From contig NZ_FPBF01000002.1 in assembly GCF_900116615.1 (NCBI RefSeq), positions 682,001 to 746,000 on the forward strand: a stretch of DNA of 64,000 nt, written 5' to 3'. The number at the start of each line of letters is the position of its first letter. Positions within the stretch are counted from its first letter, which is position 1. The position numbers and the translations under genes were made by a program. Below are positions 1 to 64,000 of this stretch, in pieces. This DNA comes from Algoriphagus locisalis. GTDB lineage: Bacteria > Bacteroidota > Bacteroidia > Cytophagales > Cyclobacteriaceae. The notes beneath the pieces were generated by a model, which saw nothing but the letters and a program-made list of their open reading frames with translations, was not told where the DNA came from and searched no databases.

Positions 1-31
1 TGAAGTCAAAAAGATAAAGTTAGAAGAATAA
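1..31 (+). CDS. C-terminal end of an unidentified gene (partial)
   Basis: Nine sense codons and a TAA stop (positions 2-31) read EVKKIKLEE and are followed directly by a strong hairpin terminator. Gene, reading frame and product cannot be confirmed because the rest lies outside the window. The call rests on the charged, coding-like tail and the terminator position. Confidence 0.4.
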   Translation, partial: EVKKIKLEE

Positions 32-63
32 CAGAGCCCGGGGATAAATCACCGGGCTCTGTT
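30..63. terminator. Bidirectional intrinsic terminator
   Basis: A perfect 12-bp stem, AACAGAGCCCGG (30-41) paired with CCGGGCTCTGTT (52-63), encloses a 10-nt loop. It lies between the end of a plus-strand gene and the end of the minus-strand restriction gene, so it probably serves both convergent units. The T tracts are weak. Confidence 0.8.
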
Positions 64-78
64 ACTTCAAGCAATTTT

Positions 79-924
79 CTAGTCTATCGATAACTCGATT
101 TTTAACTGAGTCAAGTCTTCAAGCAGCTCCTGTTTCATTTTCTGAGTGTATATCCGGTAAATATCACCTGAGTTTTGAAACTCTACCAATCTCTCAAAAT
201 CCCGAAGCCGTGCAGTCCATGTGACGCCATCAGTAACTAACAAAAAATAGGTGTCATTACGCTTTTCACTGATTATTTTCTGAACATCACCAATTACATC
301 ACTTTGCTTACTTCCAGTAGCCCCATAGGCCTTAACTTCAATCACGATGCTTGGTTGTTGGGTTGAAGGGATACAAAAATCTGCTTTTGCTGTGCTGAGT
401 CCGTTTGAACCAATAAAGCTTTTCCGTATCTCGAATTTATCAAAAACCTCCCCAACAATAATCTCAACAAAATCTTCTAGATTCTTTCCTCTCGTTTGAC
501 CTTTTATTGCACTTCCTCTTCCCATCTTAAGTCTTTCTTGAATTATATCCTTCCAAGAATATTTCCTTGAAGACATCTCGTTAATCTTCCGAACAAGTCC
601 AAGTTTATTAAGAGTTCTTGTATATCCGCTTGGATCAAACCTGAATGAAGTTTTTCCATACCCTTTCGGGTTCTCAAAGAAGATGGCTTTTAAGGTCTCC
701 GTAAACTCATCTTTTGATTGTTCGAGAATAATGCGAAAAAGTGTGATAGAAACTTCAAAATCCTGTTCAAGTAACAAACTAAGGTGCTCTTCTTCTAGAT
801 CCCCACTTTGCTCCAAATTGTTTAGGTAATCAATGAATTTAATTGCAAAAGCATCTTTCCAATCTGTCACCACTTCACCTAAATCTGCAACCAATTGACT
901 TTTTGTCTGTGTATGTCTTCTCAT
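79..924 (-). CDS. Type II restriction endonuclease, PD-(D/E)XK type
   Basis: Predicted DNA-cleaving partner of the adjacent adenine methyltransferase. Counting from an upstream TTG at 939, the protein has a PD-(D/E)XK-like centre: D187 in KADF, then E201 and K203 in IEVK, followed by a conserved-looking GATGSKQSDVIGDV stretch. The first ATG is at 924, one base after the methyltransferase stop (926-928), and I prefer it to the TTG; it gives 281 residues. The N-terminal half looks helical and unrecognised. Tight coupling to the methyltransferase supports a restriction-modification pair. I cannot assign the recognition site, and the exact endonuclease family (DpnII-like or other) is uncertain. 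Confidence 0.75.
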   Translation of the reverse strand: MRRHTQTKSQLVADLGEVVTDWKDAFAIKFIDYLNNLEQSGDLEEEHLSLLLEQDFEVSITLFRIILEQSKDEFTETLKAIFFENPKGYGKTSFRFDPSGYTRTLNKLGLVRKINEMSSRKYSWKDIIQERLKMGRGSAIKGQTRGKNLEDFVEIIVGEVFDKFEIRKSFIGSNGLSTAKADFCIPSTQQPSIVIEVKAYGATGSKQSDVIGDVQKIISEKRNDTYFLLVTDGVTWTARLRDFERLVEFQNSGDIYRIYTQKMKQELLEDLTQLKIELSID

Positions 925-925
925 A

Positions 926-2002
926 TTAGCCCTGACCAATAACTAAATATTCATTTACATTTGATCTCAATACGGAAGAATGATTACCAAAATGATATTT
1001 ATGTGGCTTTGTTTTGACTTCAACATCATCTTTATGATTTTTCATAATACTAACCAAAGTCTCTAAATCTGGATAGGCGTTTGAAGAATAAGAAAGAACT
1101 AGAGTACTATCGGAAAATTTATCAAACATCTCTTCAAACGCTTGAATGGCAGTCTTTCTATAGGAAAAAGGAGTATGTTTTTTCTTAATTTTTTTCACTT
1201 TCGTGTTTTCCATGATTTCTTCACCTTTCCAATATTTAGATAAACCTTCCAAAAAGTGGTATCTTTTTACATAACAGTTATCATCTGAAGCAGGAACATA
1301 GGGAGGATCCATATATACCAGATCAGGTTTATACATTTTACTACCGAAATCGAAAACATTCAGGTTAAATGAAGCATTTTCTTTATGGTTATCGAATACC
1401 ACTTCATTATAGATCGCTACTTGCTCTACAAAATGCTGCCTCATTGACAATCGTAAATCTCTTCTCCCATCATTGTATCGATCTAAATTCCCTGAAATTG
1501 TAAATACACCACGAGGTTGCTTCTTTAGGCAGGATCTGAATAAGGCAGCATAGGCTAAAGCTCTTTTATACTTAGAGCCTATTTGACCAATGTTTGATGA
1601 AATTTTATCTAAAAAAAGTAGATCAGCTTGGTCATAGAAAACATCTTTGAAAGTTCTTTGGATAAAATCCTCTGACTTCACATCCATATCAAGCAAAATG
1701 GACATATCATGAGCATTGATTTTGTCAGTATTATTTTCAATTACTCCCTTAGAAATAACTGAAGAAAAATTTAAAAAATCATTAGAGTAAACTTTCTTGT
1801 TCATCGATTTCATCATGTACGATACTACACCAGATCCTGAAAAGGCATCCAAGGCTGAATCAAAATCTAAACCCTCCAAAGTTTCGTGAATCCAATGAAC
1901 TAGTTTGTTCTTGCTTCCCATGTATCTCATTAAAGGATACTTAGATACTCTATGCTCAACAGAGATCTCTGAATCAAATGGAAATAGCTGCAAGTCTTGC
2001 AT
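926..2002 (-). CDS. DNA adenine N6-methyltransferase, D12/Dam class
   Basis: Methylates adenine in the site cut by the downstream endonuclease and so protects host DNA. The N-terminal YMGSKNKL motif (about residues 28-35) is typical of D12-class enzymes. The SAM-binding motif AFSGSGVVS follows near residue 58, and the catalytic DPPY lies near residue 232 (VYMDPPYVP). Motif order FxGxG before DPPY indicates the alpha (Dam-like) group. At 358 residues it is longer than Dam or DpnM (about 280), so the target-recognition part is probably larger. It is first in a two-gene unit, stopping one base before the endonuclease ATG. The window does not show whether the system is active. Confidence 0.88.
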   Translation of the reverse strand: MQDLQLFPFDSEISVEHRVSKYPLMRYMGSKNKLVHWIHETLEGLDFDSALDAFSGSGVVSYMMKSMNKKVYSNDFLNFSSVISKGVIENNTDKINAHDMSILLDMDVKSEDFIQRTFKDVFYDQADLLFLDKISSNIGQIGSKYKRALAYAALFRSCLKKQPRGVFTISGNLDRYNDGRRDLRLSMRQHFVEQVAIYNEVVFDNHKENASFNLNVFDFGSKMYKPDLVYMDPPYVPASDDNCYVKRYHFLEGLSKYWKGEEIMENTKVKKIKKKHTPFSYRKTAIQAFEEMFDKFSDSTLVLSYSSNAYPDLETLVSIMKNHKDDVEVKTKPHKYHFGNHSSVLRSNVNEYLVIGQG

Positions 2003-2074
2003 TTTAACTTTTACGTTTGCTCTTAGTAATACTACAATTTAGAAGTTACCTTATTCTAGCTTCCAATCAAAAAA

Positions 2075-3598
2075 TTATACCAGCAACATCCCCAATATCT
2101 CATCCAGGTATTCTCTGGAATTGGAAAGTCTTGGTACTTTATGCTGTCCTCCCAGCTTCCCTCGTTTACGCATCCACTTTTCAAATAATCCATGCGGTGC
2201 ATGATGGATGATTGGTTCAATTAATGCCAGCCCTTTGTGTCGCTTAGCATCGTAATCGGAATTGATTTCTCTCAAATGCTCGTCCAAAAGCCTGTCAAAC
2301 ATGGCCGGATCTGATGGACTTTTCTGAAATTCCACGATCCATTCATGGGCTCCTTTTGATCCAGATCCGTCAAAATAAACTGGTGCTGCAGTAAAATTGG
2401 AAATCATAGCATCTGTATGTTCCGCTGCGAATTGAATAGCTTTTTCAGCATTTTCTACAATCACTTCTTCACCAAATGCATTGATGAAATGTCTGGTTCT
2501 TCCGGATATCCTGAAACGATAAGGAGTAGTGGAAGTGAACTTCACCGTATCACCAATTTTATATCTCCAAAGTCCACCATTGGTGGTAATCACCAACGCG
2601 TAATTCTTTCCAACCTCTACTTGAGACAATGGAATCACTTCCGGATTTTCACTATCCCACTCTTCCATGGAGATAAATTCATAGAAAATCCCGTAGTCCA
2701 AAAGCAGCAATAACTCATCAGAATCTTTCTGGTCCTGAATTCCAAAGAATCCTTCAGATGCATTGTATGTTTCCATGTAACGCATCTTTTCCGAAGGAAT
2801 CAGCTCCTTAAAAAGACTTCTATATGGACCAAAAGCAACCGCACCGTGGAAAAATATCTCCAGATTTGGCCATACTTCTGTGATGTTTTTGGCTTTCTTG
2901 AGCTCTAAGACTTTTTGCAAGAGAACGATGGTCCAGGTTGGAACCCCAGCCATACATGTCACATCTTCGTCCATGGTCTCTAGAGCCATTTTTTCAATTT
3001 TGGCTTCCCATTCTCCCATCAGGGCAGTTTCCTTGGAAGGAGTTCTGACGAAATAAGACCAAAACGGCAAGTTCTCCATGATCACTGCAGAGATGTCTCC
3101 AGCTCTTGCGGTTCCCAGAGGATTTAAAGGATTTTGATCAAGAGTCCCACCAATCGTGAGGGTCTTCCCGGCAAACATCCTGGAGTCAGGGTAATTGGCC
3201 ATGTAAAGCGCAACCATATCCTTTCCACCTTTATAATGACATTCTTCTAGGCTTTCATGGGTAACTGGGATGTATTTGCTTCGACTTGCGGTAGTTCCGG
3301 AGGACTTCGCAAACCATTCTATTTCTCGATTCCAGATCACATTATCCTTCCCTTCCATCGTTTTGTCGATGAATGGCTTGAAGCTATCATAGTTTCTTAT
3401 GGGAACTCTCTTAGCAAAATCAGCATAGGATTTTATCTCCGAAAATCGATGTTCAATACCAAAATCTGTATTCTTTCCGGCTTCCAGAAGCTCCTTAAAA
3501 ATTGCCTCTTGAACGGCAATCGGATTTTTCTTGAAATTTTCGATTTGACCTAGGCGACTCTTGAAAATCCAAGTCATAAGGGAATTCAGAACCGCCAT
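2075..3598 (-). CDS. GH3-family acyl-adenylating protein
   Basis: A 507-residue member of the GH3 family, named after plant auxin-amide synthetases, which use ATP to adenylate a carboxylate before conjugation. The phosphate-binding loop SSGTTASRSKYIPVT is at residues 99-113. The GGLWRYKIGDTVKF stretch and the FGEEV motif typical of the family follow. The substrate in Bacteroidota is unknown. Its ATG overlaps the lptB stop (TAATG), so it is translationally coupled to lptB, and the order recJ-lptB-GH3 suggests one transcript. A link to envelope lipid metabolism is suggested only by the neighbour. Confidence 0.85.
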   Translation of the reverse strand: MAVLNSLMTWIFKSRLGQIENFKKNPIAVQEAIFKELLEAGKNTDFGIEHRFSEIKSYADFAKRVPIRNYDSFKPFIDKTMEGKDNVIWNREIEWFAKSSGTTASRSKYIPVTHESLEECHYKGGKDMVALYMANYPDSRMFAGKTLTIGGTLDQNPLNPLGTARAGDISAVIMENLPFWSYFVRTPSKETALMGEWEAKIEKMALETMDEDVTCMAGVPTWTIVLLQKVLELKKAKNITEVWPNLEIFFHGAVAFGPYRSLFKELIPSEKMRYMETYNASEGFFGIQDQKDSDELLLLLDYGIFYEFISMEEWDSENPEVIPLSQVEVGKNYALVITTNGGLWRYKIGDTVKFTSTTPYRFRISGRTRHFINAFGEEVIVENAEKAIQFAAEHTDAMISNFTAAPVYFDGSGSKGAHEWIVEFQKSPSDPAMFDRLLDEHLREINSDYDAKRHKGLALIEPIIHHAPHGLFEKWMRKRGKLGGQHKVPRLSNSREYLDEILGMLLV

Positions 3599-4335
3599 TA
3601 ATTAAAAACTTTTCGTTTCAACTCAAAATTAGATCCTAAATACACTTTTCTTACTTGCTCATCGGCTGCCAATTCTTCTGCTGTTCCTGCTTTAAGAAGC
3701 TTCCCTTCGAACATCAAATAAGCTCTGTCTGTAATAGACAGCGTTTCGTTCACATTGTGATCTGTGATCAAAATGCCGATATTTTTTGTTTTTAGCTTCG
3801 CAACGATAGTCTGGATTTCCTCCACAGCGATAGGATCCACACCTGCGAAAGGCTCATCCAATAAGACAAACTTAGGATCCACTGCCAAGGCTCTAGCAAT
3901 CTCAGTTCTTCGTCTCTCACCGCCGGAAAGTACCATTCCAAGGTTCTTTCGCACGTGAGTCAAACTGAATTCTTCCAGTAAACTTTCCACTTTTTCTTTG
4001 CGCTCCTGTTTTGGCATTTTGGTCATCTCCAACACGGCCATGATATTTTCTTCTACTGAAAGCTTACGGAAGACAGAGGCTTCCTGAGCTAAGTATCCTA
4101 TTCCCAGCTTTGCTCTGCGGTACATTGGCAAACTGGTGATATTATCATTTTCCAGAAAAATTTTGCCTTCATTCGGCTGAATCAATCCCACGATCATATA
4201 AAATGAAGTGGTTTTCCCAGCTCCATTTGGTCCCAGAAGTCCTACAATTTCACCTTGACTAACCTCCACAGAGATGTCATTCACCACCCGGCGACCTTTG
4301 TAGATTTTTACTAAATGTTCGGCACGAAGAATCAT
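3598..4335 (-). CDS. lptB: LPS export ABC transporter ATPase LptB
   Basis: Cytoplasmic ATPase of the LptB2FG complex that extracts lipopolysaccharide from the inner membrane for the Lpt bridge. From the ATG at 4335 the protein is 245 residues. The Walker A GPNGAGKT is at 35-42, the signature LSGGE at 136-140, and Walker B ends in D160-E161, followed by a downstream ITDHN switch. An upstream TTG at 4344 would overlap recJ; the ATG lies one base after the recJ TGA and is the better start. Sequence after the D-loop (DPIAVEEI) fits LptB rather than a generic transporter. lptFG and lptC are not in this window. Confidence 0.93.
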
Positions 4336-4336
4336 A

Positions 4337-6061
4337 TCAATCAAATTTGATGTCTTTCACGTAGAGTTGCAAACTACTCTTATCGCGAAATACATTTTCC
4401 CGCATTTCTGCAACTATATCAAATCGCATTTTTCCGCGAAGCATATTTACTGTCGTCAAGTCAGGATCCTTTGCCCGATCTGCCATTCCAAATCCCAGAC
4501 AAACTGGTGTAGTCACTTGACCATCCTGTACTATTTTGAACCTCAGATGTTTATCCTTAAGAACAGTCACATCTTCAGCATAAACATTCGCAATTCGGAA
4601 AATCGGTTCGGTATTTCCTGGCCCAAAAGGCGCCATTTGCTTCAAGATATTATAAAACTTGTAATTAATCTGATCTAAAAGCAATTCATCGTCAACTTCT
4701 ATCACCGGTTTCCGATGAACTTCCTCGATTCTACTCTTCACCACCGCCTCAAATTTCTCCTGAAAAGCTGGAACATTCTCCACGGGAAGCGTCAATCCCG
4801 CAGCATACATATGGCCTCCAAACTGATCGAGCAGATCTGCGCATTCTTCTATAGCTTCGTAAATATTGAAGTCCACCACAGATCTCGCACTTCCGGTTGC
4901 TTTGCCATTGGACTCCGTCAAAATAATAGTTGGTCTATAATATTTCTCAATACAACGACTTGCCACGATTCCAATTACACCTTTGTGCCAATCTTCCTTG
5001 AAAAGCACAGTAGAATTCCACTCCACCAATTCTTCTCGGGAAGCGATCATTTCGAATGCCTCCTTGGTGATATTCTCGTCAAAATTCCTTCGAGTGGCAT
5101 TTACTTCATCCACCACTTTCGCTCGCTCCATAGCGCCTTCCAAATCGGAAGAAATCAGTAATTCAACAGATGCCTTAGCATGTTCCAGTCTTCCGGAAGC
5201 GTTAATTCTTGGGCCAATTTTGAAAACCACATCAGAGATCCCAATGTCTTTTTCCAAATTACTGCTGAGCATCAAAGCTTTCAAACCAGGTCGTGGGGTA
5301 TTATTCAAACGATCTAGTCCGTAATAAGCAAGAATTCTGTTTTCTCCTGTGATCGGAACGATGTCAGCCGCAATACTCACTGCCACCAAATCAAGATAAG
5401 CATCCAGCTGGGAACTGTCTATGCCACGCTTCATTGCGATAGCCTGGATTAATTTGAAGCCAACTCCTGCGCCACTTAATTCCTTGTAAGGATAATTACA
5501 ATCAGAGCGCTTGGCATCCAGAACCGCCACCGCAGCAGGGAGTTCATCACCAGGCGTATGGTGGTCACAAATAATAAAATCAACGCCTAGCTGAGTCGCC
5601 AAAGCCACTTTCTCAATGGCTTTGATACCACAATCCAACGCTATAATCAGTTTGATATCATTTTCAGCAGCAAAGCGAACTCCTTTTTCCGAAATACCAT
5701 AGCCTTCCTTGTAGCGATCAGGAATATAGAAAATCACATCGGGGTAGAAGGTTTTTAGAAAACCATACATCAGCGCCACCGCCGTAGTACCGTCCACATC
5801 ATAGTCTCCATAGACCATGATCTTTTGTTCTTTAGCAATTGCTTCCTGAATTCTATCTACCGCCTCGGTCATATCCTTCATCAGAAAAGGATCGTGAAGC
5901 ATCACCAGCGATGGACGGAAGTAGCTCTTTGCTTGCTCAAAACTCTCTACCCCCCGATTAATCAGCATATTGGCCAATGTCGGATTGACATTGATCTCTT
6001 TGCTCAGCTGATCTATTGCCGGTTGTGAGGTTTTGGGCTTTTGTTTCCAGAGGTACTCCAT
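4337..6061 (-). CDS. recJ: Single-stranded-DNA-specific exonuclease RecJ
   Basis: 5'-3' exonuclease on single-stranded DNA, acting in recombination, mismatch and base-excision repair. The 574 residues match the usual bacterial length. The DHH phosphoesterase motifs are visible: GDYDVDG at 85-91 and DHH at 166-168, with a GASGRLEHA-like [12 protein letters not shown] segment in the middle. A DHHA1 domain ([22 protein letters not shown]) and an OB-like C-terminal domain follow. It is the first gene of the recJ-lptB-GH3 unit, with a one-base gap to lptB. Confidence 0.95.
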
Positions 6062-6164
6062 GAAGCTAATTTAGTAAACTAAGTTTCTTTTGATCTTATA
6101 AATAAAAGTATTGGTTCTATAATCGACTATGGTAGCCTAAAAGTTTACTTCGAAGCAAAAAAAG

Positions 6165-6353
6165 CTAGCCTTTTGCCTTCTTATATTTTCCCCAAAAATA
6201 GGCTGGGAAAATAAGTGCTTTGAGTTTCCAATCATTTTTCTCCGACAAAGTCAAGCTGGAGTCCTCATGCACAGCACGATACATTTTCCCTGCAAAAAGG
6301 CAATGGCCAATCAGCAATACAAAAACTACGGCGTAAATAATCAATTCGGTCAT
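6165..6353 (-). CDS. Small membrane protein, unknown function
   Basis: From the ATG at 6353 the product is 62 residues: one hydrophobic segment (about 4-22, IIYAVVFVLLIGHCLFAGKM), a polar middle and a basic Lys-rich tail (WGKYKKAKG). The extended frame would start at TTG 6371. It lies alone between recJ and prmA on the same strand. No family was recognised. The membrane segment with a positive tail suggests an Nin-type topology, but that is inference. It may be a real small gene because the frame is clean and the composition is protein-like. Confidence 0.55.
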   Translation of the reverse strand: MTELIIYAVVFVLLIGHCLFAGKMYRAVHEDSSLTLSEKNDWKLKALIFPAYFWGKYKKAKG

Positions 6354-6504
6354 TTCAGGTAATGCGTTCAATGTGGTAAAGACAGAAGGTTTTGTGGCAT
6401 CTTGGAGTTACTTGATCCTTTCTGGTTTTATTTACGATTTTCGAATTGCGATTTACGGCCAATATGTGAGAGTTAAATTTCACCTCACTTCTGAGCCTGA
6501 CTGA

Positions 6505-6542
6505 TGTAATTTTCTAATGTCTTGAATCTAATGTCTAACGTC
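6505..6542. repeat. Short direct repeats, TAATGTCT
   Basis: Two imperfect copies of a TAATGTCT unit (about 6511 and 6529), followed by a TAACGTCT variant, lie just after the prmA stop. A short inverted repeat (GTGAG...CTCAC, about 6467-6489) precedes them. They look like intergenic repeat debris rather than a clear terminator. Confidence 0.4.
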
Positions 6543-7373
6543 TTATCTAGCTTTCTTCAAAATCAACGCCGCCCAATTGTCCTTACTTTGCTGAGAAATC
6601 AATTCCAGGCCAAGAGGCTTTGCGCAAGCATCCAAATCTTCTATATCCTCAGTGTAAAACCCGCTAAGAAGTAAAAAACCCTCAGATTTCAACAAATCAG
6701 CATAGATGCTCATCTCGTCCAAGAGTACATTCTTATTGATATTGGCTAGGACGATATCGAATTCACCCTGGGGATTTACTTCTCTGATCGTACCCAGCTC
6801 CATTCGGGTAGTGAGTCCATTCAGGTCGAAATTCTCATTTCCATTTTCCACACACCAATCGTCTATATCAAAGGCTTCGATTTCACTGGCTCCGAGTAAA
6901 TGTGCCATGACAGCCAAGATTCCTGTTCCAGAACCTACATCCAATACTCGCTTGCCTTGATGATCGATCTGACCTTGATGTCTTAGCATCTGAAATGTGG
7001 TCGCATGATGCCCAGTGCCAAATGACATTTTTGGGTTGATCACTATTTCGTGCTTGAACTCAGGCTTACTTGGGTGAAAAGAAGCTCGAACATAAACCAG
7101 ATCATCCACGGCGATGGGATCGTAATTTTTTTCCCACTCTTCATTCCAATTAACCTTAGGCATTACGCCCTCTTCCAAAGTGATTTCAGCATCCACTTTA
7201 TATTGGGCTATCACTTCATCGAAAGCGCCTCGATCAAAATCTGACTCCAGCGTATAAGCATCGATTCCCTCCTCAGTTTCGAGGAAGGAATCAAAGCCTA
7301 TCATGGATAGTTCTGCGATAAGGATTTCCCGGAATTGCTCCAGGCAGGTGATTTTAAACTCCAGGTAATCCAT
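6543..7373 (-). CDS. prmA: Ribosomal protein L11 methyltransferase PrmA
   Basis: SAM-dependent trimethylation of ribosomal protein L11, in the cytoplasm. The 276-residue protein has an N-terminal substrate-recognition domain, then MSFGTGHHATT (116-126) and the SAM motif I VLDVGSGTGI (143-152), followed by an NIN motif (LANINKN) that is typical of PrmA. It starts 6 bases after the tpiA stop, so tpiA-prmA is probably a two-gene operon on the minus strand. Length and motifs agree with the family. Confidence 0.94.
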   Translation of the reverse strand: MDYLEFKITCLEQFREILIAELSMIGFDSFLETEEGIDAYTLESDFDRGAFDEVIAQYKVDAEITLEEGVMPKVNWNEEWEKNYDPIAVDDLVYVRASFHPSKPEFKHEIVINPKMSFGTGHHATTFQMLRHQGQIDHQGKRVLDVGSGTGILAVMAHLLGASEIEAFDIDDWCVENGNENFDLNGLTTRMELGTIREVNPQGEFDIVLANINKNVLLDEMSIYADLLKSEGFLLLSGFYTEDIEDLDACAKPLGLELISQQSKDNWAALILKKAR

Positions 7374-7379
7374 TTTTTA

Positions 7380-8141
7380 TTAGAATGATTTGATAATATC
7401 CACGAAATCACGCGACTTCAAAGAAGCTCCACCGATCAATCCGCCATCTACATCTGGCTTCGCAAAAAGCTCCTGTGCATTCTTTGGGTTACAGCTACCT
7501 CCGTAAAGGATTGACGTGTTGTCAGCGATATCTTTTCCGTACTTAGTAGCGATGTGTCTTCTCAAAGCTGCATGCATATCCTGCGCCTCCTCAGAACTTG
7601 CAGTTTTTCCAGTTCCGATAGCCCAGATTGGCTCATATGCAATCACGAGCTTCGAGAAATCCTCAGCGCTCAAATCAAAAAGACCTTCAGTCAATTGGAA
7701 CTTCACATTTGATTCGTGGGTACCTGCAGTTCTGATCTCCAATGATTCTCCACAGCAAAAGATAGGAGTCAAGCCATTAGCCAAAGCAATTTTCACTTTG
7801 GCAGCAAGCGTACTATTGCCTTCTTTGAAGTACTCACGGCGCTCGCTATGGCCGATGATGACAAATTGTGCTCCGAATGAGGCTAGAATCTTTGCAGAAA
7901 CTTCACCGGTGAATGCTCCAGCTTCTTTATCAGAACAATTCTGAGCTCCGATAAAAACACCTTTTGCTTCACCAATCAGTTTTTTAACAGGGAAAATATG
8001 TGGAAAAGGAGGATTTAGCACCGCGATGGCATCGCCTGAATGCTCGTCCTTCATCATATTTAATATTTCGGAAGTAAGGGTCTGACCTTCTTCGAAAGTC
8101 ATGTTCATTTTCCAGTTGCCGGCTACGATTTTCTTACGCAT
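7380..8141 (-). CDS. tpiA: Triosephosphate isomerase
   Basis: Interconverts dihydroxyacetone phosphate and glyceraldehyde-3-phosphate in glycolysis. All catalytic elements are visible in the 253 residues: K11 in GNWKMN, H98 in IIGHSERR, and E170 in AYEPIWAIGTG. The phosphate-binding YGGS and GLIGGASL stretches are near the C-terminus. Divergent from recX across about 70 bp and followed closely by prmA. Confidence 0.97.
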   Translation of the reverse strand: MRKKIVAGNWKMNMTFEEGQTLTSEILNMMKDEHSGDAIAVLNPPFPHIFPVKKLIGEAKGVFIGAQNCSDKEAGAFTGEVSAKILASFGAQFVIIGHSERREYFKEGNSTLAAKVKIALANGLTPIFCCGESLEIRTAGTHESNVKFQLTEGLFDLSAEDFSKLVIAYEPIWAIGTGKTASSEEAQDMHAALRRHIATKYGKDIADNTSILYGGSCNPKNAQELFAKPDVDGGLIGGASLKSRDFVDIIKSF

Positions 8142-8213
8142 AGTGAGTTTTGAAAATTTAATTAGGTTTGATAAAAAAGGGATTCGATCTAATTTGGTTT
8201 AAAATTACAGAAA

Positions 8214-8729
8214 ATGTCCAGTTGGGGAAAGTATAAGCCAAATGAGTCAGCAAAAAACTCTTGGTCGGAGGAAGAAGCTTTTGAAAAGCTCACCACTTAC
8301 TGCGCGTATCAGGAGCGCTGTCCGTGGGAAGTAAAGAGGAAACTCTTCGAAAAAGGCATTAAGGACGAACTTGCGGAAAAACTAATCGCTGAGTTAACCT
8401 CAGCAGAATTTGTGAATGAAGAACGTTACGCGAGGTCTTTTGCCAGAGGCAAATTCAGACTGAAAAAATGGGGAAGGAACAGGATCCGGATGGAATTGAA
8501 GATGCGTGAAATTCCAGAAACATTAATTCGAAAAGGGCTGACAGAAATCGATCCTGAAGAATATTACGATACGCTTCTGACCCAAACGGAGAAAAAGTGG
8601 GAAAGTACTCGAGAACCAGACACCTACAAAAAGAAATTCAAAGTCACCCAGTATTTAATGAGTAAGGGATATGAGATGGATTTGGTGAAGGAAGCGGTTG
8701 AAAGCTTGATTAGTGATCAGTCGCAGTAG
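8214..8729 (+). CDS. recX: RecX-family regulatory protein
   Basis: Predicted modulator of RecA filaments. The 171 residues are rich in Arg, Lys and Glu and carry RecX-type three-helix repeats: RCPWEVKRKLFEKGI, then ERYARSFARGKFRLKKWGRNRI, then a third repeat towards the C-terminus (KKKFKVTQYLMSKGYEMDLV). The length is usual for the family. recA is not in the window. The gene is transcribed alone, divergently from tpiA. Confidence 0.88.
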   Translation: MSSWGKYKPNESAKNSWSEEEAFEKLTTYCAYQERCPWEVKRKLFEKGIKDELAEKLIAELTSAEFVNEERYARSFARGKFRLKKWGRNRIRMELKMREIPETLIRKGLTEIDPEEYYDTLLTQTEKKWESTREPDTYKKKFKVTQYLMSKGYEMDLVKEAVESLISDQSQ

Positions 8730-8754
8730 ATGGTCGCATTTTCGTAGGTTTTAC

Positions 8755-8875
8755 AGCTTTAGCGCAAGGTCTTCAGACTTACTTCATTGCAGTCTTCAGA
8801 CTGCCTCTGATTGTTTAAACTGATAGCAGTCGAAGACTTCAATAGAATATGTCCAAGTCTGAAGACTTGAACAAG
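8755..8875. repeat. Cluster of GTCTTCAGAC palindromic repeats
   Basis: Three related units lie in about 110 bp: AAGGTCTTCAGACTTA (about 8767), CAGTCTTCAGACTG (about 8790) and, inverted, AAGTCTGAAGACTTG (about 8855). Each can form a small hairpin, and the outer two can pair with each other. The cluster lies between the convergent recX and crtD-like genes. It may act in transcript ends or be a mobile-like intergenic repeat; no coding potential is seen. Confidence 0.55.
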
Positions 8876-8910
8876 TGTAGGAAGTATAAACTGCAACTGA
8901 ACCCTGCCTA

Positions 8911-10383
8911 CTAACTTTCCACCATCTCACTCATAATCTTCGCAGAAAGCAAACAAAGCGGAATCCCTCCACCCGGATGCACGGATCCTCCACAGAAGTA
9001 TAGATTTTTGATCGAGGAAGAATAATTCGCGTGGCGAAGGAAAGCTGCAAACTTATTATTTGAACTATTCCCATAAAGAGCTCCTTGGGCTGAGGAAGTC
9101 TTGGACTCGATAGTACGTGGATCTAGAATTCCCTCCACTTCGATTAGTGATTCTACATCAGTTTTCAGAATCCGGTTGAGCTTATGAAGAATATTTCTTT
9201 TTGCTTCTGCGATCATTTTATCCCAATCCTGCCCTTGATTATTCGGGACGTTGATCATGGTAAACCAATTCATGCATCCTTCTGGAGCGTCGTCTGATTT
9301 GTGCGTGGAAGTAATATTTAGATAGATCGTAGGGTCATCGTAGATCGTCCCCTTTTTGAAAATATGCTCGAATTCCAGCGCATAGTTATCTGAGAAGAAA
9401 ATATTATGAAGGTCGAGTTCAGGAAAATCACGCTTGATTCCCCAGTAAAAAATCAGTGCAGAACTAGACTTGGGTTGCTTGAGCAAAAGTTTGGGTTGCT
9501 TCTCCTCTTTCAGGATGGTCTTGTACGCGTTGACCATATCCATATTGTTCACCAGCAGATCAGCGAACTGATCTTTCCCCTTTACTCTAATTCCTGATGC
9601 CTCTCCATTTTCCACTAGGACCTTTTCTACTTTCTGTCCAAAATGATAATTCACGCCAAGTTCTGTAGAAAGTTTATATAAACTCATCGTGATGTCATGC
9701 ATTCCTTTTTTCGGGAAAAACGCACCGATATTAAATTCCAGATGGGGAATGATATTCAGCGTAGCCGGAGTCTCATAAGGGTTTGAACCGTTATAAGTTG
9801 CATAGCGATTGAAAAGCTGCACCAGCTTTGGGTGGGAAAACTGCTTCCGATTCGCCTCATTCATGGTGGAGAAGATTCCCAATTTCCCCATTCTCAGATA
9901 AGACTTAAGCGCCTGGGGATTTGTCCAGGTATCCAATTGATGAAGCGAGCGATTCATAAAGAGTGGCGCAAGGCTATCGTAGATAAATGCTGATTTCCTG
10001 AGTGCTTCCCGGATGTTTTGTGCTGGCTCACCTAATTTCGTCTGCACTTCCTCTGCAAAGCGGTTGATATCGGAATAGGCTTTCAACCTAGTGCCATCTT
10101 CCCAGAAATACTGGCAAGCCACATCGAGTTTTTCATATTCAAAGTAGTCTTTGGGGTTTTTCCCGGCCAACCGGAATAACTCATCCACCTGCTCTGGCAG
10201 GGTGAAAAGCGATGGCCCGGCATCAAATCTATACCCTTCAATTTCTATTTCAGACAGCTTTCCCCCTGGATAGGAATTTGCCTCGAAAAGTTCCACTTGA
10301 AAGCCTTTTAAAGCTAAGCGAATGGAGGAAGCTATGCCGGCAATTCCCGAACCTATGATTATGGCTTTTTTACTTGATGACAT
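8911..10383 (-). CDS. crtD: CrtD-like carotenoid 3,4-desaturase (CrtI family)
   Basis: FAD-dependent phytoene-desaturase-family protein of 490 residues. The dinucleotide-binding GSGIAGIASSIRLA is at about 12-25, the DAGPSLFTLP segment near 74, and the family's C-terminal GGSVHPGGGIPLCLLSAK signature near 465-482. It differs clearly from the second CrtI-family gene at 50 kb. The PGGGIPL tail and the presence of cruF in the window favour a 1-hydroxycarotenoid 3,4-desaturase acting on the acyclic end. It lies about 36 kb from the main carotenoid cluster, in its own unit. Assignment as CrtD rather than CrtI or CrtN is by family resemblance and pathway logic, not proof. Confidence 0.75.
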   Translation of the reverse strand: MSSSKKAIIIGSGIAGIASSIRLALKGFQVELFEANSYPGGKLSEIEIEGYRFDAGPSLFTLPEQVDELFRLAGKNPKDYFEYEKLDVACQYFWEDGTRLKAYSDINRFAEEVQTKLGEPAQNIREALRKSAFIYDSLAPLFMNRSLHQLDTWTNPQALKSYLRMGKLGIFSTMNEANRKQFSHPKLVQLFNRYATYNGSNPYETPATLNIIPHLEFNIGAFFPKKGMHDITMSLYKLSTELGVNYHFGQKVEKVLVENGEASGIRVKGKDQFADLLVNNMDMVNAYKTILKEEKQPKLLLKQPKSSSALIFYWGIKRDFPELDLHNIFFSDNYALEFEHIFKKGTIYDDPTIYLNITSTHKSDDAPEGCMNWFTMINVPNNQGQDWDKMIAEAKRNILHKLNRILKTDVESLIEVEGILDPRTIESKTSSAQGALYGNSSNNKFAAFLRHANYSSSIKNLYFCGGSVHPGGGIPLCLLSAKIMSEMVES

Positions 10384-10882
10384 ATCTGTAAAACTAGGAA
10401 CTGAGAAGTTCTAAAAAAGTTAAAAAAAGAGAAATAGTAAATCGATTTGACACTTCAGCTCAAGTTTGAGTTCAAGAAGCTGCATTGGGGACTTTTATAC
10501 TATATGAATGGGAGGAAGATGACCTTTGTTAAAGTCAATGGAACTGAAGACCTTCAAAAAAGCAGATAATCATCAAACTACCATTAAAAATGAAAGCATC
10601 TGTAATAAGGGAAAAATCAATGATAGTGGAAGTTCAGTGCAATTTGAGGCAAAAAATCCCTCATTATTTATAACTTTCGCAAACTTCAGTGATTTTAATT
10701 AGAGATAAACTAAGATGATTTTTAGTTTTTTCCGACTCTATTAACGGTTGGGTTCTCTTAATTTTTAATAAACCCAAAGAATATTCTGCTTGATTTGTTT
10801 ATGCCAAAATTTGCAGTTTGAATTGTTCTATCCGTACACCATTCTCTGCAATTTTGGCAGGCTTTTCGTAAAAATAGATTTT
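10384..10882. other. Intergenic region with a leader stem-loop
   Basis: About 500 bp between the divergent crtD-like gene and the secreted-protein operon. It is AT-rich and shows no convincing ORF. An ORF could be extended upstream of the chosen ATG at 10883 to 10790, but that part lacks signal-peptide character. The one clear structure is a stem-loop at 10802-10859. A TTTGTTAAAG sequence near 10519 loosely resembles the motif found upstream of the carotenoid operon. Confidence 0.5.
10802..10859 (+). promoter_or_regulatory. Stem-loop in the leader of the secreted-protein operon
   Basis: TGCCAAAATTTGCAG (10802-10816) pairs with CTGCAATTTTGGCA (10846-10859) with one bulged base, leaving a 29-nt loop. 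It ends 23 bases before the chosen ATG. No T tract follows directly. It could be an mRNA leader element, an operator made of two inverted half-sites, or a weak attenuator. Confidence 0.5.
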
Positions 10883-12853
10883 ATGAGCAAAAAGATTTTG
10901 GGCCTTTTAATCTTTCTTGTATCCGCTCAGACGGGTTTTTCACAAGATACGCGGCCGTACAAAGGGGGCTATACCTTCAAAGGTCTCAGAGGTACTGCCG
11001 AACTTACCTATACCTTGGATGAAGAGATGGAGCCAATTCTCAATGGCCCCTTTACCTTCAATTACAATAAAATGGACAGTTTGCAAAACGGGCTATTTGT
11101 AAAACTGCAGGTCAAGGGCACTTACGAGGAGGATCTAAAAGATGTCGCTTGGTCTTATAATCAAGAGACCCATCAGATTTCCATACAGGATATACTCAAC
11201 CGTGAGATTCAAGCTTCCTTAGCTTCCAGGCATGTAGAGCTAGAAGCAAATTATGAAAATGGCAGCTTAGAAGGCCAATGGGATTACTTGGAAAAAAACT
11301 GGCAAAATAACGAGTACCTAAACCTATTTGAGGCTCAAGATCTTACTTTTCGAAAAGACAGTTTGCAAGGCTCCGTAAAACTTATTTCAAGCAATCCAGA
11401 AAAGCAGTATCAAATCTTCGGGCAGGTCAATAAAGAAGGTTTGATGGAAGGGAACTGGGATTTTTTCTATCCCTTAGATAGCGCAGTGACTATTCACGAG
11501 ACCAGACGGTACGAAAAAGGTTTTCTCATCGGCCTTTCTAAAATGAATAACTTAAGCAATGAAAAACTCGATGAGGTGGTTTTTTACAACGCTATTGTAA
11601 AACTAGACTCCCTCAATCAGGGATTTGAAGTGGATTACCGAGTGTCCAGTCAAGCCTTTGGACTAATATTCAATGATGGATATACCGAAAACAGTGATGA
11701 GTTTCGTGAGCAATACTTGGGAACTTCTCTCTTACAAGATGCACTGAGCCGGATATTACAGTTCGAAGAAGATTTCTTTTCTGAAGATGGGTCGCTGGTT
11801 AAATATCCCTTGGCTACCCGCAGATTTGTGTACGCAGTCTCTGAAGAAGATCAGATTCGCTACGATGAAATAATTGATTATTTCGATCGATTGAAAGCTC
11901 AGTCCAGTCAAAAGGCACTTCTAGACTTCCTTTCTCTAAATCAAAACACCTCGGACTCTTTAGCTTTCACAGCGGCATACGTAGATTACCTTAATGACAA
12001 GATCCAAAGTTATGAGCAGGTGATAGGCCTGCTCCGAAATGGAGAAATCAAGTATTTCGATACTGAGAATTACGTACAGGATGGATTGAATTTCCTGCAC
12101 CCAACAGAAGAAATTACCTATACTTATAACACCGATCTTCATGAGAAAACCCTAGAGTTCCCTGAGCTCTCCGAGCAAAGAAATCTGGGAATTGACCTGC
12201 TTGCGCATATAGAAACCGAATGGGAGTTTTTTGAGCAAACTCTGGGCTTCATTCAGCAACAGCAAATCAATTTCAGACAGACTAATGAACTGGATGTCCT
12301 GGAAGAGCGAATTTTATCTGAGAGAAAGCTCGTAAACGAAATCAAGGACTCCATAAACGTAACCTCAGAACGGCATCAAATTTTGTTGGATTCTGTGCAT
12401 AAGCATCTGAGTATTGACAATTATCAAAGCCTTCTGGATGTGTATAATAACACGGAAGGGTTTTTAGAAAAAGCAGCCATAGGAGATGAACTTATAGAGC
12501 TATTTCTCTTCCAGCAGGAAAAGCTGCCCGAACTTGGCAGATATGAAAACCTGGGAAGTTTTCTCCGAAAGGAATTTACCGCAAAGACCCTAGATCCATT
12601 CACCTTTGAAACTGACTTCGAATATTTGAAGCAACAGGATCTCATTCAAGCAGCTGAGGAGATTATTGACTACGAACTAGATCTAATTACTAAATCAAAG
12701 GACTTCCGCGAAATACAGGCTCACCTGATCAATCTTGATGCCCTTGAATCCCGACTTTTGGAACTAGAGGGAAAGAATACCAAACGATTGGAAAGAAATA
12801 TCCGCAAGGTGTCAGGAAATATCAATCAACTTAAAAAACTACTTTCCATATGA
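10883..12853 (+). CDS. Secreted protein of unknown function
   Basis: From the ATG at 10883 the product is 656 residues with a clear signal peptide (MSKKILGLLIFLVSAQTGFS, then QD). The N-terminal part has repeated W/Y-rich motifs of the type GSLEGQWDY and GLMEGNWDF, like those of MORN-like or antitoxin-YwqK-like repeats. The C-terminal part (about 280-650) is rich in charged residues and Leu and looks like long helices or coiled coil. An upstream start at 10790 would add 31 residues with no signal character. It is coupled to the next gene by an ATGA overlap. Unrecognised; probably periplasmic. Confidence 0.7.
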   Translation: MSKKILGLLIFLVSAQTGFSQDTRPYKGGYTFKGLRGTAELTYTLDEEMEPILNGPFTFNYNKMDSLQNGLFVKLQVKGTYEEDLKDVAWSYNQETHQISIQDILNREIQASLASRHVELEANYENGSLEGQWDYLEKNWQNNEYLNLFEAQDLTFRKDSLQGSVKLISSNPEKQYQIFGQVNKEGLMEGNWDFFYPLDSAVTIHETRRYEKGFLIGLSKMNNLSNEKLDEVVFYNAIVKLDSLNQGFEVDYRVSSQAFGLIFNDGYTENSDEFREQYLGTSLLQDALSRILQFEEDFFSEDGSLVKYPLATRRFVYAVSEEDQIRYDEIIDYFDRLKAQSSQKALLDFLSLNQNTSDSLAFTAAYVDYLNDKIQSYEQVIGLLRNGEIKYFDTENYVQDGLNFLHPTEEITYTYNTDLHEKTLEFPELSEQRNLGIDLLAHIETEWEFFEQTLGFIQQQQINFRQTNELDVLEERILSERKLVNEIKDSINVTSERHQILLDSVHKHLSIDNYQSLLDVYNNTEGFLEKAAIGDELIELFLFQQEKLPELGRYENLGSFLRKEFTAKTLDPFTFETDFEYLKQQDLIQAAEEIIDYELDLITKSKDFREIQAHLINLDALESRLLELEGKNTKRLERNIRKVSGNINQLKKLLSI

Positions 12854-13689
12854 AGTGTGATTTTTTAATTCTTCTCTTGAAAAAGGTGATTAAGCCATTA
12901 TGCATGGTATTGCTAATGGCATTTCCCATGGTGTCTATGGCACAAGAAGACCCTGATGAGCCGGAGGAGCGGATTACTTCTCGTAGATCCGAACTTTGGA
13001 ATGGACTCTACACCAAGTACCGGATCGGGGAGAAGCTTTTCTATTACGGAGAGTACCACATACGGACACGGGATCATTTGATAGAAAACATGGCGCAAAT
13101 CTATCTGAGATTCGGGCTAGCCTATATCATCAACAAGAATCTAGAAATCACCGGAGGAATAGTCACTCCATTCTACTGGGCTCCTCCTGAATACGCTGAA
13201 CAAGATCAACCCTATGATAATGTCGTGAATCAGTTCAGGTTTTGGCAGCAGGCACTCTTTATCCAGTCCCTGGGAAAAGCTAAGCTATACCATCAGATCA
13301 GAACAGAACAGCGATGGAAAAGAGATTATTATGTTGGTTCTCCTTTTGAACTCTCCTTCCGCTGGCGCTATAAGATAGCATCCTACATTCCGCTGAATTC
13401 ATACAAGTTCCAGCCGGGAACGTACTTCTTGTCGCTTTACAATGAAGTCTTTATCCAATCAGGAAAAACTATCGTCCGCAATCCCTTCGAAGACAACCGG
13501 GCTTTTGTGGGCATGGGGTATATATTGAATGAAAACATCCAGTTTCAAGTGGGTTATGCCAAAAGCTGGCAGCAACGAGACTCAGGTATCAATTACAACA
13601 ATCGGGACTTAGTCCGCTTTTCAGTGTATCACAACTTGGATTTCACTAAGAAGAAAAGTCCTCCAGTGGACTTTCAGCCTGTTTTTTAA
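12850..13689 (+). CDS. DUF2490-like outer-membrane protein
   Basis: A 279-residue protein with an N-terminal hydrophobic segment and signal cleavage near FPMVSMAQ. Alternating aromatic and polar strands follow (KLFYYGEYHIRT, LFIQSLGKAKLYHQIRTEQRW, VQVGYAKSW-like), as in small beta-barrels. The E-Q-R-W motif in the middle and the overall pattern fit the DUF2490 family, whose function is unknown. Start ATG shares bases with the upstream stop (ATGA), so the two are co-translated. A structural or partner role in the outer membrane for the preceding secreted protein is inference. Confidence 0.75.
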   Translation: MKCDFLILLLKKVIKPLCMVLLMAFPMVSMAQEDPDEPEERITSRRSELWNGLYTKYRIGEKLFYYGEYHIRTRDHLIENMAQIYLRFGLAYIINKNLEITGGIVTPFYWAPPEYAEQDQPYDNVVNQFRFWQQALFIQSLGKAKLYHQIRTEQRWKRDYYVGSPFELSFRWRYKIASYIPLNSYKFQPGTYFLSLYNEVFIQSGKTIVRNPFEDNRAFVGMGYILNENIQFQVGYAKSWQQRDSGINYNNRDLVRFSVYHNLDFTKKKSPPVDFQPVF

Positions 13690-13785
13690 CCCGGAATAGC
13701 ATAAAAGGAATTTTGTTAAAAGTCAGAGTCAATGTAGCGACTTTGGCTAGGAGTACGTAAGGATAAAGTACTTACCTGCTTTTTT

Positions 13786-14124
13786 ATGAAAAACTTACTA
13801 CTACTTCCTCTCTTAGGAATAATTTTCTTTTCCTGCGAAAAACTTGATGAACCGGACCTTTTGGGAACCTACACCTACATTCCTGAAGGCTGTGATCCCG
13901 GAGCTAATCCTGAATTGGGTTGTGCAAGTACTCTGACACTTTCTCCCGATGGAGTGGCAGACATTCTGCCAAGTGGGGATATCATGTATAGAACTACTTT
14001 TAAGGTTAGAGGTGAAAAAATCATAGTGGCCAAAGCGGATGAGGTGATAGACCAATACGTATTTCGCTATGTGGATAATTCCACCTTGAAAAATGAAAGG
14101 GATGGAGCTTTGTGGGTGAAGTGA
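13786..14124 (+). CDS. Small lipoprotein, unknown function
   Basis: A 112-residue protein with a lipoprotein signal: hydrophobic LLLLPLLGIIFFSC, with the lipidated Cys at residue 17. A Thr/Tyr-rich beta-type domain follows with two more Cys (GCDPGANPELGCAS, about 36-47) that could form a disulfide. The C-terminal part reads like a short lipocalin-like or DUF4377-type beta sheet, but no family was recognised. It stands about 95 bp downstream of the DUF2490 gene and ends just before a terminator. Confidence 0.65.
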   Translation: MKNLLLLPLLGIIFFSCEKLDEPDLLGTYTYIPEGCDPGANPELGCASTLTLSPDGVADILPSGDIMYRTTFKVRGEKIIVAKADEVIDQYVFRYVDNSTLKNERDGALWVK

Positions 14125-14162
14125 CAAACTAATTTGATAGCCATCAGAATTTGTCTAAAAGC

Positions 14163-14197
14163 AAAAAACCTCTAAGATCACTCTCAGAGGTTTTTTT
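14163..14197. terminator. Bidirectional intrinsic terminator
   Basis: Stem AAAAAACCTCT (14163-14173) with AGAGGTTTTTT (14186-14196) and a T run on both strands. It separates the small lipoprotein gene (plus) from the end of glyS (minus) and can serve both. Confidence 0.9.
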
Positions 14198-14213
14198 GAT
14201 GGCTTTTCTTTTC

Positions 14214-15680
14214 TTACAACTTCTCGAATACTCTTCTAAAGCTAGTTGCCTCAGCGATTCTTCCATGAAGTTCAGCAATTGGAACTCGCTCTTGCTCGGT
14301 AGTATCTCGATGACGAATGGTTACTGTGTCATCTTCTAGAGTCTGATGATCGACTGCGATACAGAACGGTGTTCCGATCAGGTCCTGACGTGCATAACGC
14401 TTACCGATTGATGCTGCATCTTCATAAATGATATTAAAATCATATTTGAGTAGCTCTACGATTTCCTGACCTTTTTCTGGCAGGCCGTCTTTCTTCGTGA
14501 TAGGAAGAATTGCCGCTTTCACCGGAGCAATAGCTGGATGTAGCTTCAGGTACGTTCTGCTTTTCTCCTCAGTTTTCTCTTCCGTATAGGCGTTGCAAAG
14601 TGTTAACAAAAACAAACGATCTGCCCCGATAGAAGTCTCGATCACATACGGGATGTAATTCTGATTGACTTCCGGATCGAAGTACTGCTGCTTCTTTCTG
14701 GAGAATTCCTGGTGTGATTTCAGATCAAAATCTGTTCTGGAGTGAATTCCTTCCACTTCTTTGAAACCAAATGGGAAATCAAACTCAATATCCATGGCCG
14801 CATTGGCGTAGTGAGCTAGCTTCTCATGATCATGTTTTCTAAGCTTTTCCGCAGGAGTTCCCAGTGCCAAATGCCATTTCATACGCATATCCGCCCATTT
14901 CTGATACCATTCCAGCTCCGTACCAGGACGCACGAAAAATTGCATCTCCATTTGCTCAAACTCACGCATTCTGAAGATAAACTGACGGGCTACGATTTCA
15001 TTTCTAAACGCCTTACCAATCTGGGCAATTCCGAAAGGAACCTTCATTCTGGCTGTTTTCTGCACATTCAGAAAGTTTACGAAGATACCCTGAGCCGTCT
15101 CTGGTCTTAGGTAAATGGTCGTGGAATCCTCAGCCACAGAACCTACCTGAGTCGAGAACATCAAATTGAACTGACGGACATCTGTCCAGTTGGAAGTGCC
15201 GCTGATAGGGCATTTGATGCCTTCATTGGTGATCAAATCTCTCACTCCATCAAGATCTTCTGCTTCCAGCAATCTTGCCAAAGCTCCTGTTAAAGCATTT
15301 GCTTTTTCTACATCACCGGCTCTTTCAAAAACTGCCGCATGTTCTTCTACAAGCACATCAGCACGGTAGCGCTTCTTAGAGTCCTTGTTATCGATCATAG
15401 GATCATTGAAACTGTCCACGTGACCGGATGCTTTCCAGGTGGTAGGATGCATAAAAATCGCTGCATCTATCCCTACGATATTGTCCTGAACCCGTGTCAT
15501 GGTTTCCCACCAAAGGCGCTTCAGGTTATTTTTTAATTCCACGCCATAAGCACCATAATCATACACCGCCTGTAGGCCGTCGTAGATCTCTGAACTTGGG
15601 TAAACAAATCCATACTCTTTGGCATGGGAAATAATATCTTTCAATTGCGCGTTTTCCGCAGGAGTTTCTGTTTTTGCCAT
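14214..15680 (-). CDS. glyS: Glycine--tRNA ligase (single-chain, class II)
   Basis: Charges tRNA-Gly. The 488 residues correspond to the homodimeric, eukaryote-like GlyRS (often named glyQS), not the alpha2-beta2 enzyme. Visible class II features are the TDVRQFNLMF stretch, the motif-2 region TIYLRPETAQGIFVNF, the ARQFIFRMREFEQMEMQFF segment, and a C-terminal anticodon-binding domain starting near APVKAAILPI. A TATTTTTG box lies five bases before the ATG, so the transcript may be leaderless. Confidence 0.96.
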   Translation of the reverse strand: MAKTETPAENAQLKDIISHAKEYGFVYPSSEIYDGLQAVYDYGAYGVELKNNLKRLWWETMTRVQDNIVGIDAAIFMHPTTWKASGHVDSFNDPMIDNKDSKKRYRADVLVEEHAAVFERAGDVEKANALTGALARLLEAEDLDGVRDLITNEGIKCPISGTSNWTDVRQFNLMFSTQVGSVAEDSTTIYLRPETAQGIFVNFLNVQKTARMKVPFGIAQIGKAFRNEIVARQFIFRMREFEQMEMQFFVRPGTELEWYQKWADMRMKWHLALGTPAEKLRKHDHEKLAHYANAAMDIEFDFPFGFKEVEGIHSRTDFDLKSHQEFSRKKQQYFDPEVNQNYIPYVIETSIGADRLFLLTLCNAYTEEKTEEKSRTYLKLHPAIAPVKAAILPITKKDGLPEKGQEIVELLKYDFNIIYEDAASIGKRYARQDLIGTPFCIAVDHQTLEDDTVTIRHRDTTEQERVPIAELHGRIAEATSFRRVFEKL

Positions 15681-15685
15681 AGGCG

Positions 15686-15693
15686 CAAAAATA
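15686..15693 (-). promoter_or_regulatory. Bacteroidota -7 promoter box at glyS
   Basis: TATTTTTG on the minus strand fits the TAnnTTTG consensus and ends five bases before the glyS ATG. No clear -33 TTTG is seen at the usual 19-21 nt. If used, transcription would begin at or next to the start codon. Confidence 0.55.
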
Positions 15694-15760
15694 GGGAAAA
15701 TGAATGAATCACCGTAATAAAATGAAAGTCTCGAAACATAAGTAGCCTACATAGCTGCAA

Positions 15761-15802
15761 AACCAAAAAGGTCAACTCATCGCTGCGTTGACCTTTTTGG
15801 TT
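15761..15802. terminator. Intrinsic terminator downstream of the His-rich barrel gene
   Basis: Perfect 16-bp stem: AACCAAAAAGGTCAAC (15761-15776) pairs with GTTGACCTTTTTGGTT (15787-15802), with a 10-nt loop. It lies 17 bp after the stop of the minus-strand gene at 15820 and upstream of glyS. Confidence 0.9.
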
Positions 15803-15819
15803 GTTGGTGGTTTTATTTT

Positions 15820-16257
15820 TTATCTAAAAGTGTATTTCACGCCAACCCCACCTCTAAGATAAGTGTGCGAGTGATTGGCTATAACCGGGGCTGCTTCTAT
15901 CAAAAAGCCTAGATTTTTGGTATTGAAAGGAGTGATCAATACACCGACAGGAATTGCGACATAGATATCGTTATGATCGTCGTGATGCTTGTGGTGATGA
16001 TCACCCAACAAACCCAAACCAGCGCCTACATAGGCATTGACCTCACTTTTACGTACGAAATTATAGCCTCCCATCAACTCCAATCCTATATCGTGACCGA
16101 CCCCAAGTCTTGCTTCACCAAAGAATTCTTTGTCCGGGTCAGTTCCTACTGTGATGAACGTATCAGACGTTTGGAAATTCAGGCCAACTGAAACTTGGGC
16201 TTTAGAAATGGATATAAATGCAAAAAGAGCAAATGCTAATAAGAATACCTTCTTCAT
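15820..16257 (-). CDS. Small outer-membrane beta-barrel protein with His-rich loop
   Basis: A 145-residue protein with a signal peptide (MKKVFLLAFALFAFISISKA). The mature part has alternating strands (VSVGLNFQTSDTFITVG, GLELMGGYNFV, VGVKYTFR at the C-terminus ending in an aromatic-Arg pair), typical of an eight-stranded barrel. A loop at about residues 90-100 reads DHHHKHHDDHND, a dense His/Asp cluster that could bind divalent metal ions. Function unknown. Monocistronic, with a strong terminator after it. Confidence 0.75.
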   Translation of the reverse strand: MKKVFLLAFALFAFISISKAQVSVGLNFQTSDTFITVGTDPDKEFFGEARLGVGHDIGLELMGGYNFVRKSEVNAYVGAGLGLLGDHHHKHHDDHNDIYVAIPVGVLITPFNTKNLGFLIEAAPVIANHSHTYLRGGVGVKYTFR

Positions 16258-16314
16258 GGTGGATTAAAATTATTTCTAATCTTTTACCCCAAGAAAGAGC
16301 CAAAACTTAAAAAA

Positions 16315-17361
16315 TCACCATCCTCCTTCTTCTTTTGAAACCCTTTTTCCTTCTTTTGCACTTGCAAAAGAGGATTCTATGATCTTTAAAACACTGATAG
16401 TCTGAGGAATCGTGATGTCCAGAGTTGCTCCTTTTGAAATGGCATCAGCAACATTCTGATAGAGAATTCTATAATTGCCCGGAATGGTTTCATACAATTT
16501 AGTTTCTTCGTTGAGGAAAATTTTTCCCCACTTTTCCTCAGTTTCCACACCCCAAGCCGGACCTTCTGGCTTTTCGCCTGCTTTGAAGGCCGCTTCCTGT
16601 ACGTCCAAACCAAACTTCTGATAAGATCCATTTTTACCCAAAAGCAAAAACTTTGGCGTCGGCACATTCACCAAAGCACCCGCAGTTACTTTTGCTTTGA
16701 GTGAACCATAATCTAGCGTGATATCAAAATAATCGTCAGCAATTGCTCCTGTTCGTTGCTTTCGGATATCAGCCTGAATCCAATTAGGCAAGCCAAAAAG
16801 CAATACTACTTGATCTATCAAATGAGATCCTAAATCAAATGTGATCCCATTTCCTGGAACTTCCTTCTCTCTCCAGTTCTCTGTAATATCCGGGCGAAAA
16901 CGATCAAAATGTGATTCCAAATAAACCAAATCGCCAAGATCTCCCTCACGAACCAACTTTTGCAAAGTCATAAAATCCCCATCATATCGACGGTTGTGAA
17001 ACACAGAACAGATCAGTCCTTTCTCTTCCGCAAGTTTATTTAATTCCTCAGCTTCATGTGAGAAAATCGTTACGGGTTTGTCCACCACCACATGTTTTCC
17101 TGCTTCAAGGAACTGCTTAGCCATCGGAAAGTGAAACTCATTTGGTGTCGTGATCACAATCAGATCAGCAACGTCAGCATCAAGCAACTCCTGCAGGCTT
17201 CTATAGGTAGTCACATCAGCGTACAATTCCTCGCAGCGATTGGTGCGTCGCTCCACTGAGGCCACGAGTTCAAGATCTGGACACACATCAATAAGTGGTG
17301 CATGCATTTTCTCAGCTACAGAGCCAAAGCCTACGATAGCGGTCTTGATAGGATTACTCAT
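16315..17361 (-). CDS. Gfo/Idh/MocA family oxidoreductase
   Basis: NAD(P)-dependent oxidoreductase of 348 residues, probably acting on a sugar or cyclitol. The N-terminal Rossmann motif is VGFGSVAEKMHAP (about 10-22). The DKPVTIFSHEAEEL segment carries the family's conserved EKP-like K (here DKP), and the DLGSHLIDQ motif near 175-183 has the catalytic-region His. It starts 2 bases after the response-regulator stop, so it may be the last gene of that operon. Whether signalling and metabolism are linked here is unknown. Confidence 0.88.
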   Translation of the reverse strand: MSNPIKTAIVGFGSVAEKMHAPLIDVCPDLELVASVERRTNRCEELYADVTTYRSLQELLDADVADLIVITTPNEFHFPMAKQFLEAGKHVVVDKPVTIFSHEAEELNKLAEEKGLICSVFHNRRYDGDFMTLQKLVREGDLGDLVYLESHFDRFRPDITENWREKEVPGNGITFDLGSHLIDQVVLLFGLPNWIQADIRKQRTGAIADDYFDITLDYGSLKAKVTAGALVNVPTPKFLLLGKNGSYQKFGLDVQEAAFKAGEKPEGPAWGVETEEKWGKIFLNEETKLYETIPGNYRILYQNVADAISKGATLDITIPQTISVLKIIESSFASAKEGKRVSKEEGGW

Positions 17362-17363
17362 TA

Positions 17364-17990
17364 TTATAGATTCATTTCATGTGCCTTGTTCACCAACTCA
17401 ATTCGGGAGCTCACCTGAAGTTTCTGGTGGATATTCTTTCTGTGAGTCTCGATAGTCTGCTTACTTAGATTCAGCATCCGGGCGATTTCTTTGTTTTGAA
17501 TTCCCTCCTTGATTAAGTGGATTATTTCAGTTTCCCGGCGCGAAAGTTTATACTTCGTTCGGAATGCATCAAAATATGCGCCTTGCAAAGCTTGTTTTTT
17601 TACACGGTCAAAATTCAGCACATGCCTACCTTCAAAAACTTCATGAACGGTAAAAATCAACTCGTCAGGGTCAGCATCTTTTAATATAAAAGCGTCTGCT
17701 TTCTCATTGATGCATTGTTTATAAATCTTCTCCTCATCGTACATTGAAAGCACGATGACCTTCAGTTGCGGATGATTTTCCTTACAATGACTTAAAACGC
17801 CAAAGCCATCCATTATTGGCATATTGAGATCGGTCAGCACTACATCTGCCTCATTATCTGCAAGATAGTCACAGAGCTCTTTACCATTGGGAAAAACTCC
17901 AACGACCACCAGGTCATCTTCTTCCTCTAGGATTCCTTCGATTCCTTTAGCAAATAATTTATGGTCGTCAGCCAGGGCAATCCTGATCAT
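17364..17990 (-). CDS. NarL/LuxR-type response regulator
   Basis: A 208-residue two-component regulator. The receiver domain has the acidic pair D8-D9 and phospho-acceptor D54 in VVLTDLNMPIMDG; K105-type lysine lies in ILKDADP. The C-terminal LuxR-type HTH runs from about 145 to 205 (LSRRETEIIHLIKEG... NKEIARMLNLSKQTIETH). The likely partner is the histidine kinase encoded immediately upstream (55-bp gap). DNA targets are unknown. Confidence 0.93.
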   Translation of the reverse strand: MIRIALADDHKLFAKGIEGILEEEDDLVVVGVFPNGKELCDYLADNEADVVLTDLNMPIMDGFGVLSHCKENHPQLKVIVLSMYDEEKIYKQCINEKADAFILKDADPDELIFTVHEVFEGRHVLNFDRVKKQALQGAYFDAFRTKYKLSRRETEIIHLIKEGIQNKEIARMLNLSKQTIETHRKNIHQKLQVSSRIELVNKAHEMNL

Positions 17991-18045
17991 GAAAGGTGGG
18001 GATTATTGTATTAGGGGGATTAAACTTCAAATTATACCCTTATTT

Positions 18046-18801
18046 CTAATTTGGCAAGGTTAAAGTGATTTCTGTTCCCTTTCCTACAGCAGAAGTAAGG
18101 TTAAATCCCCCACCGATCGTCTCCATTCTCTTCTTCAAATTGAACATGCCACTACCGGTTGACTCCTGAGAGGCATCAAATCCCTTTCCATCGTCCTTAA
18201 TCAGAATTTGTTTTCCCTTCCCATTTTCATATATCCTAATCTTTATTTGATCAGGGGAGGCATGCTTAATCGCATTATTGAGAGATTCTTGAATCACACG
18301 GATTAACACCAGTTTTTGATCCTTGGGTAAATCAATGAGTTCAAAATCCGCAGCCAATGAAGTCTCACAAAAACCTGTGGCATGAATTCTCTCTAGCTGT
18401 TGGGAGATAAATTCATTGATGCTGATAGATTCTACCCAATCCAGATTTAATTGCTTGGAAAGGCCGCGCACTTCTTGAATCGCCTGAGCAAGTATCTCTT
18501 TTCCTTCTGCTTGTTTTTCAGGTTTGATGGATCCAAAATTGAGCTTTGCCAGAGAGAGTAACTGACCAATATTATCATGAAGCTCTCTTCCTATATGAGT
18601 CAGCGTTTCCTGCTGTATTTCATTCTCAATATTCAGCAAAGTCTTCTCATGTTCCGATTTGACTTGATCCATCTTTTGGCGGTTTTGGGTCTGGCGCTGC
18701 CTATGGATAAAAACCATGGAAATGACGAAAGTGGACATGATTCCGCCAAGAAATAGGGTGGCAAAAATGATGACGTAAATTTGATCTTCAGTTGGATTCA
18801 T
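18046..18801 (-). CDS. Sensor histidine kinase (HisKA_3 type)
   Basis: From the ATG at 18801 the protein is 251 residues. A single N-terminal TM segment (about 8-32) leads to a short coiled linker, the HisKA_3 dimerisation helix with phospho-accepting H75 in GRELHDNIGQ, and a HATPase_c domain (ESLNNAIKHAS N-box, DDGKGFD G1 box, GKGTEITLTLPN C-terminus). It has no sensory domain of its own. Its start overlaps the 3' end of the upstream multi-TM gene by 14 bp, so the two are coupled. An alternative upstream start at 18876 would add 25 residues inside that gene. The membrane protein may therefore be the sensor. Confidence 0.9.
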   Translation of the reverse strand: MNPTEDQIYVIIFATLFLGGIMSTFVISMVFIHRQRQTQNRQKMDQVKSEHEKTLLNIENEIQQETLTHIGRELHDNIGQLLSLAKLNFGSIKPEKQAEGKEILAQAIQEVRGLSKQLNLDWVESISINEFISQQLERIHATGFCETSLAADFELIDLPKDQKLVLIRVIQESLNNAIKHASPDQIKIRIYENGKGKQILIKDDGKGFDASQESTGSGMFNLKKRMETIGGGFNLTSAVGKGTEITLTLPN

Positions 18802-19546
18802 AAGAGGGCTCTTTTTCAAATATTCTAGAAATATGCGGAGAGGCGACAGATAAAGTGAGTATTCCAAGCGTAACAAGGGACATGATATCGCCTATGGTCT
18901 GTAGGGATTCACCTAAAACTGGGTTGACCTTATAAAGGTAAAATAAAGCCACCGAGGAGATGTAAGACAGGGAAAATGTGAACATAATAAATGTCATCTG
19001 CCAAAAGGAAACCAGTTTCAAGGGGTTGCTATCCAAATACTCCTCTTGCGTAATCATCCCGATGAAATAGAGCCCACATCCGACTAAGATCATATTTGCC
19101 CCCAAAGCAAATATGATGGGTTGATGTAAATACATTAATTCTATGCCGGATAACTGCAAGAATACAATGGCTACTACGAAAATATACATCATCCAGGTGA
19201 TATATATCCTTTTAGAAGGAGCTAGCCATATCCTTATCAACCCTAAAAAAAGCAATACCCCTATCTGCTTGTCAGTTATGTTAAAAAGCCAAAGATTGAA
19301 CTGGGGATATTGAGTGTTACCAAGAAAGGCGTTGACTGATTTTTTAAATTCATAGTTGTAATTTGTATAAAACCCAACATTTTGAAACAACACGCTAAGT
19401 ACCACGATCAATAATGGAAGCCAATAGTGAACATTTGCTCTCAATTCTTTTGGCAATTTGAAAAAGCAAATTAATCCTATCATCAAAAGTAAATCCATAG
19501 GGATCGTGTACTCATTAAAAAAAGCCTCGATAAACCTATCATCCAT
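18788..19546 (-). CDS. Multi-TM membrane protein, paralogue B of a tandem pair
   Basis: A 252-residue integral membrane protein with about seven hydrophobic segments, no recognised domain, and a short acidic C-terminal tail (EKEPSYESN). Clear paralogue of the next gene upstream: both share FKLPKE/LKLPKK, YWLPLLI, NYNYEFKK, NAFLGNT, APSK/EPSK, ANMILxGCGLYFIGMIT and PLKLxSFWQ. The shared core around GCGLYFIGMIT is the most conserved. Its 3' end overlaps the kinase start. A sensor or transmitter role towards the kinase is inferred from coupling. Confidence 0.8.
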   Translation of the reverse strand: MDDRFIEAFFNEYTIPMDLLLMIGLICFFKLPKELRANVHYWLPLLIVVLSVLFQNVGFYTNYNYEFKKSVNAFLGNTQYPQFNLWLFNITDKQIGVLLFLGLIRIWLAPSKRIYITWMMYIFVVAIVFLQLSGIELMYLHQPIIFALGANMILVGCGLYFIGMITQEEYLDSNPLKLVSFWQMTFIMFTFSLSYISSVALFYLYKVNPVLGESLQTIGDIMSLVTLGILTLSVASPHISRIFEKEPSYESN

Positions 19547-19650
19547 ATTCCTTCTATTTCTCTTAAGTATTTGTGATTTTATTACTAGAAAGGTTATAAA
19601 ATTTAGAATTGGATTAGGCAGTTAAGAACTGCAAGCGATTTTACTCTAGC

Positions 19651-20409
19651 TCATTTTAATTCATAGATAGGATCACTATCAAAGACCTTCGGAAGAAATG
19701 GAGAAAGAATTATTATCACAAGCATTAATCTAATAGAAATCCCAAAAACCCTATCTATATGTGCCATATTTATGGCGATCTCCTTACTGATTCCATAAAT
19801 GTAAATTCTAGCAACGGAGTTGATATAAATCAATGAATAAGAAAACAACAGAAAGGTAGTTTGCCAAAAGGAAATTAATTTCAAAGGTTTGGATTCTAAA
19901 TAGTGGTCATTTGTGATCATCCCAATAAAATATAACCCACATCCTATCAATATCATATTAGCTGCCATAGCTCCAATGAAAGGCTGATTTAAATACAAAG
20001 GCTCTATGCCAGTAAGCTGTAAACTTAAAGAGATGAGGAAAAACAGGGGAATCATCCAATCAATGTATTTTTTCTTGGACGGTTCCAAAAAGCATCTAAT
20101 TAAAAAAAGATAAAGAATTGTAGTGATTTGCTTATTGGATATATTATATAACCATATATTATAAGAGGGATTCTCGGTATTTCCGAGAAAGGCATTAGCT
20201 GCTTTTTTGAATTCATAATTATAATTCAAATATGCGCCTATCGCTTCATAACAAACAGAAAAACCCAAAATCAGTAAAGGAAGCCAATAGAGACTATTGG
20301 CTTTTTGTTTCTTTGGCAATTTTAGAAAGAAGTAGATTCCGATTATCAGAAGGATATCTACCGATATCGTATAATAATTGAAATAAGTATTCCAAAATTT
20401 ACTTTCCAT
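19651..20409 (-). CDS. Multi-TM membrane protein, paralogue A of a tandem pair
   Basis: Also 252 residues with about seven TM segments, similar over its whole length to the product of the gene downstream (roughly half of positions identical by eye). It ends with a similar acidic tail (DSDPIYELK). It starts 2 bases after the stop of the small Cys-tailed protein gene. The copies have diverged too far for a recent duplication, and both keep full length, so both are probably used. The region is more AT-rich than its neighbours. Confidence 0.8.
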   Translation of the reverse strand: MESKFWNTYFNYYTISVDILLIIGIYFFLKLPKKQKANSLYWLPLLILGFSVCYEAIGAYLNYNYEFKKAANAFLGNTENPSYNIWLYNISNKQITTILYLFLIRCFLEPSKKKYIDWMIPLFFLISLSLQLTGIEPLYLNQPFIGAMAANMILIGCGLYFIGMITNDHYLESKPLKLISFWQTTFLLFSYSLIYINSVARIYIYGISKEIAINMAHIDRVFGISIRLMLVIIILSPFLPKVFDSDPIYELK

Positions 20410-20411
20410 AT

Positions 20412-20807
20412 TTAGGAAATATCCGGCTCGGGCTCACAGAATGGAGGGCAACACATCCCGTCATTTTGAAATTCATCCTCCTCACCAGTCAAAGTAATCT
20501 GGTCTTCGTCAAGATTTGCAGCCCTCATCACCAGTGTCAGTGCACCGGTCAATTCCTCCACTTCCTTAGGATGATATTTTGCTGCTACTTCTTCAGTGTA
20601 TTCAGTGATATAAAACTGAATCCCTCCTTTTTTAGGATCCTTATCAGCTTTAGCCAGTAAGCCCTCTAATGTTTCTCTATTGAAAAATATCCAATTAGTC
20701 TGATCCGTTTTATCCTTGCCTTTTTTGTTTTTGGCTGGCTTTCCTTTCTTCACTTCCTTACTGTACTTTAACTTCATGCTTTCGAAGTCTTCTTTTGAAA
20801 TTTTCAT
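20412..20807 (-). CDS. Small acidic protein with a CCPPFC tail
   Basis: From the ATG at 20807 (131 residues; an upstream alternative at 20861 adds 18). The N-terminal half is Lys-rich (KKGKPAKNKKGKDK), the middle reads WIFFNRETLEGLLAKADKDPKKGGIQFYITEYTEEVA, and the C-terminus is acidic and ends in MCCPPFCEPEPDIS. The three Cys at the tail could bind a metal or form a disulfide. No signal peptide. It is the first gene of the likely operon with the two multi-TM proteins, kinase and regulator. Unrecognised; a role in the same signalling system is inference. Confidence 0.7.
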   Translation of the reverse strand: MKISKEDFESMKLKYSKEVKKGKPAKNKKGKDKTDQTNWIFFNRETLEGLLAKADKDPKKGGIQFYITEYTEEVAAKYHPKEVEELTGALTLVMRAANLDEDQITLTGEEDEFQNDGMCCPPFCEPEPDIS

Positions 20808-20892
20808 AGAAAAATATTTTTTAGTTTTAGGTGTAATGAAACTGTAGAACTTATTCCCCAAAAGATAAGAAGATTATATCTCTTGAGACAAA

Positions 20893-20923
20893 AAAAGGAG
20901 CGAGTATATCACCCGCTCCTTTT
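20893..20923. terminator. Intrinsic terminator downstream of secDF
   Basis: Stem AAAAGGAGCG (20893-20902) with CGCTCCTTTT (20914-20923) and an 11-nt loop, with A and T runs outside it. It lies 22 bp after the secDF stop, on the minus strand, and before the signalling operon. Confidence 0.88.
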
Positions 20924-20944
20924 AAAAACATATTATGCTAAAAC

Positions 20945-23917
20945 TTAAGCAACTTTTTTGGCTTCTTTAGCAACATTTTCATTGTCAATTTCTCTTTTCA
21001 TCAAATCCACTACAATCGGAGTAGCGATATAGATCGAAGAATAAGTACCTACCAATACACCTACAAATAAGGCGAAAGAGAAGCCTCTCAATACTTCACC
21101 ACCAAATACCAAGAGCACAATCACCACAATTAACGTAGTGAATGAAGTAATCAAGGTACGGCCTAGTGTCTGATTGATAGCATCGTTAAAGACCTTCACC
21201 AATTTGCCTGTGCCTCTATTTTCAATGTTTTCACGAATACGGTCAAACACAATCACGGTATCATTTATAGAGTAACCAATCACGGTCAATACCGCTGCGA
21301 TGAATACCTGATCGATCTCAAACGTTGCTCCAAATGCACTTGCAATAGCAAAGGCAGCAATCACAAACAAGGTATCGTGTATCAAGGCAATGATAGATGC
21401 CAAGGAGAACTGCCACTTGCGGAACCTTAGTAAGATGTATAGGAAGATAGCGATCAATGCTACGACCATGGCTTCCACCGACGATGCTTTGATATCGTCT
21501 GCTACAGTAGCACCTACTTTTGATGAACCTGTGATGGCAAATTGACCGGTTGTTAAAGATTCAGCATCGTCAGTAAATGCTAATCCTGTTACGGCTGCAA
21601 TTCCCTCTTTTACTTTACTTTCTACTTCAAGATTAGACTCAGCATCATCCTCATTTACCAAATAAGAAGTCGTCACTTTTAGCACATTGTTAGAACCATA
21701 AGTTTTTACTTCCACTGATCCATCAAATTCACTATCCAGACCTGACTTTAAATCAGAAGCTGCCATCGGCTCATCAAATGCGACGATGTAAGAACGACCT
21801 CCTGTAAAATCAACTCCGAATTTCAACCCATTTACTGCCGCAATACCAAGACCGATCACAATGATTGAAGTCGAGATAAGGTAAGCAACCTTTCTTTTGC
21901 CCAAGAAATCTAGATTCAATGAGCTTAATGAATTCTTAGCAAACGGCGTGGCAAAACTGATAGAGCTCTTATCTCCCTTCTTGCTCATCCAGGATACAAT
22001 CACTCTAGTGATGAATACTGCTGAGAAGAAAGATGATGCAATACCGATCATCAATACAATTGCAAAGCCTTTTACCGGTCCTTGACCAAGTGCAAATAGG
22101 ATGGCACCTGTAAGGAATGTCGTGACATTCGAATCCAGAATGGCTGAAAATGCTTTGTTGTAACCTGCATTGATCGCTGCAATCAGCCCAACCCCATTGC
22201 GAAGCTCTTCTTTGATACGCTCAAAAATCAATACGTTCGCATCAATGGACATACCTATCGTCAATACGATACCAGCAATACCTGGCAAAGTCAACGCTGT
22301 ACCTAACTGGGCAAGGATTCCTAGGATAAAGAAGATGTTGAACACTAATGCTGCAATAGCTACCAGACCACCTTTTGAATAATAAGCCACCATGAATAGA
22401 ACCACGATTGCCAAACCAGCTACCATTGAGATCAAACCTTGGTTCAATGCTTCCTTACCCAAAGTTGGGCCGATGATGCTTTCTTCTACGATCTGAGTAG
22501 GTGCTGGAAGAGAACCTGATTTTAGGATGTTTGCCAAATCCTGAGCCTCTTGTAAGGTAAAGTTTCCAGAAATCTCAGATTGTCCTGATGGAATCTCACC
22601 GTTTACTACTGGAGCAGTGTAAACATAGTCATCCAATACTACGGCGATTCTCCTACCGATATTTTCAGCAGTCAGCTTTCTCCACTTTCTAGCACCATCA
22701 GCGTTCATCTGCATAGACACAGCAGGTCTTGAAGTCTGGTCCAAAGCCTGACGTGCGTCAGTAACCACGTCACCTTCTAGTGGAGCTTCCTCAGTCCCTC
22801 TTTCAGTTTTAATCGCAAAAAGCTCCAATGTTTCGCTTCCGTCTTCTGCCTCAAAAGGCTTCACTCCCCAAAGAAGCTTGATATCTCTTGGCAATAAGTT
22901 TTTATAATCCTCATTTTTAATGATGCGGTTGATCGCCATCGTATCGCGAAGCTCGTATGCCAATCCATAATTAGGCTTAAGCAAGCTGAATAAAGGAGAA
23001 ACACTGTTGTCACCTGATCTAGAAGGATCGATTTCTGCCAGTTGCTTTTCTAGGGCATTTTTTAAAGAATCCTCTTCTGTTAGATTTTCTGTAGATACGG
23101 TATCTGCAGCTACCTCTGCTGTTGATTGATTTGCAGCTACCCAAGCAGAGTTTACTGACTCTAGCGCTGCAAATATTTCATTGGATTCAGCCACTTCCCA
23201 GAACTGAAGTTTTGCTACACCTTGCAGTAGGTTTCTTACTCTTTCCTGATTGTCAACACCTGGCAATTCGATCTGAATACGACCAGAACCCTGAATTCTC
23301 TGAATGTTTGGCTGAGAAGTACCGAATCTATCGATACGCGTTCTTAGGATATTGAAGGAACGCTCGATCGCATTTTCGATCTCGTTGTCGATGATCTCGA
23401 GAATTTCTGAATCAGAAGACTCCAAAGAAATACGACCTCTATTGGCTGCCGTAGCGAAAATACTGCTAAGCTTTTGGTCTGGACTATTCTTTTGGAAGGC
23501 TGCATAAAATAAATCAACATACTTCGAATTTGAGGTCTTAGCTTCTTCACGAGCCTCTTCCACAGATTTATTGAACGCCTCATCCTTAGGATTGCCGGCA
23601 AGTCCTTTTACAATCTCCACAGGGGAAACTGCCAAAGTCACGTGCATCCCACCTTGAAGGTCAAGACCCAATCCAAGCTCAGTTTCTTTTACCTCTTGGA
23701 AAGTATAATCAGCTCCTAGAAAGCTATAAACCGGAGCTCTCCAGATAGAATCCAGATAGCTTTGTCTTTTAGAAAAATCCACGTTGCCGGATGCGTCAGT
23801 CGCATATTCCTGGGCTCCTTTTTGGATATTGTTTGATACAAATGTGAATGACAGATAGTACAAGCATAATGCTGTAACGATCACTGTCAAAAACACAATG
23901 ACACCTTTGTTTTGCAT
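20945..23917 (-). CDS. secDF: Fused protein translocase subunit SecDF
   Basis: Proton-driven accessory of the Sec translocon, fused in one 990-residue chain as is usual in Bacteroidota. SecD: N-terminal TM, a GLGLDLQGGMHV motif near residue 83, a large periplasmic domain, then the TM bundle with VLTIGMSIDANVLIFERIKEELRNG. SecF: starts near 655 with its own TM, has KFGVDFTGGRSYIVAF, and ends with the TM bundle containing VIGYSINDTVIVFDRIRENI. Both D/R-containing TM4 motifs are intact. Monocistronic, with a terminator. Confidence 0.97.
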   Translation of the reverse strand: MQNKGVIVFLTVIVTALCLYYLSFTFVSNNIQKGAQEYATDASGNVDFSKRQSYLDSIWRAPVYSFLGADYTFQEVKETELGLGLDLQGGMHVTLAVSPVEIVKGLAGNPKDEAFNKSVEEAREEAKTSNSKYVDLFYAAFQKNSPDQKLSSIFATAANRGRISLESSDSEILEIIDNEIENAIERSFNILRTRIDRFGTSQPNIQRIQGSGRIQIELPGVDNQERVRNLLQGVAKLQFWEVAESNEIFAALESVNSAWVAANQSTAEVAADTVSTENLTEEDSLKNALEKQLAEIDPSRSGDNSVSPLFSLLKPNYGLAYELRDTMAINRIIKNEDYKNLLPRDIKLLWGVKPFEAEDGSETLELFAIKTERGTEEAPLEGDVVTDARQALDQTSRPAVSMQMNADGARKWRKLTAENIGRRIAVVLDDYVYTAPVVNGEIPSGQSEISGNFTLQEAQDLANILKSGSLPAPTQIVEESIIGPTLGKEALNQGLISMVAGLAIVVLFMVAYYSKGGLVAIAALVFNIFFILGILAQLGTALTLPGIAGIVLTIGMSIDANVLIFERIKEELRNGVGLIAAINAGYNKAFSAILDSNVTTFLTGAILFALGQGPVKGFAIVLMIGIASSFFSAVFITRVIVSWMSKKGDKSSISFATPFAKNSLSSLNLDFLGKRKVAYLISTSIIVIGLGIAAVNGLKFGVDFTGGRSYIVAFDEPMAASDLKSGLDSEFDGSVEVKTYGSNNVLKVTTSYLVNEDDAESNLEVESKVKEGIAAVTGLAFTDDAESLTTGQFAITGSSKVGATVADDIKASSVEAMVVALIAIFLYILLRFRKWQFSLASIIALIHDTLFVIAAFAIASAFGATFEIDQVFIAAVLTVIGYSINDTVIVFDRIRENIENRGTGKLVKVFNDAINQTLGRTLITSFTTLIVVIVLLVFGGEVLRGFSFALFVGVLVGTYSSIYIATPIVVDLMKREIDNENVAKEAKKVA

Positions 23918-24009
23918 GAGAAATTGAAATTATTAATTGATTGTAAATACAGATTTATGGCTATCCTGAGATTCAGGTAGCGGGATTTCAGCAGAAAATT
24001 GCTGGATAA

Positions 24010-24366
24010 TTAAGGCCCCTTGGTGGATATTATTCGCTCAAAAAGTATTTCTACGAGCTGATTGGGCTGAAAAACAGAAGTTGATTCGGTAACAAAAGAG
24101 GTCCCTTCAAAGCTTACTACATCATGAATAAGATAGAGAATGCTGTGTGACACATGAACCACAAAGGGAACTACCGCATCTACTGCTACATTCAAAAAAG
24201 TCTGATCCTGATCCGATGACGAAGGCTTTTCCTGCTTTTCTATTTTAGTAGAGCCTGCATTTTCAGGAATATATTCTACACTGGAAATAAATAAACACAA
24301 TAGCAAAGCTAGCATCACCGTGAGGCGCTGCTGGAATAAATTGCTATTTCGTTTAGTTTCTTTCAT
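24010..24366 (-). CDS. Small membrane-associated protein, unknown
   Basis: From the ATG at 24366 the protein is 118 residues. A basic N-terminus and a hydrophobic segment (LTVMLALLLCLFISSV, about 16-31) are followed by a Ser/Gln/Lys-rich stretch and a second hydrophobic segment (VVPFVVHVSHSILYLIHDVV, about 67-86). Unrecognised. A TATATTTG box lies six bases upstream of the ATG. The presence of a promoter box and its clean frame support a real gene. Confidence 0.6.
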   Translation of the reverse strand: MKETKRNSNLFQQRLTVMLALLLCLFISSVEYIPENAGSTKIEKQEKPSSSDQDQTFLNVAVDAVVPFVVHVSHSILYLIHDVVSFEGTSFVTESTSVFQPNQLVEILFERIISTKGP

Positions 24367-24372
24367 GCGGCG

Positions 24373-24380
24373 CAAATATA
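24373..24380 (-). promoter_or_regulatory. Bacteroidota -7 promoter box at the small membrane gene
   Basis: TATATTTG on the minus strand matches TAnnTTTG and ends six bases before the ATG at 24366, implying a leaderless or nearly leaderless transcript. Confidence 0.5.
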
Positions 24381-24490
24381 GCCAAATATTTAAAATGAGC
24401 GATTCTCTGTTTAGAATTTCTGAAGCAAGATATGGAAATCAGAACAATCTATTTAATATCAACAAGTTAACAGAATTAAATCTCAGCCAT

Positions 24491-25108
24491 TTAAAGAGAT
24501 CTGGCTCTCAAATAGGTACGGATTACATCTAAGGCTTTGTCGAAATTATGGTTATTCGGCACGATCAGGTCGGCATCGTTCATAAATGGCTTGATGTATT
24601 TCTCATAGGTAGGCATCACGTGCTGCTCATAGCGATACAGCACATCATCCAAATCATAGCCGCGCTCCACTTTATCTCTGATAATTCTTCGCTTAAGTTT
24701 GATGTGATCCTTGGCGTCTATAAAAACCTTCAAGTCCAAGAGGTTTGCCAGCTCTGGATAATACAACACAAAAATCCCTTCTACGACCACAACCGGAGCA
24801 GAAGAAAAAGTTAACATCTTGGGTGTTTTCGCTGAGTTATTAAAGGTGTATTCTTCACGATGAACCGTCTCGCCAGCTTGGATTTTACGGATATCAGCCG
24901 CGTACTCTTCAAAATCTATACTTTCCGGCCTATCAAAGTTATGAACCCCGTGATCATCAATCGGCTGCATCTCTCTTGGCTTGTAATAATTGTCCTGAGA
25001 GATCAAGCAAACCTCACCGTCCTCGAATGAACTTAGCAATCGCTCTAGAAAAAGTGTCTTCCCGGATGCAGAGCCGCCTGTTATGCCTACGATGAATGGT
25101 TTTTTCAT
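24491..25108 (-). CDS. udk: Uridine kinase
   Basis: Phosphorylates uridine and cytidine in pyrimidine salvage. The 205-residue protein has the P-loop GGSASGKT (11-18), a DNYYKP motif near residue 40, the HNFDRPESIDF substrate region, and the RRIIRDKVERGY lid segment. Length is typical. A TAACTTTG box stands four bases upstream of the ATG. Confidence 0.94.
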   Translation of the reverse strand: MKKPFIVGITGGSASGKTLFLERLLSSFEDGEVCLISQDNYYKPREMQPIDDHGVHNFDRPESIDFEEYAADIRKIQAGETVHREEYTFNNSAKTPKMLTFSSAPVVVVEGIFVLYYPELANLLDLKVFIDAKDHIKLKRRIIRDKVERGYDLDDVLYRYEQHVMPTYEKYIKPFMNDADLIVPNNHNFDKALDVIRTYLRARSL

Positions 25109-25112
25109 TGGG

Positions 25113-25120
25113 CAAAGTTA
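25113..25120 (-). promoter_or_regulatory. Bacteroidota -7 promoter box at udk
   Basis: TAACTTTG on the minus strand, four bases (CCCA) before the udk ATG. The predicted transcription start falls at or inside the start codon. Confidence 0.5.
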
Positions 25121-25145
25121 ACGTGATTTTCTTCTTTAAACAGAA

Positions 25146-25721
25146 TTATATATGGCTCAAAAAGGAAATAAGTTCGCTAACTGCCTTTCCACGATGGGAG
25201 ATTTCATTTTTCTCGGTAAGATTCATCTCGGCAAAAGACCTTGAATACCCTTTTGGCAAAAAGACTGGGTCATACCCAAATCCCCCAGCACCAGTTCGAG
25301 TCCTTAATATTTCTCCTTCAGCCACGCCTTCAAATTTATACTCTTCATCACCCAGTAACAGGGCAATGACCGTTTTAAATCGGGCGGTGCGAAGTGAAGT
25401 GTTTTCAAGGTTTTTGAGTAAAAGATCAATATTTCTCTCATCACTGCGAGGTTCGCCAGCATACCTTCCAGAGTAAACTCCCGGTTCGCCTTGCAGCGCA
25501 TCCACTTCCAATCCAGTATCATCTGCAAAGCAATCCACACTAAAGTGTTCTTTAACGTATTTGGCCTTTTGAAAAGCATTATGCTCTAGTGTGTCGCCAG
25601 TCTCAGGAAGCTCTTCCAGACATCCTATATCTTTCAGAGAAACAATTTCAAAGCTATCACCCAGTGCAGCTTTTACTTCCTCAATTTTCTTTGGGTTGTT
25701 GGTAGCAAAACAAATCTTCAT
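25146..25721 (-). CDS. rdgB: Non-canonical purine NTP pyrophosphatase RdgB/HAM1
   Basis: Hydrolyses dITP/XTP to the monophosphate and pyrophosphate, keeping deaminated purines out of DNA. The 191-residue protein has the N-terminal ATNNPKKIEEV (about 6-16), FADDTGLEVDAL with the metal-binding Asp pair, PGVYSGRYAG, and GFGYDPVFLP. Length and all motifs fit. A TATTTTTG box is four bases before the ATG. Confidence 0.95.
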   Translation of the reverse strand: MKICFATNNPKKIEEVKAALGDSFEIVSLKDIGCLEELPETGDTLEHNAFQKAKYVKEHFSVDCFADDTGLEVDALQGEPGVYSGRYAGEPRSDERNIDLLLKNLENTSLRTARFKTVIALLLGDEEYKFEGVAEGEILRTRTGAGGFGYDPVFLPKGYSRSFAEMNLTEKNEISHRGKAVSELISFLSHI

Positions 25722-25725
25722 CCCT

Positions 25726-25733
25726 CAAAAATA
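25726..25733 (-). promoter_or_regulatory. Bacteroidota -7 promoter box at rdgB
   Basis: TATTTTTG on the minus strand, with AGGG between it and the rdgB ATG. Same arrangement as at glyS and udk. Confidence 0.5.
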
Positions 25734-26026
25734 GTGGATAATGAATACTTGCCATGATGCCATTAAATAAAATTCCCTTGATTGATGGGCTAGAAGACCG
25801 AAGACGGGAGACTCCCGCCAAGACGGGACAGGCTTAAGCGGCCTCAATATGAGTATTTACCATCCATGAAGACGCTGTTCATGATACTTTTGAGAACTTT
25901 TATGTTCAATTCTAATCCCAAACACCATTTCATCCAGTACCATTAAGCTTTTGTAAAACCTGCTTTATGTCTGTGCATTAAAAATTAGAAACCTGTAATT
26001 TCGAATTCAAAGTTTGATTCAAAGCC
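25734..26026. other. Intergenic region with a degenerate GAAGACGGGAGAC repeat
   Basis: About 290 bp between the divergent rdgB and LOG-family genes. Near 25797-25830 lies a GAAGACGGGAGACTCCCGCC-type inverted sequence whose arms (GGGAG and CTCCC) can pair; such units commonly recur in Bacteroidota genomes. No ORF or RNA gene was recognised. The promoter of the plus gene is not evident. Confidence 0.4.
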
Positions 26027-26593
26027 ATGAAGAAAATCACCATTTATTGCGGTTCTAGAAAAGGAGAAAGCACAGTTTATGAAGCAGGCGCTCGGGCACT
26101 GGCTCAGGAAATGATCAAGCGAGATCACTCTTTGGTGTATGGAGCGGGTAGAGTAGGACTGATGGGTGTGATCGCGGACGAAATGTTAAACGCTGGTAAA
26201 GAAGTATTGGGTATCATCCCGCAGAAATTGGTTGATCGGGAAGTTGCTCACCGAGGCTGCACAGAACTGATCATCGTAGAAACCATGCGTGACCGCAAAT
26301 GGCTGATGGCGGAGCGTGGAGATGCATTTATAGCAATGCCTGGAGGTATCGGCACTTTGGAAGAACTTTTTGAAATCATGACTCTAAACCAACTCCACTA
26401 TATTCAAAAACCACTAGCCCTGTATAATGTCAATGGCTATTATAATAAATTGATTGCATTTTTGGAACATGCCATGAAAGAGGGATTTATGTATCCCGAG
26501 CAGGAAGAGTTATTGATTGTGTCTGATGACCCTGCAGACTTATTGGATCAAATAGATTCCTATGAGGCAAGAAGGCCTTCGGATTGGGGCTGA
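26027..26593 (+). CDS. LOG-family nucleotide phosphoribohydrolase (TIGR00730 type)
   Basis: A 188-residue Rossmann-like protein of the LONELY GUY family, which releases the base from nucleoside 5'-monophosphates such as cytokinin riboside monophosphate or AMP. The hallmarks are GAGRVGLMGV (about 39-48) and PGGIGTLEE (105-113), with RDRKWLM (88-94) between. In bacteria the physiological substrate is often unclear. Monocistronic. Confidence 0.9.
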   Translation: MKKITIYCGSRKGESTVYEAGARALAQEMIKRDHSLVYGAGRVGLMGVIADEMLNAGKEVLGIIPQKLVDREVAHRGCTELIIVETMRDRKWLMAERGDAFIAMPGGIGTLEELFEIMTLNQLHYIQKPLALYNVNGYYNKLIAFLEHAMKEGFMYPEQEELLIVSDDPADLLDQIDSYEARRPSDWG

Positions 26594-26855
26594 GGGTGCT
26601 GGACGTCGGGTGTCCGATGCACGGTTTCAGTCTGAGCGCAGTCGAAGACAGTGTGTTCATCCAGTTTAGCTATCCAAATTAGCGCTAGTATTCAATGTTA
26701 AAAGTTTGAAATAAGGTCCAAAATTGCTTCAGATCAAACTTTATAATGATAAATGTAAAATGTTGAATTTCGAATAATGAAGTTTGGCCAAAGCATCGGT
26801 CACCCGTCATCCGACATAAAACAGAATTTAAAACCATCCTAAAAAGATAATTTGC
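26594..26855. repeat. Intergenic repeats: CAGTCTGAGCGCAGTCGAAGAC-like unit and inverted GTCGG...CCGATG units
   Basis: The unit at about 26628-26651 contains AGTCTGAGCGCAGTCGAAG, a sequence type frequent between Bacteroidota genes. A GTCGGGTGTCCGATG stretch near 26605 is matched in inverted, expanded form by ATCGGTCACCCGTCATCCGA near 26795. They look like dispersed non-coding repeats; no gene was found between them. Confidence 0.5.
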
Positions 26856-26863
26856 TATTTTTG
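26856..26863 (+). promoter_or_regulatory. Bacteroidota -7 promoter box at the helical unknown gene
   Basis: TATTTTTG with six bases (CGAAGC) to the ATG at 26870. As at glyS, it implies an almost leaderless mRNA. No convincing -33 element. Confidence 0.5.
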
Positions 26864-26869
26864 CGAAGC

Positions 26870-27373
26870 ATGATCCAAAAACTCTTTCCATTAGATAAAA
26901 ACTACATTCTTAGACAAGCTCAGTCCGTGCTTGAGGAAGAACTTATTGATCGAATGGTTTTTGAATTGAAGCGTTCTTATACAGCCTTGTATAATCCCCT
27001 TCAATTGATGGATGAAACGTATGCTCAGATCCTGGATACGTTTATTTTTCCCAGAGAGCGGGTACGCCTGATCTACCGTCAACTTTGCGGTATTTATCGC
27101 TTTAAGCATGGAGACAATCAATTGGAAATGCTTTTTGATGGGAGAACTCACTTGGAGAAATTTCAGGAGGATTGGTCTGCAGCTTTTCTCAGATATGTAC
27201 GTGAACTGGGAATCTATGAGCAATACGTGAAAACTATGCTCAGAATGACTTTACTTTTTGATACCGAGTCCAGAGCCGAATGGGCAGAAAACCACTGCAA
27301 AGCTTTTATCAATCAATACTTCGAATTGAAAGTGGTGAAAAGACATGGTGAACTAATTTTGAAAGTCGGGTAA
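26870..27373 (+). CDS. Conserved-looking helical cytoplasmic protein, unknown
   Basis: From the ATG at 26870 the protein is 167 residues, without signal or TM segments. It appears mainly helical, with many aromatic and Arg residues (RERVRLIYRQLCGIYRFKHGDN, WSAAFLRYVRELGIYEQYVKTMLRM). The earlier in-frame start at 26852 would precede the promoter-like box and is not favoured. No family was recognised. Confidence 0.65.
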   Translation: MIQKLFPLDKNYILRQAQSVLEEELIDRMVFELKRSYTALYNPLQLMDETYAQILDTFIFPRERVRLIYRQLCGIYRFKHGDNQLEMLFDGRTHLEKFQEDWSAAFLRYVRELGIYEQYVKTMLRMTLLFDTESRAEWAENHCKAFINQYFELKVVKRHGELILKVG

Positions 27374-27566
27374 TCTCGAATATTCTAAAATCAACTAAGA
27401 TTATCTGCAGGTTGGTTAAGACCAACTCAACGTTGTCCGTGGGTGGACAAAATTTTTCAAGTTCGAACGTAGGCTTCATCATAATCCTTCTATTGACGCA
27501 ATTAATACACATTTCACTTGGCTTTCTCTTTGCAAAAACTGCAGTGCAAACCAGTCTGTCAGCGAT

Positions 27567-29975
27567 ATGATCATCAATAATTACTTCAAAACTGCCCTCA
27601 GAATTCTTCGACGAGAGAAGAGCAATTCCATTATTAACATAGCCGGACTGACTCTCGGGATTACCGGAGGTTTGATTCTTTTCTTGCTTGTTGCAAACGG
27701 GTCCAATTTTGACGATTATCATAAAAACAAAGACAGAATCTATCGGGTAGTCACCTCAGAGAAGACCAGCAATGGAGAGTCTTTCACGCAGGGAATCCCT
27801 CCGATTCTGGTCAGCGCATTTCAAGATGATTTAGAAGCAGAAGTGGAAACTGCCACCTTTACCTCCTATCGCCGCAATTCTATGATCGGCTTTGCTAAGC
27901 CAGACGGTTCATTTTCCAAGGTGGTAGAACCCACGGGGGTCGCCTACGCTGAACCTTCCTTTTTCGATATTTTCGATAGAGAATTTTTGATTGGTGATCC
28001 TTCTAGCATTGAAAGCCCAAATACCGCTTTGATCTCAAAGACCTGGGCTGAGAAATATTTTCAGAAAGAGGATCCGGTGGGTGAAGTAATTAAGTATGAT
28101 GACAAGGATTTTAAAATCAGTGGCGTCCTAGAGGATTATCCTGTAAAAACCGACTTGCCTTTTGACTTGATGCTTTCATATGCAACTATCAAAAAGGAGA
28201 AAGAAGGCAGCGAATGGGGTGGCATTTCGGATACGGATAATTGTTACTTTTTATTGAAGGAAAATGCTTCAATAAAAAATCTGGAAGCTCAGTTGCCTGG
28301 ATTTACGGAGAAATACTACGGAGAAAAAGACAAATCCGGCTTTGGAAAGAATTTCCTTATTCAGCCACTCAATACACTTCATAGTGATATGCGATTTGGC
28401 AACTACAACTCAAAAATGCCCTTCATAGCCAAAGTAACTTTTATAGGTATTGGGTTAGTTTTATTAGTTAGCTGTTGCATCAATTTTGTCAATTTGACTA
28501 CAGCCGCAGCAGTGAAGCGAAGCAAAGAAATCGGCATCAGGAAAATTCTGGGAAGCTCCAGATCCCAACTCATTTTCCAATTGCTCAGCGAAACGCTTTT
28601 AGTGACATTTATCGCCACTGGATTCTCGGTTATTTTAGGGGAATTCCTGTTGAAATTCATCAACCCTTATTTAGGCCTCAATATCTCACTTCAATTAACT
28701 TCAGGCCTGTCTGTTTGGATTTATCTGATAGGTGTCATGATCATTGTCACTCTCCTGTCAGGACTGTATCCAGCTTGGATTATCTCTTCTGGCAAAGGCG
28801 GAAAAGTGTATTCTTCCAATAGTTCTGAAAAGAAAAGAGGATTCTCCATGCGCAGTTCGTTGGTGGTAGTCCAGTTTTTCATTTCCCAGTTCTTTATCAT
28901 CGCGACCTTGGTCATGTATTCTCAGTTTCAGTACATTCAAAAAATAGATCTTGGATTTCAAAAAGATGCGATTGTGACTTTGCCAATTCCGGTGAATGAA
29001 CAAGTGGATACCATACAAAACCAAAGTGTGATGCGAACGCTGAAAGGTGAATTGCAACGCTTATCAGGCATTTCTATGGTCAGCCTAAACAATGCTCCAC
29101 CATCATCAAGTGGCGTTCTTGGCACCAGTTTTACCTTGCCGGGAAGTGACGAACCAATCAGTACCCAGATCAAAGAAGTGGATGGCGATTACATCGACTT
29201 ATTTGAACTGGAACTGCTCGCCGGAACTGGGCTTTCTGATATGGATACCATGTCCGGCTTTGTGGTAAATGAGACATTAGCAAAAGCTGCTGGCTATGAA
29301 GATTATAAGGACTTGGTGGGTGAACAAATAGACCTTTGGGGAAATATGATGCCGGTAAAAGGTGTTGTAAAAGATTTTAATACCACTTCTCTTTCCAAAC
29401 CTATGGAACCTGTGATCTTACTTAATAATCTAAGTGGTTTTCATAATATTTCTCTCAAACTGGAAGGGGATAGTTTCGAACAAAACCTTGCGCTAATCCA
29501 AGATAAGTGGGAAGCTGCCTATCCGGAGCATATATTCAGTTACAGTTTCCTAGACGACCAGGTGAAGAATTTGTATAACGGGGAAAGAAAAACATCCACA
29601 ACACTTGCCTTATTCTCTTCCTTGGCGATTTTCATCGGCTGCCTAGGTCTGTATGGTTTGGTGACCTTTATGGCCAATAACAAAACAAAGGAGATCGGCA
29701 TACGAAAAGTCTTGGGAGCCACGTCTGAAAGTATCGTATTACTTTTCACAAAGGAGTTTTTCAAATTGATCTTTTTTGGATTTGTATTGGCTGCTCCGAT
29801 TGCAGGATTTGTAATGAATATGGTGCTAAAAGAATTTGCCTACCAGATTTCTCTAGGACCAATATTGTTTCTTTCCGGACTCGGAATCACATTCATCATC
29901 GCCTTTATCACCGTTGGGTTTAGGTCTTTTGGTGCGGCTATGGCAAACCCTGTGGACTCACTCAGATCAGAATGA
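27567..29975 (+). CDS. MacB/FtsX-like ABC transporter permease, orphan
   Basis: An 802-residue inner-membrane protein of the type common in Bacteroidota. TM1 is at about 21-41 (NIAGLTLGITGGLILFLLVAN). A periplasmic MacB-like domain follows, then three TMs around 286-400 with the FtsX motif KRSKEIGIRKILGSSRSQLI, a fourth TM near 430-450, a second periplasmic domain, and a second FtsX motif NKTKEIGIRKVLGATSESIV near 700 with three more TMs. The two halves are duplicated FtsX modules. No ATPase gene is adjacent. The partner and the exported substrate cannot be told. Confidence 0.88.
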   Translation: MIINNYFKTALRILRREKSNSIINIAGLTLGITGGLILFLLVANGSNFDDYHKNKDRIYRVVTSEKTSNGESFTQGIPPILVSAFQDDLEAEVETATFTSYRRNSMIGFAKPDGSFSKVVEPTGVAYAEPSFFDIFDREFLIGDPSSIESPNTALISKTWAEKYFQKEDPVGEVIKYDDKDFKISGVLEDYPVKTDLPFDLMLSYATIKKEKEGSEWGGISDTDNCYFLLKENASIKNLEAQLPGFTEKYYGEKDKSGFGKNFLIQPLNTLHSDMRFGNYNSKMPFIAKVTFIGIGLVLLVSCCINFVNLTTAAAVKRSKEIGIRKILGSSRSQLIFQLLSETLLVTFIATGFSVILGEFLLKFINPYLGLNISLQLTSGLSVWIYLIGVMIIVTLLSGLYPAWIISSGKGGKVYSSNSSEKKRGFSMRSSLVVVQFFISQFFIIATLVMYSQFQYIQKIDLGFQKDAIVTLPIPVNEQVDTIQNQSVMRTLKGELQRLSGISMVSLNNAPPSSSGVLGTSFTLPGSDEPISTQIKEVDGDYIDLFELELLAGTGLSDMDTMSGFVVNETLAKAAGYEDYKDLVGEQIDLWGNMMPVKGVVKDFNTTSLSKPMEPVILLNNLSGFHNISLKLEGDSFEQNLALIQDKWEAAYPEHIFSYSFLDDQVKNLYNGERKTSTTLALFSSLAIFIGCLGLYGLVTFMANNKTKEIGIRKVLGATSESIVLLFTKEFFKLIFFGFVLAAPIAGFVMNMVLKEFAYQISLGPILFLSGLGITFIIAFITVGFRSFGAAMANPVDSLRSE

Positions 29976-29984
29976 TGGGTTGGA

Positions 29985-30914
29985 CTACCTCCATTTTACT
30001 TTGATGTAATCATCAATTTTCTGAAACCTTTCTGGAATTGACTTGAGAATACTTGCGCGCAACACTTCAATCAATGCTTCCTTGGTAAAGCTACTTTGGA
30101 CGACAAGACTGATCTCGCGCACGGGTTCCGGAGAGTCAAATCTTCTGATTCTTTCATTTCCAGATTCTGAAAGCACAGCCATTTCAGGTACCAGCGTATA
30201 CCCCACTCCTTTGTCGACCAATCGAATCAAAGACTCAATGGACCCGCTTTGATATTCAAAACCAAAGTTATTTCTGGTTCTATCGCTTTCGCAAATTGCC
30301 AAGGTCTGTTCTCTAAAGCAGTGTCCCTCATCCAATACCAGCATTTGATTGGGATCCAATACGGCTGGAGTGATATGCCATTTTTTTGAGAAAGGATGAT
30401 TTTCTGGCAAATAGAGGAGAAAGGGTTCATTGAAAAGTGAAATTTCCCGAATCGATTTTTCTTCGATCGGAGTTACTAAAATCCCGATGTCAAGCGTCCC
30501 TTTTTGAAGCTCAGAGATGATTTCCAGGGTTTGAAGTTCCCTAATCTTCAGTTTTGTCTTAGGATTGGCTCGAACGAACTCAGGCAAAAACAAGGAAAGT
30601 AAATAGGGCGCAATGGTGGGAATTACCCCAATTGTAAATGTGCCTTCTAAAGATTCCTTTTCATCCAGGACAAATTCATTCAAATCGGCCACTTCCCGAA
30701 GAATTTGGCGGGCTTTCAGAAGGATCTGCTCCCCGGCTTGTGTAGGTTTTACCGGCTTGGCGTCACGATCAAAAATTTTGACTCCTATCTCTTCTTCCAA
30801 CTTTTTGATCTGCGTAGTCAAGTTTGGCTGAGAGACATGGCAACTCTCAGCAGCTTTCACAAAATGCCGGTGATTATCCAAGGCTACGATATACTCTAAT
30901 TGATATAGCGTCAT
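29985..30914 (-). CDS. oxyR: OxyR-like LysR-family transcription regulator
   Basis: From the ATG at 30914 the regulator has 309 residues. N-terminal HTH (MTLYQLEYIVALDNHRHFVKAAESCHVSQPNLTTQI; first 40 residues). The effector domain contains a Cys in LDEGHCFREQTLAICE, which matches the OxyR redox pair region (the two Cys are 9 apart: CFREQTLAIC). It is divergent from ahpC across about 100 bp, the normal place for OxyR control of a peroxiredoxin. An upstream start at 30989 would run into the divergent promoter. Role as peroxide sensor is inferred from the Cys pair and context. Confidence 0.85.
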   Translation of the reverse strand: MTLYQLEYIVALDNHRHFVKAAESCHVSQPNLTTQIKKLEEEIGVKIFDRDAKPVKPTQAGEQILLKARQILREVADLNEFVLDEKESLEGTFTIGVIPTIAPYLLSLFLPEFVRANPKTKLKIRELQTLEIISELQKGTLDIGILVTPIEEKSIREISLFNEPFLLYLPENHPFSKKWHITPAVLDPNQMLVLDEGHCFREQTLAICESDRTRNNFGFEYQSGSIESLIRLVDKGVGYTLVPEMAVLSESGNERIRRFDSPEPVREISLVVQSSFTKEALIEVLRASILKSIPERFQKIDDYIKVKWR

Positions 30915-31015
30915 ATAACCCAAAGTTATAAAGAGATAACAATTATTAATTTGATTGATAGAAAATTCATAGACAACTTTGTGTAACAATTTTGAAAACT
31001 AAACCTTACAATATT

Positions 31016-31573
31016 ATGAGCAGCAGAATGCTTGGCTTGGGTGCTGAATTCCCAGCTTTCGAAAAAACCGCAGTAGTTTCTAGAGAAAAAGGACAAGAAT
31101 TCCAGACGATCAGCAACAATATCCACACTGCCGACGGCAAATGGATGGTGATGTTCTGGTGGCCAAAGGATTTTACTTTTGTTTGCCCAACTGAAATCGC
31201 AGAATTCAACAAGAATGCAGGTGAGTTTGCAGACAGAGACGCAGTATTGGTAGGCGCATCTACTGATTCTGAATTCGTTCACTTGGCTTGGAGAAACAAC
31301 CACGAAGATCTACGTGACCTTAAATTCCCAATGCTAGCTGATACTTCTAAGTCTCTTGCAGAGGAACTAGGTATTCTTGAAGCAAACGAAAAAATCGCTT
31401 ACAGAGCTACTTTCATCATCGATCCTCAGGGAATCGTTCGTTGGGTATCTGCATACGATCTTTCTGTAGGAAGAAATGTAGAAGAAGTATTGAGAGTGCT
31501 AGATGCGCTTCAGACTGACGAGCTTTGCCCATGTAACTGGGAAAAAGGAGAAGCTACCTTGAACCTGAACTAA
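31016..31573 (+). CDS. ahpC: AhpC-type peroxiredoxin (AhpD-dependent kind)
   Basis: Reduces hydrogen peroxide and organic hydroperoxides. From the ATG at 31016 it is 185 residues. The peroxidatic Cys is C57 in DFTFVCPTE, and the C-terminal LCPCNW resembles the CxC resolving pair of mycobacterial AhpC, which is reduced by AhpD rather than AhpF. The next gene encodes an AhpD-like protein, so the pair makes biochemical sense. The upstream start at 30992 is unlikely. Divergent oxyR suggests peroxide induction. Confidence 0.92.
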   Translation: MSSRMLGLGAEFPAFEKTAVVSREKGQEFQTISNNIHTADGKWMVMFWWPKDFTFVCPTEIAEFNKNAGEFADRDAVLVGASTDSEFVHLAWRNNHEDLRDLKFPMLADTSKSLAEELGILEANEKIAYRATFIIDPQGIVRWVSAYDLSVGRNVEEVLRVLDALQTDELCPCNWEKGEATLNLN

Positions 31574-31595
31574 TTCAGATCTCAAACCTAATTTC

Positions 31596-31625
31596 AGCAA
31601 AGGAGGTCTCAGGATCTCCTTTGCT
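31596..31625 (+). terminator. Hairpin between ahpC and ahpD (attenuator-like)
   Basis: Perfect 10-bp stem AGCAAAGGAG (31596-31605) with CTCCTTTGCT (31616-31625), then TGTTTTC. The U tract is short, so read-through into ahpD is likely. It may set the ahpC:ahpD ratio. Confidence 0.6.
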
Positions 31626-31650
31626 TGTTTTCAAACCTTAATCTTACATC

Positions 31651-32241
31651 ATGGAAGTATTAAATGTAAATCAATCCGTAGCCGAACTTTTGGAAGTAGT
31701 AGGATTGAATGAAGAGTTTACCAATGAATCTTTAAGAAATCTGGGCGATTCTGATTCCAGATATGTGAAGGATTTGAAACTCAACTTTAAGACCATTCTT
31801 AAAGGCGATAAACTAAATCAAAAGGAAGTGGCTTTGATGGGATTGGCACTAGCGGCTAATGCAGCAAACAATCCACTTCAAGCATTTTTTAGAAAATTGG
31901 CAGAGGAAAACGAAGCGACTGTAGCCGAAATCGGTGAAGCAGTAGCTTGTGCTTCTTTGCTCAGCAGCAATAACGTACTGTACAGATTCCGCCACTTTGT
32001 AGAAAAAGAAAAGTACGGGCAAATTCCCGCAAGACTCCGTATGAACATAATGATGAATCCTGTGTTAGGAAAAGAGTTCTTCGAATTGATCTCAACTGCA
32101 GTATCAGCAGTGAACGGCTGCCAGATGTGCGTGGCTTCTCACGAAAATCACCTGATCGAATTGGGATCCAGCGAAGAAAGAATCTTCGAATCCATCCGCA
32201 TGGCATCTGTCATCACGAGCATAGTGAAGGTGATCTATTAA
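31651..32241 (+). CDS. ahpD: AhpD-like alkylhydroperoxidase
   Basis: A 196-residue carboxymuconolactone-decarboxylase-fold protein that passes electrons to AhpC in the mycobacterial system. The active site CQMCVASHENH has C157, C160 and H164, the same C-x2-C-x3-H spacing as known AhpD. E144 in GKEFFEL is a candidate for the acidic proton relay. Encoded 77 bp after ahpC with a weak hairpin between, and followed by a strong terminator. Confidence 0.9.
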   Translation: MEVLNVNQSVAELLEVVGLNEEFTNESLRNLGDSDSRYVKDLKLNFKTILKGDKLNQKEVALMGLALAANAANNPLQAFFRKLAEENEATVAEIGEAVACASLLSSNNVLYRFRHFVEKEKYGQIPARLRMNIMMNPVLGKEFFELISTAVSAVNGCQMCVASHENHLIELGSSEERIFESIRMASVITSIVKVIY

Positions 32242-32266
32242 GAATTATAGTCCGGTATATAAATGC

Positions 32267-32298
32267 AAAAACCTCCTGAGTGATCGGGAGGTTTTTTT
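32267..32298. terminator. Bidirectional terminator between ahpD and hepT
   Basis: Stem AAAAACCTCC (32267-32276) with GGAGGTTTTT (32287-32296), with T runs on both strands. It can end the ahpCD transcript and the minus-strand mntA-hepT transcript. Confidence 0.9.
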
Positions 32299-32306
32299 GT
32301 TGACAA

Positions 32307-32672
32307 TTATTTTAATAACCTAATAATTTCATTTTTTAGTTTGGGTAAGTGGTTGATCAGAATAGACCAAATATTTTCATCTGAGATATTGTCATAAGCA
32401 TGAATAACCTGATTTCTAAGTCCTACAATGGATCGTGCATTTTTGATTTTGTCTTCAAAAGAAGGATCTCTTTTTAGAATTCGATTAAGTGCTTCACCAA
32501 CTATTTCAAGATGTCTCTCCACTGCTCTTTTTCTCATGGAATTCTTATTGTAGTGGTAAAAATTTTTCTCCTCAGCCGGGAAATAACTTTCTATTTCCTC
32601 AATTGAAAAATGAATATCATAAAGCCATTTTTCGATCCTCTCATCTATAAATTTGCTGCTTATTACGATCAA
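32307..32672 (-). CDS. hepT: HepT-like HEPN RNase toxin
   Basis: Toxin of an MNT/HEPN (type VII) toxin-antitoxin system. In the 121-residue chain the HEPN active site is R86-NQVI-H91-A-Y93, the RX4HXY form; the Tyr is the residue modified by MntA in studied systems. The reading frame has no ATG near the usual N-terminus; the TTG at 32672 gives the expected start (SSKFIDERIEKWLYDI) and overlaps the antitoxin gene by 32 bp. An internal Met at residue 46 would truncate the fold. It is downstream of its antitoxin, which is the typical order. Confidence 0.88.
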   Translation of the reverse strand: MIVISSKFIDERIEKWLYDIHFSIEEIESYFPAEEKNFYHYNKNSMRKRAVERHLEIVGEALNRILKRDPSFEDKIKNARSIVGLRNQVIHAYDNISDENIWSILINHLPKLKNEIIRLLK

Positions 32673-32940
32673 TGGATCGTATTAGTACAGGGTTTTTTAG
32701 TGTTTGTTCTTCGACTAAATCAACTTTTCGTTTGAGCAACTTCTCCAATTTATTTTTCAGATCTAGGTAATTGTCAAAATAGTTGAACAAATCGATCTTT
32801 TGGAAGGACACCAATAAATCTACATCGCTTTTGGGACTAAACGATTCCGATGCGACAGAGCCAAAAACATAAAGTTTATCAACTTTATGGCTGATGCAAA
32901 GCTGAATAATCTTCTCAATATTGGTTTGGATAATTCCCAT
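32641..32940 (-). CDS. mntA: MntA-like nucleotidyltransferase antitoxin
   Basis: A 99-residue minimal nucleotidyltransferase. The GS-x10-DxD motif is intact: G27-S28, ten residues, then D39-V-D41 (SDVDLLVSF). In the characterised family the protein adds AMP units to the HepT Tyr and so silences it. ATG at 32940; its 3' end overlaps hepT by 32 bp, so the two are co-translated. Confidence 0.9.
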   Translation of the reverse strand: MGIIQTNIEKIIQLCISHKVDKLYVFGSVASESFSPKSDVDLLVSFQKIDLFNYFDNYLDLKNKLEKLLKRKVDLVEEQTLKNPVLIRSIDRNKQQIYR

Positions 32941-32978
32941 GCTTAAAAATACGAAATACTCTGAAATACCCTAAAGAC

Positions 32979-33009
32979 AAAAGCTCGCCAATATTCTTAG
33001 CGAGCTTTT
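32979..33009. terminator. Terminator downstream of gnd
   Basis: Stem AAAAGCTCGC (32979-32988) with GCGAGCTTTT (33000-33009), 11-nt loop. It lies between the gnd stop (minus strand) and the mntA start and isolates the TA pair from gnd transcription. Confidence 0.88.
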
Positions 33010-33047
33010 ACATTCTCTGAAAACCGATCACTGACCACTGCCAACTC

Positions 33048-34460
33048 TTATTTCCCCCATTCGGTATGGAATATTCCTTCTCGATCCGTACGCTCGTAGG
33101 TATGCGAACCAAAGTGGTCGCGCTGCGCTTGGATAAGATTTAGAGGCAGTTTAGTAGAAGTATAGGCATCGAAGTAACTCAATGCAGAAGAAAGTCCCGG
33201 AACAGGAATTCCGTTTTTCGCAGCAAAAGCAACTACTTCACGAACTGCAGGTAAAGTCCCTTGAACTTTAGGTACGAATGAAGGTGAAAGCAACAAGTTA
33301 GGAATGGAATTATCCGCAGTGTAGGCTTCCGCGATATCAGCCAACAATCCTGCTCGGATGATACAGCCTGCTCTCCAGATTTTGGCGATTGTAGACATAT
33401 CCAGATCATAGCCATAATCTTTGGAAGCATACATCAACTGATGCAATCCTTGCGCATAAGCGATGATAAAGGAGAAATACAACGCTTGCTCTGCCTGAGC
33501 TATCAGTTCTTCCTTTGCGATATGTGCTACCTCTGGGCGAGAATATAATTCGTCTGCCTGTACTCGTTCATCCTTCAGCGCAGAAATCTCACGCATGCTT
33601 ACCGCCATATCGATGGTCGGAACAGGAATTCCCAAATCCATCGCATTCTGAGAAGTCCATTTGCCTGTTCCTTTTTGCTTGGCTTTATCCAAAATCATAT
33701 CCACCAAATCAGCAGAAGTCAGCTCATCTTTTTGGGTAAATATCTCTGCGGTGATTTCTACCAAGAATGACTGCAATCGGCCTTTATTCCAAGTATCATA
33801 AACCTGATGAAGTTCCTCATTGGATAGGTCACAGGATTTTTTCAGCAAATCGTAAATCTCCGAAGTCAGCTGCATCATGGCGTACTCAATGCCATTGTGC
33901 ACCATCTTTACGTAATTTCCAGCTGACTTTGGACCTAAATAAGCCACACATGGTTCTCCTTTGTATTTTGCAGAAACTGCCTCAAAAATTGGCTTTACGT
34001 ATTCGTAAGCTTCTTTGTCTCCGCCAGGCATGATGCTTGGGCCTTTTCTAGCACCTTCAGCACCTCCAGATACTCCAGATCCAAAGAAGTGAATTCCTTT
34101 TTCTTTTAGATAAGCCTCTCTTTTGTCGGTATCGGTGAAAAATGAATTTCCTCCATCAATGATAATATCTCCTTTGTCCAAAAGTGGCAAAAGGTTTTCT
34201 ATTGCACTATCTACGATTTTTCCAGCAGGTACTAGAAGCATGATTTTCCGTGGAGTAGATAAAGCCTGAATAAAAGTTTTGACATCCGTCGTGGCTTTCA
34301 CATTATCCATGCCTTCAGCTTCAACTTCCATAGCCTTCACCTGAGCTTCGCTTAAGTCATATCCAAAAGCTCTAAATTTATTGTCAGCGACATTCAAAAT
34401 AAAATTTCGCCCCATCACTCCTAGGCCAACTAATCCAAAATCGTAATTCGTATCCTCCAT
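33048..34460 (-). CDS. gnd: 6-phosphogluconate dehydrogenase
   Basis: Oxidative decarboxylation of 6-phosphogluconate to ribulose-5-phosphate with NADP(+). From the ATG at 34460 the enzyme has 470 residues. The N-terminal Rossmann motif is GLVGLGVMGRN (9-19). IDGGNSFFTDT and GVSGGAEGARKGPSIMPGG are the family signatures, and the VKMVHNGIEYAMMQ active-site helix follows. An upstream start at 34511 adds 17 unlikely residues. It is divergent from zwf, so the two dehydrogenases of the oxidative pentose-phosphate branch flank one shared promoter region. Confidence 0.96.
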   Translation of the reverse strand: MEDTNYDFGLVGLGVMGRNFILNVADNKFRAFGYDLSEAQVKAMEVEAEGMDNVKATTDVKTFIQALSTPRKIMLLVPAGKIVDSAIENLLPLLDKGDIIIDGGNSFFTDTDKREAYLKEKGIHFFGSGVSGGAEGARKGPSIMPGGDKEAYEYVKPIFEAVSAKYKGEPCVAYLGPKSAGNYVKMVHNGIEYAMMQLTSEIYDLLKKSCDLSNEELHQVYDTWNKGRLQSFLVEITAEIFTQKDELTSADLVDMILDKAKQKGTGKWTSQNAMDLGIPVPTIDMAVSMREISALKDERVQADELYSRPEVAHIAKEELIAQAEQALYFSFIIAYAQGLHQLMYASKDYGYDLDMSTIAKIWRAGCIIRAGLLADIAEAYTADNSIPNLLLSPSFVPKVQGTLPAVREVVAFAAKNGIPVPGLSSALSYFDAYTSTKLPLNLIQAQRDHFGSHTYERTDREGIFHTEWGK

Positions 34461-34531
34461 CGTTTCTTTGTGTTGTTTTTCAAATTTGCTTCTAAGCCTA
34501 CCAGCTTGCAAGGTTAGAAATAAATATGGGT

Positions 34532-34539
34532 TATTTTTG
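34532..34539 (+). promoter_or_regulatory. Possible -7 promoter box upstream of zwf
   Basis: TATTTTTG on the plus strand, with TTG about 23 nt upstream (34506-34508). It would leave a leader of roughly 110 nt before the zwf ATG. The spacing to the TTG is a little long. Confidence 0.45.
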
Positions 34540-34655
34540 CGTCTATTGCCTCCAAAATTAATGGATTGAAGGTTGGCTTTCTAGTAAGATTGATAAATTT
34601 GTGACCGCCCAAAGCAGGGTTTTGATACAAAAACCATAAAAATACGCCTCAAGAA

Positions 34656-36182
34656 ATGAAAAAAACACAAAACCAGATGCTTATAATTTTTGGTGCGTCA
34701 GGTGATTTGACTGCACGAAAACTGGTTCCGGCAATATATAACCTCTATAAGGGTAAGCATCTTCCAGAAAATTTCGTGGTTTTGGGCGCTAGCCGAAGTG
34801 CGATGACGGATGAGGAATTCCGTCAGAAAGTAGTTCAGGAAAGCGAGTTTTTGAAGGATAAAATCAGTAAGGAAGAGAAAGCTTATATAGCTGCTTTTGC
34901 CGAAAAGCTATTTTATGAAGACTTGGGGGATGACTATGACAGCAAGTACGATGGGTTGGCAAAGAGGATTCAAAAGCTGAATAAAGAAAAGAGCTGTGAT
35001 GAAAATTACATCTTCTACCTATCCACACCTCCAAGTTTATACGAAGTAATCGCTAAGAATCTTTGCGAAGCTGATCTTACCACAGAAGAAAATGGCTGGA
35101 AGCGCATCATTGTGGAGAAGCCTTTTGGATATAGTTTGGCTACTGCTCAGGAGTTGAACGCAGGTTTGCACAAGTATTTCAACGAACCTCAGGTTTATAG
35201 AATTGATCATTATTTAGGGAAAGAAACTGTTCAAAACCTACTTGTAACGCGATTTTCCAATTCTCTTTTCGAACCTACCTGGAATCGCAGATACATCCAC
35301 CATGTGGAAATCACCAATGCAGAAACTGTCGGTGTAGAGAAACGTGGCGGGTATTATGACAAGTCCGGCGCACTTCGGGACATGTTTCAAAGTCACTTGC
35401 TTCAAGTCGTTTCCCTTATTGTGATGGAGCCACCCATCAATTCCAGTGCTGAGGAAATCCGGGATGAAAAAGTAAAGGCCTTAAAATCTCTTCGCATAAT
35501 GACAAGTGACGAAGAATTGGCAACCCACACCATGAAGGGCCAATATGTGGCTTCGACTATCGATGGCAAAAAAGTAAAGGGCTACAGAGAAGAAGACGGA
35601 GTTGATCCTGATTCTAAAACGGAGACTTTTGCGGCAGTTAAGTTTTTTGTAGACAATTGGCGTTGGAAAGATGTGCCATTCTATGTCCGCACAGCGAAGT
35701 ATATGCCGACAAAAGTGACTGAGGTGGTAATCCACTTTAAGTCTCCGGCGCATGAGGTTTTCAAAAGCCAGGATGCATACCAGAAGGACAATAAAATCAT
35801 CATTCGTATTCAGCCTGATGAGGGAATCCTGATCAAGTTTGGAGTGAAAGTTCCGGGCTTGGGCTTCCATGTGGAGCAGGCAAATATGGATTTCTACTAT
35901 TCAGATCTCGACTCAGCAGAGATTATGGATGCTTATGAGAGATTACTATTAGACGCTATGCAGGGAGATGCAACACTTTACGCGAGAGCTGATGAGGTGG
36001 AAGCTGCCTGGAAGTTTGTAGATCCAATTTTGAAATACTGGCAAAATGAAGATGTACCAACTTACGGTTACGCAGCGGGTACTTGGGGACCTAGAAACTC
36101 AGATGAAATGTTTGAGGGGCATTTTGGCTGGAGAAATCCAGGAAAACGTCTCACTGACGAAACCGGATTCTGTATTCTGTAA
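34656..36182 (+). CDS. zwf: Glucose-6-phosphate 1-dehydrogenase
   Basis: First step of the oxidative pentose-phosphate pathway, reducing NADP(+). The 508-residue enzyme has the nucleotide-binding GASGDLTARKL (13-23) and the active-site RIDHYLGKE (182-190). Length and sequence fit the bacterial family. It is followed 126 bp later by pgl and is divergent from gnd. Confidence 0.97.
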   Translation: MKKTQNQMLIIFGASGDLTARKLVPAIYNLYKGKHLPENFVVLGASRSAMTDEEFRQKVVQESEFLKDKISKEEKAYIAAFAEKLFYEDLGDDYDSKYDGLAKRIQKLNKEKSCDENYIFYLSTPPSLYEVIAKNLCEADLTTEENGWKRIIVEKPFGYSLATAQELNAGLHKYFNEPQVYRIDHYLGKETVQNLLVTRFSNSLFEPTWNRRYIHHVEITNAETVGVEKRGGYYDKSGALRDMFQSHLLQVVSLIVMEPPINSSAEEIRDEKVKALKSLRIMTSDEELATHTMKGQYVASTIDGKKVKGYREEDGVDPDSKTETFAAVKFFVDNWRWKDVPFYVRTAKYMPTKVTEVVIHFKSPAHEVFKSQDAYQKDNKIIIRIQPDEGILIKFGVKVPGLGFHVEQANMDFYYSDLDSAEIMDAYERLLLDAMQGDATLYARADEVEAAWKFVDPILKYWQNEDVPTYGYAAGTWGPRNSDEMFEGHFGWRNPGKRLTDETGFCIL

Positions 36183-36189
36183 TCCTTTT

Positions 36190-36272
36190 TTACCGCAAAG
36201 TTCACGGAGAATTTCGCAGAGGGCGCAGTTTATTAATTAAGCTTTCGCTAAAAGTGGGAAAACTTAATTAAT
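36190..36272. repeat. Repeat-like segment and inverted repeat after zwf
   Basis: ACCGCAAAGTTCACGGAG followed by TTTCGCAGAGGGCGCAG (about 36192-36228) is a version of the CGCAAAG-type repeats seen between Bacteroidota genes. It is followed by ATTAATTAAG (36232-36241) paired with CTTAATTAAT (36263-36272), a 10-bp inverted repeat that could be a weak terminator for zwf. Confidence 0.5.
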
Positions 36273-36308
36273 CCATCCTGCGATCGTAATTATAAATTTT
36301 CAAACTCA

Positions 36309-37037
36309 ATGACACTAAAAATATACGATACCAAAGAGCAAGTTGCCGAGGAATTTTCTGAATACTTCCGAGACTTGGCAGCTAGCGATCAAACGATCCA
36401 CGTTGCGCTGTCAGGCGGCAGCACTCCGAAGATTATTTTCGACTATTTGGCAGAAAATTTTGGAAGCGAAATCAACTGGTCAAAAATCAAGTTTTACTGG
36501 GGTGATGAACGCTGCGTGGCACCGACAGATTCTGAAAGCAATTATAAAATGACAGTGGATCACCTGCTGTCAAAAATAGAAGTTCCTTTCTTCAATATTT
36601 TCAGGGTTTTAGGAGAAAATGATCCCGAAGAAGAAGCTCAGCGCTACAGTAAAGTCCTATCCGATGAATTGCCGATAGTCAACGGAATACCACAATTCGA
36701 TCTGGTCATGCTCGGCATGGGTGATGATGGACATACCGTTTCTATTTTCCCGGATTCCATCTCTCTTTGGGATGCTAAAGAAAACTGCGTGGTAGCTACG
36801 CATCCTGACTCAGGGCAAAAACGTGTGACGATTACAGGAAAAGTCGTGAACAACTCCAAAGCGGTAGCTTTCTTGGTAACAGGAGCTGGAAAAGCAGAAA
36901 AAGTACAGGAAATTGTGATGCTTGAAGGAGATTTTGCCAACTACCCGGCTTCACTGGTCAAGCCTATCAGTGAGAATTTAACTTGGTTCCTTGATCGGGA
37001 TGCAGCAAAAAATCTAGATTTTTCTGAAGAGTATTAG
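36309..37037 (+). CDS. pgl: 6-phosphogluconolactonase
   Basis: Hydrolyses 6-phosphogluconolactone, the step between Zwf and Gnd. The 242-residue NagB/DevB-type protein has ALSGGSTPKIIFDYL (about 32-46), FYWGDERCVAPTDSESNY (about 62-79), and the LGMGDDGHTVSIFP motif near 136-149, which carries the catalytic His. zwf, pgl and gnd together complete the oxidative branch. Confidence 0.94.
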   Translation: MTLKIYDTKEQVAEEFSEYFRDLAASDQTIHVALSGGSTPKIIFDYLAENFGSEINWSKIKFYWGDERCVAPTDSESNYKMTVDHLLSKIEVPFFNIFRVLGENDPEEEAQRYSKVLSDELPIVNGIPQFDLVMLGMGDDGHTVSIFPDSISLWDAKENCVVATHPDSGQKRVTITGKVVNNSKAVAFLVTGAGKAEKVQEIVMLEGDFANYPASLVKPISENLTWFLDRDAAKNLDFSEEY

Positions 37038-37161
37038 AGCAACTAGTGATACCATGGATAGGCCTATATACGGGTTAAGGTTATTTAACTATTAAATCAG
37101 GCATTCGTATAGTTAAAATCTGGGGATTGAAGTATCTTAAGGTTCAATCTAGTACATACTC

Positions 37162-39198
37162 ATGCGAAAATTAGTAGTTATTCTTTTTTTGTTGACTTGT
37201 AAATCAGTTTGTGGACAAGATGGAATAATTAAACCAAAGGATATTTCTACACTTGATTCCGTTATTTATTCGCTGGAGAAGGAATATGAAAATAGTATTG
37301 TTCCTGATTATTTCTCCCTGCCACAGACCACTTCTGATTATTTTGAGATAAAAACCAGTGACCTAGATGGCTTTAGCGAAGTATTCAAAAAGGCAAATAG
37401 CATTGAGGAGTTGATGGCTGCATATCCTCAATTGATTGTGGATAGAAGCTTGCTTATCATAAAAAGCCAGTACATTGATTACAAGGATAATGAGGTGATA
37501 GCTATAAAAACGTTTGAAATAAAAAACAATAGAAATCACGAAATAGTCATTCCATATTCTGATTCTCTGGAAAAGCAATTAAAATTTTTTGAATTCTATA
37601 AAAGCTACAAATCCGATCTTTACACTATTTCCGGATTTTTTTTAGAAGATTATTTTCAATCGTATAAAATTCCGGAGAAGTACGCAGACTGGCTTTTTTA
37701 TGGGGATGTACTTATTCAGCCTGAGGAGAAAATTTTTATTGTTGAAAATAAATCAATGCCTGACTTCACAACTACTGAGGAAACGATTATTGATTCATTG
37801 GTTTCTTATTTTGATTTAAAATCCGGAAAACCATTTTACCCAAAGGATCCCAATAATTTAAATCATTATAGAGATTCTCTTGAAATGTGGAGGACAAAAA
37901 GGAAATCAGATTTGAGTAAGATTTATGAAGAAGATGCTACTTTCAAAATCCTTTTGGACAGTGCACTTACTTTTGCCGAAAAATCCCAAGTCACAAATGG
38001 AGACTTAGAAGATTTTACGGCACATTTACTATCAAAAGAGCGGGCTTTAAATCTGATGAGGCTTAATCAGCAGGTAGGTTCCTGCAGTTTTGATAATGGT
38101 CCACTAGAGCAGCAGAAGAGGATCGCAAGGCTTGCGGCTGAAACCCACGATTGGAGCATATTTATCAAAGCTTTTTTAAACGTGATGAATGACCAAGTCT
38201 CTAGAGTAGCTGACAATTCTATAGCTTCTGAGGCTCGCTCTACCTATGTGCAAGAGCTAAAAAAGCTAGATTTAGACATGTACAAAATTCTTCTTGGGGC
38301 AAACTTAAAAGTGAAGAATGGAGATCAAGCACATTACTTTGCTGATGGAAGCAAGATCGCTCAGGCTTTTGCCAACCTAGAGGAAAATGATCAAGAATAT
38401 TTTGAAAATACACTTGTACGTATAATCCAAGACAATTCTGTTGATGATTTTAATAAGCTCCACCATTACAACACTTTTCTCAATTATCAATATTTTCAAA
38501 ACAAAACAGATGACTCTCTAAGAATTGCGGATAAAATAAATTCGCTTACTCCTTATTTACCTTTTACCATAAAATCCAGGATAGAGAATCCAAATAAACA
38601 ATTGTCCGAATTGCTTCATCGAGAAGCCAAGACACTAGAAAAATTTGAAATTTTAGACTCCGATATTGGCAACATTTTATCCTACAGCTACAGTGGAGAT
38701 TGCTGGATGGCAGATATGGTAGAAAAAGGCAATGAAAGCAATATTGTATATAATCTCACTATGCCCATAACGGACGAAATAACTCCATTTAATAATTTCA
38801 CCACTCATATGTCTGAACTCAAGCGGAGAATAGAAAATCATGATTTCATCCAACAAATAGCAAATCAAAACCTCTCCAATAGGATCTATATAAACTTTAC
38901 AGACGATCGGTCATTTGCCAACTTTAAAGATAGAGTCTTGGAGAAAATCCCTGAAAAAATAAAAGAAAGTGAGTCGTTTGAAAATGCTTTATCCTTTTAC
39001 ATTACCTTCTCGAATAGACGGTATGTGCGGTTTATCCTATTGGAAAATAACGCTGTTCTGGTATTGGGAATACCCGAGGGGTTTACTTTACCAGGCTATG
39101 ATTTTGATGAGTTGGTTACCGCTACATCAGAAGGATTTTTACACAAGAGTTATGACAGCTACAAATTGTTCAACGAAAAGGGGAAGATGCTAAATTAG
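37162..39198 (+). CDS. Large secreted protein, unknown function
   Basis: A 678-residue protein with an N-terminal signal peptide (MRKLVVILFLLTCKSVCGQ). No recognised domain. The chain is rich in Asn, Asp, Tyr, Phe and Lys, and the gene is visibly AT-rich in third positions compared with pgl before it. Isolated Cys (QVGSCSFDNG near 310; SGDCWMADMV near 517) may form a disulfide in the periplasm. It stands alone between pgl and the GH28 gene. The low G+C and lack of recognisable relatives could reflect transfer or rapid change, but this is not shown. Confidence 0.6.
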   Translation: MRKLVVILFLLTCKSVCGQDGIIKPKDISTLDSVIYSLEKEYENSIVPDYFSLPQTTSDYFEIKTSDLDGFSEVFKKANSIEELMAAYPQLIVDRSLLIIKSQYIDYKDNEVIAIKTFEIKNNRNHEIVIPYSDSLEKQLKFFEFYKSYKSDLYTISGFFLEDYFQSYKIPEKYADWLFYGDVLIQPEEKIFIVENKSMPDFTTTEETIIDSLVSYFDLKSGKPFYPKDPNNLNHYRDSLEMWRTKRKSDLSKIYEEDATFKILLDSALTFAEKSQVTNGDLEDFTAHLLSKERALNLMRLNQQVGSCSFDNGPLEQQKRIARLAAETHDWSIFIKAFLNVMNDQVSRVADNSIASEARSTYVQELKKLDLDMYKILLGANLKVKNGDQAHYFADGSKIAQAFANLEENDQEYFENTLVRIIQDNSVDDFNKLHHYNTFLNYQYFQNKTDDSLRIADKINSLTPYLPFTIKSRIENPNKQLSELLHREAKTLEKFEILDSDIGNILSYSYSGDCWMADMVEKGNESNIVYNLTMPITDEITPFNNFTTHMSELKRRIENHDFIQQIANQNLSNRIYINFTDDRSFANFKDRVLEKIPEKIKESESFENALSFYITFSNRRYVRFILLENNAVLVLGIPEGFTLPGYDFDELVTATSEGFLHKSYDSYKLFNEKGKMLN

Positions 39199-39384
39199 CC
39201 CTGATAAACCGACCTAAGGCATAGTTTCCAGAGATATCAAGCTCTTCCTTCGAACAGCTCTTTCTCACGTCTCCTTTTGGAATTAAATCCCTACAGGATA
39301 CCACCTGATGGCATTGCGCTTGACTTTTAATAGACTTGTAACTTGACTTGAACTTTGTAATTAATCGAACCAATTCTGATCTGA

Positions 39385-40713
39385 ATGAGAACGCTATTTT
39401 CTTCCTGTTTCTACTTCCTTTTGATATTTCAGACTGGTTTTTCTCAGCAACAAGCCACAGAAACCTGGCCTGATGGAAGCGAGATCTCACCTTGGTTTCA
39501 TGATTATTCCAAAATCAAATTGGAAGACCTAGGCAAGCAGTATGTCTTGACTGATTTTGGGGTTGAAAATGACAGCAGTATCATACAAACGAAGCAAATC
39601 CAAGCTGTAATTGATGAGGCTGAAAAAAATGGAGGTGGGGTCATCATAGTCCCAAAAGGCACTTTTCTAAGCGGAGCGCTATTTTTCAAACCCAAAACCC
39701 ATTTGCATGTCGTGGAGGGCGCTGTATTAAAAGGCTCAGATGATATTGCAAATTATCCTTTGATTCCTTCTCGTATGGAGGGTCAAAACTTGGATTACTA
39801 TGCCGCACTTGTCAATGCCTACGGAGTTGATGGATTTACTATTTCTGGCCATGGAACAATCAACGGAAATGGATTGAAATTCTGGGAGGCTTTTTGGCAG
39901 AGAAGAAAGGAAGATCCCAACTGTACTAATCTGGAAGTATCTCGACCACGGTTGGTGTTCATCTGGAAAAGTAATGACGTGCAGGTTCAGGATGTAAGTC
40001 TCATCAATGCAGGCTTCTGGAGCAGCCATTATTATCAATGCAAAAACATTAAGCTACTTGATCTCACGATTACTTCTCCACATGAACCTGTCAAAGCACC
40101 AAGTACTGATGCGATTGATCTGGATGTCGTATCAAACGTGCTGATCAAAGGATGCTACCTCGCAGTGAATGACGATGCGATAGCACTTAAGGGCGGGAAA
40201 GGACCTTGGGCAGATGAGGATCCAAATAACGGGGAGAACACCAATATCATCATCGAAGACAGTGAATTTGGCTTTTGCCATGGAGCACTTACCAATGGTA
40301 GCGAATCGATTCACAATAAAAATGTGATCATGCGGAATATTAAGGTGCAGGATGCTGTACGCCTATTGTGGCTGAAAATGCGACCTGACACTCCACAACA
40401 CTATGAATACATTACCTTAGAAAATATCACAGGCAAAGTCCGCAGCTTCATCTATGTGAAGCCTTGGACTCAGTTTTTTGATCTCAAAGGCAAAGAAGAA
40501 GTTCCTCTTTCCTATTCGGACCACATCACCATGAAAAATATGGACTTGGAATGTGATATATTTTTCGATGTGGCGATTACAGAGCACGATAGACTTTCCG
40601 ATTTTACATTCGAAAACCTGAATATACGAGCTGCAAAAGCTGATTTCGAACCAGACTTTGTAAAAGGGTTTGAAGTAAAAAATGTGGTAGTAAACGGTAA
40701 AAAATTGGACTGA
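39385..40713 (+). CDS. Glycoside hydrolase family 28 (polygalacturonase-like)
   Basis: Secreted pectin-degrading-type enzyme, 442 residues with a signal peptide (cleavage near GFSQQ). The right-handed beta-helix pattern and catalytic set are visible: STDAIDLD at 240-247 (D242), NDDAIALKGG at 262-271 (D263-D264), and a CHG at 298-300 in place of the usual GHG. The substrate could be polygalacturonate, rhamnogalacturonan or xylogalacturonan; the family alone does not decide. No SusC/D pair or other pectin genes adjoin it. Confidence 0.88.
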   Translation: MRTLFSSCFYFLLIFQTGFSQQQATETWPDGSEISPWFHDYSKIKLEDLGKQYVLTDFGVENDSSIIQTKQIQAVIDEAEKNGGGVIIVPKGTFLSGALFFKPKTHLHVVEGAVLKGSDDIANYPLIPSRMEGQNLDYYAALVNAYGVDGFTISGHGTINGNGLKFWEAFWQRRKEDPNCTNLEVSRPRLVFIWKSNDVQVQDVSLINAGFWSSHYYQCKNIKLLDLTITSPHEPVKAPSTDAIDLDVVSNVLIKGCYLAVNDDAIALKGGKGPWADEDPNNGENTNIIIEDSEFGFCHGALTNGSESIHNKNVIMRNIKVQDAVRLLWLKMRPDTPQHYEYITLENITGKVRSFIYVKPWTQFFDLKGKEEVPLSYSDHITMKNMDLECDIFFDVAITEHDRLSDFTFENLNIRAAKADFEPDFVKGFEVKNVVVNGKKLD

Positions 40714-40771
40714 TCACCGCATACAAGCAATCAATAAAATCCTGAAATTCGCGGTTCTAATCACCTCGCAA

Positions 40772-41140
40772 ATGAAGGCTCTTCTCACGATCGCACTGCT
40801 AATTCTTTCCAATACCTTCATGACTTTGGCTTGGTACGGCCATCTAAAGTTTGCCGAATGGAAATGGTTCAGTAAGCTGGGTTTGGTTTCGGTGATTTTG
40901 GTGAGCTGGGGAATCGCCTTATTCGAATATTGCTTTCAGGTTCCAGCCAATAAAATAGGCTTTGATGGCAATGGTGGTCCTTTTTCCTTGGTTCAACTGA
41001 AAGTGATTCAGGAAGTGATCACGCTGGTCATATTTATGATTTTTTCCTTAATCGCTTTCAAAACTGAGACCTTCAGACTCAATCATCTTATTGGATCCAT
41101 ATTCTTGGTTTTAGCCGTTTACTTTTTCTTCAAGAAGTAG
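40772..41140 (+). CDS. DMT-family (DUF486) membrane protein
   Basis: A 122-residue inner-membrane protein with four predicted TM segments (about 2-22, 31-51, 72-93, 100-120). The sequence IALFEYCFQVPANKIGF and FSLVQLKVIQEVITLVIF are typical of the DUF486 family, a four-TM relative of the drug/metabolite transporters. Substrate unknown. It lies convergent with the metallopeptidase gene. Confidence 0.85.
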   Translation: MKALLTIALLILSNTFMTLAWYGHLKFAEWKWFSKLGLVSVILVSWGIALFEYCFQVPANKIGFDGNGGPFSLVQLKVIQEVITLVIFMIFSLIAFKTETFRLNHLIGSIFLVLAVYFFFKK

Positions 41141-41150
41141 TTATATCCCC

Positions 41151-42194
41151 TCATAGATTATAAATAAGGGTATGGATAAATTTCATTTTAGTCACCGCAG
41201 CTGAGCTGACCACAAAAGGATACGCATCGGGCACTCCCATACTTCTGTTCAGACTATTGATAGCAAATGATATGGGTGCCCAACTTTGATAGATTTTTTC
41301 AAAGTCTCTTTTTTCATAAGGATCAAAGGTAAATGCCCCTTTTAAGCTCTTTTCTTTGACGTTTGGGTTAACTGATATCCCATAGTAATAAGCCGTCTCG
41401 GCCATATCCATGATGTGTAAATAATGTGCCCAAGTCTCCGCCCAATCCTCCCAGGCATGTGAACTAGCATATTGGCTGATAAATGTCTGCTGCCAATTTG
41501 AAGGAGCTCCTGTTTGGTAGTAATTCTTCAGCGCTTCACCATAATCTAAGCTGTCATCACCAAATAGATTTCTGAATTCCAAAAGGCGCTTTTCATTGTT
41601 AGCCACTAATCTATCCCAAAAGTAATGACCCACTTCGTGGCGAAAATGCCCGATTAGCGTACGGTAAGGTTCTGACATTTGCTTTCTCATCTGCTCTCTA
41701 TGCACTGAATCCGCTTCAGAAAGTAAAATTGTAATCAATCCATTTGCATGGCCAGTCATGATCTGACTGTCTCCCTGACGGGAAATAAAATCAAATGAAA
41801 GTCCAATCTCAGGATTTGTCTCCTGGGGAGGAATAGCTAACTCAAGCTTCAGTAATTGATAAACAAGTCTGTGTTTTGCAACCTCAAGCTTCTGCCATTT
41901 GGGAAAGTTTTCTGCATCAGATAAATCTGGAATAGTCCTATTGAGTTCACAGGCAGGACAAAACTCATTGTCTTGCTCTGCTGGAATCAACCAATTGCAA
42001 ACTCCCAGATCTTTGTTTTCGCAGTATTTATAAGCCTTACCTTTTCGATCAGAAATAAGGGGAAATTTACTGGGATCAAATGTGAGCATTGTCGAAGTAG
42101 TGCTGGAATAACCAGTAAGATGCCCACATTTTTCACAATGATCGTTTTCGAAATAAAGTGGATGAGCGCAATTTCCGCATTCAAAAATTTTCAT
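41151..42194 (-). CDS. Zinc-ribbon putative metallopeptidase
   Basis: A 347-residue cytoplasmic-looking protein. N-terminal zinc ribbon: C6-x2-C9 and C20-x2-C23. A second Cys set at 58, 66, 79 and 82 may form another ribbon. The catalytic zincin motif is H186-E-V-G-H190 (RHEVGHYFWD), followed by an acidic region. This arrangement matches the 'putative zinc-binding metallopeptidase' (Peptidase_Mx-like) group. Substrate unknown. Monocistronic and convergent with the DMT-family gene. Confidence 0.85.
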   Translation of the reverse strand: MKIFECGNCAHPLYFENDHCEKCGHLTGYSSTTSTMLTFDPSKFPLISDRKGKAYKYCENKDLGVCNWLIPAEQDNEFCPACELNRTIPDLSDAENFPKWQKLEVAKHRLVYQLLKLELAIPPQETNPEIGLSFDFISRQGDSQIMTGHANGLITILLSEADSVHREQMRKQMSEPYRTLIGHFRHEVGHYFWDRLVANNEKRLLEFRNLFGDDSLDYGEALKNYYQTGAPSNWQQTFISQYASSHAWEDWAETWAHYLHIMDMAETAYYYGISVNPNVKEKSLKGAFTFDPYEKRDFEKIYQSWAPISFAINSLNRSMGVPDAYPFVVSSAAVTKMKFIHTLIYNL

Positions 42195-42564
42195 ATCGTT
42201 TTTGCTAGGTAAGGTAAGATAGGAAGAAGTTTAACTCACATTTCAAGCCAGTAAAATAGATTTCCTTAATTCTACCAATGAATCGAATCAGTAAGCTTTT
42301 TAATCTCATTCTTTTTAAAACACATGAGAACTTCACGATAATAGTATATCTCTTGAGGGAATAAAAAATCACAGTATGGGACAAAATTCACCAATTAAGC
42401 CATATTCACTCGTTGGCTTCCAAAATCAAAGACAATCTGACCAAATTTACGTTACCCAAACCATCAACGGTGAATGGCAAGACAACAAAATATTAACACA
42501 GTAATAGTCATTTTTTAGAAATAATATTTGTAAATTCATTATACTAACTACAACCCCCACTTTT
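42195..42564. other. Intergenic region upstream of aqpZ
   Basis: About 370 bp between the divergent metallopeptidase gene and aqpZ. It is AT-rich. Apart from a 42-codon ORF at 42376-42504, no coding, RNA or clear terminator signal was found. TAATATTTG near 42527 is close to a TAnnTTTG promoter box and may drive aqpZ. Confidence 0.5.
42376..42504 (+). CDS. Small ORF, uncertain
   Basis: ATG to TAA gives 42 residues (MGQNSPIKPYSLVGF, then a Gln/Asn/Ile-rich tail ending KILTQ). Polar, no membrane segment, no recognised family. The composition is protein-like, but length alone cannot exclude chance. It could be a small protein, or a remnant. Confidence 0.3.
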   Translation: MGQNSPIKPYSLVGFQNQRQSDQIYVTQTINGEWQDNKILTQ

Positions 42565-43248
42565 ATGAAAAAACTCGTTGCAGAATTTATTGGAACCCTC
42601 TGGCTAGTGCTAGGTGGTTGCGGAAGTGCCGTATTAGCAGCAGGTTTCCCTGAACTGGGAATTGGATTCGTCGGAGTATCTTTTGCCTTCGGCCTTACTG
42701 TTTTAACAATGGCCTATGCTATTGGTCATATCTCCGGTTGCCATCTCAACCCCGCTGTGACTGTGGGACTTTGGATCGGAGGAAGGTTTGATAGCAAGGA
42801 TGTCATAGGATACATCATCGCGCAAGTTCTGGGTGGTTTGGCAGGCGCCGCTATTTTATATACGATTGCTACAGGCAAAGCTGGAGTAGAGCTAGGAGGA
42901 TTTGCCGCAAATGGCTATGGTGAGGCGTCTCCGGGAGGATATAATCTGGCTTCCGCCTTAATTACAGAGGTAGTGATGACCTTTATGTTTTTGACTATTA
43001 TTCTTGGATCTACCTACCCTAAATCACCGGCTGGATTTGCAGGAATTGCCATTGGTTTAGCCTTGGTTTTAATCCATTTAATCAGTATTCCTGTCACAAA
43101 CACATCCGTAAATCCTGCCAGAAGCACTTCTCAGGCTATTTTCGCAGGAGGAATTTACTTGCAACAATTATGGCTTTTCTGGCTTGCACCGATTGTGGGA
43201 GCCGTTTTAGCTGGAATTGTTTATAAATACCTAGCGCCAAACGAATAA
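42565..43248 (+). CDS. aqpZ: Aquaporin Z-type water channel
   Basis: Inner-membrane water channel, 227 residues with six TM segments. The two NPA boxes are N62-P-A (HLNPAVTVG) and N183-P-A-R ([11 protein letters not shown]), the second with the selectivity-filter Arg. His and small residues around the pore fit a water-selective AqpZ rather than GlpF. Typical length. Confidence 0.95.
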
Positions 43249-43310
43249 TTAAAGAAAAAAGTGAATATTTGTAAGTAGTATTTTCTATTTATAATATATC
43301 CCATATTAAT

Positions 43311-43763
43311 ATGAAGTATTTAAAGATTTTAACTCTTGTATTGTTTTTTGGATTGGGAGCGTCACTTGAAAGTAATGCTCAGGAACTAGGTATTCGTTTT
43401 GGTCAATTCGGAGGAAACAATGTGGCTATTGACGGAGTGTTTGCCCTTGGCGAATTCAGTAGAATCCATGGAGACGTCAGCTTCGGGTCAGGCGTTGGCA
43501 TTGACCTAATTTGGAACCCACTCTACAGACCGGTGGGATCAAGTGATTTCAACTGGTATGCCGGTTTTGGCCCGTCAATTTATATCGATGATCCATTCTC
43601 TTTTGGAGTAGCTGGAGAGATAGGCATTGAATATGCATTTGAAGAAGTACCTATTGTAATCGGTGCGGATTGGCGACCTACTCTTCGTATTGTCGAAAAC
43701 ACTGATTTCTTTGCAGATGTCTTTGGTCTCAATATCAGATGGCGATTTGGTAATATAAATTAA
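43311..43763 (+). CDS. Small outer-membrane beta-barrel protein
   Basis: A 150-residue protein with a signal peptide (cleavage near SNAQ). Gly- and aromatic-rich strands alternate (DFNWYAGFGPSIYI, FSFGVAGEIGIEYAF), and the C-terminus ends GLNIRWRFGNIN. Resembles small OmpW/porin-like barrels of Bacteroidota. Function unknown. About 60 bp after aqpZ and followed by a terminator. Confidence 0.7.
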   Translation: MKYLKILTLVLFFGLGASLESNAQELGIRFGQFGGNNVAIDGVFALGEFSRIHGDVSFGSGVGIDLIWNPLYRPVGSSDFNWYAGFGPSIYIDDPFSFGVAGEIGIEYAFEEVPIVIGADWRPTLRIVENTDFFADVFGLNIRWRFGNIN

Positions 43764-43768
43764 TAATT

Positions 43769-43795
43769 AGAGCAGGTGATCCCTGCTCTTTTTTT
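43769..43795 (+). terminator. Intrinsic terminator abutting the next start codon
   Basis: Stem AGAGCAGG (43769-43776) with CCTGCTCT (43782-43789) and a run of T to 43795. The ATG of the YdeI/DUF1905-like gene is at 43796, the first base after the T run. Confidence 0.85.
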
Positions 43796-44254
43796 ATGCT
43801 AAAATTAGTTGACGGTGAATTCCTTATTGAGCGAATGCAGGGGAAAGGCGGCTGGAGCTTTGTGAAATTTCCAAAGGAAATTATGCCCTCTTCCAAAGCC
43901 TTTGGAATGATGAAGGTATCCGGCAGTATCGATGATTTTTCTTTTGAAGGGAAACATCTCATGCCCATGGGAAATGGGTATATTTTCCTTCCATTAGCCA
44001 AACCAATACGCACAAAAATAGGCAAGCAGGAAGGAGACATCGTTTGGGTGAAACTATATAAAGAAGAAATCCCGGAAGAGATCCCGCTGGAATTAATAGC
44101 GTGCCTGAAAGATGACCCTGGAAAATATGACCTTTTCCAAAAGCTCTCTAAAACAGATCAAAAACACTGGATAGAATACATCTTTAGCACTGATAAGATC
44201 GAAGAAAGGTCAGACAGAATACTTAAGTTACTTCATCAATTGGACAAGTCTTAG
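43796..44254 (+). CDS. YdeI/OmpD-associated (DUF1905) family protein
   Basis: A 152-residue protein. The N-terminal part (residues 5-90) has the DUF1905 pattern: IERMQGKGGWSFVKFPKEI, then GSIDDFSFEGKHLMPMGNGYIFLPLAKPIR. A YdeI-type C-terminal helical part follows (LIACLKDDPGKYDLFQKLSKTDQKHWIEYI). The family is linked by name to bacteriocin protection, but its role is not known here. Its start lies right behind a terminator and its stop overlaps the convergent receptor gene by 4 bases. Confidence 0.8.
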   Translation: MLKLVDGEFLIERMQGKGGWSFVKFPKEIMPSSKAFGMMKVSGSIDDFSFEGKHLMPMGNGYIFLPLAKPIRTKIGKQEGDIVWVKLYKEEIPEEIPLELIACLKDDPGKYDLFQKLSKTDQKHWIEYIFSTDKIEERSDRILKLLHQLDKS

Positions 44255-46653
44255 AATTCTACGATTAAGCCCACGGTCGGCAAAACCGTCCCGGCCGGGT
44301 TGTTTAGATAGTTCAATTGATATCTTGTAGGGTCAGCTGAATCTACTAATATATTGCCTTCTCCATCTCGCTTAGGCACTAACAAAGGAGGTTGCTCCGC
44401 TTTGAAGTTATACACATTCTGGATATCTATATACCAATTCAAATTCCATTTTTTGAAGTAGTACTTTTTGTCCAGCCTCAAATCCAGCTGATGAAATCCC
44501 TTTAAACGAATTGCGTTGATTTGATCATAATCCAAAATAGGCTGATTTCTCAAATCCCAATTACTAATTAAGCTTGACTCCTCATAGTCATAAGGGGTAT
44601 AAGGAGTCCCACCTAAGAATCTCCATCTCGCTCCAACTTCCCAGTTATTTCCAAATCGCCTGCCCGCTGTCAAACTGATTATAAATCGATTGTCCCATGA
44701 GGAAGGCACATAGCCGTCGGTATTAGGATTAGTAAACTCACTTCTTACCAAAGTAAGCGCGGCAATCCCATAGAAATTGTCGAAAAGACGTTGCTGGGCA
44801 AGCATCTCCAACCCATAAGCTCTACCTTCCGAATTGGACTCCACAGGCTCATTTCCAATAACCCCAAAGTCTGCTCCAAGGTTAGCCAAAGAAATCCCAT
44901 TGCGAAGAGAGGAAGGGTAATTGCTGTATTTCTTATAAAATACCTCAGCTGTAAAACGGCGATTTTTCTCCGGAACTAACCACTCGATTCCACCAATCAG
45001 TTGTGAATTTCGAATGAAAAGCACATCATTAAGCTGATTGACTAGCTGCCCATCTTGGTCCTGAAATCCCAAAACTGTATAGGATGGTTTCTGATAATAT
45101 ATCCCTGCATTGGCAGTGGCAAAAAGATTAGGCCTCAATTGGTAGGAAAAAGAAACGCGGGGACTGAGCTGGTTGAACGGGTTTTGGGCGGTTTCCCCAA
45201 AATCAGCACCGTCAATTCTAATTCCACCTGTGATCAGCAAACGCTCATCATACAGATTCTTGCTGGCAGACAAAAAACCACCGTACATGTTGTAATTGCT
45301 GGTAGATTCTACGGAAATCACCTGCCCGCTACTGGCAAGGGTAGCCCGGTCAAAATTATTGATGTAATACCTGGAGTACTCATAGTTAACCCCGTATTTG
45401 AACGTGTAGCCATTTTTGAAAATACTGTTTTCCGCACGGAATTTATTCTCAGACTCTTGAGATAGGTAGTTAAACAGCAGATTATCCTCATTGCTATCGT
45501 CATTGCCAGAATACTTCACAGACTGATTGTTCAGCATATTCCTGCTGAGCACAAACGTCCAGAAACCATTTTCCCTAAATCGCTTCAACCTGACTCCCGT
45601 GGCATAATTCCATTGATTTTGGACCGGTAGCACATTCAAAAGGTAAAGGCGGTTTTCCCGCTCCTCCTCCGTTTCATCATCGGGAATGTCCTCGTTCAAC
45701 ACAAACTTATCTATCGCTCCCACTCCGATAAAAGTAAGCTCTGTTTTCTCGTTGATTTTGGTAGTAGTTTTCAATTGAAAATCATTGAAAGTCGGAAGAA
45801 AAGGTAAGCCAATCAGTTTGAAAAGTCCTTGTAAATAGGATCGGCGAGCTGAAAGCAGATAAGTTGTTTTCTCTCCAATCGGCCCCTCGTTGGACAAAGT
45901 CAATTCTGAAGCGCCCACGGTTAGCTGAGTTGCCATTTTGTCTCTACGTCCTTCTTTGAGCTGAAATTCAAAAAAAGAACTTAGCGCATTCATACGATTC
46001 GTAGGAAATCCGCCGGCAATCAAATCCACATTTTTGATCAGATTGACATTCAATATCCCGACAGGTCCTCCAGAAGATCCTTGGGTGGCAAAATGATTGA
46101 TAACAGGCACTTCTATCTCATCGATAAAGAACTTATTTTCGTTTGGCGCGCCACCACGAATCAAAATATCATTCCTGAAGCTCGGCGTACTTGCCACACC
46201 CGGTAGCGCTTGTATCACTCTGGAAATATCCCTGTTTCCGCCAGGATAGCGCTCTATCTCATTAGCATTAAGCTTTCTTACCGAAAGCGGTGTCTCTTCG
46301 GAACGGGAAAACTCAGAACTAACCACTACTTCTGAGAGCTCTGAAGCATCCTCGGTTAGGACAAAGTCCAATTGAACCGGTCTAGCCAAAGTGACCTGTA
46401 TCTCGAATTGGGTTTTGGTTTTATACCCGACAAAACTTGCTCTTACATTGTACAGCCCTGGAGGAACATTGGTGATTTCATAAAAACCCTGCTCATCTGA
46501 AATAGCTCCTAATTCAGTATTCAATAGGAGAACATTAGCGAAGGCAACCGGCTCATTATTTACTGGATTGGTGATTTTACCACGAATAACTCCCTGAGAA
46601 TAAGTGGTCGCTGAGAATGTAAAAAGAGATAGTACAAGTAGAAATATCCTCAT
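44251..46653 (-). CDS. TonB-dependent outer-membrane receptor with carboxypeptidase-like domain
   Basis: An 800-residue outer-membrane transporter. Signal peptide 1-19 (cleavage near TTYSQG). A CarboxypepD_reg-like domain of about 80 residues (GVIRGKITNPVNNEPVAFANV). The plug has RNDILIRGGAPNENKFFIDEIEVP. A 22-stranded barrel ends in VGLIVEF with a C-terminal Phe. The TonB box is not evident. It starts 27 bases after the crtW stop on the same strand and so may be transcribed with the carotenoid operon. No SusD-like partner. Ligand unknown. Confidence 0.9.
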   Translation of the reverse strand: MRIFLLVLSLFTFSATTYSQGVIRGKITNPVNNEPVAFANVLLLNTELGAISDEQGFYEITNVPPGLYNVRASFVGYKTKTQFEIQVTLARPVQLDFVLTEDASELSEVVVSSEFSRSEETPLSVRKLNANEIERYPGGNRDISRVIQALPGVASTPSFRNDILIRGGAPNENKFFIDEIEVPVINHFATQGSSGGPVGILNVNLIKNVDLIAGGFPTNRMNALSSFFEFQLKEGRRDKMATQLTVGASELTLSNEGPIGEKTTYLLSARRSYLQGLFKLIGLPFLPTFNDFQLKTTTKINEKTELTFIGVGAIDKFVLNEDIPDDETEEERENRLYLLNVLPVQNQWNYATGVRLKRFRENGFWTFVLSRNMLNNQSVKYSGNDDSNEDNLLFNYLSQESENKFRAENSIFKNGYTFKYGVNYEYSRYYINNFDRATLASSGQVISVESTSNYNMYGGFLSASKNLYDERLLITGGIRIDGADFGETAQNPFNQLSPRVSFSYQLRPNLFATANAGIYYQKPSYTVLGFQDQDGQLVNQLNDVLFIRNSQLIGGIEWLVPEKNRRFTAEVFYKKYSNYPSSLRNGISLANLGADFGVIGNEPVESNSEGRAYGLEMLAQQRLFDNFYGIAALTLVRSEFTNPNTDGYVPSSWDNRFIISLTAGRRFGNNWEVGARWRFLGGTPYTPYDYEESSLISNWDLRNQPILDYDQINAIRLKGFHQLDLRLDKKYYFKKWNLNWYIDIQNVYNFKAEQPPLLVPKRDGEGNILVDSADPTRYQLNYLNNPAGTVLPTVGLIVEF

Positions 46654-46680
46654 TTAAAATATAAGATAAGTGTGGTGACT

Positions 46681-47394
46681 TTACCCTTGCTCGATGGATT
46701 GAGATTCTTTGACCCGCCAAAGTCTCCACCAAGGAGTGCCAGGCGAATCATGGTGCTCATAATGGTATCCAAAGAAATAGCAGGTAATAAAAGCCCAAAA
46801 ATGGTTTTTTGATTGTGTAGTTGAGTGATGTTTGTTGTCATTTACTCCCCGATGCGGCAGATAGGTACCAAAGAAAAAAAGCTGGAAAGTAGATAGGACC
46901 GCTGGAAGCATCCAGAATACGATCAAGTTCTCTGTAGGGAGGAATAGCTTCAGAATATTGAATGTCACAGCCATCAAAAGAATTTGCCATATGGTAACGT
47001 ATTGCTTGATAAAGCTGAAATACCAGGCAAAGAAATTATCAGATTCATGGTAATCCGGATCTTGATCTGTGGCTACAAAACGATGATGCTCGTGATGCTT
47101 AGGGAAGAGTCTGCTGTAGAAATTATAGGAGAAAAGTAGGGCTGTAGTCCAGCCAAGAGCTTTGTTGATCTTTTTGTTGGAAGATACCAAGCCATGCATC
47201 GCATCATGGGAAGTGATGAATAGTCCGGTATAGAGATGCATTTGAATTAACACGCCAAAATAAACGAGCGGATCAAACAAGGAAAGCGGATAATTCAGAA
47301 GGAAAATTAAACTGGCAAACCACAGGATAATAATCACCGAGGCAATCAAAATTCCTTTTGGGTCAACAGTCGCATAATTGATTTCTGACTTCAT
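46681..47394 (-). CDS. crtW: Beta-carotene ketolase CrtW
   Basis: Membrane di-iron oxygenase adding 4-keto groups to beta-ionone rings. From the ATG at 47394 (237 residues) the His clusters are all present: H63-DAM-H67, HH-E-HH at 100-104, and H211-YE-HH at 214-215, followed by the PGTPWWRLW signature of CrtW. A longer frame to 47484 overlaps ispH and adds 30 non-conserved residues, so the shorter start is preferred. 23 bases downstream of ispH. Confidence 0.9.
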   Translation of the reverse strand: MKSEINYATVDPKGILIASVIIILWFASLIFLLNYPLSLFDPLVYFGVLIQMHLYTGLFITSHDAMHGLVSSNKKINKALGWTTALLFSYNFYSRLFPKHHEHHRFVATDQDPDYHESDNFFAWYFSFIKQYVTIWQILLMAVTFNILKLFLPTENLIVFWMLPAVLSTFQLFFFGTYLPHRGVNDNKHHSTTQSKNHFWAFITCYFFGYHYEHHDSPGTPWWRLWRVKESQSIEQG

Positions 47395-47417
47395 ACCGGC
47401 AAGTTGGGAATGTTTTC

Positions 47418-48263
47418 TCAAAAAGTCAGGATTCTTTCCCTCACCTGCTCCATGAGCCACATAGGCGTAGAGGTTGCCCCACATATTCCCACTTGGTCAT
47501 TATCAGTAAACCAATCACGCTCTATTTGGTCAGAGTTAGAGACGAAATAGGTATTTGGGTTGGTGTCCTTACAAACGTTGAATAGAACTTTGCCATTAGA
47601 AGACTTCGTACCACTGACAAAAACTATTTTATCAAATTTGGTGGCAAAATCACGAAGTTCTTTGTCCCGATTGGAGACTTGTCGGCAAATCGTATCATTC
47701 GTGTTGACGGCTATGCCATTATCCTTGAGTACATTATTGATCTCGTAGAATTTATCTGTGCTTTTAGTCGTCTGGCTGTACAGCGTGATGTTTTTGGGGA
47801 GATTTTCTAAGTCCAATTCGGAAATATCCTGAAAGACTACCGCTTCATTATTAGTTTGACCAAGTAAACCGATCACCTCAGCATGTGCATGCTTTCCATA
47901 GATGTAGATGGAATCTCCCTTGTCAAATGAATTCTTAATACGATGTTGCAATTTCAGCACTACCGGACAGCTGGCATCGATCAGGGTAAGATTGTTTTTT
48001 ATAGCAAGCTCATACGTAGCAGGCGGCTCACCATGTGCGCGGATAAGCACATTCTCGTCACGGAGTTCTTTAAGGACATCATGATCAATGATTTTCAAAC
48101 CCTTCCTTTTCAGGCGATTTACCTCTTCATCATTGTGAACTATGTCACCCAGGCAATACAAATGCCCAGTTTCATCCAGGATATCCTCAGCCATCTCAAT
48201 GGCATAAACTACCCCAAAGCAGAAGCCTGAATGTGCATCAATCTGAACGTGAAGATTCTTCAT
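47418..48263 (-). CDS. ispH: 4-hydroxy-3-methylbut-2-enyl diphosphate reductase IspH
   Basis: Last enzyme of the MEP route, making IPP and DMAPP with a 4Fe-4S cluster. From the ATG at 48263 (281 residues) the three cluster Cys are C15 (SGFCFGV), C99 (DASCPVV) and C193 (TICRQVSNR). It lies inside the carotenoid operon, between crtY and crtW, so precursor supply is raised together with the carotenoid enzymes. An upstream TTG at 48269 is less likely. Confidence 0.95.
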   Translation of the reverse strand: MKNLHVQIDAHSGFCFGVVYAIEMAEDILDETGHLYCLGDIVHNDEEVNRLKRKGLKIIDHDVLKELRDENVLIRAHGEPPATYELAIKNNLTLIDASCPVVLKLQHRIKNSFDKGDSIYIYGKHAHAEVIGLLGQTNNEAVVFQDISELDLENLPKNITLYSQTTKSTDKFYEINNVLKDNGIAVNTNDTICRQVSNRDKELRDFATKFDKIVFVSGTKSSNGKVLFNVCKDTNPNTYFVSNSDQIERDWFTDNDQVGICGATSTPMWLMEQVRERILTF

Positions 48264-48281
48264 AACCAAATAACTTAAAGC

Positions 48282-48977
48282 TTATTGAATTGTTTTTCTC
48301 TTTATGAAATATTCATAAAACGAGACATTCATCAGCAGCAATGTCATAGAATAAATCGTATCCTCAATCGGCACTGTCCATATTCGAATTCCCAGATTTT
48401 CCGCATTGTTATATATCACAACTGGCTCCGGGGTGGTTCCTCCAGTGAGCACTCCATTACAAAGGATAAAGGGAATGAGGTGAACCAAATAGGCAAACAA
48501 AAACCTGCCCATGTATTTATCCTTAAATATCAACCAGTGAACTGCAAGCGCCACAGCTCCTACACTAAAATTAACTGCGGTGTACATTTTATCAAAATTG
48601 ATAAATGCTAAAATCAGCAATACCGGTATCATGATATACACAAAGTACTTTCCGGCAGGTTTGAAGATATCCTTTGGGAAAAAGTAAATCAGCACCTCAT
48701 AGATGAACATACAGGCGTATGGCACGGTGAAGAAGAAAAGCCATTCTTCTAGAGGAAGCTCAAAAAAATAAATCCCCAGTATATACCTTGGATTGAATTC
48801 CCAGATTCCAATTAGCGTAAACCAATGGTCCCAAATCAAAAAGAAAACTGCCGTGATTAAAATGGCCGGAAACAAAGCATACCACTTGCTAGCAAATTTA
48901 ATCCTTGATTCGAAAGACCGAACCAGAGGAAAGGAAATTGCAAATAGGTTTACCGCCAAGTAGAGGTAGATTTCCAT
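48282..48977 (-). CDS. crtY: Lycopene cyclase, CrtYcd-type
   Basis: Membrane lycopene cyclase that forms beta-rings. The 231 residues contain about seven TM segments and two acidic PxE(E/D) motifs: P75-LEEW at 75-79 and P203-IED at 203-206, i.e. both CrtYc and CrtYd halves in one chain. This type occurs in Bacteroidota and archaea and differs from the FAD-type CrtY. Placed between crtB and ispH with gaps of 2 and 18 bases. Confidence 0.9.
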   Translation of the reverse strand: MEIYLYLAVNLFAISFPLVRSFESRIKFASKWYALFPAILITAVFFLIWDHWFTLIGIWEFNPRYILGIYFFELPLEEWLFFFTVPYACMFIYEVLIYFFPKDIFKPAGKYFVYIMIPVLLILAFINFDKMYTAVNFSVGAVALAVHWLIFKDKYMGRFLFAYLVHLIPFILCNGVLTGGTTPEPVVIYNNAENLGIRIWTVPIEDTIYSMTLLLMNVSFYEYFIKRKTIQ

Positions 48978-48979
48978 AC

Positions 48980-49822
48980 TTAGCTCAAGCCTAATTTACT
49001 TCCGAAATAAGTTCCAATCAGCAAGCTGAATTTTTGGGAATTAGGAATTCTGATACGCTCATGAGCTATTTTGGCAGCAGAAAGTCCCTTGATTTTATCA
49101 AATAATTTCTGATAATATAAGTAAGCTACTTTCACTCCTAGCTTTGCTCCATCCGGAAGATTGGCAATGCCGATAAGCGCTTCGTCAAAATCCTTTTGAA
49201 TGTCTTTTTCTATCAGTTCTTTAGCTGACTTATCGAATTGCTCAAAAGCAACACCCGGGAAATACACTCTTCCCCGCTCTTCGAAATCACTTTTGATATC
49301 ACGCAAGAAATTGACTTTCTGAAAAGCAGAACCCAGCATTTGAGCCGGTCTCCTCAGTTTCTGATAGGCTTCTTCATCTCCATCTACAAATACTTTCAGG
49401 CACATCAATCCTACCACTTCCGCCGAACCATAGATATACTCTAGATACCTATCATCATTATAGGTAGTGAAGTCCAGATCCATTGCCATGCTACGGAAAA
49501 ATGATTCGATCAGCTCATGGTCAATATCGTACTTATTTACAATCATCTGAAAGCCGTGCAGCACTGGATTCAAAGAAAGACCAAGCTCAATTGATTTGTA
49601 GGTTTCCTGTCTGAATTCTGCCAATAATTTGGCTTTGTCATGGGTATGAAACGTATCCACTATTTCGTCTGCAAAGCGCACAAAGCCATAAATAGCATAA
49701 ATGGGCTGATGGAATTTCTTGTCCAAAGTTTGAATACCAAGGGTAAAACTGGTACTGTAGCGCTGGGTGATCAGCTTGCCACATTCCAGGCTGGTTTGGT
49801 CAAATAACTCCTTTGCGTCCAT
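48980..49822 (-). CDS. crtB: Phytoene synthase CrtB
   Basis: Condenses two geranylgeranyl diphosphates to phytoene. From the ATG at 49822 (280 residues) both Asp-rich motifs are intact: D52-EIV-D56 and D175-IKS-D179 (NFLRDIKSDF). A longer frame begins at 49882 inside crtI and is unlikely; 22 bases separate crtI and crtB. A crtE gene for GGPP synthesis is not in the window. Confidence 0.95.
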   Translation of the reverse strand: MDAKELFDQTSLECGKLITQRYSTSFTLGIQTLDKKFHQPIYAIYGFVRFADEIVDTFHTHDKAKLLAEFRQETYKSIELGLSLNPVLHGFQMIVNKYDIDHELIESFFRSMAMDLDFTTYNDDRYLEYIYGSAEVVGLMCLKVFVDGDEEAYQKLRRPAQMLGSAFQKVNFLRDIKSDFEERGRVYFPGVAFEQFDKSAKELIEKDIQKDFDEALIGIANLPDGAKLGVKVAYLYYQKLFDKIKGLSAAKIAHERIRIPNSQKFSLLIGTYFGSKLGLS

Positions 49823-49844
49823 GAACTTTAATATACTTGTTTTA

Positions 49845-51323
49845 TTACGAATTTTCCCGAATAACCTCTTTTGCAACGACATAGCCAGAAATTAATGAGG
49901 GAGGAACTCCCGGTCCCGGTACAGTCAATTGACCTGTATAGAACAGATTTTTTACTTTTTTGTTTTTCAGCGAGGGCTTTAGTATTGCCGTTTGCTTCAA
50001 CGTATTAGCCAAACCATAGGCATTCCCTTTGTATGCATGATAGTCTGTTTTAAAATCTGAATGCGCATAAGACCGCTTGAAGATCACATGAGAGCGTATT
50101 TCCTGACCGGATATTTTCTCCAGTCGATCCATTATTATATTATAATATTTTTCTCTGGTCTCCTCAGAGTCTTCCAAATCAGGAGCTAGTGGAATAAGCA
50201 GAAATAAATTTTCCATCCCTTCTGGGGCGACTGTATCATCGGTTATAGAAGGCACACAAGCATAAAATAAAGGGGCTTCTGGCCATCTAGGGTTAGAATA
50301 GATCGCATCCGCATGTGGGCCAAGAGGCTCATCAAAAAACAGATTATGGTGGCGGAGGTTTTTCAACTTCTTGTCCACTCCCAGATAAAAGAGCAAACTG
50401 GACGGAGCCATCACCCGCTTATCCCAATACTCTTCACTGTAGTTACTGTATATGGGATTGATCAAATGCTTGTCCACATGGTGATAATCTGCTCCTGCTA
50501 TTACCAAATCTGCATACACTTTCTCTCCGGATTTCAATCTCACTTGCTTGGCTGTACCCTTCTCTATTTCTATCTCTTCTACTTCTGCATTGTACCTTAT
50601 TTTCACTCCTTTTTCTTCAGCTAAGGCTACCATTCCAGCAATGATCTCATGCATTCCTTTTTTGGGATACCAAGTACCTAAGGCTATATCCGCATAGTTC
50701 ATCAGGCTGTAGAGGGCTGGTATATTCTCCGCAGTCTCTCCGAGAAATAACACCGGGAATTCCATCAAGCGAATGATTTTCTCTGCTTTGAAAAACTTCC
50801 TCACATGAACTGCCATGGACTGAAACACATCCATACGCATGACATCCCTTAGAAGCGATAGAGATGTAAACTCTAAAATAGAGCGACTGGGCTTTTTCAC
50901 CAAGTCATGAATTCCTACTTGATATTTATACTTGGCCTGCGCCAAAAACTCATCTAATTTCTCCCCAGCACCAGGCTCTATTTTCTCGAGCTTTGATTTG
51001 AATTCATCCAGATTTGCAGGAATATCCAAGATATCATCCTGTCCATATACCACCGCATACGAAGGATCTAGGCGTATTAAATCGTAATAATCAGAGGGCT
51101 TTTTGCCAAAATGCGAAAAATAATCTTCGAAGATATCGGGCATCCAATACCAGCTCGGACCCATATCAAAGGTAAAACCGTGACTTGAAAATTTCCTTGC
51201 TCTTCCTCCGGGAGAATCATTTTTCTCCAGGAGGGTAACCGAATAATTATTGGCAGCAAGATGGGTTGCAGCAGAAAGGCCTGCAAACCCAGACCCAATT
51301 ACCACCGCATGTTTTTTCGTCAT
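49845..51323 (-). CDS. crtI: Phytoene desaturase CrtI
   Basis: FAD-dependent desaturase converting phytoene to lycopene. The 492-residue enzyme has the N-terminal GSGFAGLSAATHLA (about 9-22), FDMGPSWYWMPD (about 52-63) and the C-terminal TGQLTVPGPGVPPSLISG signature (about 461-478). The C-terminal GVPPSL motif is typical of CrtI. It follows the ECF sigma gene by 4 bases. It is a paralogue of the crtD-like gene at 9 kb, not a recent copy. Confidence 0.94.
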   Translation of the reverse strand: MTKKHAVVIGSGFAGLSAATHLAANNYSVTLLEKNDSPGGRARKFSSHGFTFDMGPSWYWMPDIFEDYFSHFGKKPSDYYDLIRLDPSYAVVYGQDDILDIPANLDEFKSKLEKIEPGAGEKLDEFLAQAKYKYQVGIHDLVKKPSRSILEFTSLSLLRDVMRMDVFQSMAVHVRKFFKAEKIIRLMEFPVLFLGETAENIPALYSLMNYADIALGTWYPKKGMHEIIAGMVALAEEKGVKIRYNAEVEEIEIEKGTAKQVRLKSGEKVYADLVIAGADYHHVDKHLINPIYSNYSEEYWDKRVMAPSSLLFYLGVDKKLKNLRHHNLFFDEPLGPHADAIYSNPRWPEAPLFYACVPSITDDTVAPEGMENLFLLIPLAPDLEDSEETREKYYNIIMDRLEKISGQEIRSHVIFKRSYAHSDFKTDYHAYKGNAYGLANTLKQTAILKPSLKNKKVKNLFYTGQLTVPGPGVPPSLISGYVVAKEVIRENS

Positions 51324-51327
51324 CTGA

Positions 51328-51840
51328 TTAGTTAATGTGCTTATAAACTGTCAAATCTTCCTTGAGATATTTCCTAGCAATATGAATTCGATTTTTTACA
51401 GTTCCAATTGGAATATTCAGGCGGTCTGCGATTTCGTGGTATTTAAAACCTCTATAATAAAGCAAAAACGGCGTACTGAAAATCTCATCCAATCTTTCAA
51501 TGGCTTCAAAGATATCCTCCATCGCAAAATCCCCATACGCAGAATTTTCTATCAAAGCACCACTGGAATTGATAAAGTGGAGATTGTCCGTGGTATCTAC
51601 GAAAGTTGCTCTTCTCACCATTTTCTGATAATTGGTGATAAAGGTGTTTTTCATGATGGTATAGAGCCAGGCTTTCATGTTAGTGCCCTCAGCGAATTTA
51701 TCCTGATTGGTGTAGGCTTTCACCATAGTGTCCTGAAGCAAATCGTTTGCGTCATCCAAATCTCTTGTCAGTTTTAATGCAAAGGGCTTTAAAACACCAG
51801 AGAGTTGATTTAATGAGTAACTGAATTCTACTGAGGTCAT
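51328..51840 (-). CDS. ECF-type RNA polymerase sigma factor
   Basis: A 170-residue sigma-70 family factor. Region 2 includes LTRDLDDANDLLQDTMVKAYTN and NMKAWLYTIMKNTFITNY (about 22-72); region 4 includes LLYYRGFKYHEIADRLNIPIGTVKNRIHIARKYL (about 124-158). No anti-sigma gene adjoins it. It is the first gene of the crtI-crtB-crtY-ispH-crtW operon, a frequent location in Bacteroidota, and so may activate carotenoid or light-stress genes. It may also regulate its own operon. Confidence 0.9.
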   Translation of the reverse strand: MTSVEFSYSLNQLSGVLKPFALKLTRDLDDANDLLQDTMVKAYTNQDKFAEGTNMKAWLYTIMKNTFITNYQKMVRRATFVDTTDNLHFINSSGALIENSAYGDFAMEDIFEAIERLDEIFSTPFLLYYRGFKYHEIADRLNIPIGTVKNRIHIARKYLKEDLTVYKHIN

Positions 51841-51852
51841 AATCTTGCTCTT

Positions 51853-51931
51853 TTTGTTTAAACAAACCTAACATTCATTAAACAAAATACCAAGCCTTTG
51901 ATTAATATTTTTTTCATTTTGTTAAACAAAA
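51853..51931 (-). promoter_or_regulatory. Operator candidates: three TTTGTTTAA motifs
   Basis: A perfect palindrome TTTGTTTAAACAAA (51853-51866), a half-site TTAAACAAAA (51878-51887) and a near-palindrome TTTTGTTAAACAAAA (51917-51931). On the minus strand the first two are direct TTTGTTTAA units 20 nt apart, two helical turns. They overlap or flank the -7 box of the sigma-crt operon. The B12-type MerR regulator encoded just upstream is the obvious candidate to bind them; that is inference. Confidence 0.65.
51863..51870 (-). promoter_or_regulatory. Promoter of the sigma-crt operon
   Basis: TAGGTTTG on the minus strand matches TAnnTTTG, with TTGG 19 nt upstream as a -33 element. It lies 22 bp before the sigma-factor ATG, with an operator candidate overlapping it. 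Confidence 0.65.
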
Positions 51932-52000
51932 AAGACACGAACTATCCGATTTTTTGAGCAAAAGCGCCATTAATGAGCCAGTGAGCTTTTTTTGAGCAAA

Positions 52001-52031
52001 AAAAAAGTATTCACTAGGAATACTTTTGTTT
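52001..52031. terminator. Terminator downstream of the MerR gene
   Basis: Stem AAAAGTATTC (52003-52012) with GAATACTTTT (52018-52027), 5-nt loop, and on the minus strand a long U tract. It ends the cruF-crtZ-merR unit and separates it from the sigma-crt operon. Confidence 0.88.
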
Positions 52032-52049
52032 AATAAATTTAAAATAAAT

Positions 52050-52940
52050 CTAAACAATCTGCTCTTCCATCTGGACTAGAATGCGTTTGATTTCTTTTGA
52101 ATATGCAAGCGAACAGATGTTAGACGGAATGGAAAGTTGTTGTTCTACACTTTGCAAACCTGACACAAAAACCTTTGCCTCCGAAAACTCCCGTCCTAGC
52201 ATAGTTAAATAATCCTGAATATTTTCCGGAGAAGGAGAGGTAGTGATCACGGTAAAAAGGAAATCGGGACGCTGCATATTATATACAGAGATCAAATCCG
52301 CATCTGGCGTATTTTGACCTAAGTAGATGACCTTGTGCCCGTGTTTCTTGATCAAATAGCTACTAAATAGAAGCGATATTTCGTGTAATTCTCCTTCCGG
52401 CAGGAATAACATAAACGTTTTACCCGTGTTTTTCCCCACTTCTCCGTCTATAGCCACAATAAGTTTTTGGCGGATCAGATTGGAAATGAAATGCTCTTGG
52501 GCTGGTGTGATAGCTCCGGTAAGCCAGAGCACTCCAATTTTGGTAAGGAAGGGATAAACCACCTTTATTATGGTGTCTTCAAATCCCAATTTGATGATAC
52601 TGGTGGAAAGTACTTTTTCGAACCTATCCTCGTCCATTTCTATCATACAGATCGTAAGCGCCTGGATCTGATCGTTGTAGTCGAGGGATTGATCTGTGAG
52701 CCGTATGATCTCTTCGCTGATATCAGTGTGACTCATTGAAGCGATTTTGCTGATTTTAATGCCATGGCTATTTAGCATGGCTACATTCAGAATCCTCTTG
52801 AGATCTTCGTCATCGTAGTAGCGAATATTAGTATCAGTCCTTTTAGGATTGACTAAGTTGTACCGCTGCTCCCAGATTCTTAGGGTATGCGCTTTTATAC
52901 CTGAGAGTTGCTCCAGATCTTTTATTGAGTAGTTGCTCAC
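52050..52940 (-). CDS. CarH/LitR-like B12-binding MerR-family regulator
   Basis: A 296-residue repressor candidate. The MerR-type HTH at about 3-70 includes AHTLRIWEQRYNLVNPKRT and NIRYYDDEDL. The middle domain carries W139-x9-E149-H150, the motif that contacts adenosylcobalamin in CarH. The C-terminal B12 domain has E184-L-H186-E-I-S189, matching ExHxxG with Ser for Gly; H186 would be the lower axial ligand. These point to an AdoCbl-dependent photoreceptor that releases DNA in light. It starts with GTG, 6 bases from the crtZ stop, in the cruF-crtZ-merR unit. Light sensing is inferred, not shown. Confidence 0.88.
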   Translation of the reverse strand: MSNYSIKDLEQLSGIKAHTLRIWEQRYNLVNPKRTDTNIRYYDDEDLKRILNVAMLNSHGIKISKIASMSHTDISEEIIRLTDQSLDYNDQIQALTICMIEMDEDRFEKVLSTSIIKLGFEDTIIKVVYPFLTKIGVLWLTGAITPAQEHFISNLIRQKLIVAIDGEVGKNTGKTFMLFLPEGELHEISLLFSSYLIKKHGHKVIYLGQNTPDADLISVYNMQRPDFLFTVITTSPSPENIQDYLTMLGREFSEAKVFVSGLQSVEQQLSIPSNICSLAYSKEIKRILVQMEEQIV

Positions 52941-52945
52941 CTTTT

Positions 52946-53383
52946 TTAGTTCTTAAAATATTTCCTCGGCACTAGAAACAGGCCAAACGAGACTGCTCCT
53001 TCTCTTTTTCTGCTTTGATGATGAGCCTGATGGGCTGAAAAAATTCCTTTCAAAAACCCCTTTCTAGGCCTATCCAGCCATTTCATTCTACGATGGATCA
53101 GTACGTCATGGAGAAAGAAATACAACATGCCATACATACTGATTCCTATTCCGATCCAAAACCTGTAATCCAGATCTCCTACACCAAGAAATATCAGCAG
53201 AATGGCGATACTCCCAAATAAAAGCGAAAAGAGATCATTCAATTCAAAAAATGAATCTGAATGCTCGTGATGAGTCTTATGGATCGACCATAAAGGACCA
53301 TGCATTAGGTATTTGTGAATTGCCCAACCCGACAATTCCATCAAGACAAATCCCAATATACTATACCCTATAGCTTCAATCAT
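52946..53383 (-). CDS. crtZ: Beta-carotene 3-hydroxylase CrtZ
   Basis: Membrane di-iron hydroxylase acting on beta-rings. From the ATG at 53383 (145 residues) the His clusters are H23-x4-H28, H35-x2-HH (38-39), H92-x4-H97 and H118-x2-HH (121-122). Short like other CrtZ enzymes; about four TM segments. Upstream TTG at 53386 is an alternative. Second gene of the cruF-crtZ-merR unit. Confidence 0.9.
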   Translation of the reverse strand: MIEAIGYSILGFVLMELSGWAIHKYLMHGPLWSIHKTHHEHSDSFFELNDLFSLLFGSIAILLIFLGVGDLDYRFWIGIGISMYGMLYFFLHDVLIHRRMKWLDRPRKGFLKGIFSAHQAHHQSRKREGAVSFGLFLVPRKYFKN

Positions 53384-53456
53384 CAAGTTTACAACTTAAG
53401 CTGTTTCTTTTTGTTTTCGTTCGTAATGAATTAACTCCGGTTTTTAATACAGGAAA

Positions 53457-54125
53457 TCAAACCTGGAGCGTAAAATTAAGAATTGTAAAAAAGAGAATCA
53501 TCGCAACCAGCAAGAAAGCGGCCAGTGGATTCCCTTTATCAAAGTTACCTTTTCTATAGATCAAATGGATCAAAAACGCAACTATAAACCAAGTCAGATA
53601 GTTATCAGCTGGAATAACCCCTGACTTCCAATACCAAAAGTCCAAGGCCACCGCTACAGGTTCCATGATGTAATCAATCAACGTCATGGCTGTGGCTCCA
53701 AGTAAGGCTGCATAATAATCATTATCGGTAACCTTGTAGAAAACGGCTCCGGTGAGATATACCAAAATAAACCAATTGATTCCAATGACGATAGGTACCT
53801 GCCAAAGCATGGGTCCCAGCGTAGGACCATACACATAATCTCCGAAAATATACCCGGTATGAATCCCGATCAGCTCGGCACCAAAGCCTATCCAAAAAGC
53901 AACGGCTGCAAAAATCGGAAATGCCTCTGACCAACCTCTATGAAATCCCAAAACCAATAAGAGCGTAAGGATAAGCTGAGCCGGTGTGAGCATCAGGAAA
54001 TAGTCTCGGTATTCCGGCAAACTTAATCCTATGGCTCCAACGCCATATAGCGCAACCACCACAATTTTTGCTATAATCAATCGCTTATTCTGTGCTTCGG
54101 GGGGAGCTTTCGCTATTTTATGCAT
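53457..54125 (-). CDS. cruF: Carotenoid 1,2-hydratase CruF
   Basis: A 222-residue membrane protein with about six TM segments (for example VVALYGVGAIGLSLP, LAAFLLVAMILFFTIL). The patterns ELIGIHTGYIFGDYVYGPTLGPMLWQVPIVIGINWF and DPMxxALDFWYW-like YIMEPVAVALDFWYW are characteristic of CruF, which hydrates the psi end of acyclic or monocyclic carotenoids. With crtD elsewhere in the window this gives a 1'-hydroxy-3',4'-didehydro acyclic end. First gene of its unit. Confidence 0.85.
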   Translation of the reverse strand: MHKIAKAPPEAQNKRLIIAKIVVVALYGVGAIGLSLPEYRDYFLMLTPAQLILTLLLVLGFHRGWSEAFPIFAAVAFWIGFGAELIGIHTGYIFGDYVYGPTLGPMLWQVPIVIGINWFILVYLTGAVFYKVTDNDYYAALLGATAMTLIDYIMEPVAVALDFWYWKSGVIPADNYLTWFIVAFLIHLIYRKGNFDKGNPLAAFLLVAMILFFTILNFTLQV

Positions 54126-54237
54126 TAACTGAGGCGCTTTTGATTAAAGAATATTCACTTATTCGGGTTTGGATTCCTAACTTTGAAATCTCAAATCTGT
54201 TTGCAAAAAAACGAAATTCCAGCCAAAATTCACTGAT

Positions 54238-54543
54238 ATGATTCTTTACAACATCACGTTTACTGTCTCCAACGATATAGAAGAAGATTTTGTACAGTGG
54301 ATGAAAGGCACCCATATCCCGGATATTTTTGCCACTGGGCTATTTACTGAACATAAATTCTTTAGATTACTCAACAGCCCAGACGACAGCGTAACGAATT
54401 ATTCTGTGCAGTTTTTTGCAGAAAACACCCGCAAACTGATCGAATACGAAAGTCGGTTTGCAAAAGAACTTCGCTACGAAACTCAAGCCAGATACGGCGA
54501 GAAGGCAATACCGTTCCGCACGCTGATGGAGTCGGTGGGTTAA
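54238..54543 (+). CDS. DUF4286 family protein
   Basis: A 101-residue soluble protein with the DUF4286 pattern: MILYNITFTVSNDIEEDFVQ at the start, MKGTHIPDIFATGLFTEHKFF, and YSVQFFAENTRKLIEYES. A compact ferredoxin-like alpha/beta fold is expected. Function unknown. Divergent from cruF; a TAACTTTG stretch at 54178-54185 could be its promoter box. Confidence 0.85.
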   Translation: MILYNITFTVSNDIEEDFVQWMKGTHIPDIFATGLFTEHKFFRLLNSPDDSVTNYSVQFFAENTRKLIEYESRFAKELRYETQARYGEKAIPFRTLMESVG

Positions 54544-54563
54544 CTTTAAAGCAGGGAGGCACT

Positions 54564-54824
54564 AGTTTCGCCCCATTCGGGGCTGCCAGACAGGTTCTAC
54601 CGAAATGCCCCCGGCTTTGCCGAGGGTTATGAAAAGTTACAATCCTTCGGGTTTTTCCTATCAAGATGACCTCTAATCAGCTATGAATTACGCAAGGATA
54701 GTATTCAATGAAGTGCTTCATTTTTAAGCCAGCTCCGAAGGAGCCTAACCATTCATGACCCTGTACGAAGTGCAGGGAACCAATGACGATGAAATGGATG
54801 AGCCCTGAAAGGGCGGAACTTTTA
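54564..54824. repeat. Left copy of a hairpin-rich REP-like repeat
   Basis: A non-coding array of about six small hairpins. In order: GCCCC...GGGGC, CCCGGC...GCCGAGG, an (A)ATCC-TTC-GGG(TT) unit, GCTCC-GAA-GGAGC, CCCTG...CAGGG and GCCCT-GAA-AGGGC. It matches the copy at 55318-55576 in the same order and orientation, and the transposase gene lies between them. Confidence 0.75.
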
Positions 54825-54865
54825 CCAAAAAAACTTAACTTTCTTAAAACAAACTTTTTTAAAAA

Positions 54866-55312
54866 ATGACTTCTTACCGACAAATGTATTACCATGTCAT
54901 ATTTCATACCAAGAGGAACAAGCCTTCCTTAGATTCAGATTGCAAAGACGTTTACAATTATTTATGGGGAATAGTTAAAAACAAAAAATCAAAACTGTAT
55001 CAAATCAATGGTATTGAAAACCACATTCATTTGCTAGTGGATATCCACCCCACAAATGCTGTTGCAGATTTCATGCAAGATTTAAAAGCCTATTCAAGTG
55101 CTTGGATTAAAAAATCAAAAGCACATCCACATTTTACAGGTTGGGCAGACGGATATGGGTGCTTTACCTGTTCCATTCATGAAAAGGATAGATTAATAAA
55201 TTACATCAAGGGACAAAAGGAACATCACAAAACAGAAACCTTTGAGGATGAGTATCGAAGAATTTTGATTGAAAATGGAATTGAGATTGATGAAAGGTAT
55301 TTTTTGAAATAG
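54866..55312 (+). CDS. IS200-like Y1 (REP-associated) transposase
   Basis: A full-length 148-residue HUH/Y1 single-strand transposase. The HUH motif is HIHLL near residues 53-57, and the catalytic Tyr is in YIKGQKEHH near 112. Start and stop are intact, so it may be functional. It sits between two direct copies of a hairpin-rich repeat of about 260 bp (42 bp and 5 bp away). This arrangement is that of RAYT genes and their REP elements; it is not a classic IS with terminal hairpins only. Confidence 0.85.
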   Translation: MTSYRQMYYHVIFHTKRNKPSLDSDCKDVYNYLWGIVKNKKSKLYQINGIENHIHLLVDIHPTNAVADFMQDLKAYSSAWIKKSKAHPHFTGWADGYGCFTCSIHEKDRLINYIKGQKEHHKTETFEDEYRRILIENGIEIDERYFLK

Positions 55313-55317
55313 AAAGA

Positions 55318-55576
55318 AGTTTCGCCCCATTGGGGGCTGCCATCCAGGTTTTGTCTTCATAACCCCCGGCTTTGCCGAGGTTTATGAATAGTCGCAACCC
55401 TTCGGGTTTTTCTTCCAGAGCTGTTATTAATCAGGTATGAATTATCGAAGAATAGTATTTAGGGAAGTGCTTTTTTATAACCAGCTCCGAAGGAGCCTGA
55501 CCATTCATGACCCTGTACGCAGTGCAGGGTACAGGAAACTAGTAAACAAAGTAGCCCCGAAAGGGCGGAACTTTTA
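55318..55576. repeat. Right copy of the hairpin-rich REP-like repeat
   Basis: Same order of hairpins as the left copy, beginning AGTTTCGCCCC and ending GGGCGGAACTTTTA. Substitutions occur mostly outside stems or are compensated, for example CCCATTCGGGG becomes CCCATTGGGGG. It begins 5 bases after the transposase stop. Confidence 0.75.
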
Positions 55577-55763
55577 TTCATTAGGCTTCACCATACTATA
55601 AAATCTTACTAGCAAAGTTAAATTACCTAGAAGTTCAGCTTTCAGAGCCAAAGTCTCACACCGCATATTAGTATCATTCCACCCTATTTTTTTTGAATAA
55701 TTAACATTTTTTAGTCGGTTTTCACTTACAGATTTTTTAGTTTTAAGGCTAACCCTCCTGTAA
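55577..55763. other. Upstream region of the lipoprotein array
   Basis: About 190 AT-rich bases between the right REP-like repeat and the first lipoprotein gene. The promoter of the array should lie here. Only T-rich tracts are visible, with no convincing TAnnTTTG box at good spacing. No ORF. Confidence 0.4.
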
Positions 55764-56909
55764 ATGAAGAGACTACTTATTTTTTCCTTTCTGACTATTT
55801 CATTTTTTTCCTGCGGAGAAAAAGGCATCTCCAAAAAATCCGAATCCGATAACATTCTAGAAAACCTGACTTACTCAGTGGATACTGTCGTGGTAGATCC
55901 TGGAGATGAGCTCATCAATCTCGCTATGGGTCTTTACTTTTTTGATGTTTCCAACGACTCCAAAAGACTCTATCAACTAACACCAAATGATCAATCGGTA
56001 GCTGTGATCGACCTGGACCGACTGGAACTGATCAAAAAAATCAAATTCGAAAAAGAAGGACCAAACGGAATAGGCTCATTCCCAGCTGATATAAAAGTGT
56101 TGCCAGGCGAAAACTTCATGTTTTCAACCTTTCAATCAGCGGGGGTCTTCGATTCTCAGACTTCCAAAATAGATGACATTACGCTAAAAGCTGAGCAGTA
56201 TCCAGAACTTGGGATAGAGGAAAGTCAAGACATGAATTTCCAGATCAACATCAGTGAAAATGGGGATTACCTCTATTCCCTTCCGGGAGGAATTATGGAA
56301 AGTAACAGAGACTTGGTGGTCATAGACAAATCCAACAATACCGGTAAAAAGTTTGACATTCCTGCGTTGGACAACACGGGGAAGTTCAGCATTATGTTTT
56401 TCAAGGACGGCATGGCAGAGATTTCTATGGAAGATTATTTCATGGATGAATACCAAGGTGATTTGTATCTCTCCTCTTCGGTTACCAGTGATTTATATCG
56501 CTATAACTTCCAGCAAGACTCGCTGCAACTATTTTCCTTTCCCATCACAGTAAGTCCCAAAGAGAAAACCGAACTTCCAAAAAGAGAAGTCTCCTCCAAA
56601 AAAGAACAGCAGGAAGAATCCCAAAAAGTACGCTCCCAAATATCCTTCAAACACCTCATGTGGGATGAATCCAGAAAGCCTTTTTTTAGGATTGCGAGCA
56701 TTACACTACCCAGTGAAACCCCAGGTTCTCCAGCAAAAATCTCGGTGTTTCTATATGCCTTTGACACTAACATGAAGCTGGTTGGAGAGACCTTGATAGA
56801 TGATCTAAAAAGCATTCCTGAATCAGCCTTCTTCAAAGACGGCAAGCTCTACTCCTATGTCAATGTCGAAGACGAGCTCGGCTTCGCAGTATTTACTTTT
56901 GATTTTTAA
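55764..56909 (+). CDS. DUF4221-like lipoprotein, array gene 1
   Basis: A 381-residue lipoprotein. Signal with lipobox ending SFFSC (C17). An ENLTYSVDTVVVDPGDE block near 31-47, an EKEGPNGIG block near 94-102, a diverged middle, then LMWDESRKPFFRI and a C-terminal FFKDGKLYSY...DELGFAVFTFDF block. The repeated beta-strand/turn pattern suggests a beta-propeller. Family name DUF4221 is from memory of this N/C-terminal pattern; function unknown. It is most like array gene 6 in its C-terminal third. First of the tandem array; gene 2 follows after 6 bases. Confidence 0.8.
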   Translation: MKRLLIFSFLTISFFSCGEKGISKKSESDNILENLTYSVDTVVVDPGDELINLAMGLYFFDVSNDSKRLYQLTPNDQSVAVIDLDRLELIKKIKFEKEGPNGIGSFPADIKVLPGENFMFSTFQSAGVFDSQTSKIDDITLKAEQYPELGIEESQDMNFQINISENGDYLYSLPGGIMESNRDLVVIDKSNNTGKKFDIPALDNTGKFSIMFFKDGMAEISMEDYFMDEYQGDLYLSSSVTSDLYRYNFQQDSLQLFSFPITVSPKEKTELPKREVSSKKEQQEESQKVRSQISFKHLMWDESRKPFFRIASITLPSETPGSPAKISVFLYAFDTNMKLVGETLIDDLKSIPESAFFKDGKLYSYVNVEDELGFAVFTFDF

Positions 56910-56915
56910 GCAACT

Positions 56916-58067
56916 ATGAAAAAACTACTAACAATTTCCCTTCTCGCCTTACTTGCCGCCTGTGGCGGTAAAGAATCCGATTCCACAGAACAAAAAAACA
57001 TTCTCGAAAACCTGACCTACACTGTGGATACAGTAGTAGTGGATGCTGGGGAAGACTTCATCAACCTAGGTTTTGGCCTGGGTTCATTTGACCTGACGTC
57101 TGATAAAAGCCAGTTACTGTTCTTTCAAAGTAAGCCACTAATGCTCGTTACAGCGGATTTGGATGAGCTCAAAATCCTGAGCAAAGCAGAATTTGAAACG
57201 GAAGGTCCCAACAGCGTGGGAGCTTATACCCGTGGTCTTAAGGTAGGACCATCGGGGGAGATTTTCATCAAAGGCTATAACGGACAAGGTATTTTCACTC
57301 CTGACGGGGCGATGACCGAGAACCTGAGGTTTTTTCCTGAAGGCTTAGATCCTGACTATGCCAATGACTTTATCAAGGTGTATGGCGGAGGTATTTATGA
57401 TTTCGGGAGCAATAAGTTTTATACTCAACCTTACGGTGAAATTGAAAAACTCAATGAACTGTGGGTTATAGACCCGGTTAGCAAATCCTTCAAATCCTAC
57501 CCTATTCCAAAAATGAAATCGGTAAGAGACAGTGAGATCACCTTGACCCAAAAATCAGATCAGGGAACTACAATGAATTACTTTGGTCCATCAGCCTACA
57601 TGGATATGGAAAACGGTCAGTTGCTGATTTCGGCAGGAACGATGAGTGGGGTTTATACATTGGATCTTGAGGCTGACAGCGTAAAGTTCATTGACATAAC
57701 CCACCAAACTGTTCCAAATGAATGGAATATCACCGTCATGAACGAATCTAGCAATGAAGCTGGCTTTATGGAAGACAGGCGGAAAATTGCCGAGCAGCTG
57801 AATTTCATGGATTTCAAATGGGATGAGACTAGGCAGATGTATCTGCGCTTTGGGAAAAAGACTTTTTTTGGCGAAAACAGAGCAGATCCCCCTACCTATG
57901 AATTATATCTTTTTGCCTATGACAAGGACTTTAATGTATTGGGAGAGACCAAATTGGAAAGCATCAAAACCATACCTATCTCTTACTTCTTCAAAGACGG
58001 CAAGCTCTACTCCTATGTCAATGTCGATGACGAGCTCGGCTTCGTAGTTTTCACTTTTGATTTTTAA
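56916..58067 (+). CDS. DUF4221-like lipoprotein, array gene 2
   Basis: 383 residues. Lipobox LLAACGGKE, with the Cys near residue 16. ENLTYTVDTVVVDAGED, ETEGPNSVGAY, FKWDETRQMYLRFG and the conserved C-terminus with VDDELGFVVFTFDF. Closest to array gene 3 in the middle (IPKMK, TMSGVYTLDLE, HQTVPNEWN). Outer-membrane or periplasmic lipoprotein by signal; role unknown. Confidence 0.8.
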   Translation: MKKLLTISLLALLAACGGKESDSTEQKNILENLTYTVDTVVVDAGEDFINLGFGLGSFDLTSDKSQLLFFQSKPLMLVTADLDELKILSKAEFETEGPNSVGAYTRGLKVGPSGEIFIKGYNGQGIFTPDGAMTENLRFFPEGLDPDYANDFIKVYGGGIYDFGSNKFYTQPYGEIEKLNELWVIDPVSKSFKSYPIPKMKSVRDSEITLTQKSDQGTTMNYFGPSAYMDMENGQLLISAGTMSGVYTLDLEADSVKFIDITHQTVPNEWNITVMNESSNEAGFMEDRRKIAEQLNFMDFKWDETRQMYLRFGKKTFFGENRADPPTYELYLFAYDKDFNVLGETKLESIKTIPISYFFKDGKLYSYVNVDDELGFVVFTFDF

Positions 58068-58071
58068 ACCC

Positions 58072-59223
58072 ATGAAAAGACTTTTAACTGTTTCATTTCT
58101 TGCATTGCTTTCTGCCTGCGCTGGTAAAGAGCCTGAATCAACTGAACAGAAAAACATCCTCGAAAATCTTACTTATTCGGTCGATACACTGGTGGTAGAT
58201 GCAGGAGAGGATTTTCTGAACTTATCCCGTGGATTAGGTGAGTTTGGTCTCAGCGATGATAAAAAAAGGCTGTTCTTTTTTGAGAGTGAACCACCTAAGC
58301 TAGTTGAAGTGGATTTGGAAAATTTAAAAGTCCTGAAAAAGACTGAATTTGAAGTAGAAGGACCAGACGGTATTGGATCATATTTATCCGGTTTGGAAAT
58401 AGGCCCTACTGGAAATCTGTATATAAACAGCTATGCGACCGTAGGGATTTTCGGTCAGAACGGAAAAAAACTACAGGATTTGAAATTTTTCCCTTCTGGA
58501 ATAGATTCAGCTTTGGCAGAAAATAATCGGACGCTCTTTTCAAGAGCCGTGTATGATTTTGACAGCAGAAAAATTTATAGCCAACCTACGTTTCAAGATG
58601 CTCAGGATCATATCCTATTAATTCTCGACCCCGAAACCCAAACCGCCCAATCGCTGCCTATACCCAAAATGAAAATAGTGGATGATTACAGCGGGACTTT
58701 TACAATTGAATCTGGAGGCTCAAGCATGATATCATTTTATGCTGTTGCGAGTTTCTTCACTTTTTTCCCAGGGGAATTGATCCTATCCACCGGTGCTATG
58801 AGTAGTATTTATAGATATAATATTCAAACAGAGGAGCTAGCTTTTATTGATATACAGCACCAATCTGTCCCTAACGTAATGAAAATAGAAATCCCTAAAA
58901 ATACTTCAGATCCAAAGGAGGCTAGTGATATTCAGAATAAGATTTTTGAACATATCAATTTTATGGAAATGTTATGGGACGAATCTCGTCAACTGTATTT
59001 TCGATTTGGCCTGAAAACTTTTAGAGGTGAAACGAAAGATGATCCTACAACTTTTGAATACTATCTTTTTGCGTATGATCGAGATTTCAAGGTACTGGGA
59101 GAGACCAAATTGAACACTATAGAAGGTTTATTGTCGAAAACTTTCTTTAAAGACGGCAAGCTCTACTCCTACGTCAATATCGATGACGAGCTAGGCTTTG
59201 CAGTATTCACTTTTGATTTTTAA
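58072..59223 (+). CDS. DUF4221-like lipoprotein, array gene 3
   Basis: From the ATG at 58072 the protein is 383 residues; an in-frame extension to 58057 overlaps gene 2 and is not preferred. Lipobox LLSACAGKE. ENLTYSVDTLVVDAGED, EVEGPDGIGSY, MLWDESRQLYFRFG and the conserved C-terminus. Shares with gene 2 the middle motifs IPKMK, AMSSIYRYNIQ and HQSVPN. Four bases after gene 2. Confidence 0.8.
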   Translation: MKRLLTVSFLALLSACAGKEPESTEQKNILENLTYSVDTLVVDAGEDFLNLSRGLGEFGLSDDKKRLFFFESEPPKLVEVDLENLKVLKKTEFEVEGPDGIGSYLSGLEIGPTGNLYINSYATVGIFGQNGKKLQDLKFFPSGIDSALAENNRTLFSRAVYDFDSRKIYSQPTFQDAQDHILLILDPETQTAQSLPIPKMKIVDDYSGTFTIESGGSSMISFYAVASFFTFFPGELILSTGAMSSIYRYNIQTEELAFIDIQHQSVPNVMKIEIPKNTSDPKEASDIQNKIFEHINFMEMLWDESRQLYFRFGLKTFRGETKDDPTTFEYYLFAYDRDFKVLGETKLNTIEGLLSKTFFKDGKLYSYVNIDDELGFAVFTFDF

Positions 59224-59229
59224 GGAACT

Positions 59230-60351
59230 ATGAAAAGACTACTCATTCTTATTCTAATAACGATAGTTTGTAAATCCTGCACTAAACAATCCAATGAATC
59301 TGAGCAGGACGAATTTGAATTTACTTACTCAGTTGATACTGTGATGATAGATTCAGGCGATGAGTTTATTTATTTAAACTCGGGGTTAAGAATGGCAGCC
59401 CTATCCCCAGATAAAAACTTACTTTACAATTATAATCATAGTTCATCAGAAATTGAAGTTATAGACTTGGGTCAATTGAAATTGACTAATCGAATAAAAA
59501 TGGAAAAGGAAGGGCCTAACGGCACAGGTAATCCCAGTAGCATAACAATAAGTCTAGATGGGAGATTCTTTTTTGCTACCAATACTGAAATCCGAGAATT
59601 CAATGCTCAGTTGGATTCCATGAAGCAGTATAAATTCAACGGAAAGAAGTTTGAAGTTTTGAATTCTGATGAGACTATTAATTCCCCTTTTGTGCTTTCT
59701 CCAGACGGGAAGTTTGCACTCGTTAATTATGGACCTATCGAATATTTTGAAGTAAGAAATGGGATTTCTGCGCTTAATTTGGCTGATTTTAAACTTAAGA
59801 AGTTCCCATTAGAATTATTTGAAAGATCTGATCCCTATCATATCTCCTTTTCCGAAAACGGACAAATAAGACTGAAAACGATCGAATCAATGCATATCGA
59901 TCCAATAGATCATCGAGTGCTAATTTCCTCTCATAATTTCAACGAAGCTTATCTATTAGACCTGATCTCAGATTCCTTAACAAGAAAGATATTTGATTCG
60001 AAGCTGACTCAAAACATCAAACAGATACCTGCCAGATCCACTGCAAATTCACGGGAAGAATTTCATAAATTATGGAATGGAACTAAAGACTACGTGGAGT
60101 TTGGTAGATTCTACTATGACGATTTCAATGAAAAGTTCTGGAGGTTCTCACAGGATCTCGATCGCAAGATAGGAGACTCAGCAGTCTATAAGCAGATAAC
60201 GACCATTTTTGATAAAAACCTGAATCAACTCCACGAGGAAGTAATCCCTATTCCTTATTACGGATTCAAGTTCTTCAAAAACGGCAAGCTCTACTCCTAT
60301 ATAAATGTCGAAGACGAGCTCGGCTTCGCAGTATTCACTTTTGATTTTTAA
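59230..60351 (+). CDS. DUF4221-like lipoprotein, array gene 4
   Basis: 373 residues. Signal ends TIVCKSCTKQ, with the lipidated Cys near 17. The N-terminal block is FEFTYSVDTVMIDSGDE, without the ENL of the others; then MEKEGPNGTGN and GRFYYDDFNEKFWRFSQDLDRKIGDS. It forms a sub-pair with gene 5. Its C-terminal block is nevertheless almost identical in DNA to that of gene 1 (4 differences in 81 bases). Confidence 0.8.
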   Translation: MKRLLILILITIVCKSCTKQSNESEQDEFEFTYSVDTVMIDSGDEFIYLNSGLRMAALSPDKNLLYNYNHSSSEIEVIDLGQLKLTNRIKMEKEGPNGTGNPSSITISLDGRFFFATNTEIREFNAQLDSMKQYKFNGKKFEVLNSDETINSPFVLSPDGKFALVNYGPIEYFEVRNGISALNLADFKLKKFPLELFERSDPYHISFSENGQIRLKTIESMHIDPIDHRVLISSHNFNEAYLLDLISDSLTRKIFDSKLTQNIKQIPARSTANSREEFHKLWNGTKDYVEFGRFYYDDFNEKFWRFSQDLDRKIGDSAVYKQITTIFDKNLNQLHEEVIPIPYYGFKFFKNGKLYSYINVEDELGFAVFTFDF

Positions 60352-60359
60352 ACCCAACT

Positions 60360-61454
60360 ATGAAAAAACTGACTCCTCTTATTTTACTCGTCCTTTGTCT
60401 GGCTTGTGGTAATCCAACAGATAAATCCAATCAGGAAGAAGTTAATTTTACTTTTCGGGTGGATACGGTTATGGTGGACGCAGGTGAGGAAATCCTCTTT
60501 CTCCAATCGGCCTTAAGCCATTCAAGCCTTTCTGTGGATCAAAAGAAACTCTTCAATTTTTCTCCCAAAAGTGAGCTGGAAGTTATTGATTTGGAAAGCT
60601 TGAAGTTGCTTGACAAGATTGCCACAGATAAAGAAGGACCACTTGGTACAGGCTGGCCTTACGCCATCCAAGTCGATCAAACTGGAAATATGGTTTTTTA
60701 TGGGGTTGAGGAAGTAAGGGTTTTTAGTTCTGACTTGAGCTCCATGAAACGTTATCAACTTACTACCGAGGCTTTGTCAGGGCTAGAACCTGAGATGTTA
60801 TCCATGTTTAACCCAAAGATCACTTATGGTAACCTACTCTATGGGATATATGAAACGCTCGAACAAGTACCTCAAGGGATTGCAATTGTTTCAATGGAAG
60901 ATGGTAGCGTAAAAAAGATTCCACTAGATCTGGCTGGTAGAATAGCCCCATATACCTATTTATTAGGATCAGATAGAAAAGTATTTGAAATGATCAACTT
61001 GGAGCTAGTCGATAAGTCGCTTATCCTGTCCACGGCATACGCCAATGAAGCGTTGATACTGGATTTGGAAAGTGATTCGGTAACAGTAAAAACCTTTCAC
61101 TCTGAATTGACATCTGACAAAAAGAAGATTCCAATCAGAACATCGGCTGAGACAATCAATGAAATAGATGACCTCATAAAGGAGTCGAAGAAAGATGTAA
61201 CATTTGGCCAATTCTATTTCGATAAAATGCACCGGAGGCTTGTACGATTTTCCCGGGAACTTGACCGGGAAATCGGTGACTCCTTGATTTTTAGAAATGT
61301 ACTTACGGTCTTTGACAAAGAGCTGAATCAGCTGGCTGAGACCGAAGTGTCCGTAGATCCCTTTTCCAAGAAATTCTTCAAAGACGGAAAGCTCTACTCC
61401 TATATTAATGTCGAAGACGAACTCGGCTTCGCAGTTTTCACATTTGATTTTTAA
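60360..61454 (+). CDS. DUF4221-like lipoprotein, array gene 5
   Basis: 364 residues, the shortest copy. Lipobox LCLACGN. VNFTFRVDTVMVDAGEE, TDKEGPLGTGW, VTFGQFYFDKMHRRLVRFSRELDREIGDS, then the conserved C-terminus. Pairs with gene 4 by shared middle and tail motifs. Eight bases after gene 4. Confidence 0.8.
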   Translation: MKKLTPLILLVLCLACGNPTDKSNQEEVNFTFRVDTVMVDAGEEILFLQSALSHSSLSVDQKKLFNFSPKSELEVIDLESLKLLDKIATDKEGPLGTGWPYAIQVDQTGNMVFYGVEEVRVFSSDLSSMKRYQLTTEALSGLEPEMLSMFNPKITYGNLLYGIYETLEQVPQGIAIVSMEDGSVKKIPLDLAGRIAPYTYLLGSDRKVFEMINLELVDKSLILSTAYANEALILDLESDSVTVKTFHSELTSDKKKIPIRTSAETINEIDDLIKESKKDVTFGQFYFDKMHRRLVRFSRELDREIGDSLIFRNVLTVFDKELNQLAETEVSVDPFSKKFFKDGKLYSYINVEDELGFAVFTFDF

Positions 61455-61460
61455 AAAACT

Positions 61461-62600
61461 ATGAAAAAACTACTTACGATTTCATTACTTGTACTTCTTT
61501 CAGCCTGCGGGGGAAAGGAATCTGAAACCACCTCTAGATCCGAAAATATCCTGGAAAACCTGACCTACTCGGTAGATACGGTGGTGGTGGATCCAGGGGA
61601 GGAAATCATTAATCTCAAATATGGGCTATCCAGTTCTTCAATGAGTCCTGATCAACAAAAGCTCTATAAGTTTGATGGGAATACAATGCAATTGCAAGAA
61701 ATCAATTTGGATAAATTGGCACTTACAGCCAGCTTTCCATTTGAAAAAGAAGGGCCAAATGGGGTAGGCCCCTTTGGAAATACACTCACCTCTCTCAGAG
61801 ATGAGCTATTTCTATTTAGTGGTCATAATAGAATTGGCAAATTTTCGAAGACCGGTGAGCTATCGCAGGACTTTGATTACACGATTGATGAGTTACTTGA
61901 AGGTGAAAAAGCAAAGGGGCATATGCTTTCTCAATTCGCTTATTTGGAAGGAAATCAACTGGGATTTTTTTTGGAAACCAATTTTTTTGATCCTGTATTC
62001 AATCTCGTATTAGTCAACTTTGAAGAAGAGAATTCAAAAGTGATCGACCTTCCAGAGATGGATATAACACATGATTATAGAGTCGTCACGGATGATAATG
62101 GTTATAAAGTGAGTATTACACAGGAAGTAAATGTACAAACTATAAATTCCAAAGCTTATGTCTCCAATACGGTAAGCAGTGGCATATACCGTTATGATCC
62201 TGAACTGGATACCCTGCAATACATCACTTTCCCTCTTACCCTTACAGCTACCCAAAAGACCAGAAAAATCAAAAATGAGGTGTCGTCAGCAGAAGAACGA
62301 AAAGAGCAAACGGCATTGATAAATTCTGAAGTACGTTTCAACGAACTTCTTTGGGATGATAAATCCAATCAATTCTTCCGCTTCAGCTCTATCCTAATCC
62401 CTAGCAATTCTGAAGAACCAAGCAAAAAAAGTGAAGTATTTCTTTCTGCTTTTGACTCACAACTCAACCTGATAGGTGAGAAAAAACTGGAAGAGCTCTT
62501 TACTGTACCCGAAAATGCCTTCTTCAAAGACGGCAAGCTCTACTCCTACGTCAATGTAGGAGACGAACTCGGCTTCGCAGTATTCACTTTTAACTTCTGA
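61461..62600 (+). CDS. DUF4221-like lipoprotein, array gene 6
   Basis: 379 residues. Lipobox LLSACGGKE. ENLTYSVDTVVVDPGEE, EKEGPNGVGPF, NEVSSAEERKEQ and ELLWDDKSNQFFRFSSI, followed by the conserved C-terminus ending FTFNF. Resembles gene 1 in its C-terminal third (EVSS...EE/EQ segment, SILIPS versus SITLPS). It uses TGA, unlike TAA or TAG in the other copies. Confidence 0.8.
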   Translation: MKKLLTISLLVLLSACGGKESETTSRSENILENLTYSVDTVVVDPGEEIINLKYGLSSSSMSPDQQKLYKFDGNTMQLQEINLDKLALTASFPFEKEGPNGVGPFGNTLTSLRDELFLFSGHNRIGKFSKTGELSQDFDYTIDELLEGEKAKGHMLSQFAYLEGNQLGFFLETNFFDPVFNLVLVNFEEENSKVIDLPEMDITHDYRVVTDDNGYKVSITQEVNVQTINSKAYVSNTVSSGIYRYDPELDTLQYITFPLTLTATQKTRKIKNEVSSAEERKEQTALINSEVRFNELLWDDKSNQFFRFSSILIPSNSEEPSKKSEVFLSAFDSQLNLIGEKKLEELFTVPENAFFKDGKLYSYVNVGDELGFAVFTFNF

Positions 62601-62604
62601 ACCC

Positions 62605-63732
62605 ATGAAAAAACTGCTTACGATTTCCACTTTAGCTATCCTGGCCGCATGTGGTGAAAAGCAATCCGAGTCAACTGAACAGATAAACATTCTCGAAAAT
62701 CTGACTTTTTCCGTGGATACAGTCGTGATCGATGTGGGGGAAGAGATTTTTATGCCGGGGGCTTATTCGGCCTTTGCGATCAGCGAAGAGGAAGATCGTG
62801 TTTTTACATTTTACGAGCCTGAAGTGGAAGTTCACGAGATTGATTTGAACAATAACAAACTTGTGGCGCGTCATAAATTCGAAAAAGATGGCCCTAATAT
62901 GATTCCTAATTATGCTAATTATTTACAGGTTTTAAATGATGACGAGCTATTTCTGGGAAACTTCTATACGGGAGTAATCTTTACGCTTGATGGGAAAAAA
63001 GTAAAGTCTCTACCATTTCAGGCAGAAAAATATTCAGGTTTCGATCCGGATTTTTCTATGTCTATGGGCAACTCAATTACTCTCAGCTCAGATAAAAAAA
63101 CGGCACTTTTTTACCCAAATGAAGGGATAGGCGCTCCTGATGGGCTAGCGATACTCAACGCTGATGAAATGAGTGGTGAATTAGTAGCCCTACCGGCTTT
63201 AGAGATGTCGGAAAACTTCCGGATCAAGATGAGTGATGGTTCCATCACTTTTGGTCAATTACAGAAAATCAGCTGGGTCAATGAGCAGTTTATCCTTTAC
63301 AGCGGAACGACCTCTGATATTTACTTATATGATCAAACAGATTCATTACGCTTGGTCACCTTTCCACATCAGCTTGTACCCAAAATGAAAACCGGAGAAT
63401 TCCCAAGTACTGCGGACACTTATGAAAGACTCAGGGAAGTAGGGAGGGAAATCGATAAACAAATTACTTTTTCCAATTTCTATTGGGATAAAACCCGGCA
63501 AATGTATTTCAGACTGGCACAAATGAATTGGGAAGTAAACGAAGAAGCGCAATCTTTCAGCGCAGACATTTACTTGTTTTCATACGACAAGGACTTCAAT
63601 TTGACTGGTGAAGCGGAAGTTGAAGGGTTAGATGCACTTCCATTCCAAAGCTTTATGAAAAACGGCAAACTTTACTCGCGCTGGGTGGTCGGCGAAAACC
63701 CAGCCTTTATCGTTTACAGCTTTGATTTTTAG
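62605..63732 (+). CDS. DUF4221-like lipoprotein, array gene 7
   Basis: 375 residues. Lipobox ILAACGEKQ. ENLTFSVDTVVIDVGEE, EKDGPNMIPN and SNFYWDKTRQMYFRLAQ. The C-terminus departs from all others: FMKNGKLYSRWVVGENPAFIVYSFDF instead of the ...YVNVEDELGFAVFTFDF form, although the GKLYS core is kept. Four bases after gene 6. Confidence 0.8.
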   Translation: MKKLLTISTLAILAACGEKQSESTEQINILENLTFSVDTVVIDVGEEIFMPGAYSAFAISEEEDRVFTFYEPEVEVHEIDLNNNKLVARHKFEKDGPNMIPNYANYLQVLNDDELFLGNFYTGVIFTLDGKKVKSLPFQAEKYSGFDPDFSMSMGNSITLSSDKKTALFYPNEGIGAPDGLAILNADEMSGELVALPALEMSENFRIKMSDGSITFGQLQKISWVNEQFILYSGTTSDIYLYDQTDSLRLVTFPHQLVPKMKTGEFPSTADTYERLREVGREIDKQITFSNFYWDKTRQMYFRLAQMNWEVNEEAQSFSADIYLFSYDKDFNLTGEAEVEGLDALPFQSFMKNGKLYSRWVVGENPAFIVYSFDF

Positions 63733-63736
63733 AGGC

Positions 63737-64000
63737 ATGAAAAAACTACTTCCATTTTTAGCCCTTACATTTTTTGCCGCTTGTACGGAAAAGCCTTCTT
63801 CTGGAAGCAGTTTGAGTGAAACCGAGTCCACTAATATCCTTGAGAACCTGACCTTTTCCATCGATACATTGATGGTGGATACTGGGGATGATTTTATAAA
63901 TTTTGCCCCTATATTCAGTACTTCATCTTCTCCTGACGGCCATTACTTTTACTTAATTGATAAGGACCTCAAGCTTCAGAAAATAGATTTGGACGCGATG
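63737..64000 (+). CDS. DUF4221-like lipoprotein, array gene 8 (cut by window edge)
   Basis: Only the first 88 codons are present. Signal MKKLLPFLALTFFAACTEK with a lipobox FAAC. Then ENLTFSIDTLMVDTGDD, matching the other copies. Starts 4 bases after gene 7. The rest of the gene, and perhaps more copies, lie to the right of the window. Confidence 0.75.
   Translation, partial: MKKLLPFLALTFFAACTEKPSSGSSLSETESTNILENLTFSIDTLMVDTGDDFINFAPIFSTSSSPDGHYFYLIDKDLKLQKIDLDAM

Follow-up and report, generated by a model that had tools for sequence, protein, structure and literature searches.

Nearly identical gene ends in a tandem array of DUF4221 genes of Algoriphagus locisalis as possible seams of recombination

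The antigenic-variation systems of Borrelia (vls) and Neisseria (pil) are built of cassettes whose segments are converted through shared homology, with a single expression site and truncated donors. Closer in taxonomy to the environmental bacteria of the genus Algoriphagus is Porphyromonas gingivalis, which belongs to the same phylum. For surface proteins of P. gingivalis, domain rearrangement and allelic exchange are reported, according to the title of the publication (PMC5266723), and Wang and Chen (2018, PMC6053082) describe, in the accessible part of the source, concerted evolution of prokaryotic paralogs that belong to important pathways and complexes. In the literature searched we found no mention of DUF4221, the match for Algoriphagus together with gene conversion was taxonomic only, and nothing among the matches listed concerned the array considered here.

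We analysed a window of 64,000 nt of the Algoriphagus locisalis genome, by which the whole examined stretch of DNA is meant. It carries the first seven copies, and the start of the eighth, of a tandem array of 23 related DUF4221 lipoprotein-like genes, which extends beyond the window (Table 1). All 23 copies are complete open reading frames with their own start and stop, and the spacers between them measure 4, 6, 8 and 9 nt. A preliminary description had noticed nearly identical 81-base ends in copies 1-6, and the positions it gave proved to be exact: the segments are the 3' ends, stop included, of six consecutive reading frames, each being 78 coding bases plus the stop, with 4-12 pairwise differences over 81 bases. 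Our recount agrees with its 4 differences for the pairs 1/2 and 1/4; the tail of copy 6 is the most distant (9-12 differences). Copies 1, 2, 3, 4 and 6 contain the motif GGCAAGCTCTACTCC without any change, and in copy 5 GGA replaces GGC. As to the extent of sharing, that description was right for copies 1-6 and incomplete for the rest, as this type A tail is also present in copies 8, 9, 10 and 14, and a sister form of it in copies 13, 15, 16 and 17; among the 23 copies examined it is missing from 7, 11, 12 and 18-23. The tail DNA has 14 matches in the 5.4-Mb genome (E <= 0.1), every one inside the array.

Table 1. Array genes and their shared tails within the window
Feature	Coordinates	Strand	PF13970 E-value or remark
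Copy 1 (g01), DUF4221 lipoprotein-like	55764..56909	+	6.5e-51
Type A shared tail, copy 1	56829..56909	+	
Copy 2, DUF4221	56916..58067	+	1.1e-50
Type A shared tail, copy 2	57987..58067	+	
Copy 3, DUF4221	58072..59223	+	1.3e-54
Type A shared tail, copy 3	59143..59223	+	
Copy 4, DUF4221	59230..60351	+	1.9e-56
Type A shared tail, copy 4	60271..60351	+	
Copy 5, DUF4221	60360..61454	+	1.7e-47
Type A shared tail, copy 5	61374..61454	+	
Copy 6, DUF4221	61461..62600	+	3.5e-52
Type A shared tail, copy 6	62520..62600	+	
Copy 7, DUF4221, without shared tail (internal control)	62605..63732	+	3e-55
Copy 8, start only	63737..64000	+	array extends beyond the window as far as copy 23 (own-contig C13:745737-764301)

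All seven complete copies of the window exceed the PF13970 cut-off (163-192 bits vs 23.4), as do all 34 DUF4221 matches of the A. locisalis genome, and NCBIfam gave no name for the window copies tried (3/7). The AlphaFold2 model of copy 1 (pLDDT 78, pTM 0.80) finds the PDB entry 3s9j first (E 3.8e-14, TM 0.62), with other propeller proteins ranking next, and 3s9j, from Bacteroides vulgatus, is also the best match among solved sequences (4e-7); a beta-propeller fold like that of 3s9j is thus predicted for the DUF4221 copies. A cysteine at position 17 of copy 1, preceded by a hydrophobic start, is invariant in the seven window copies, and a lipobox cysteine after a signal peptide is a hallmark of bacterial lipoproteins.

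Synonymous divergence along the genes, whose uniformity would have spoken against conversion, turned out to be far from uniform. At pairwise-identical residues having more than one possible codon, codon agreement among copies 1-6 is 82% in the tail (n=351; 44% expected from array codon usage) vs 40-49% in four non-tail segments (n=180-549; 35-40% expected), and the tail excess was reached in 0 of 100,000 permutations of the alignment columns (26 tail columns, 181 others). In the bodies, synonymous sites have on average reached saturation, and most copies must therefore be old. This bears on recent tandem duplication, which would make the copies young and the tail merely their slowest part: they are indeed tandem and homologous, and g06 and g10 share 82% identity across 1,134 bases, but the non-uniform synonymous divergence refutes such an origin for most pairs, similarity changes abruptly at the tail edge, and adjacent bodies are no closer than distant ones (0.300 vs 0.295 identity), which makes it a most improbable explanation. 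In other DUF4221 groups of the same genome we observed smaller tail excesses, counted on few codons (20-35 per pair): 0.62-0.72 in the last 35 codons vs 0.45-0.56 in the body for a trio on contig C5, and 0.64-0.89 vs 0.56-0.73 for a group on C5 and C13.

For comparison we used 46 Algoriphagus genomes. The collection comprised 397 DUF4221 reading frames in 49 stretches from 48 genomes, and 361 of them entered the codon alignment after exclusion of 36 that were shorter than 1,000 nt, truncated at a contig or stretch end, or contained N. The stretches were centred on the main array (32 kb for A. locisalis, at most ~25 kb for the others); the arrays of G045, G049, G054 and G072 are undercounted because they reach the stretch end, and some tails on other contigs lie outside the sample. 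Type A tails were chosen by pattern (174-175 tails), 23 short-tail reading frames came from tail matches with E <= 0.05, of which those of 8 stretches were inspected closely, and arrays of other genera were represented by 14 stretches from 12 of the 51 matching genomes outside Algoriphagus.

Type A tails are more similar within a genome than between genomes (0.700 vs 0.620; 175 tails, 46 genomes), a difference reached in 0 of 2,000 shuffles of genome labels, while bodies are equally similar in both cases (0.423 vs 0.421); the closeness of paralogs from one genome is thus confined to the tail, as concerted evolution has it. Among 14 genomes with at least 5 tails, own tails are nearer to each other than to the median other genome in 12 (they are equal in G018 and further apart in G085), and nearer than to the nearest other genome in one, G017. 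The genus-wide tail pool is nearly as uniform as that of a single genome. In cross-genome pairs with body identity of at least 0.5, only 264 of 819 comparisons had the tail of the other genome closer than the average paralog from the own genome.

Close orthologs point in the same direction. From 29 cross-genome pairs with body identity of at least 0.85 we took the 18 with at least two tails in both genomes and body nucleotide difference below 0.10; in these, synonymous differences are more frequent in tails than in bodies (95/428, 22.2%, vs 630/5,671, 11.1%; p=3e-10), so that the tail is discordant with the rest of the gene. Six pairs involving a one-tail genome show the opposite (21/137 vs 557/1,854, p=2e-4), the two sets being unlike in body divergence. 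The 18 pairs represent 9 genome pairs and the 6 pairs reuse few genes, so that both p-values count dependent codons as independent. Tail divergence exceeds that of the body in 13 of the 18 pairs and, outside this test, in 2 of 5 multi-tail pairs with body nucleotide difference of at least 0.10. Neighbouring tails are also closer than non-adjacent ones (10.4 nt apart, 111 pairs, vs 12.3, 292 pairs; 15 of 5,000 shuffles), and in genes 04 and 05 of G017 the tails are identical at 78/78 bases, with 53% identity over the 78 bases upstream and 28% in the bodies.

From the above, it would be reasonable to suggest, with a probability of about two in three, that the tails of the array recombine with each other. 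Nowhere else do these copies, with their diverged bodies, have so long a near-identical stretch in common, which would be the reason for the exchange. Conversion without crossover would homogenise the gene ends, and through crossovers at the tails entire genes would be gained, lost or replaced; RecA-type homologous recombination is the probable agent, and the exchange may matter to the cell.

Recombination alone does not account for everything, though. The first 12 tail codons are almost fixed across the genus, and several of them are rare ones. GC- and AT-ending codons are both concerned: tail GGC has a share of 0.83 vs 0.19 in usage, CTC 0.73 vs 0.12, TAT 0.88 vs 0.65 and TTT 0.99 vs 0.68. 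Genomes with one tail behave likewise (61 of 75 codons are the consensus ones in 7 such genomes), and between species tail codon identity stays near 0.62-0.66 while bodies reach saturation. The preliminary description had stated that conversion would not be needed if the same codons were fixed in orthologues of distant species, and half of this is what we see, namely in the first tail half in other species of the genus, one-tail genomes included. Its central proposal, conversion or recombination at shared ends, is well supported by the non-uniform divergence, the genome effect, the ortholog tails, the neighbours and the block edges considered below, and is insufficient by itself; the claim that conversion explains all tail similarity fails on these first-half codons. 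Conversion within genomes does not slow divergence between species, and a second force is needed, either selection on the DNA or RNA sequence or exchange between species. We think that the first-half spelling reflects a shared pool of interspecies exchange and/or selection that preserves the suitability of the tail for recombination.

The same data can be read as selection at the nucleotide level alone, with the tail as a DNA or RNA element (a protein-binding site, an RNA-processing or sRNA target, or a translation-coupling signal for the next gene) constrained in each copy with little recombination. The codons fixed genus-wide, both GC- and AT-ending and also in the 7 one-tail genomes, the floor of 0.62-0.66 between species, and the single genome out of 14 in which own tails beat the nearest other genome are consistent with it. 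So are remnant tails with little or no body: in G010, G072 and G307, and at two loci of G194, another DUF4221 gene begins 6-31 nt downstream of such a remnant, and in G085 a remnant abuts such a gene. Constraint, however, cannot push the tail divergence of close orthologs above that of their bodies, nor can it make neighbouring tails more similar; genes 7, 11 and 12, which are similarly spaced in the same array half, lack this codon agreement (same-codon 0.30 against type A tails), and RNA structure is barely above that of shuffles. We regard it as possible, yet on the unlikely side.

Several specific candidates were tried and rejected. The tail RNA structure has z of -0.76 against codon-usage shuffles and -0.03 when the tail's own codons are kept (46 tails), and RNAalifold finds 4 pairs. 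Against translation coupling speak those tails that are not followed by an array gene within 60 nt, which keep their codons (62/83 and 20/21, vs 1,405/1,688 for internal tails of multi-tail genomes). An overlapping reading frame into the next gene does not agree with the spacers, whose four lengths give different frames by reading. With GC-biased conversion one would connect the GC of tail third positions (0.61 vs 0.37 expected from the own genome), yet AT-ending codons are equally fixed, and the increase of the GC excess with copy number across 46 genomes is not significant (rho 0.20, p=0.17). A genome-wide recombination or uptake motif was also discarded: the genome has 8 occurrences of AAAGACGGCAAG (reversed control 1), of which 4 fall within the array, and GGCAAGCTCTACTCC with up to 2 mismatches gives 25 matches (16 forward, 9 reverse; reversed control 7), the 5 exact ones all in the array.

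Codon choice could also be set by the protein or by local context, such as Asp-Gly turns or translation speed at the C-terminus, and the tail peptide is strongly conserved. In the bodies of the same genes, however, GAC GGC makes up 6.3% of 716 Asp-Gly pairs, while the tail has GAC at 87% and GGC at 83%, and homologues from another genus with a similar tail peptide (G258, G301, G307b) lack the spelling, sharing 3-10 of 17-19 codons with their three best Algoriphagus matches each. This explanation is highly improbable.

Turnover of the arrays between related species involves mainly whole genes. Out of 78 internal block boundaries between arrays (42 further ones lie at array or contig edges), 74 fall in the tail, the spacer or the first 170 nt, although part of this clustering at gene ends would arise in any case, since a BLAST block continues across every conserved tail and a complete gene is a natural unit. 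The shuffling of gene middles suggested earlier stands in this sense, for genes as wholes; deeper in the gene only 4 of the 78 edges are found. The higher share of broken junctions at type A tails (28 broken and 5 kept vs 20 and 9 at the others, 7 mixed ones excluded) is not significant (p=0.22). The gene-sized turnover, whose edges fall at a short conserved sequence, together with a near-palindrome CGAAGACGAGCTCGGCTTCG seen by eye in the copy-1 tail, would also suit site-specific recombination of integron- or shufflon-like cassettes, with the tail as the site. The palindrome is, by eye, not kept in other genera or in those genomes with one or two tails that have the DFKF ending, the tail has no stable fold (46 tails), and its divergence is graded as in homology-driven exchange, and we give such cassettes hardly any credence.

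Returning to recombination among the tails, these may serve as seams for gain, loss and exchange of whole genes. We even suggest, quite tentatively and with more doubt than belief, that the tail is a built-in recombination adaptor whose DNA spelling, in addition to its peptide, is kept across the genus since matching copies keep exchanging. If so, arrays within and between species could trade entire surface-protein genes, and selection or a self-sustaining copying bias would target exchangeability itself. The array offers a natural test of whether short common gene ends are kept to permit exchange of diverged genes; array size ranges from 1 to at least 23 copies within one genus, which makes copy number, tail type and turnover directly comparable. 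On a practical side, trees built from the tails of such genes mislead, and synonymous conservation within a gene may stem from recombination and not from an encoded signal.

Among described systems, 3s9j belongs to the same Pfam family, and is one solved protein as compared with 23 tandem copies. Like Borrelia vls and Neisseria pil, as far as their descriptions were at hand, the array consists of tandem genes for putative surface proteins with probable segmental conversion through shared homology. Unlike them, it has no truncated donors among its 23 copies and no single expression site was seen, judging by reading frames alone, so that silent-cassette antigenic variation does not fit, and its ends are homogenised with the middles kept different. 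The surface proteins of P. gingivalis resemble it in diversity through exchange, as the title of that work indicates (PMC5266723); they are other proteins, and the accessible part of that source mentions no long tandem array whose genes share a 3' seam. Concerted evolution as presented, in the part available, by Wang and Chen (2018, PMC6053082) likewise makes paralogs of one genome closer than orthologs between species, but in the Algoriphagus array only the last 78 coding bases are homogenised, the bodies diverge freely, and the spelling is genus-wide.

An array of 23 tandem lipoprotein-like DUF4221 (PF13970) genes, all on the same strand, spans 26.5 kb of C13 (contig NZ_FPBF01000002.1) in the 5.42 Mb source genome, seven full-length copies and the start of copy eight lying in the window and the rest of the array beyond it. 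Up to gene 21 the spacers measure 4-9 nt, or the genes overlap by 8-14 nt; wider gaps precede genes 22 and 23. DUF4221 was matched by all 7 complete copies of the window, and a predicted structure of copy 1 had as its top match 3s9j, a member of the family, followed by beta-propeller proteins. In this model the tail of copy 1 (residues 356-381; by tail we mean the last 78 coding bases and the stop codon, by body the remaining gene) would contain the final three strands. No paper was found in a literature search under the family name DUF4221. Immediately upstream of copy 1, two imperfect repeat sets, 81-90% alike, flank an IS200-like transposase gene (148 aa, PF01797), a unit that looks like a REP-associated transposase with its own repeats. 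Also upstream of the array lie genes for a carotenoid biosynthesis protein and a MerR-type regulator carrying a B12-binding domain, possibly a light-controlled pigment unit with no link to the tail finding.

Coordinates and gene membership of the features
Feature	Location	Strand	Content
Array	C13:737,764-764,301		23 genes
Type-A tail	genes 1-6, 8, 9, 10, 14		shared form, ten genes
Type-B tail	genes 13, 15, 16, 17		sister form, four genes, 75% same codon
Type-C tail	genes 18-22
Transposase gene	54866-55312, stop included
Repeat sets	54608-54824 and 55363-55576
Transposase-repeat unit	54608-55576
Regulator and carotenoid genes	52050-54125	reverse
Four further DUF4221 genes	C5:563567-566814 and C13:255367-256260		three in tandem, one on the other contig
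G010 remnant	locus L076, near 1802	reverse	mini-ORF, signal-peptide-like start fused straight to the shared tail
G072, G085 remnants			pieces of start and tail retained
G194 (two loci), G307 remnants			tail retained

The near identity of the 81-base ends of copies 1-6, third codon positions included, was borne out: pairs differ at 4-12 of 81 bases, and identical degenerate residues share the codon in 82% of cases in the tail versus 40-49% elsewhere, the body values being about those expected from codon usage alone. Over the first 20 tail columns the same-codon fraction with type A is 0.67 for type B, 0.43 for type C and 0.30 for genes 7, 11 and 12; the last two groups do not exceed body level and serve as internal controls within one array, genes 7, 11 and 12 lying in the same half as type-A genes with similar spacing. 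KP-type tails (e.g. KPTYE) of genes 13-21 often overlap the next gene's start, where TATGAATAA contains ATG AAT and the next gene starts MN; among the most frequent classes of such overlapping junctions in all fetched arrays, 41 start with MN and 27 with another M. The four DUF4221 genes elsewhere in the genome have bodies 54-77% identical, a common different C-terminus, GNHPDHPDSKEDQLVIHTFDFS, and a modest, uneven tail codon excess (0.64-0.89 vs 0.56-0.73).

All 29 loci retrieved with the array proteins belong to Algoriphagus, and the tail peptide is present in 48 of 72 genus genomes searched, own included (45 of 50 good-quality ones). Among the stretches fetched the own genome has the most array genes, four arrays running to the stretch end, with gene numbers there underestimated. 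The data set comprises 397 DUF4221 ORFs from 48 genomes (361 aligned), with 175 type-A tails in 46 genomes.

The tail same-codon fraction is 0.700 within genomes vs 0.620 between (a level reached in 0 of 2,000 label shuffles), and in bodies 0.423 and 0.421. For cross-genome pairs with bodies at least 0.5 identical, only 264 of 819 comparisons place the partner's tail nearer than the average paralog from the own genome. Among 29 ortholog pairs with body identity of at least 0.85, the 18 close pairs from genomes with several type-A tails show synonymous differences of 22.2% in tails vs 11.1% in bodies (p=3e-10), the direction being reversed in the six pairs that include a one-tail genome (15.3% vs 30.0%); the two sets overlap in genes and are unmatched for divergence. 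Window-wise, the tail exceeds the mean of other windows in 13/18 and 0/6 pairs, respectively, and tail exceeds body in two of the five leftover multi-tail pairs, whose bodies are more diverged. Neighbouring tails are more similar than distant ones, an effect absent in bodies, and in genome G017 the tails of genes 04 and 05 are identical at 78/78 bases, with an abrupt edge upstream. Fourteen genomes have at least five tails; in 12 of them the own tails resemble one another more than they do those of the median other genome, but, as counter-evidence to exchange, only one of the 14 shows this against the nearest other genome. The homogenised ends are real, the case being strong, and are best explained by recombination at the shared ends, as first proposed, which is backed by the genome-wise tail likeness, the extra tail divergence of close multi-tail orthologs and the neighbour effect. 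Heads of genes 16 and 17 are 96% identical over the first 30 codons, most later 15-codon body windows being at 31-73%; a separate conversion at the 5' end is possible.

Arrays of close species overlap only partly in gene content, e.g. those of G019 (15 genes) and G021 (12). Blocks shared between related species (at least 85% identity over at least 700 bases) have 78 edges inside arrays and 42 further ones at array or contig ends; of the 78, 35 lie no more than 95 nt from the end of a gene and 3 between genes, 15 are within 30 nt of a gene start, another 21 at nt 31-170, and the remaining 4 lie deeper in a gene (three of these 141-159 nt before its end), figures to be read knowing that BLAST extends across any conserved tail and that an intact gene is a natural unit. 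Type-A junctions were not broken significantly more often than other junctions. Directly upstream of another DUF4221 gene, some short ORFs consist of a tail with hardly any body or none, which shows that body loss is possible while ends persist; the one in G010, just upstream of a solitary DUF4221 gene, looks like an internal deletion with both ends retained.

Conversion at the ends would account for the homogenised tails, but not for codons nearly fixed across species, also in one-tail genomes. In comparisons across species, the codon identity of tails remains in the range 0.62-0.66 as body identity falls from 0.6-0.7 to below 0.25, over which range body codon identity drops from 0.50 to 0.41. 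Tail codons 1-12 are nearly fixed across the genus, rare ones among them (frequency, with usage in brackets: GGC 83% (19%), CTC 73% (12%), TCC 78% (22%), GAC 87% (30%)), and so are AT-ending ones (AAA 97%, TAT 88%, AAT 91%; further on, TTT 99%). Seven one-tail genomes retain the consensus spelling at 61 of 75 codons, G022 being an exception. Because, on population-genetic reasoning, within-genome conversion alone leaves the rate of divergence between species unslowed, either constraint on the nucleotides or tail exchange between species is required, and each fits some of the pattern. Constraint better fits its unevenness, the first half being fixed and the second clade-specific. In another genus of the family some genes keep the spelling (20 of 24 codons in G318 and G273 against G067_02), with bodies near saturation, and others with a similar tail peptide do not (G258, G301 and G307b; 3-10 of 17-19 against the three best matches of each); exchange between species better fits such genes without the spelling, and the nearly uniform genus-wide pool. 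Nucleotide conservation of the tail is a second layer, which either of the two may underlie.

The array is a good system in which to test whether exchangeability itself gets maintained. The homogenised tails are a variation on a known phenomenon, to which the conservation of nucleotides adds an extra layer.
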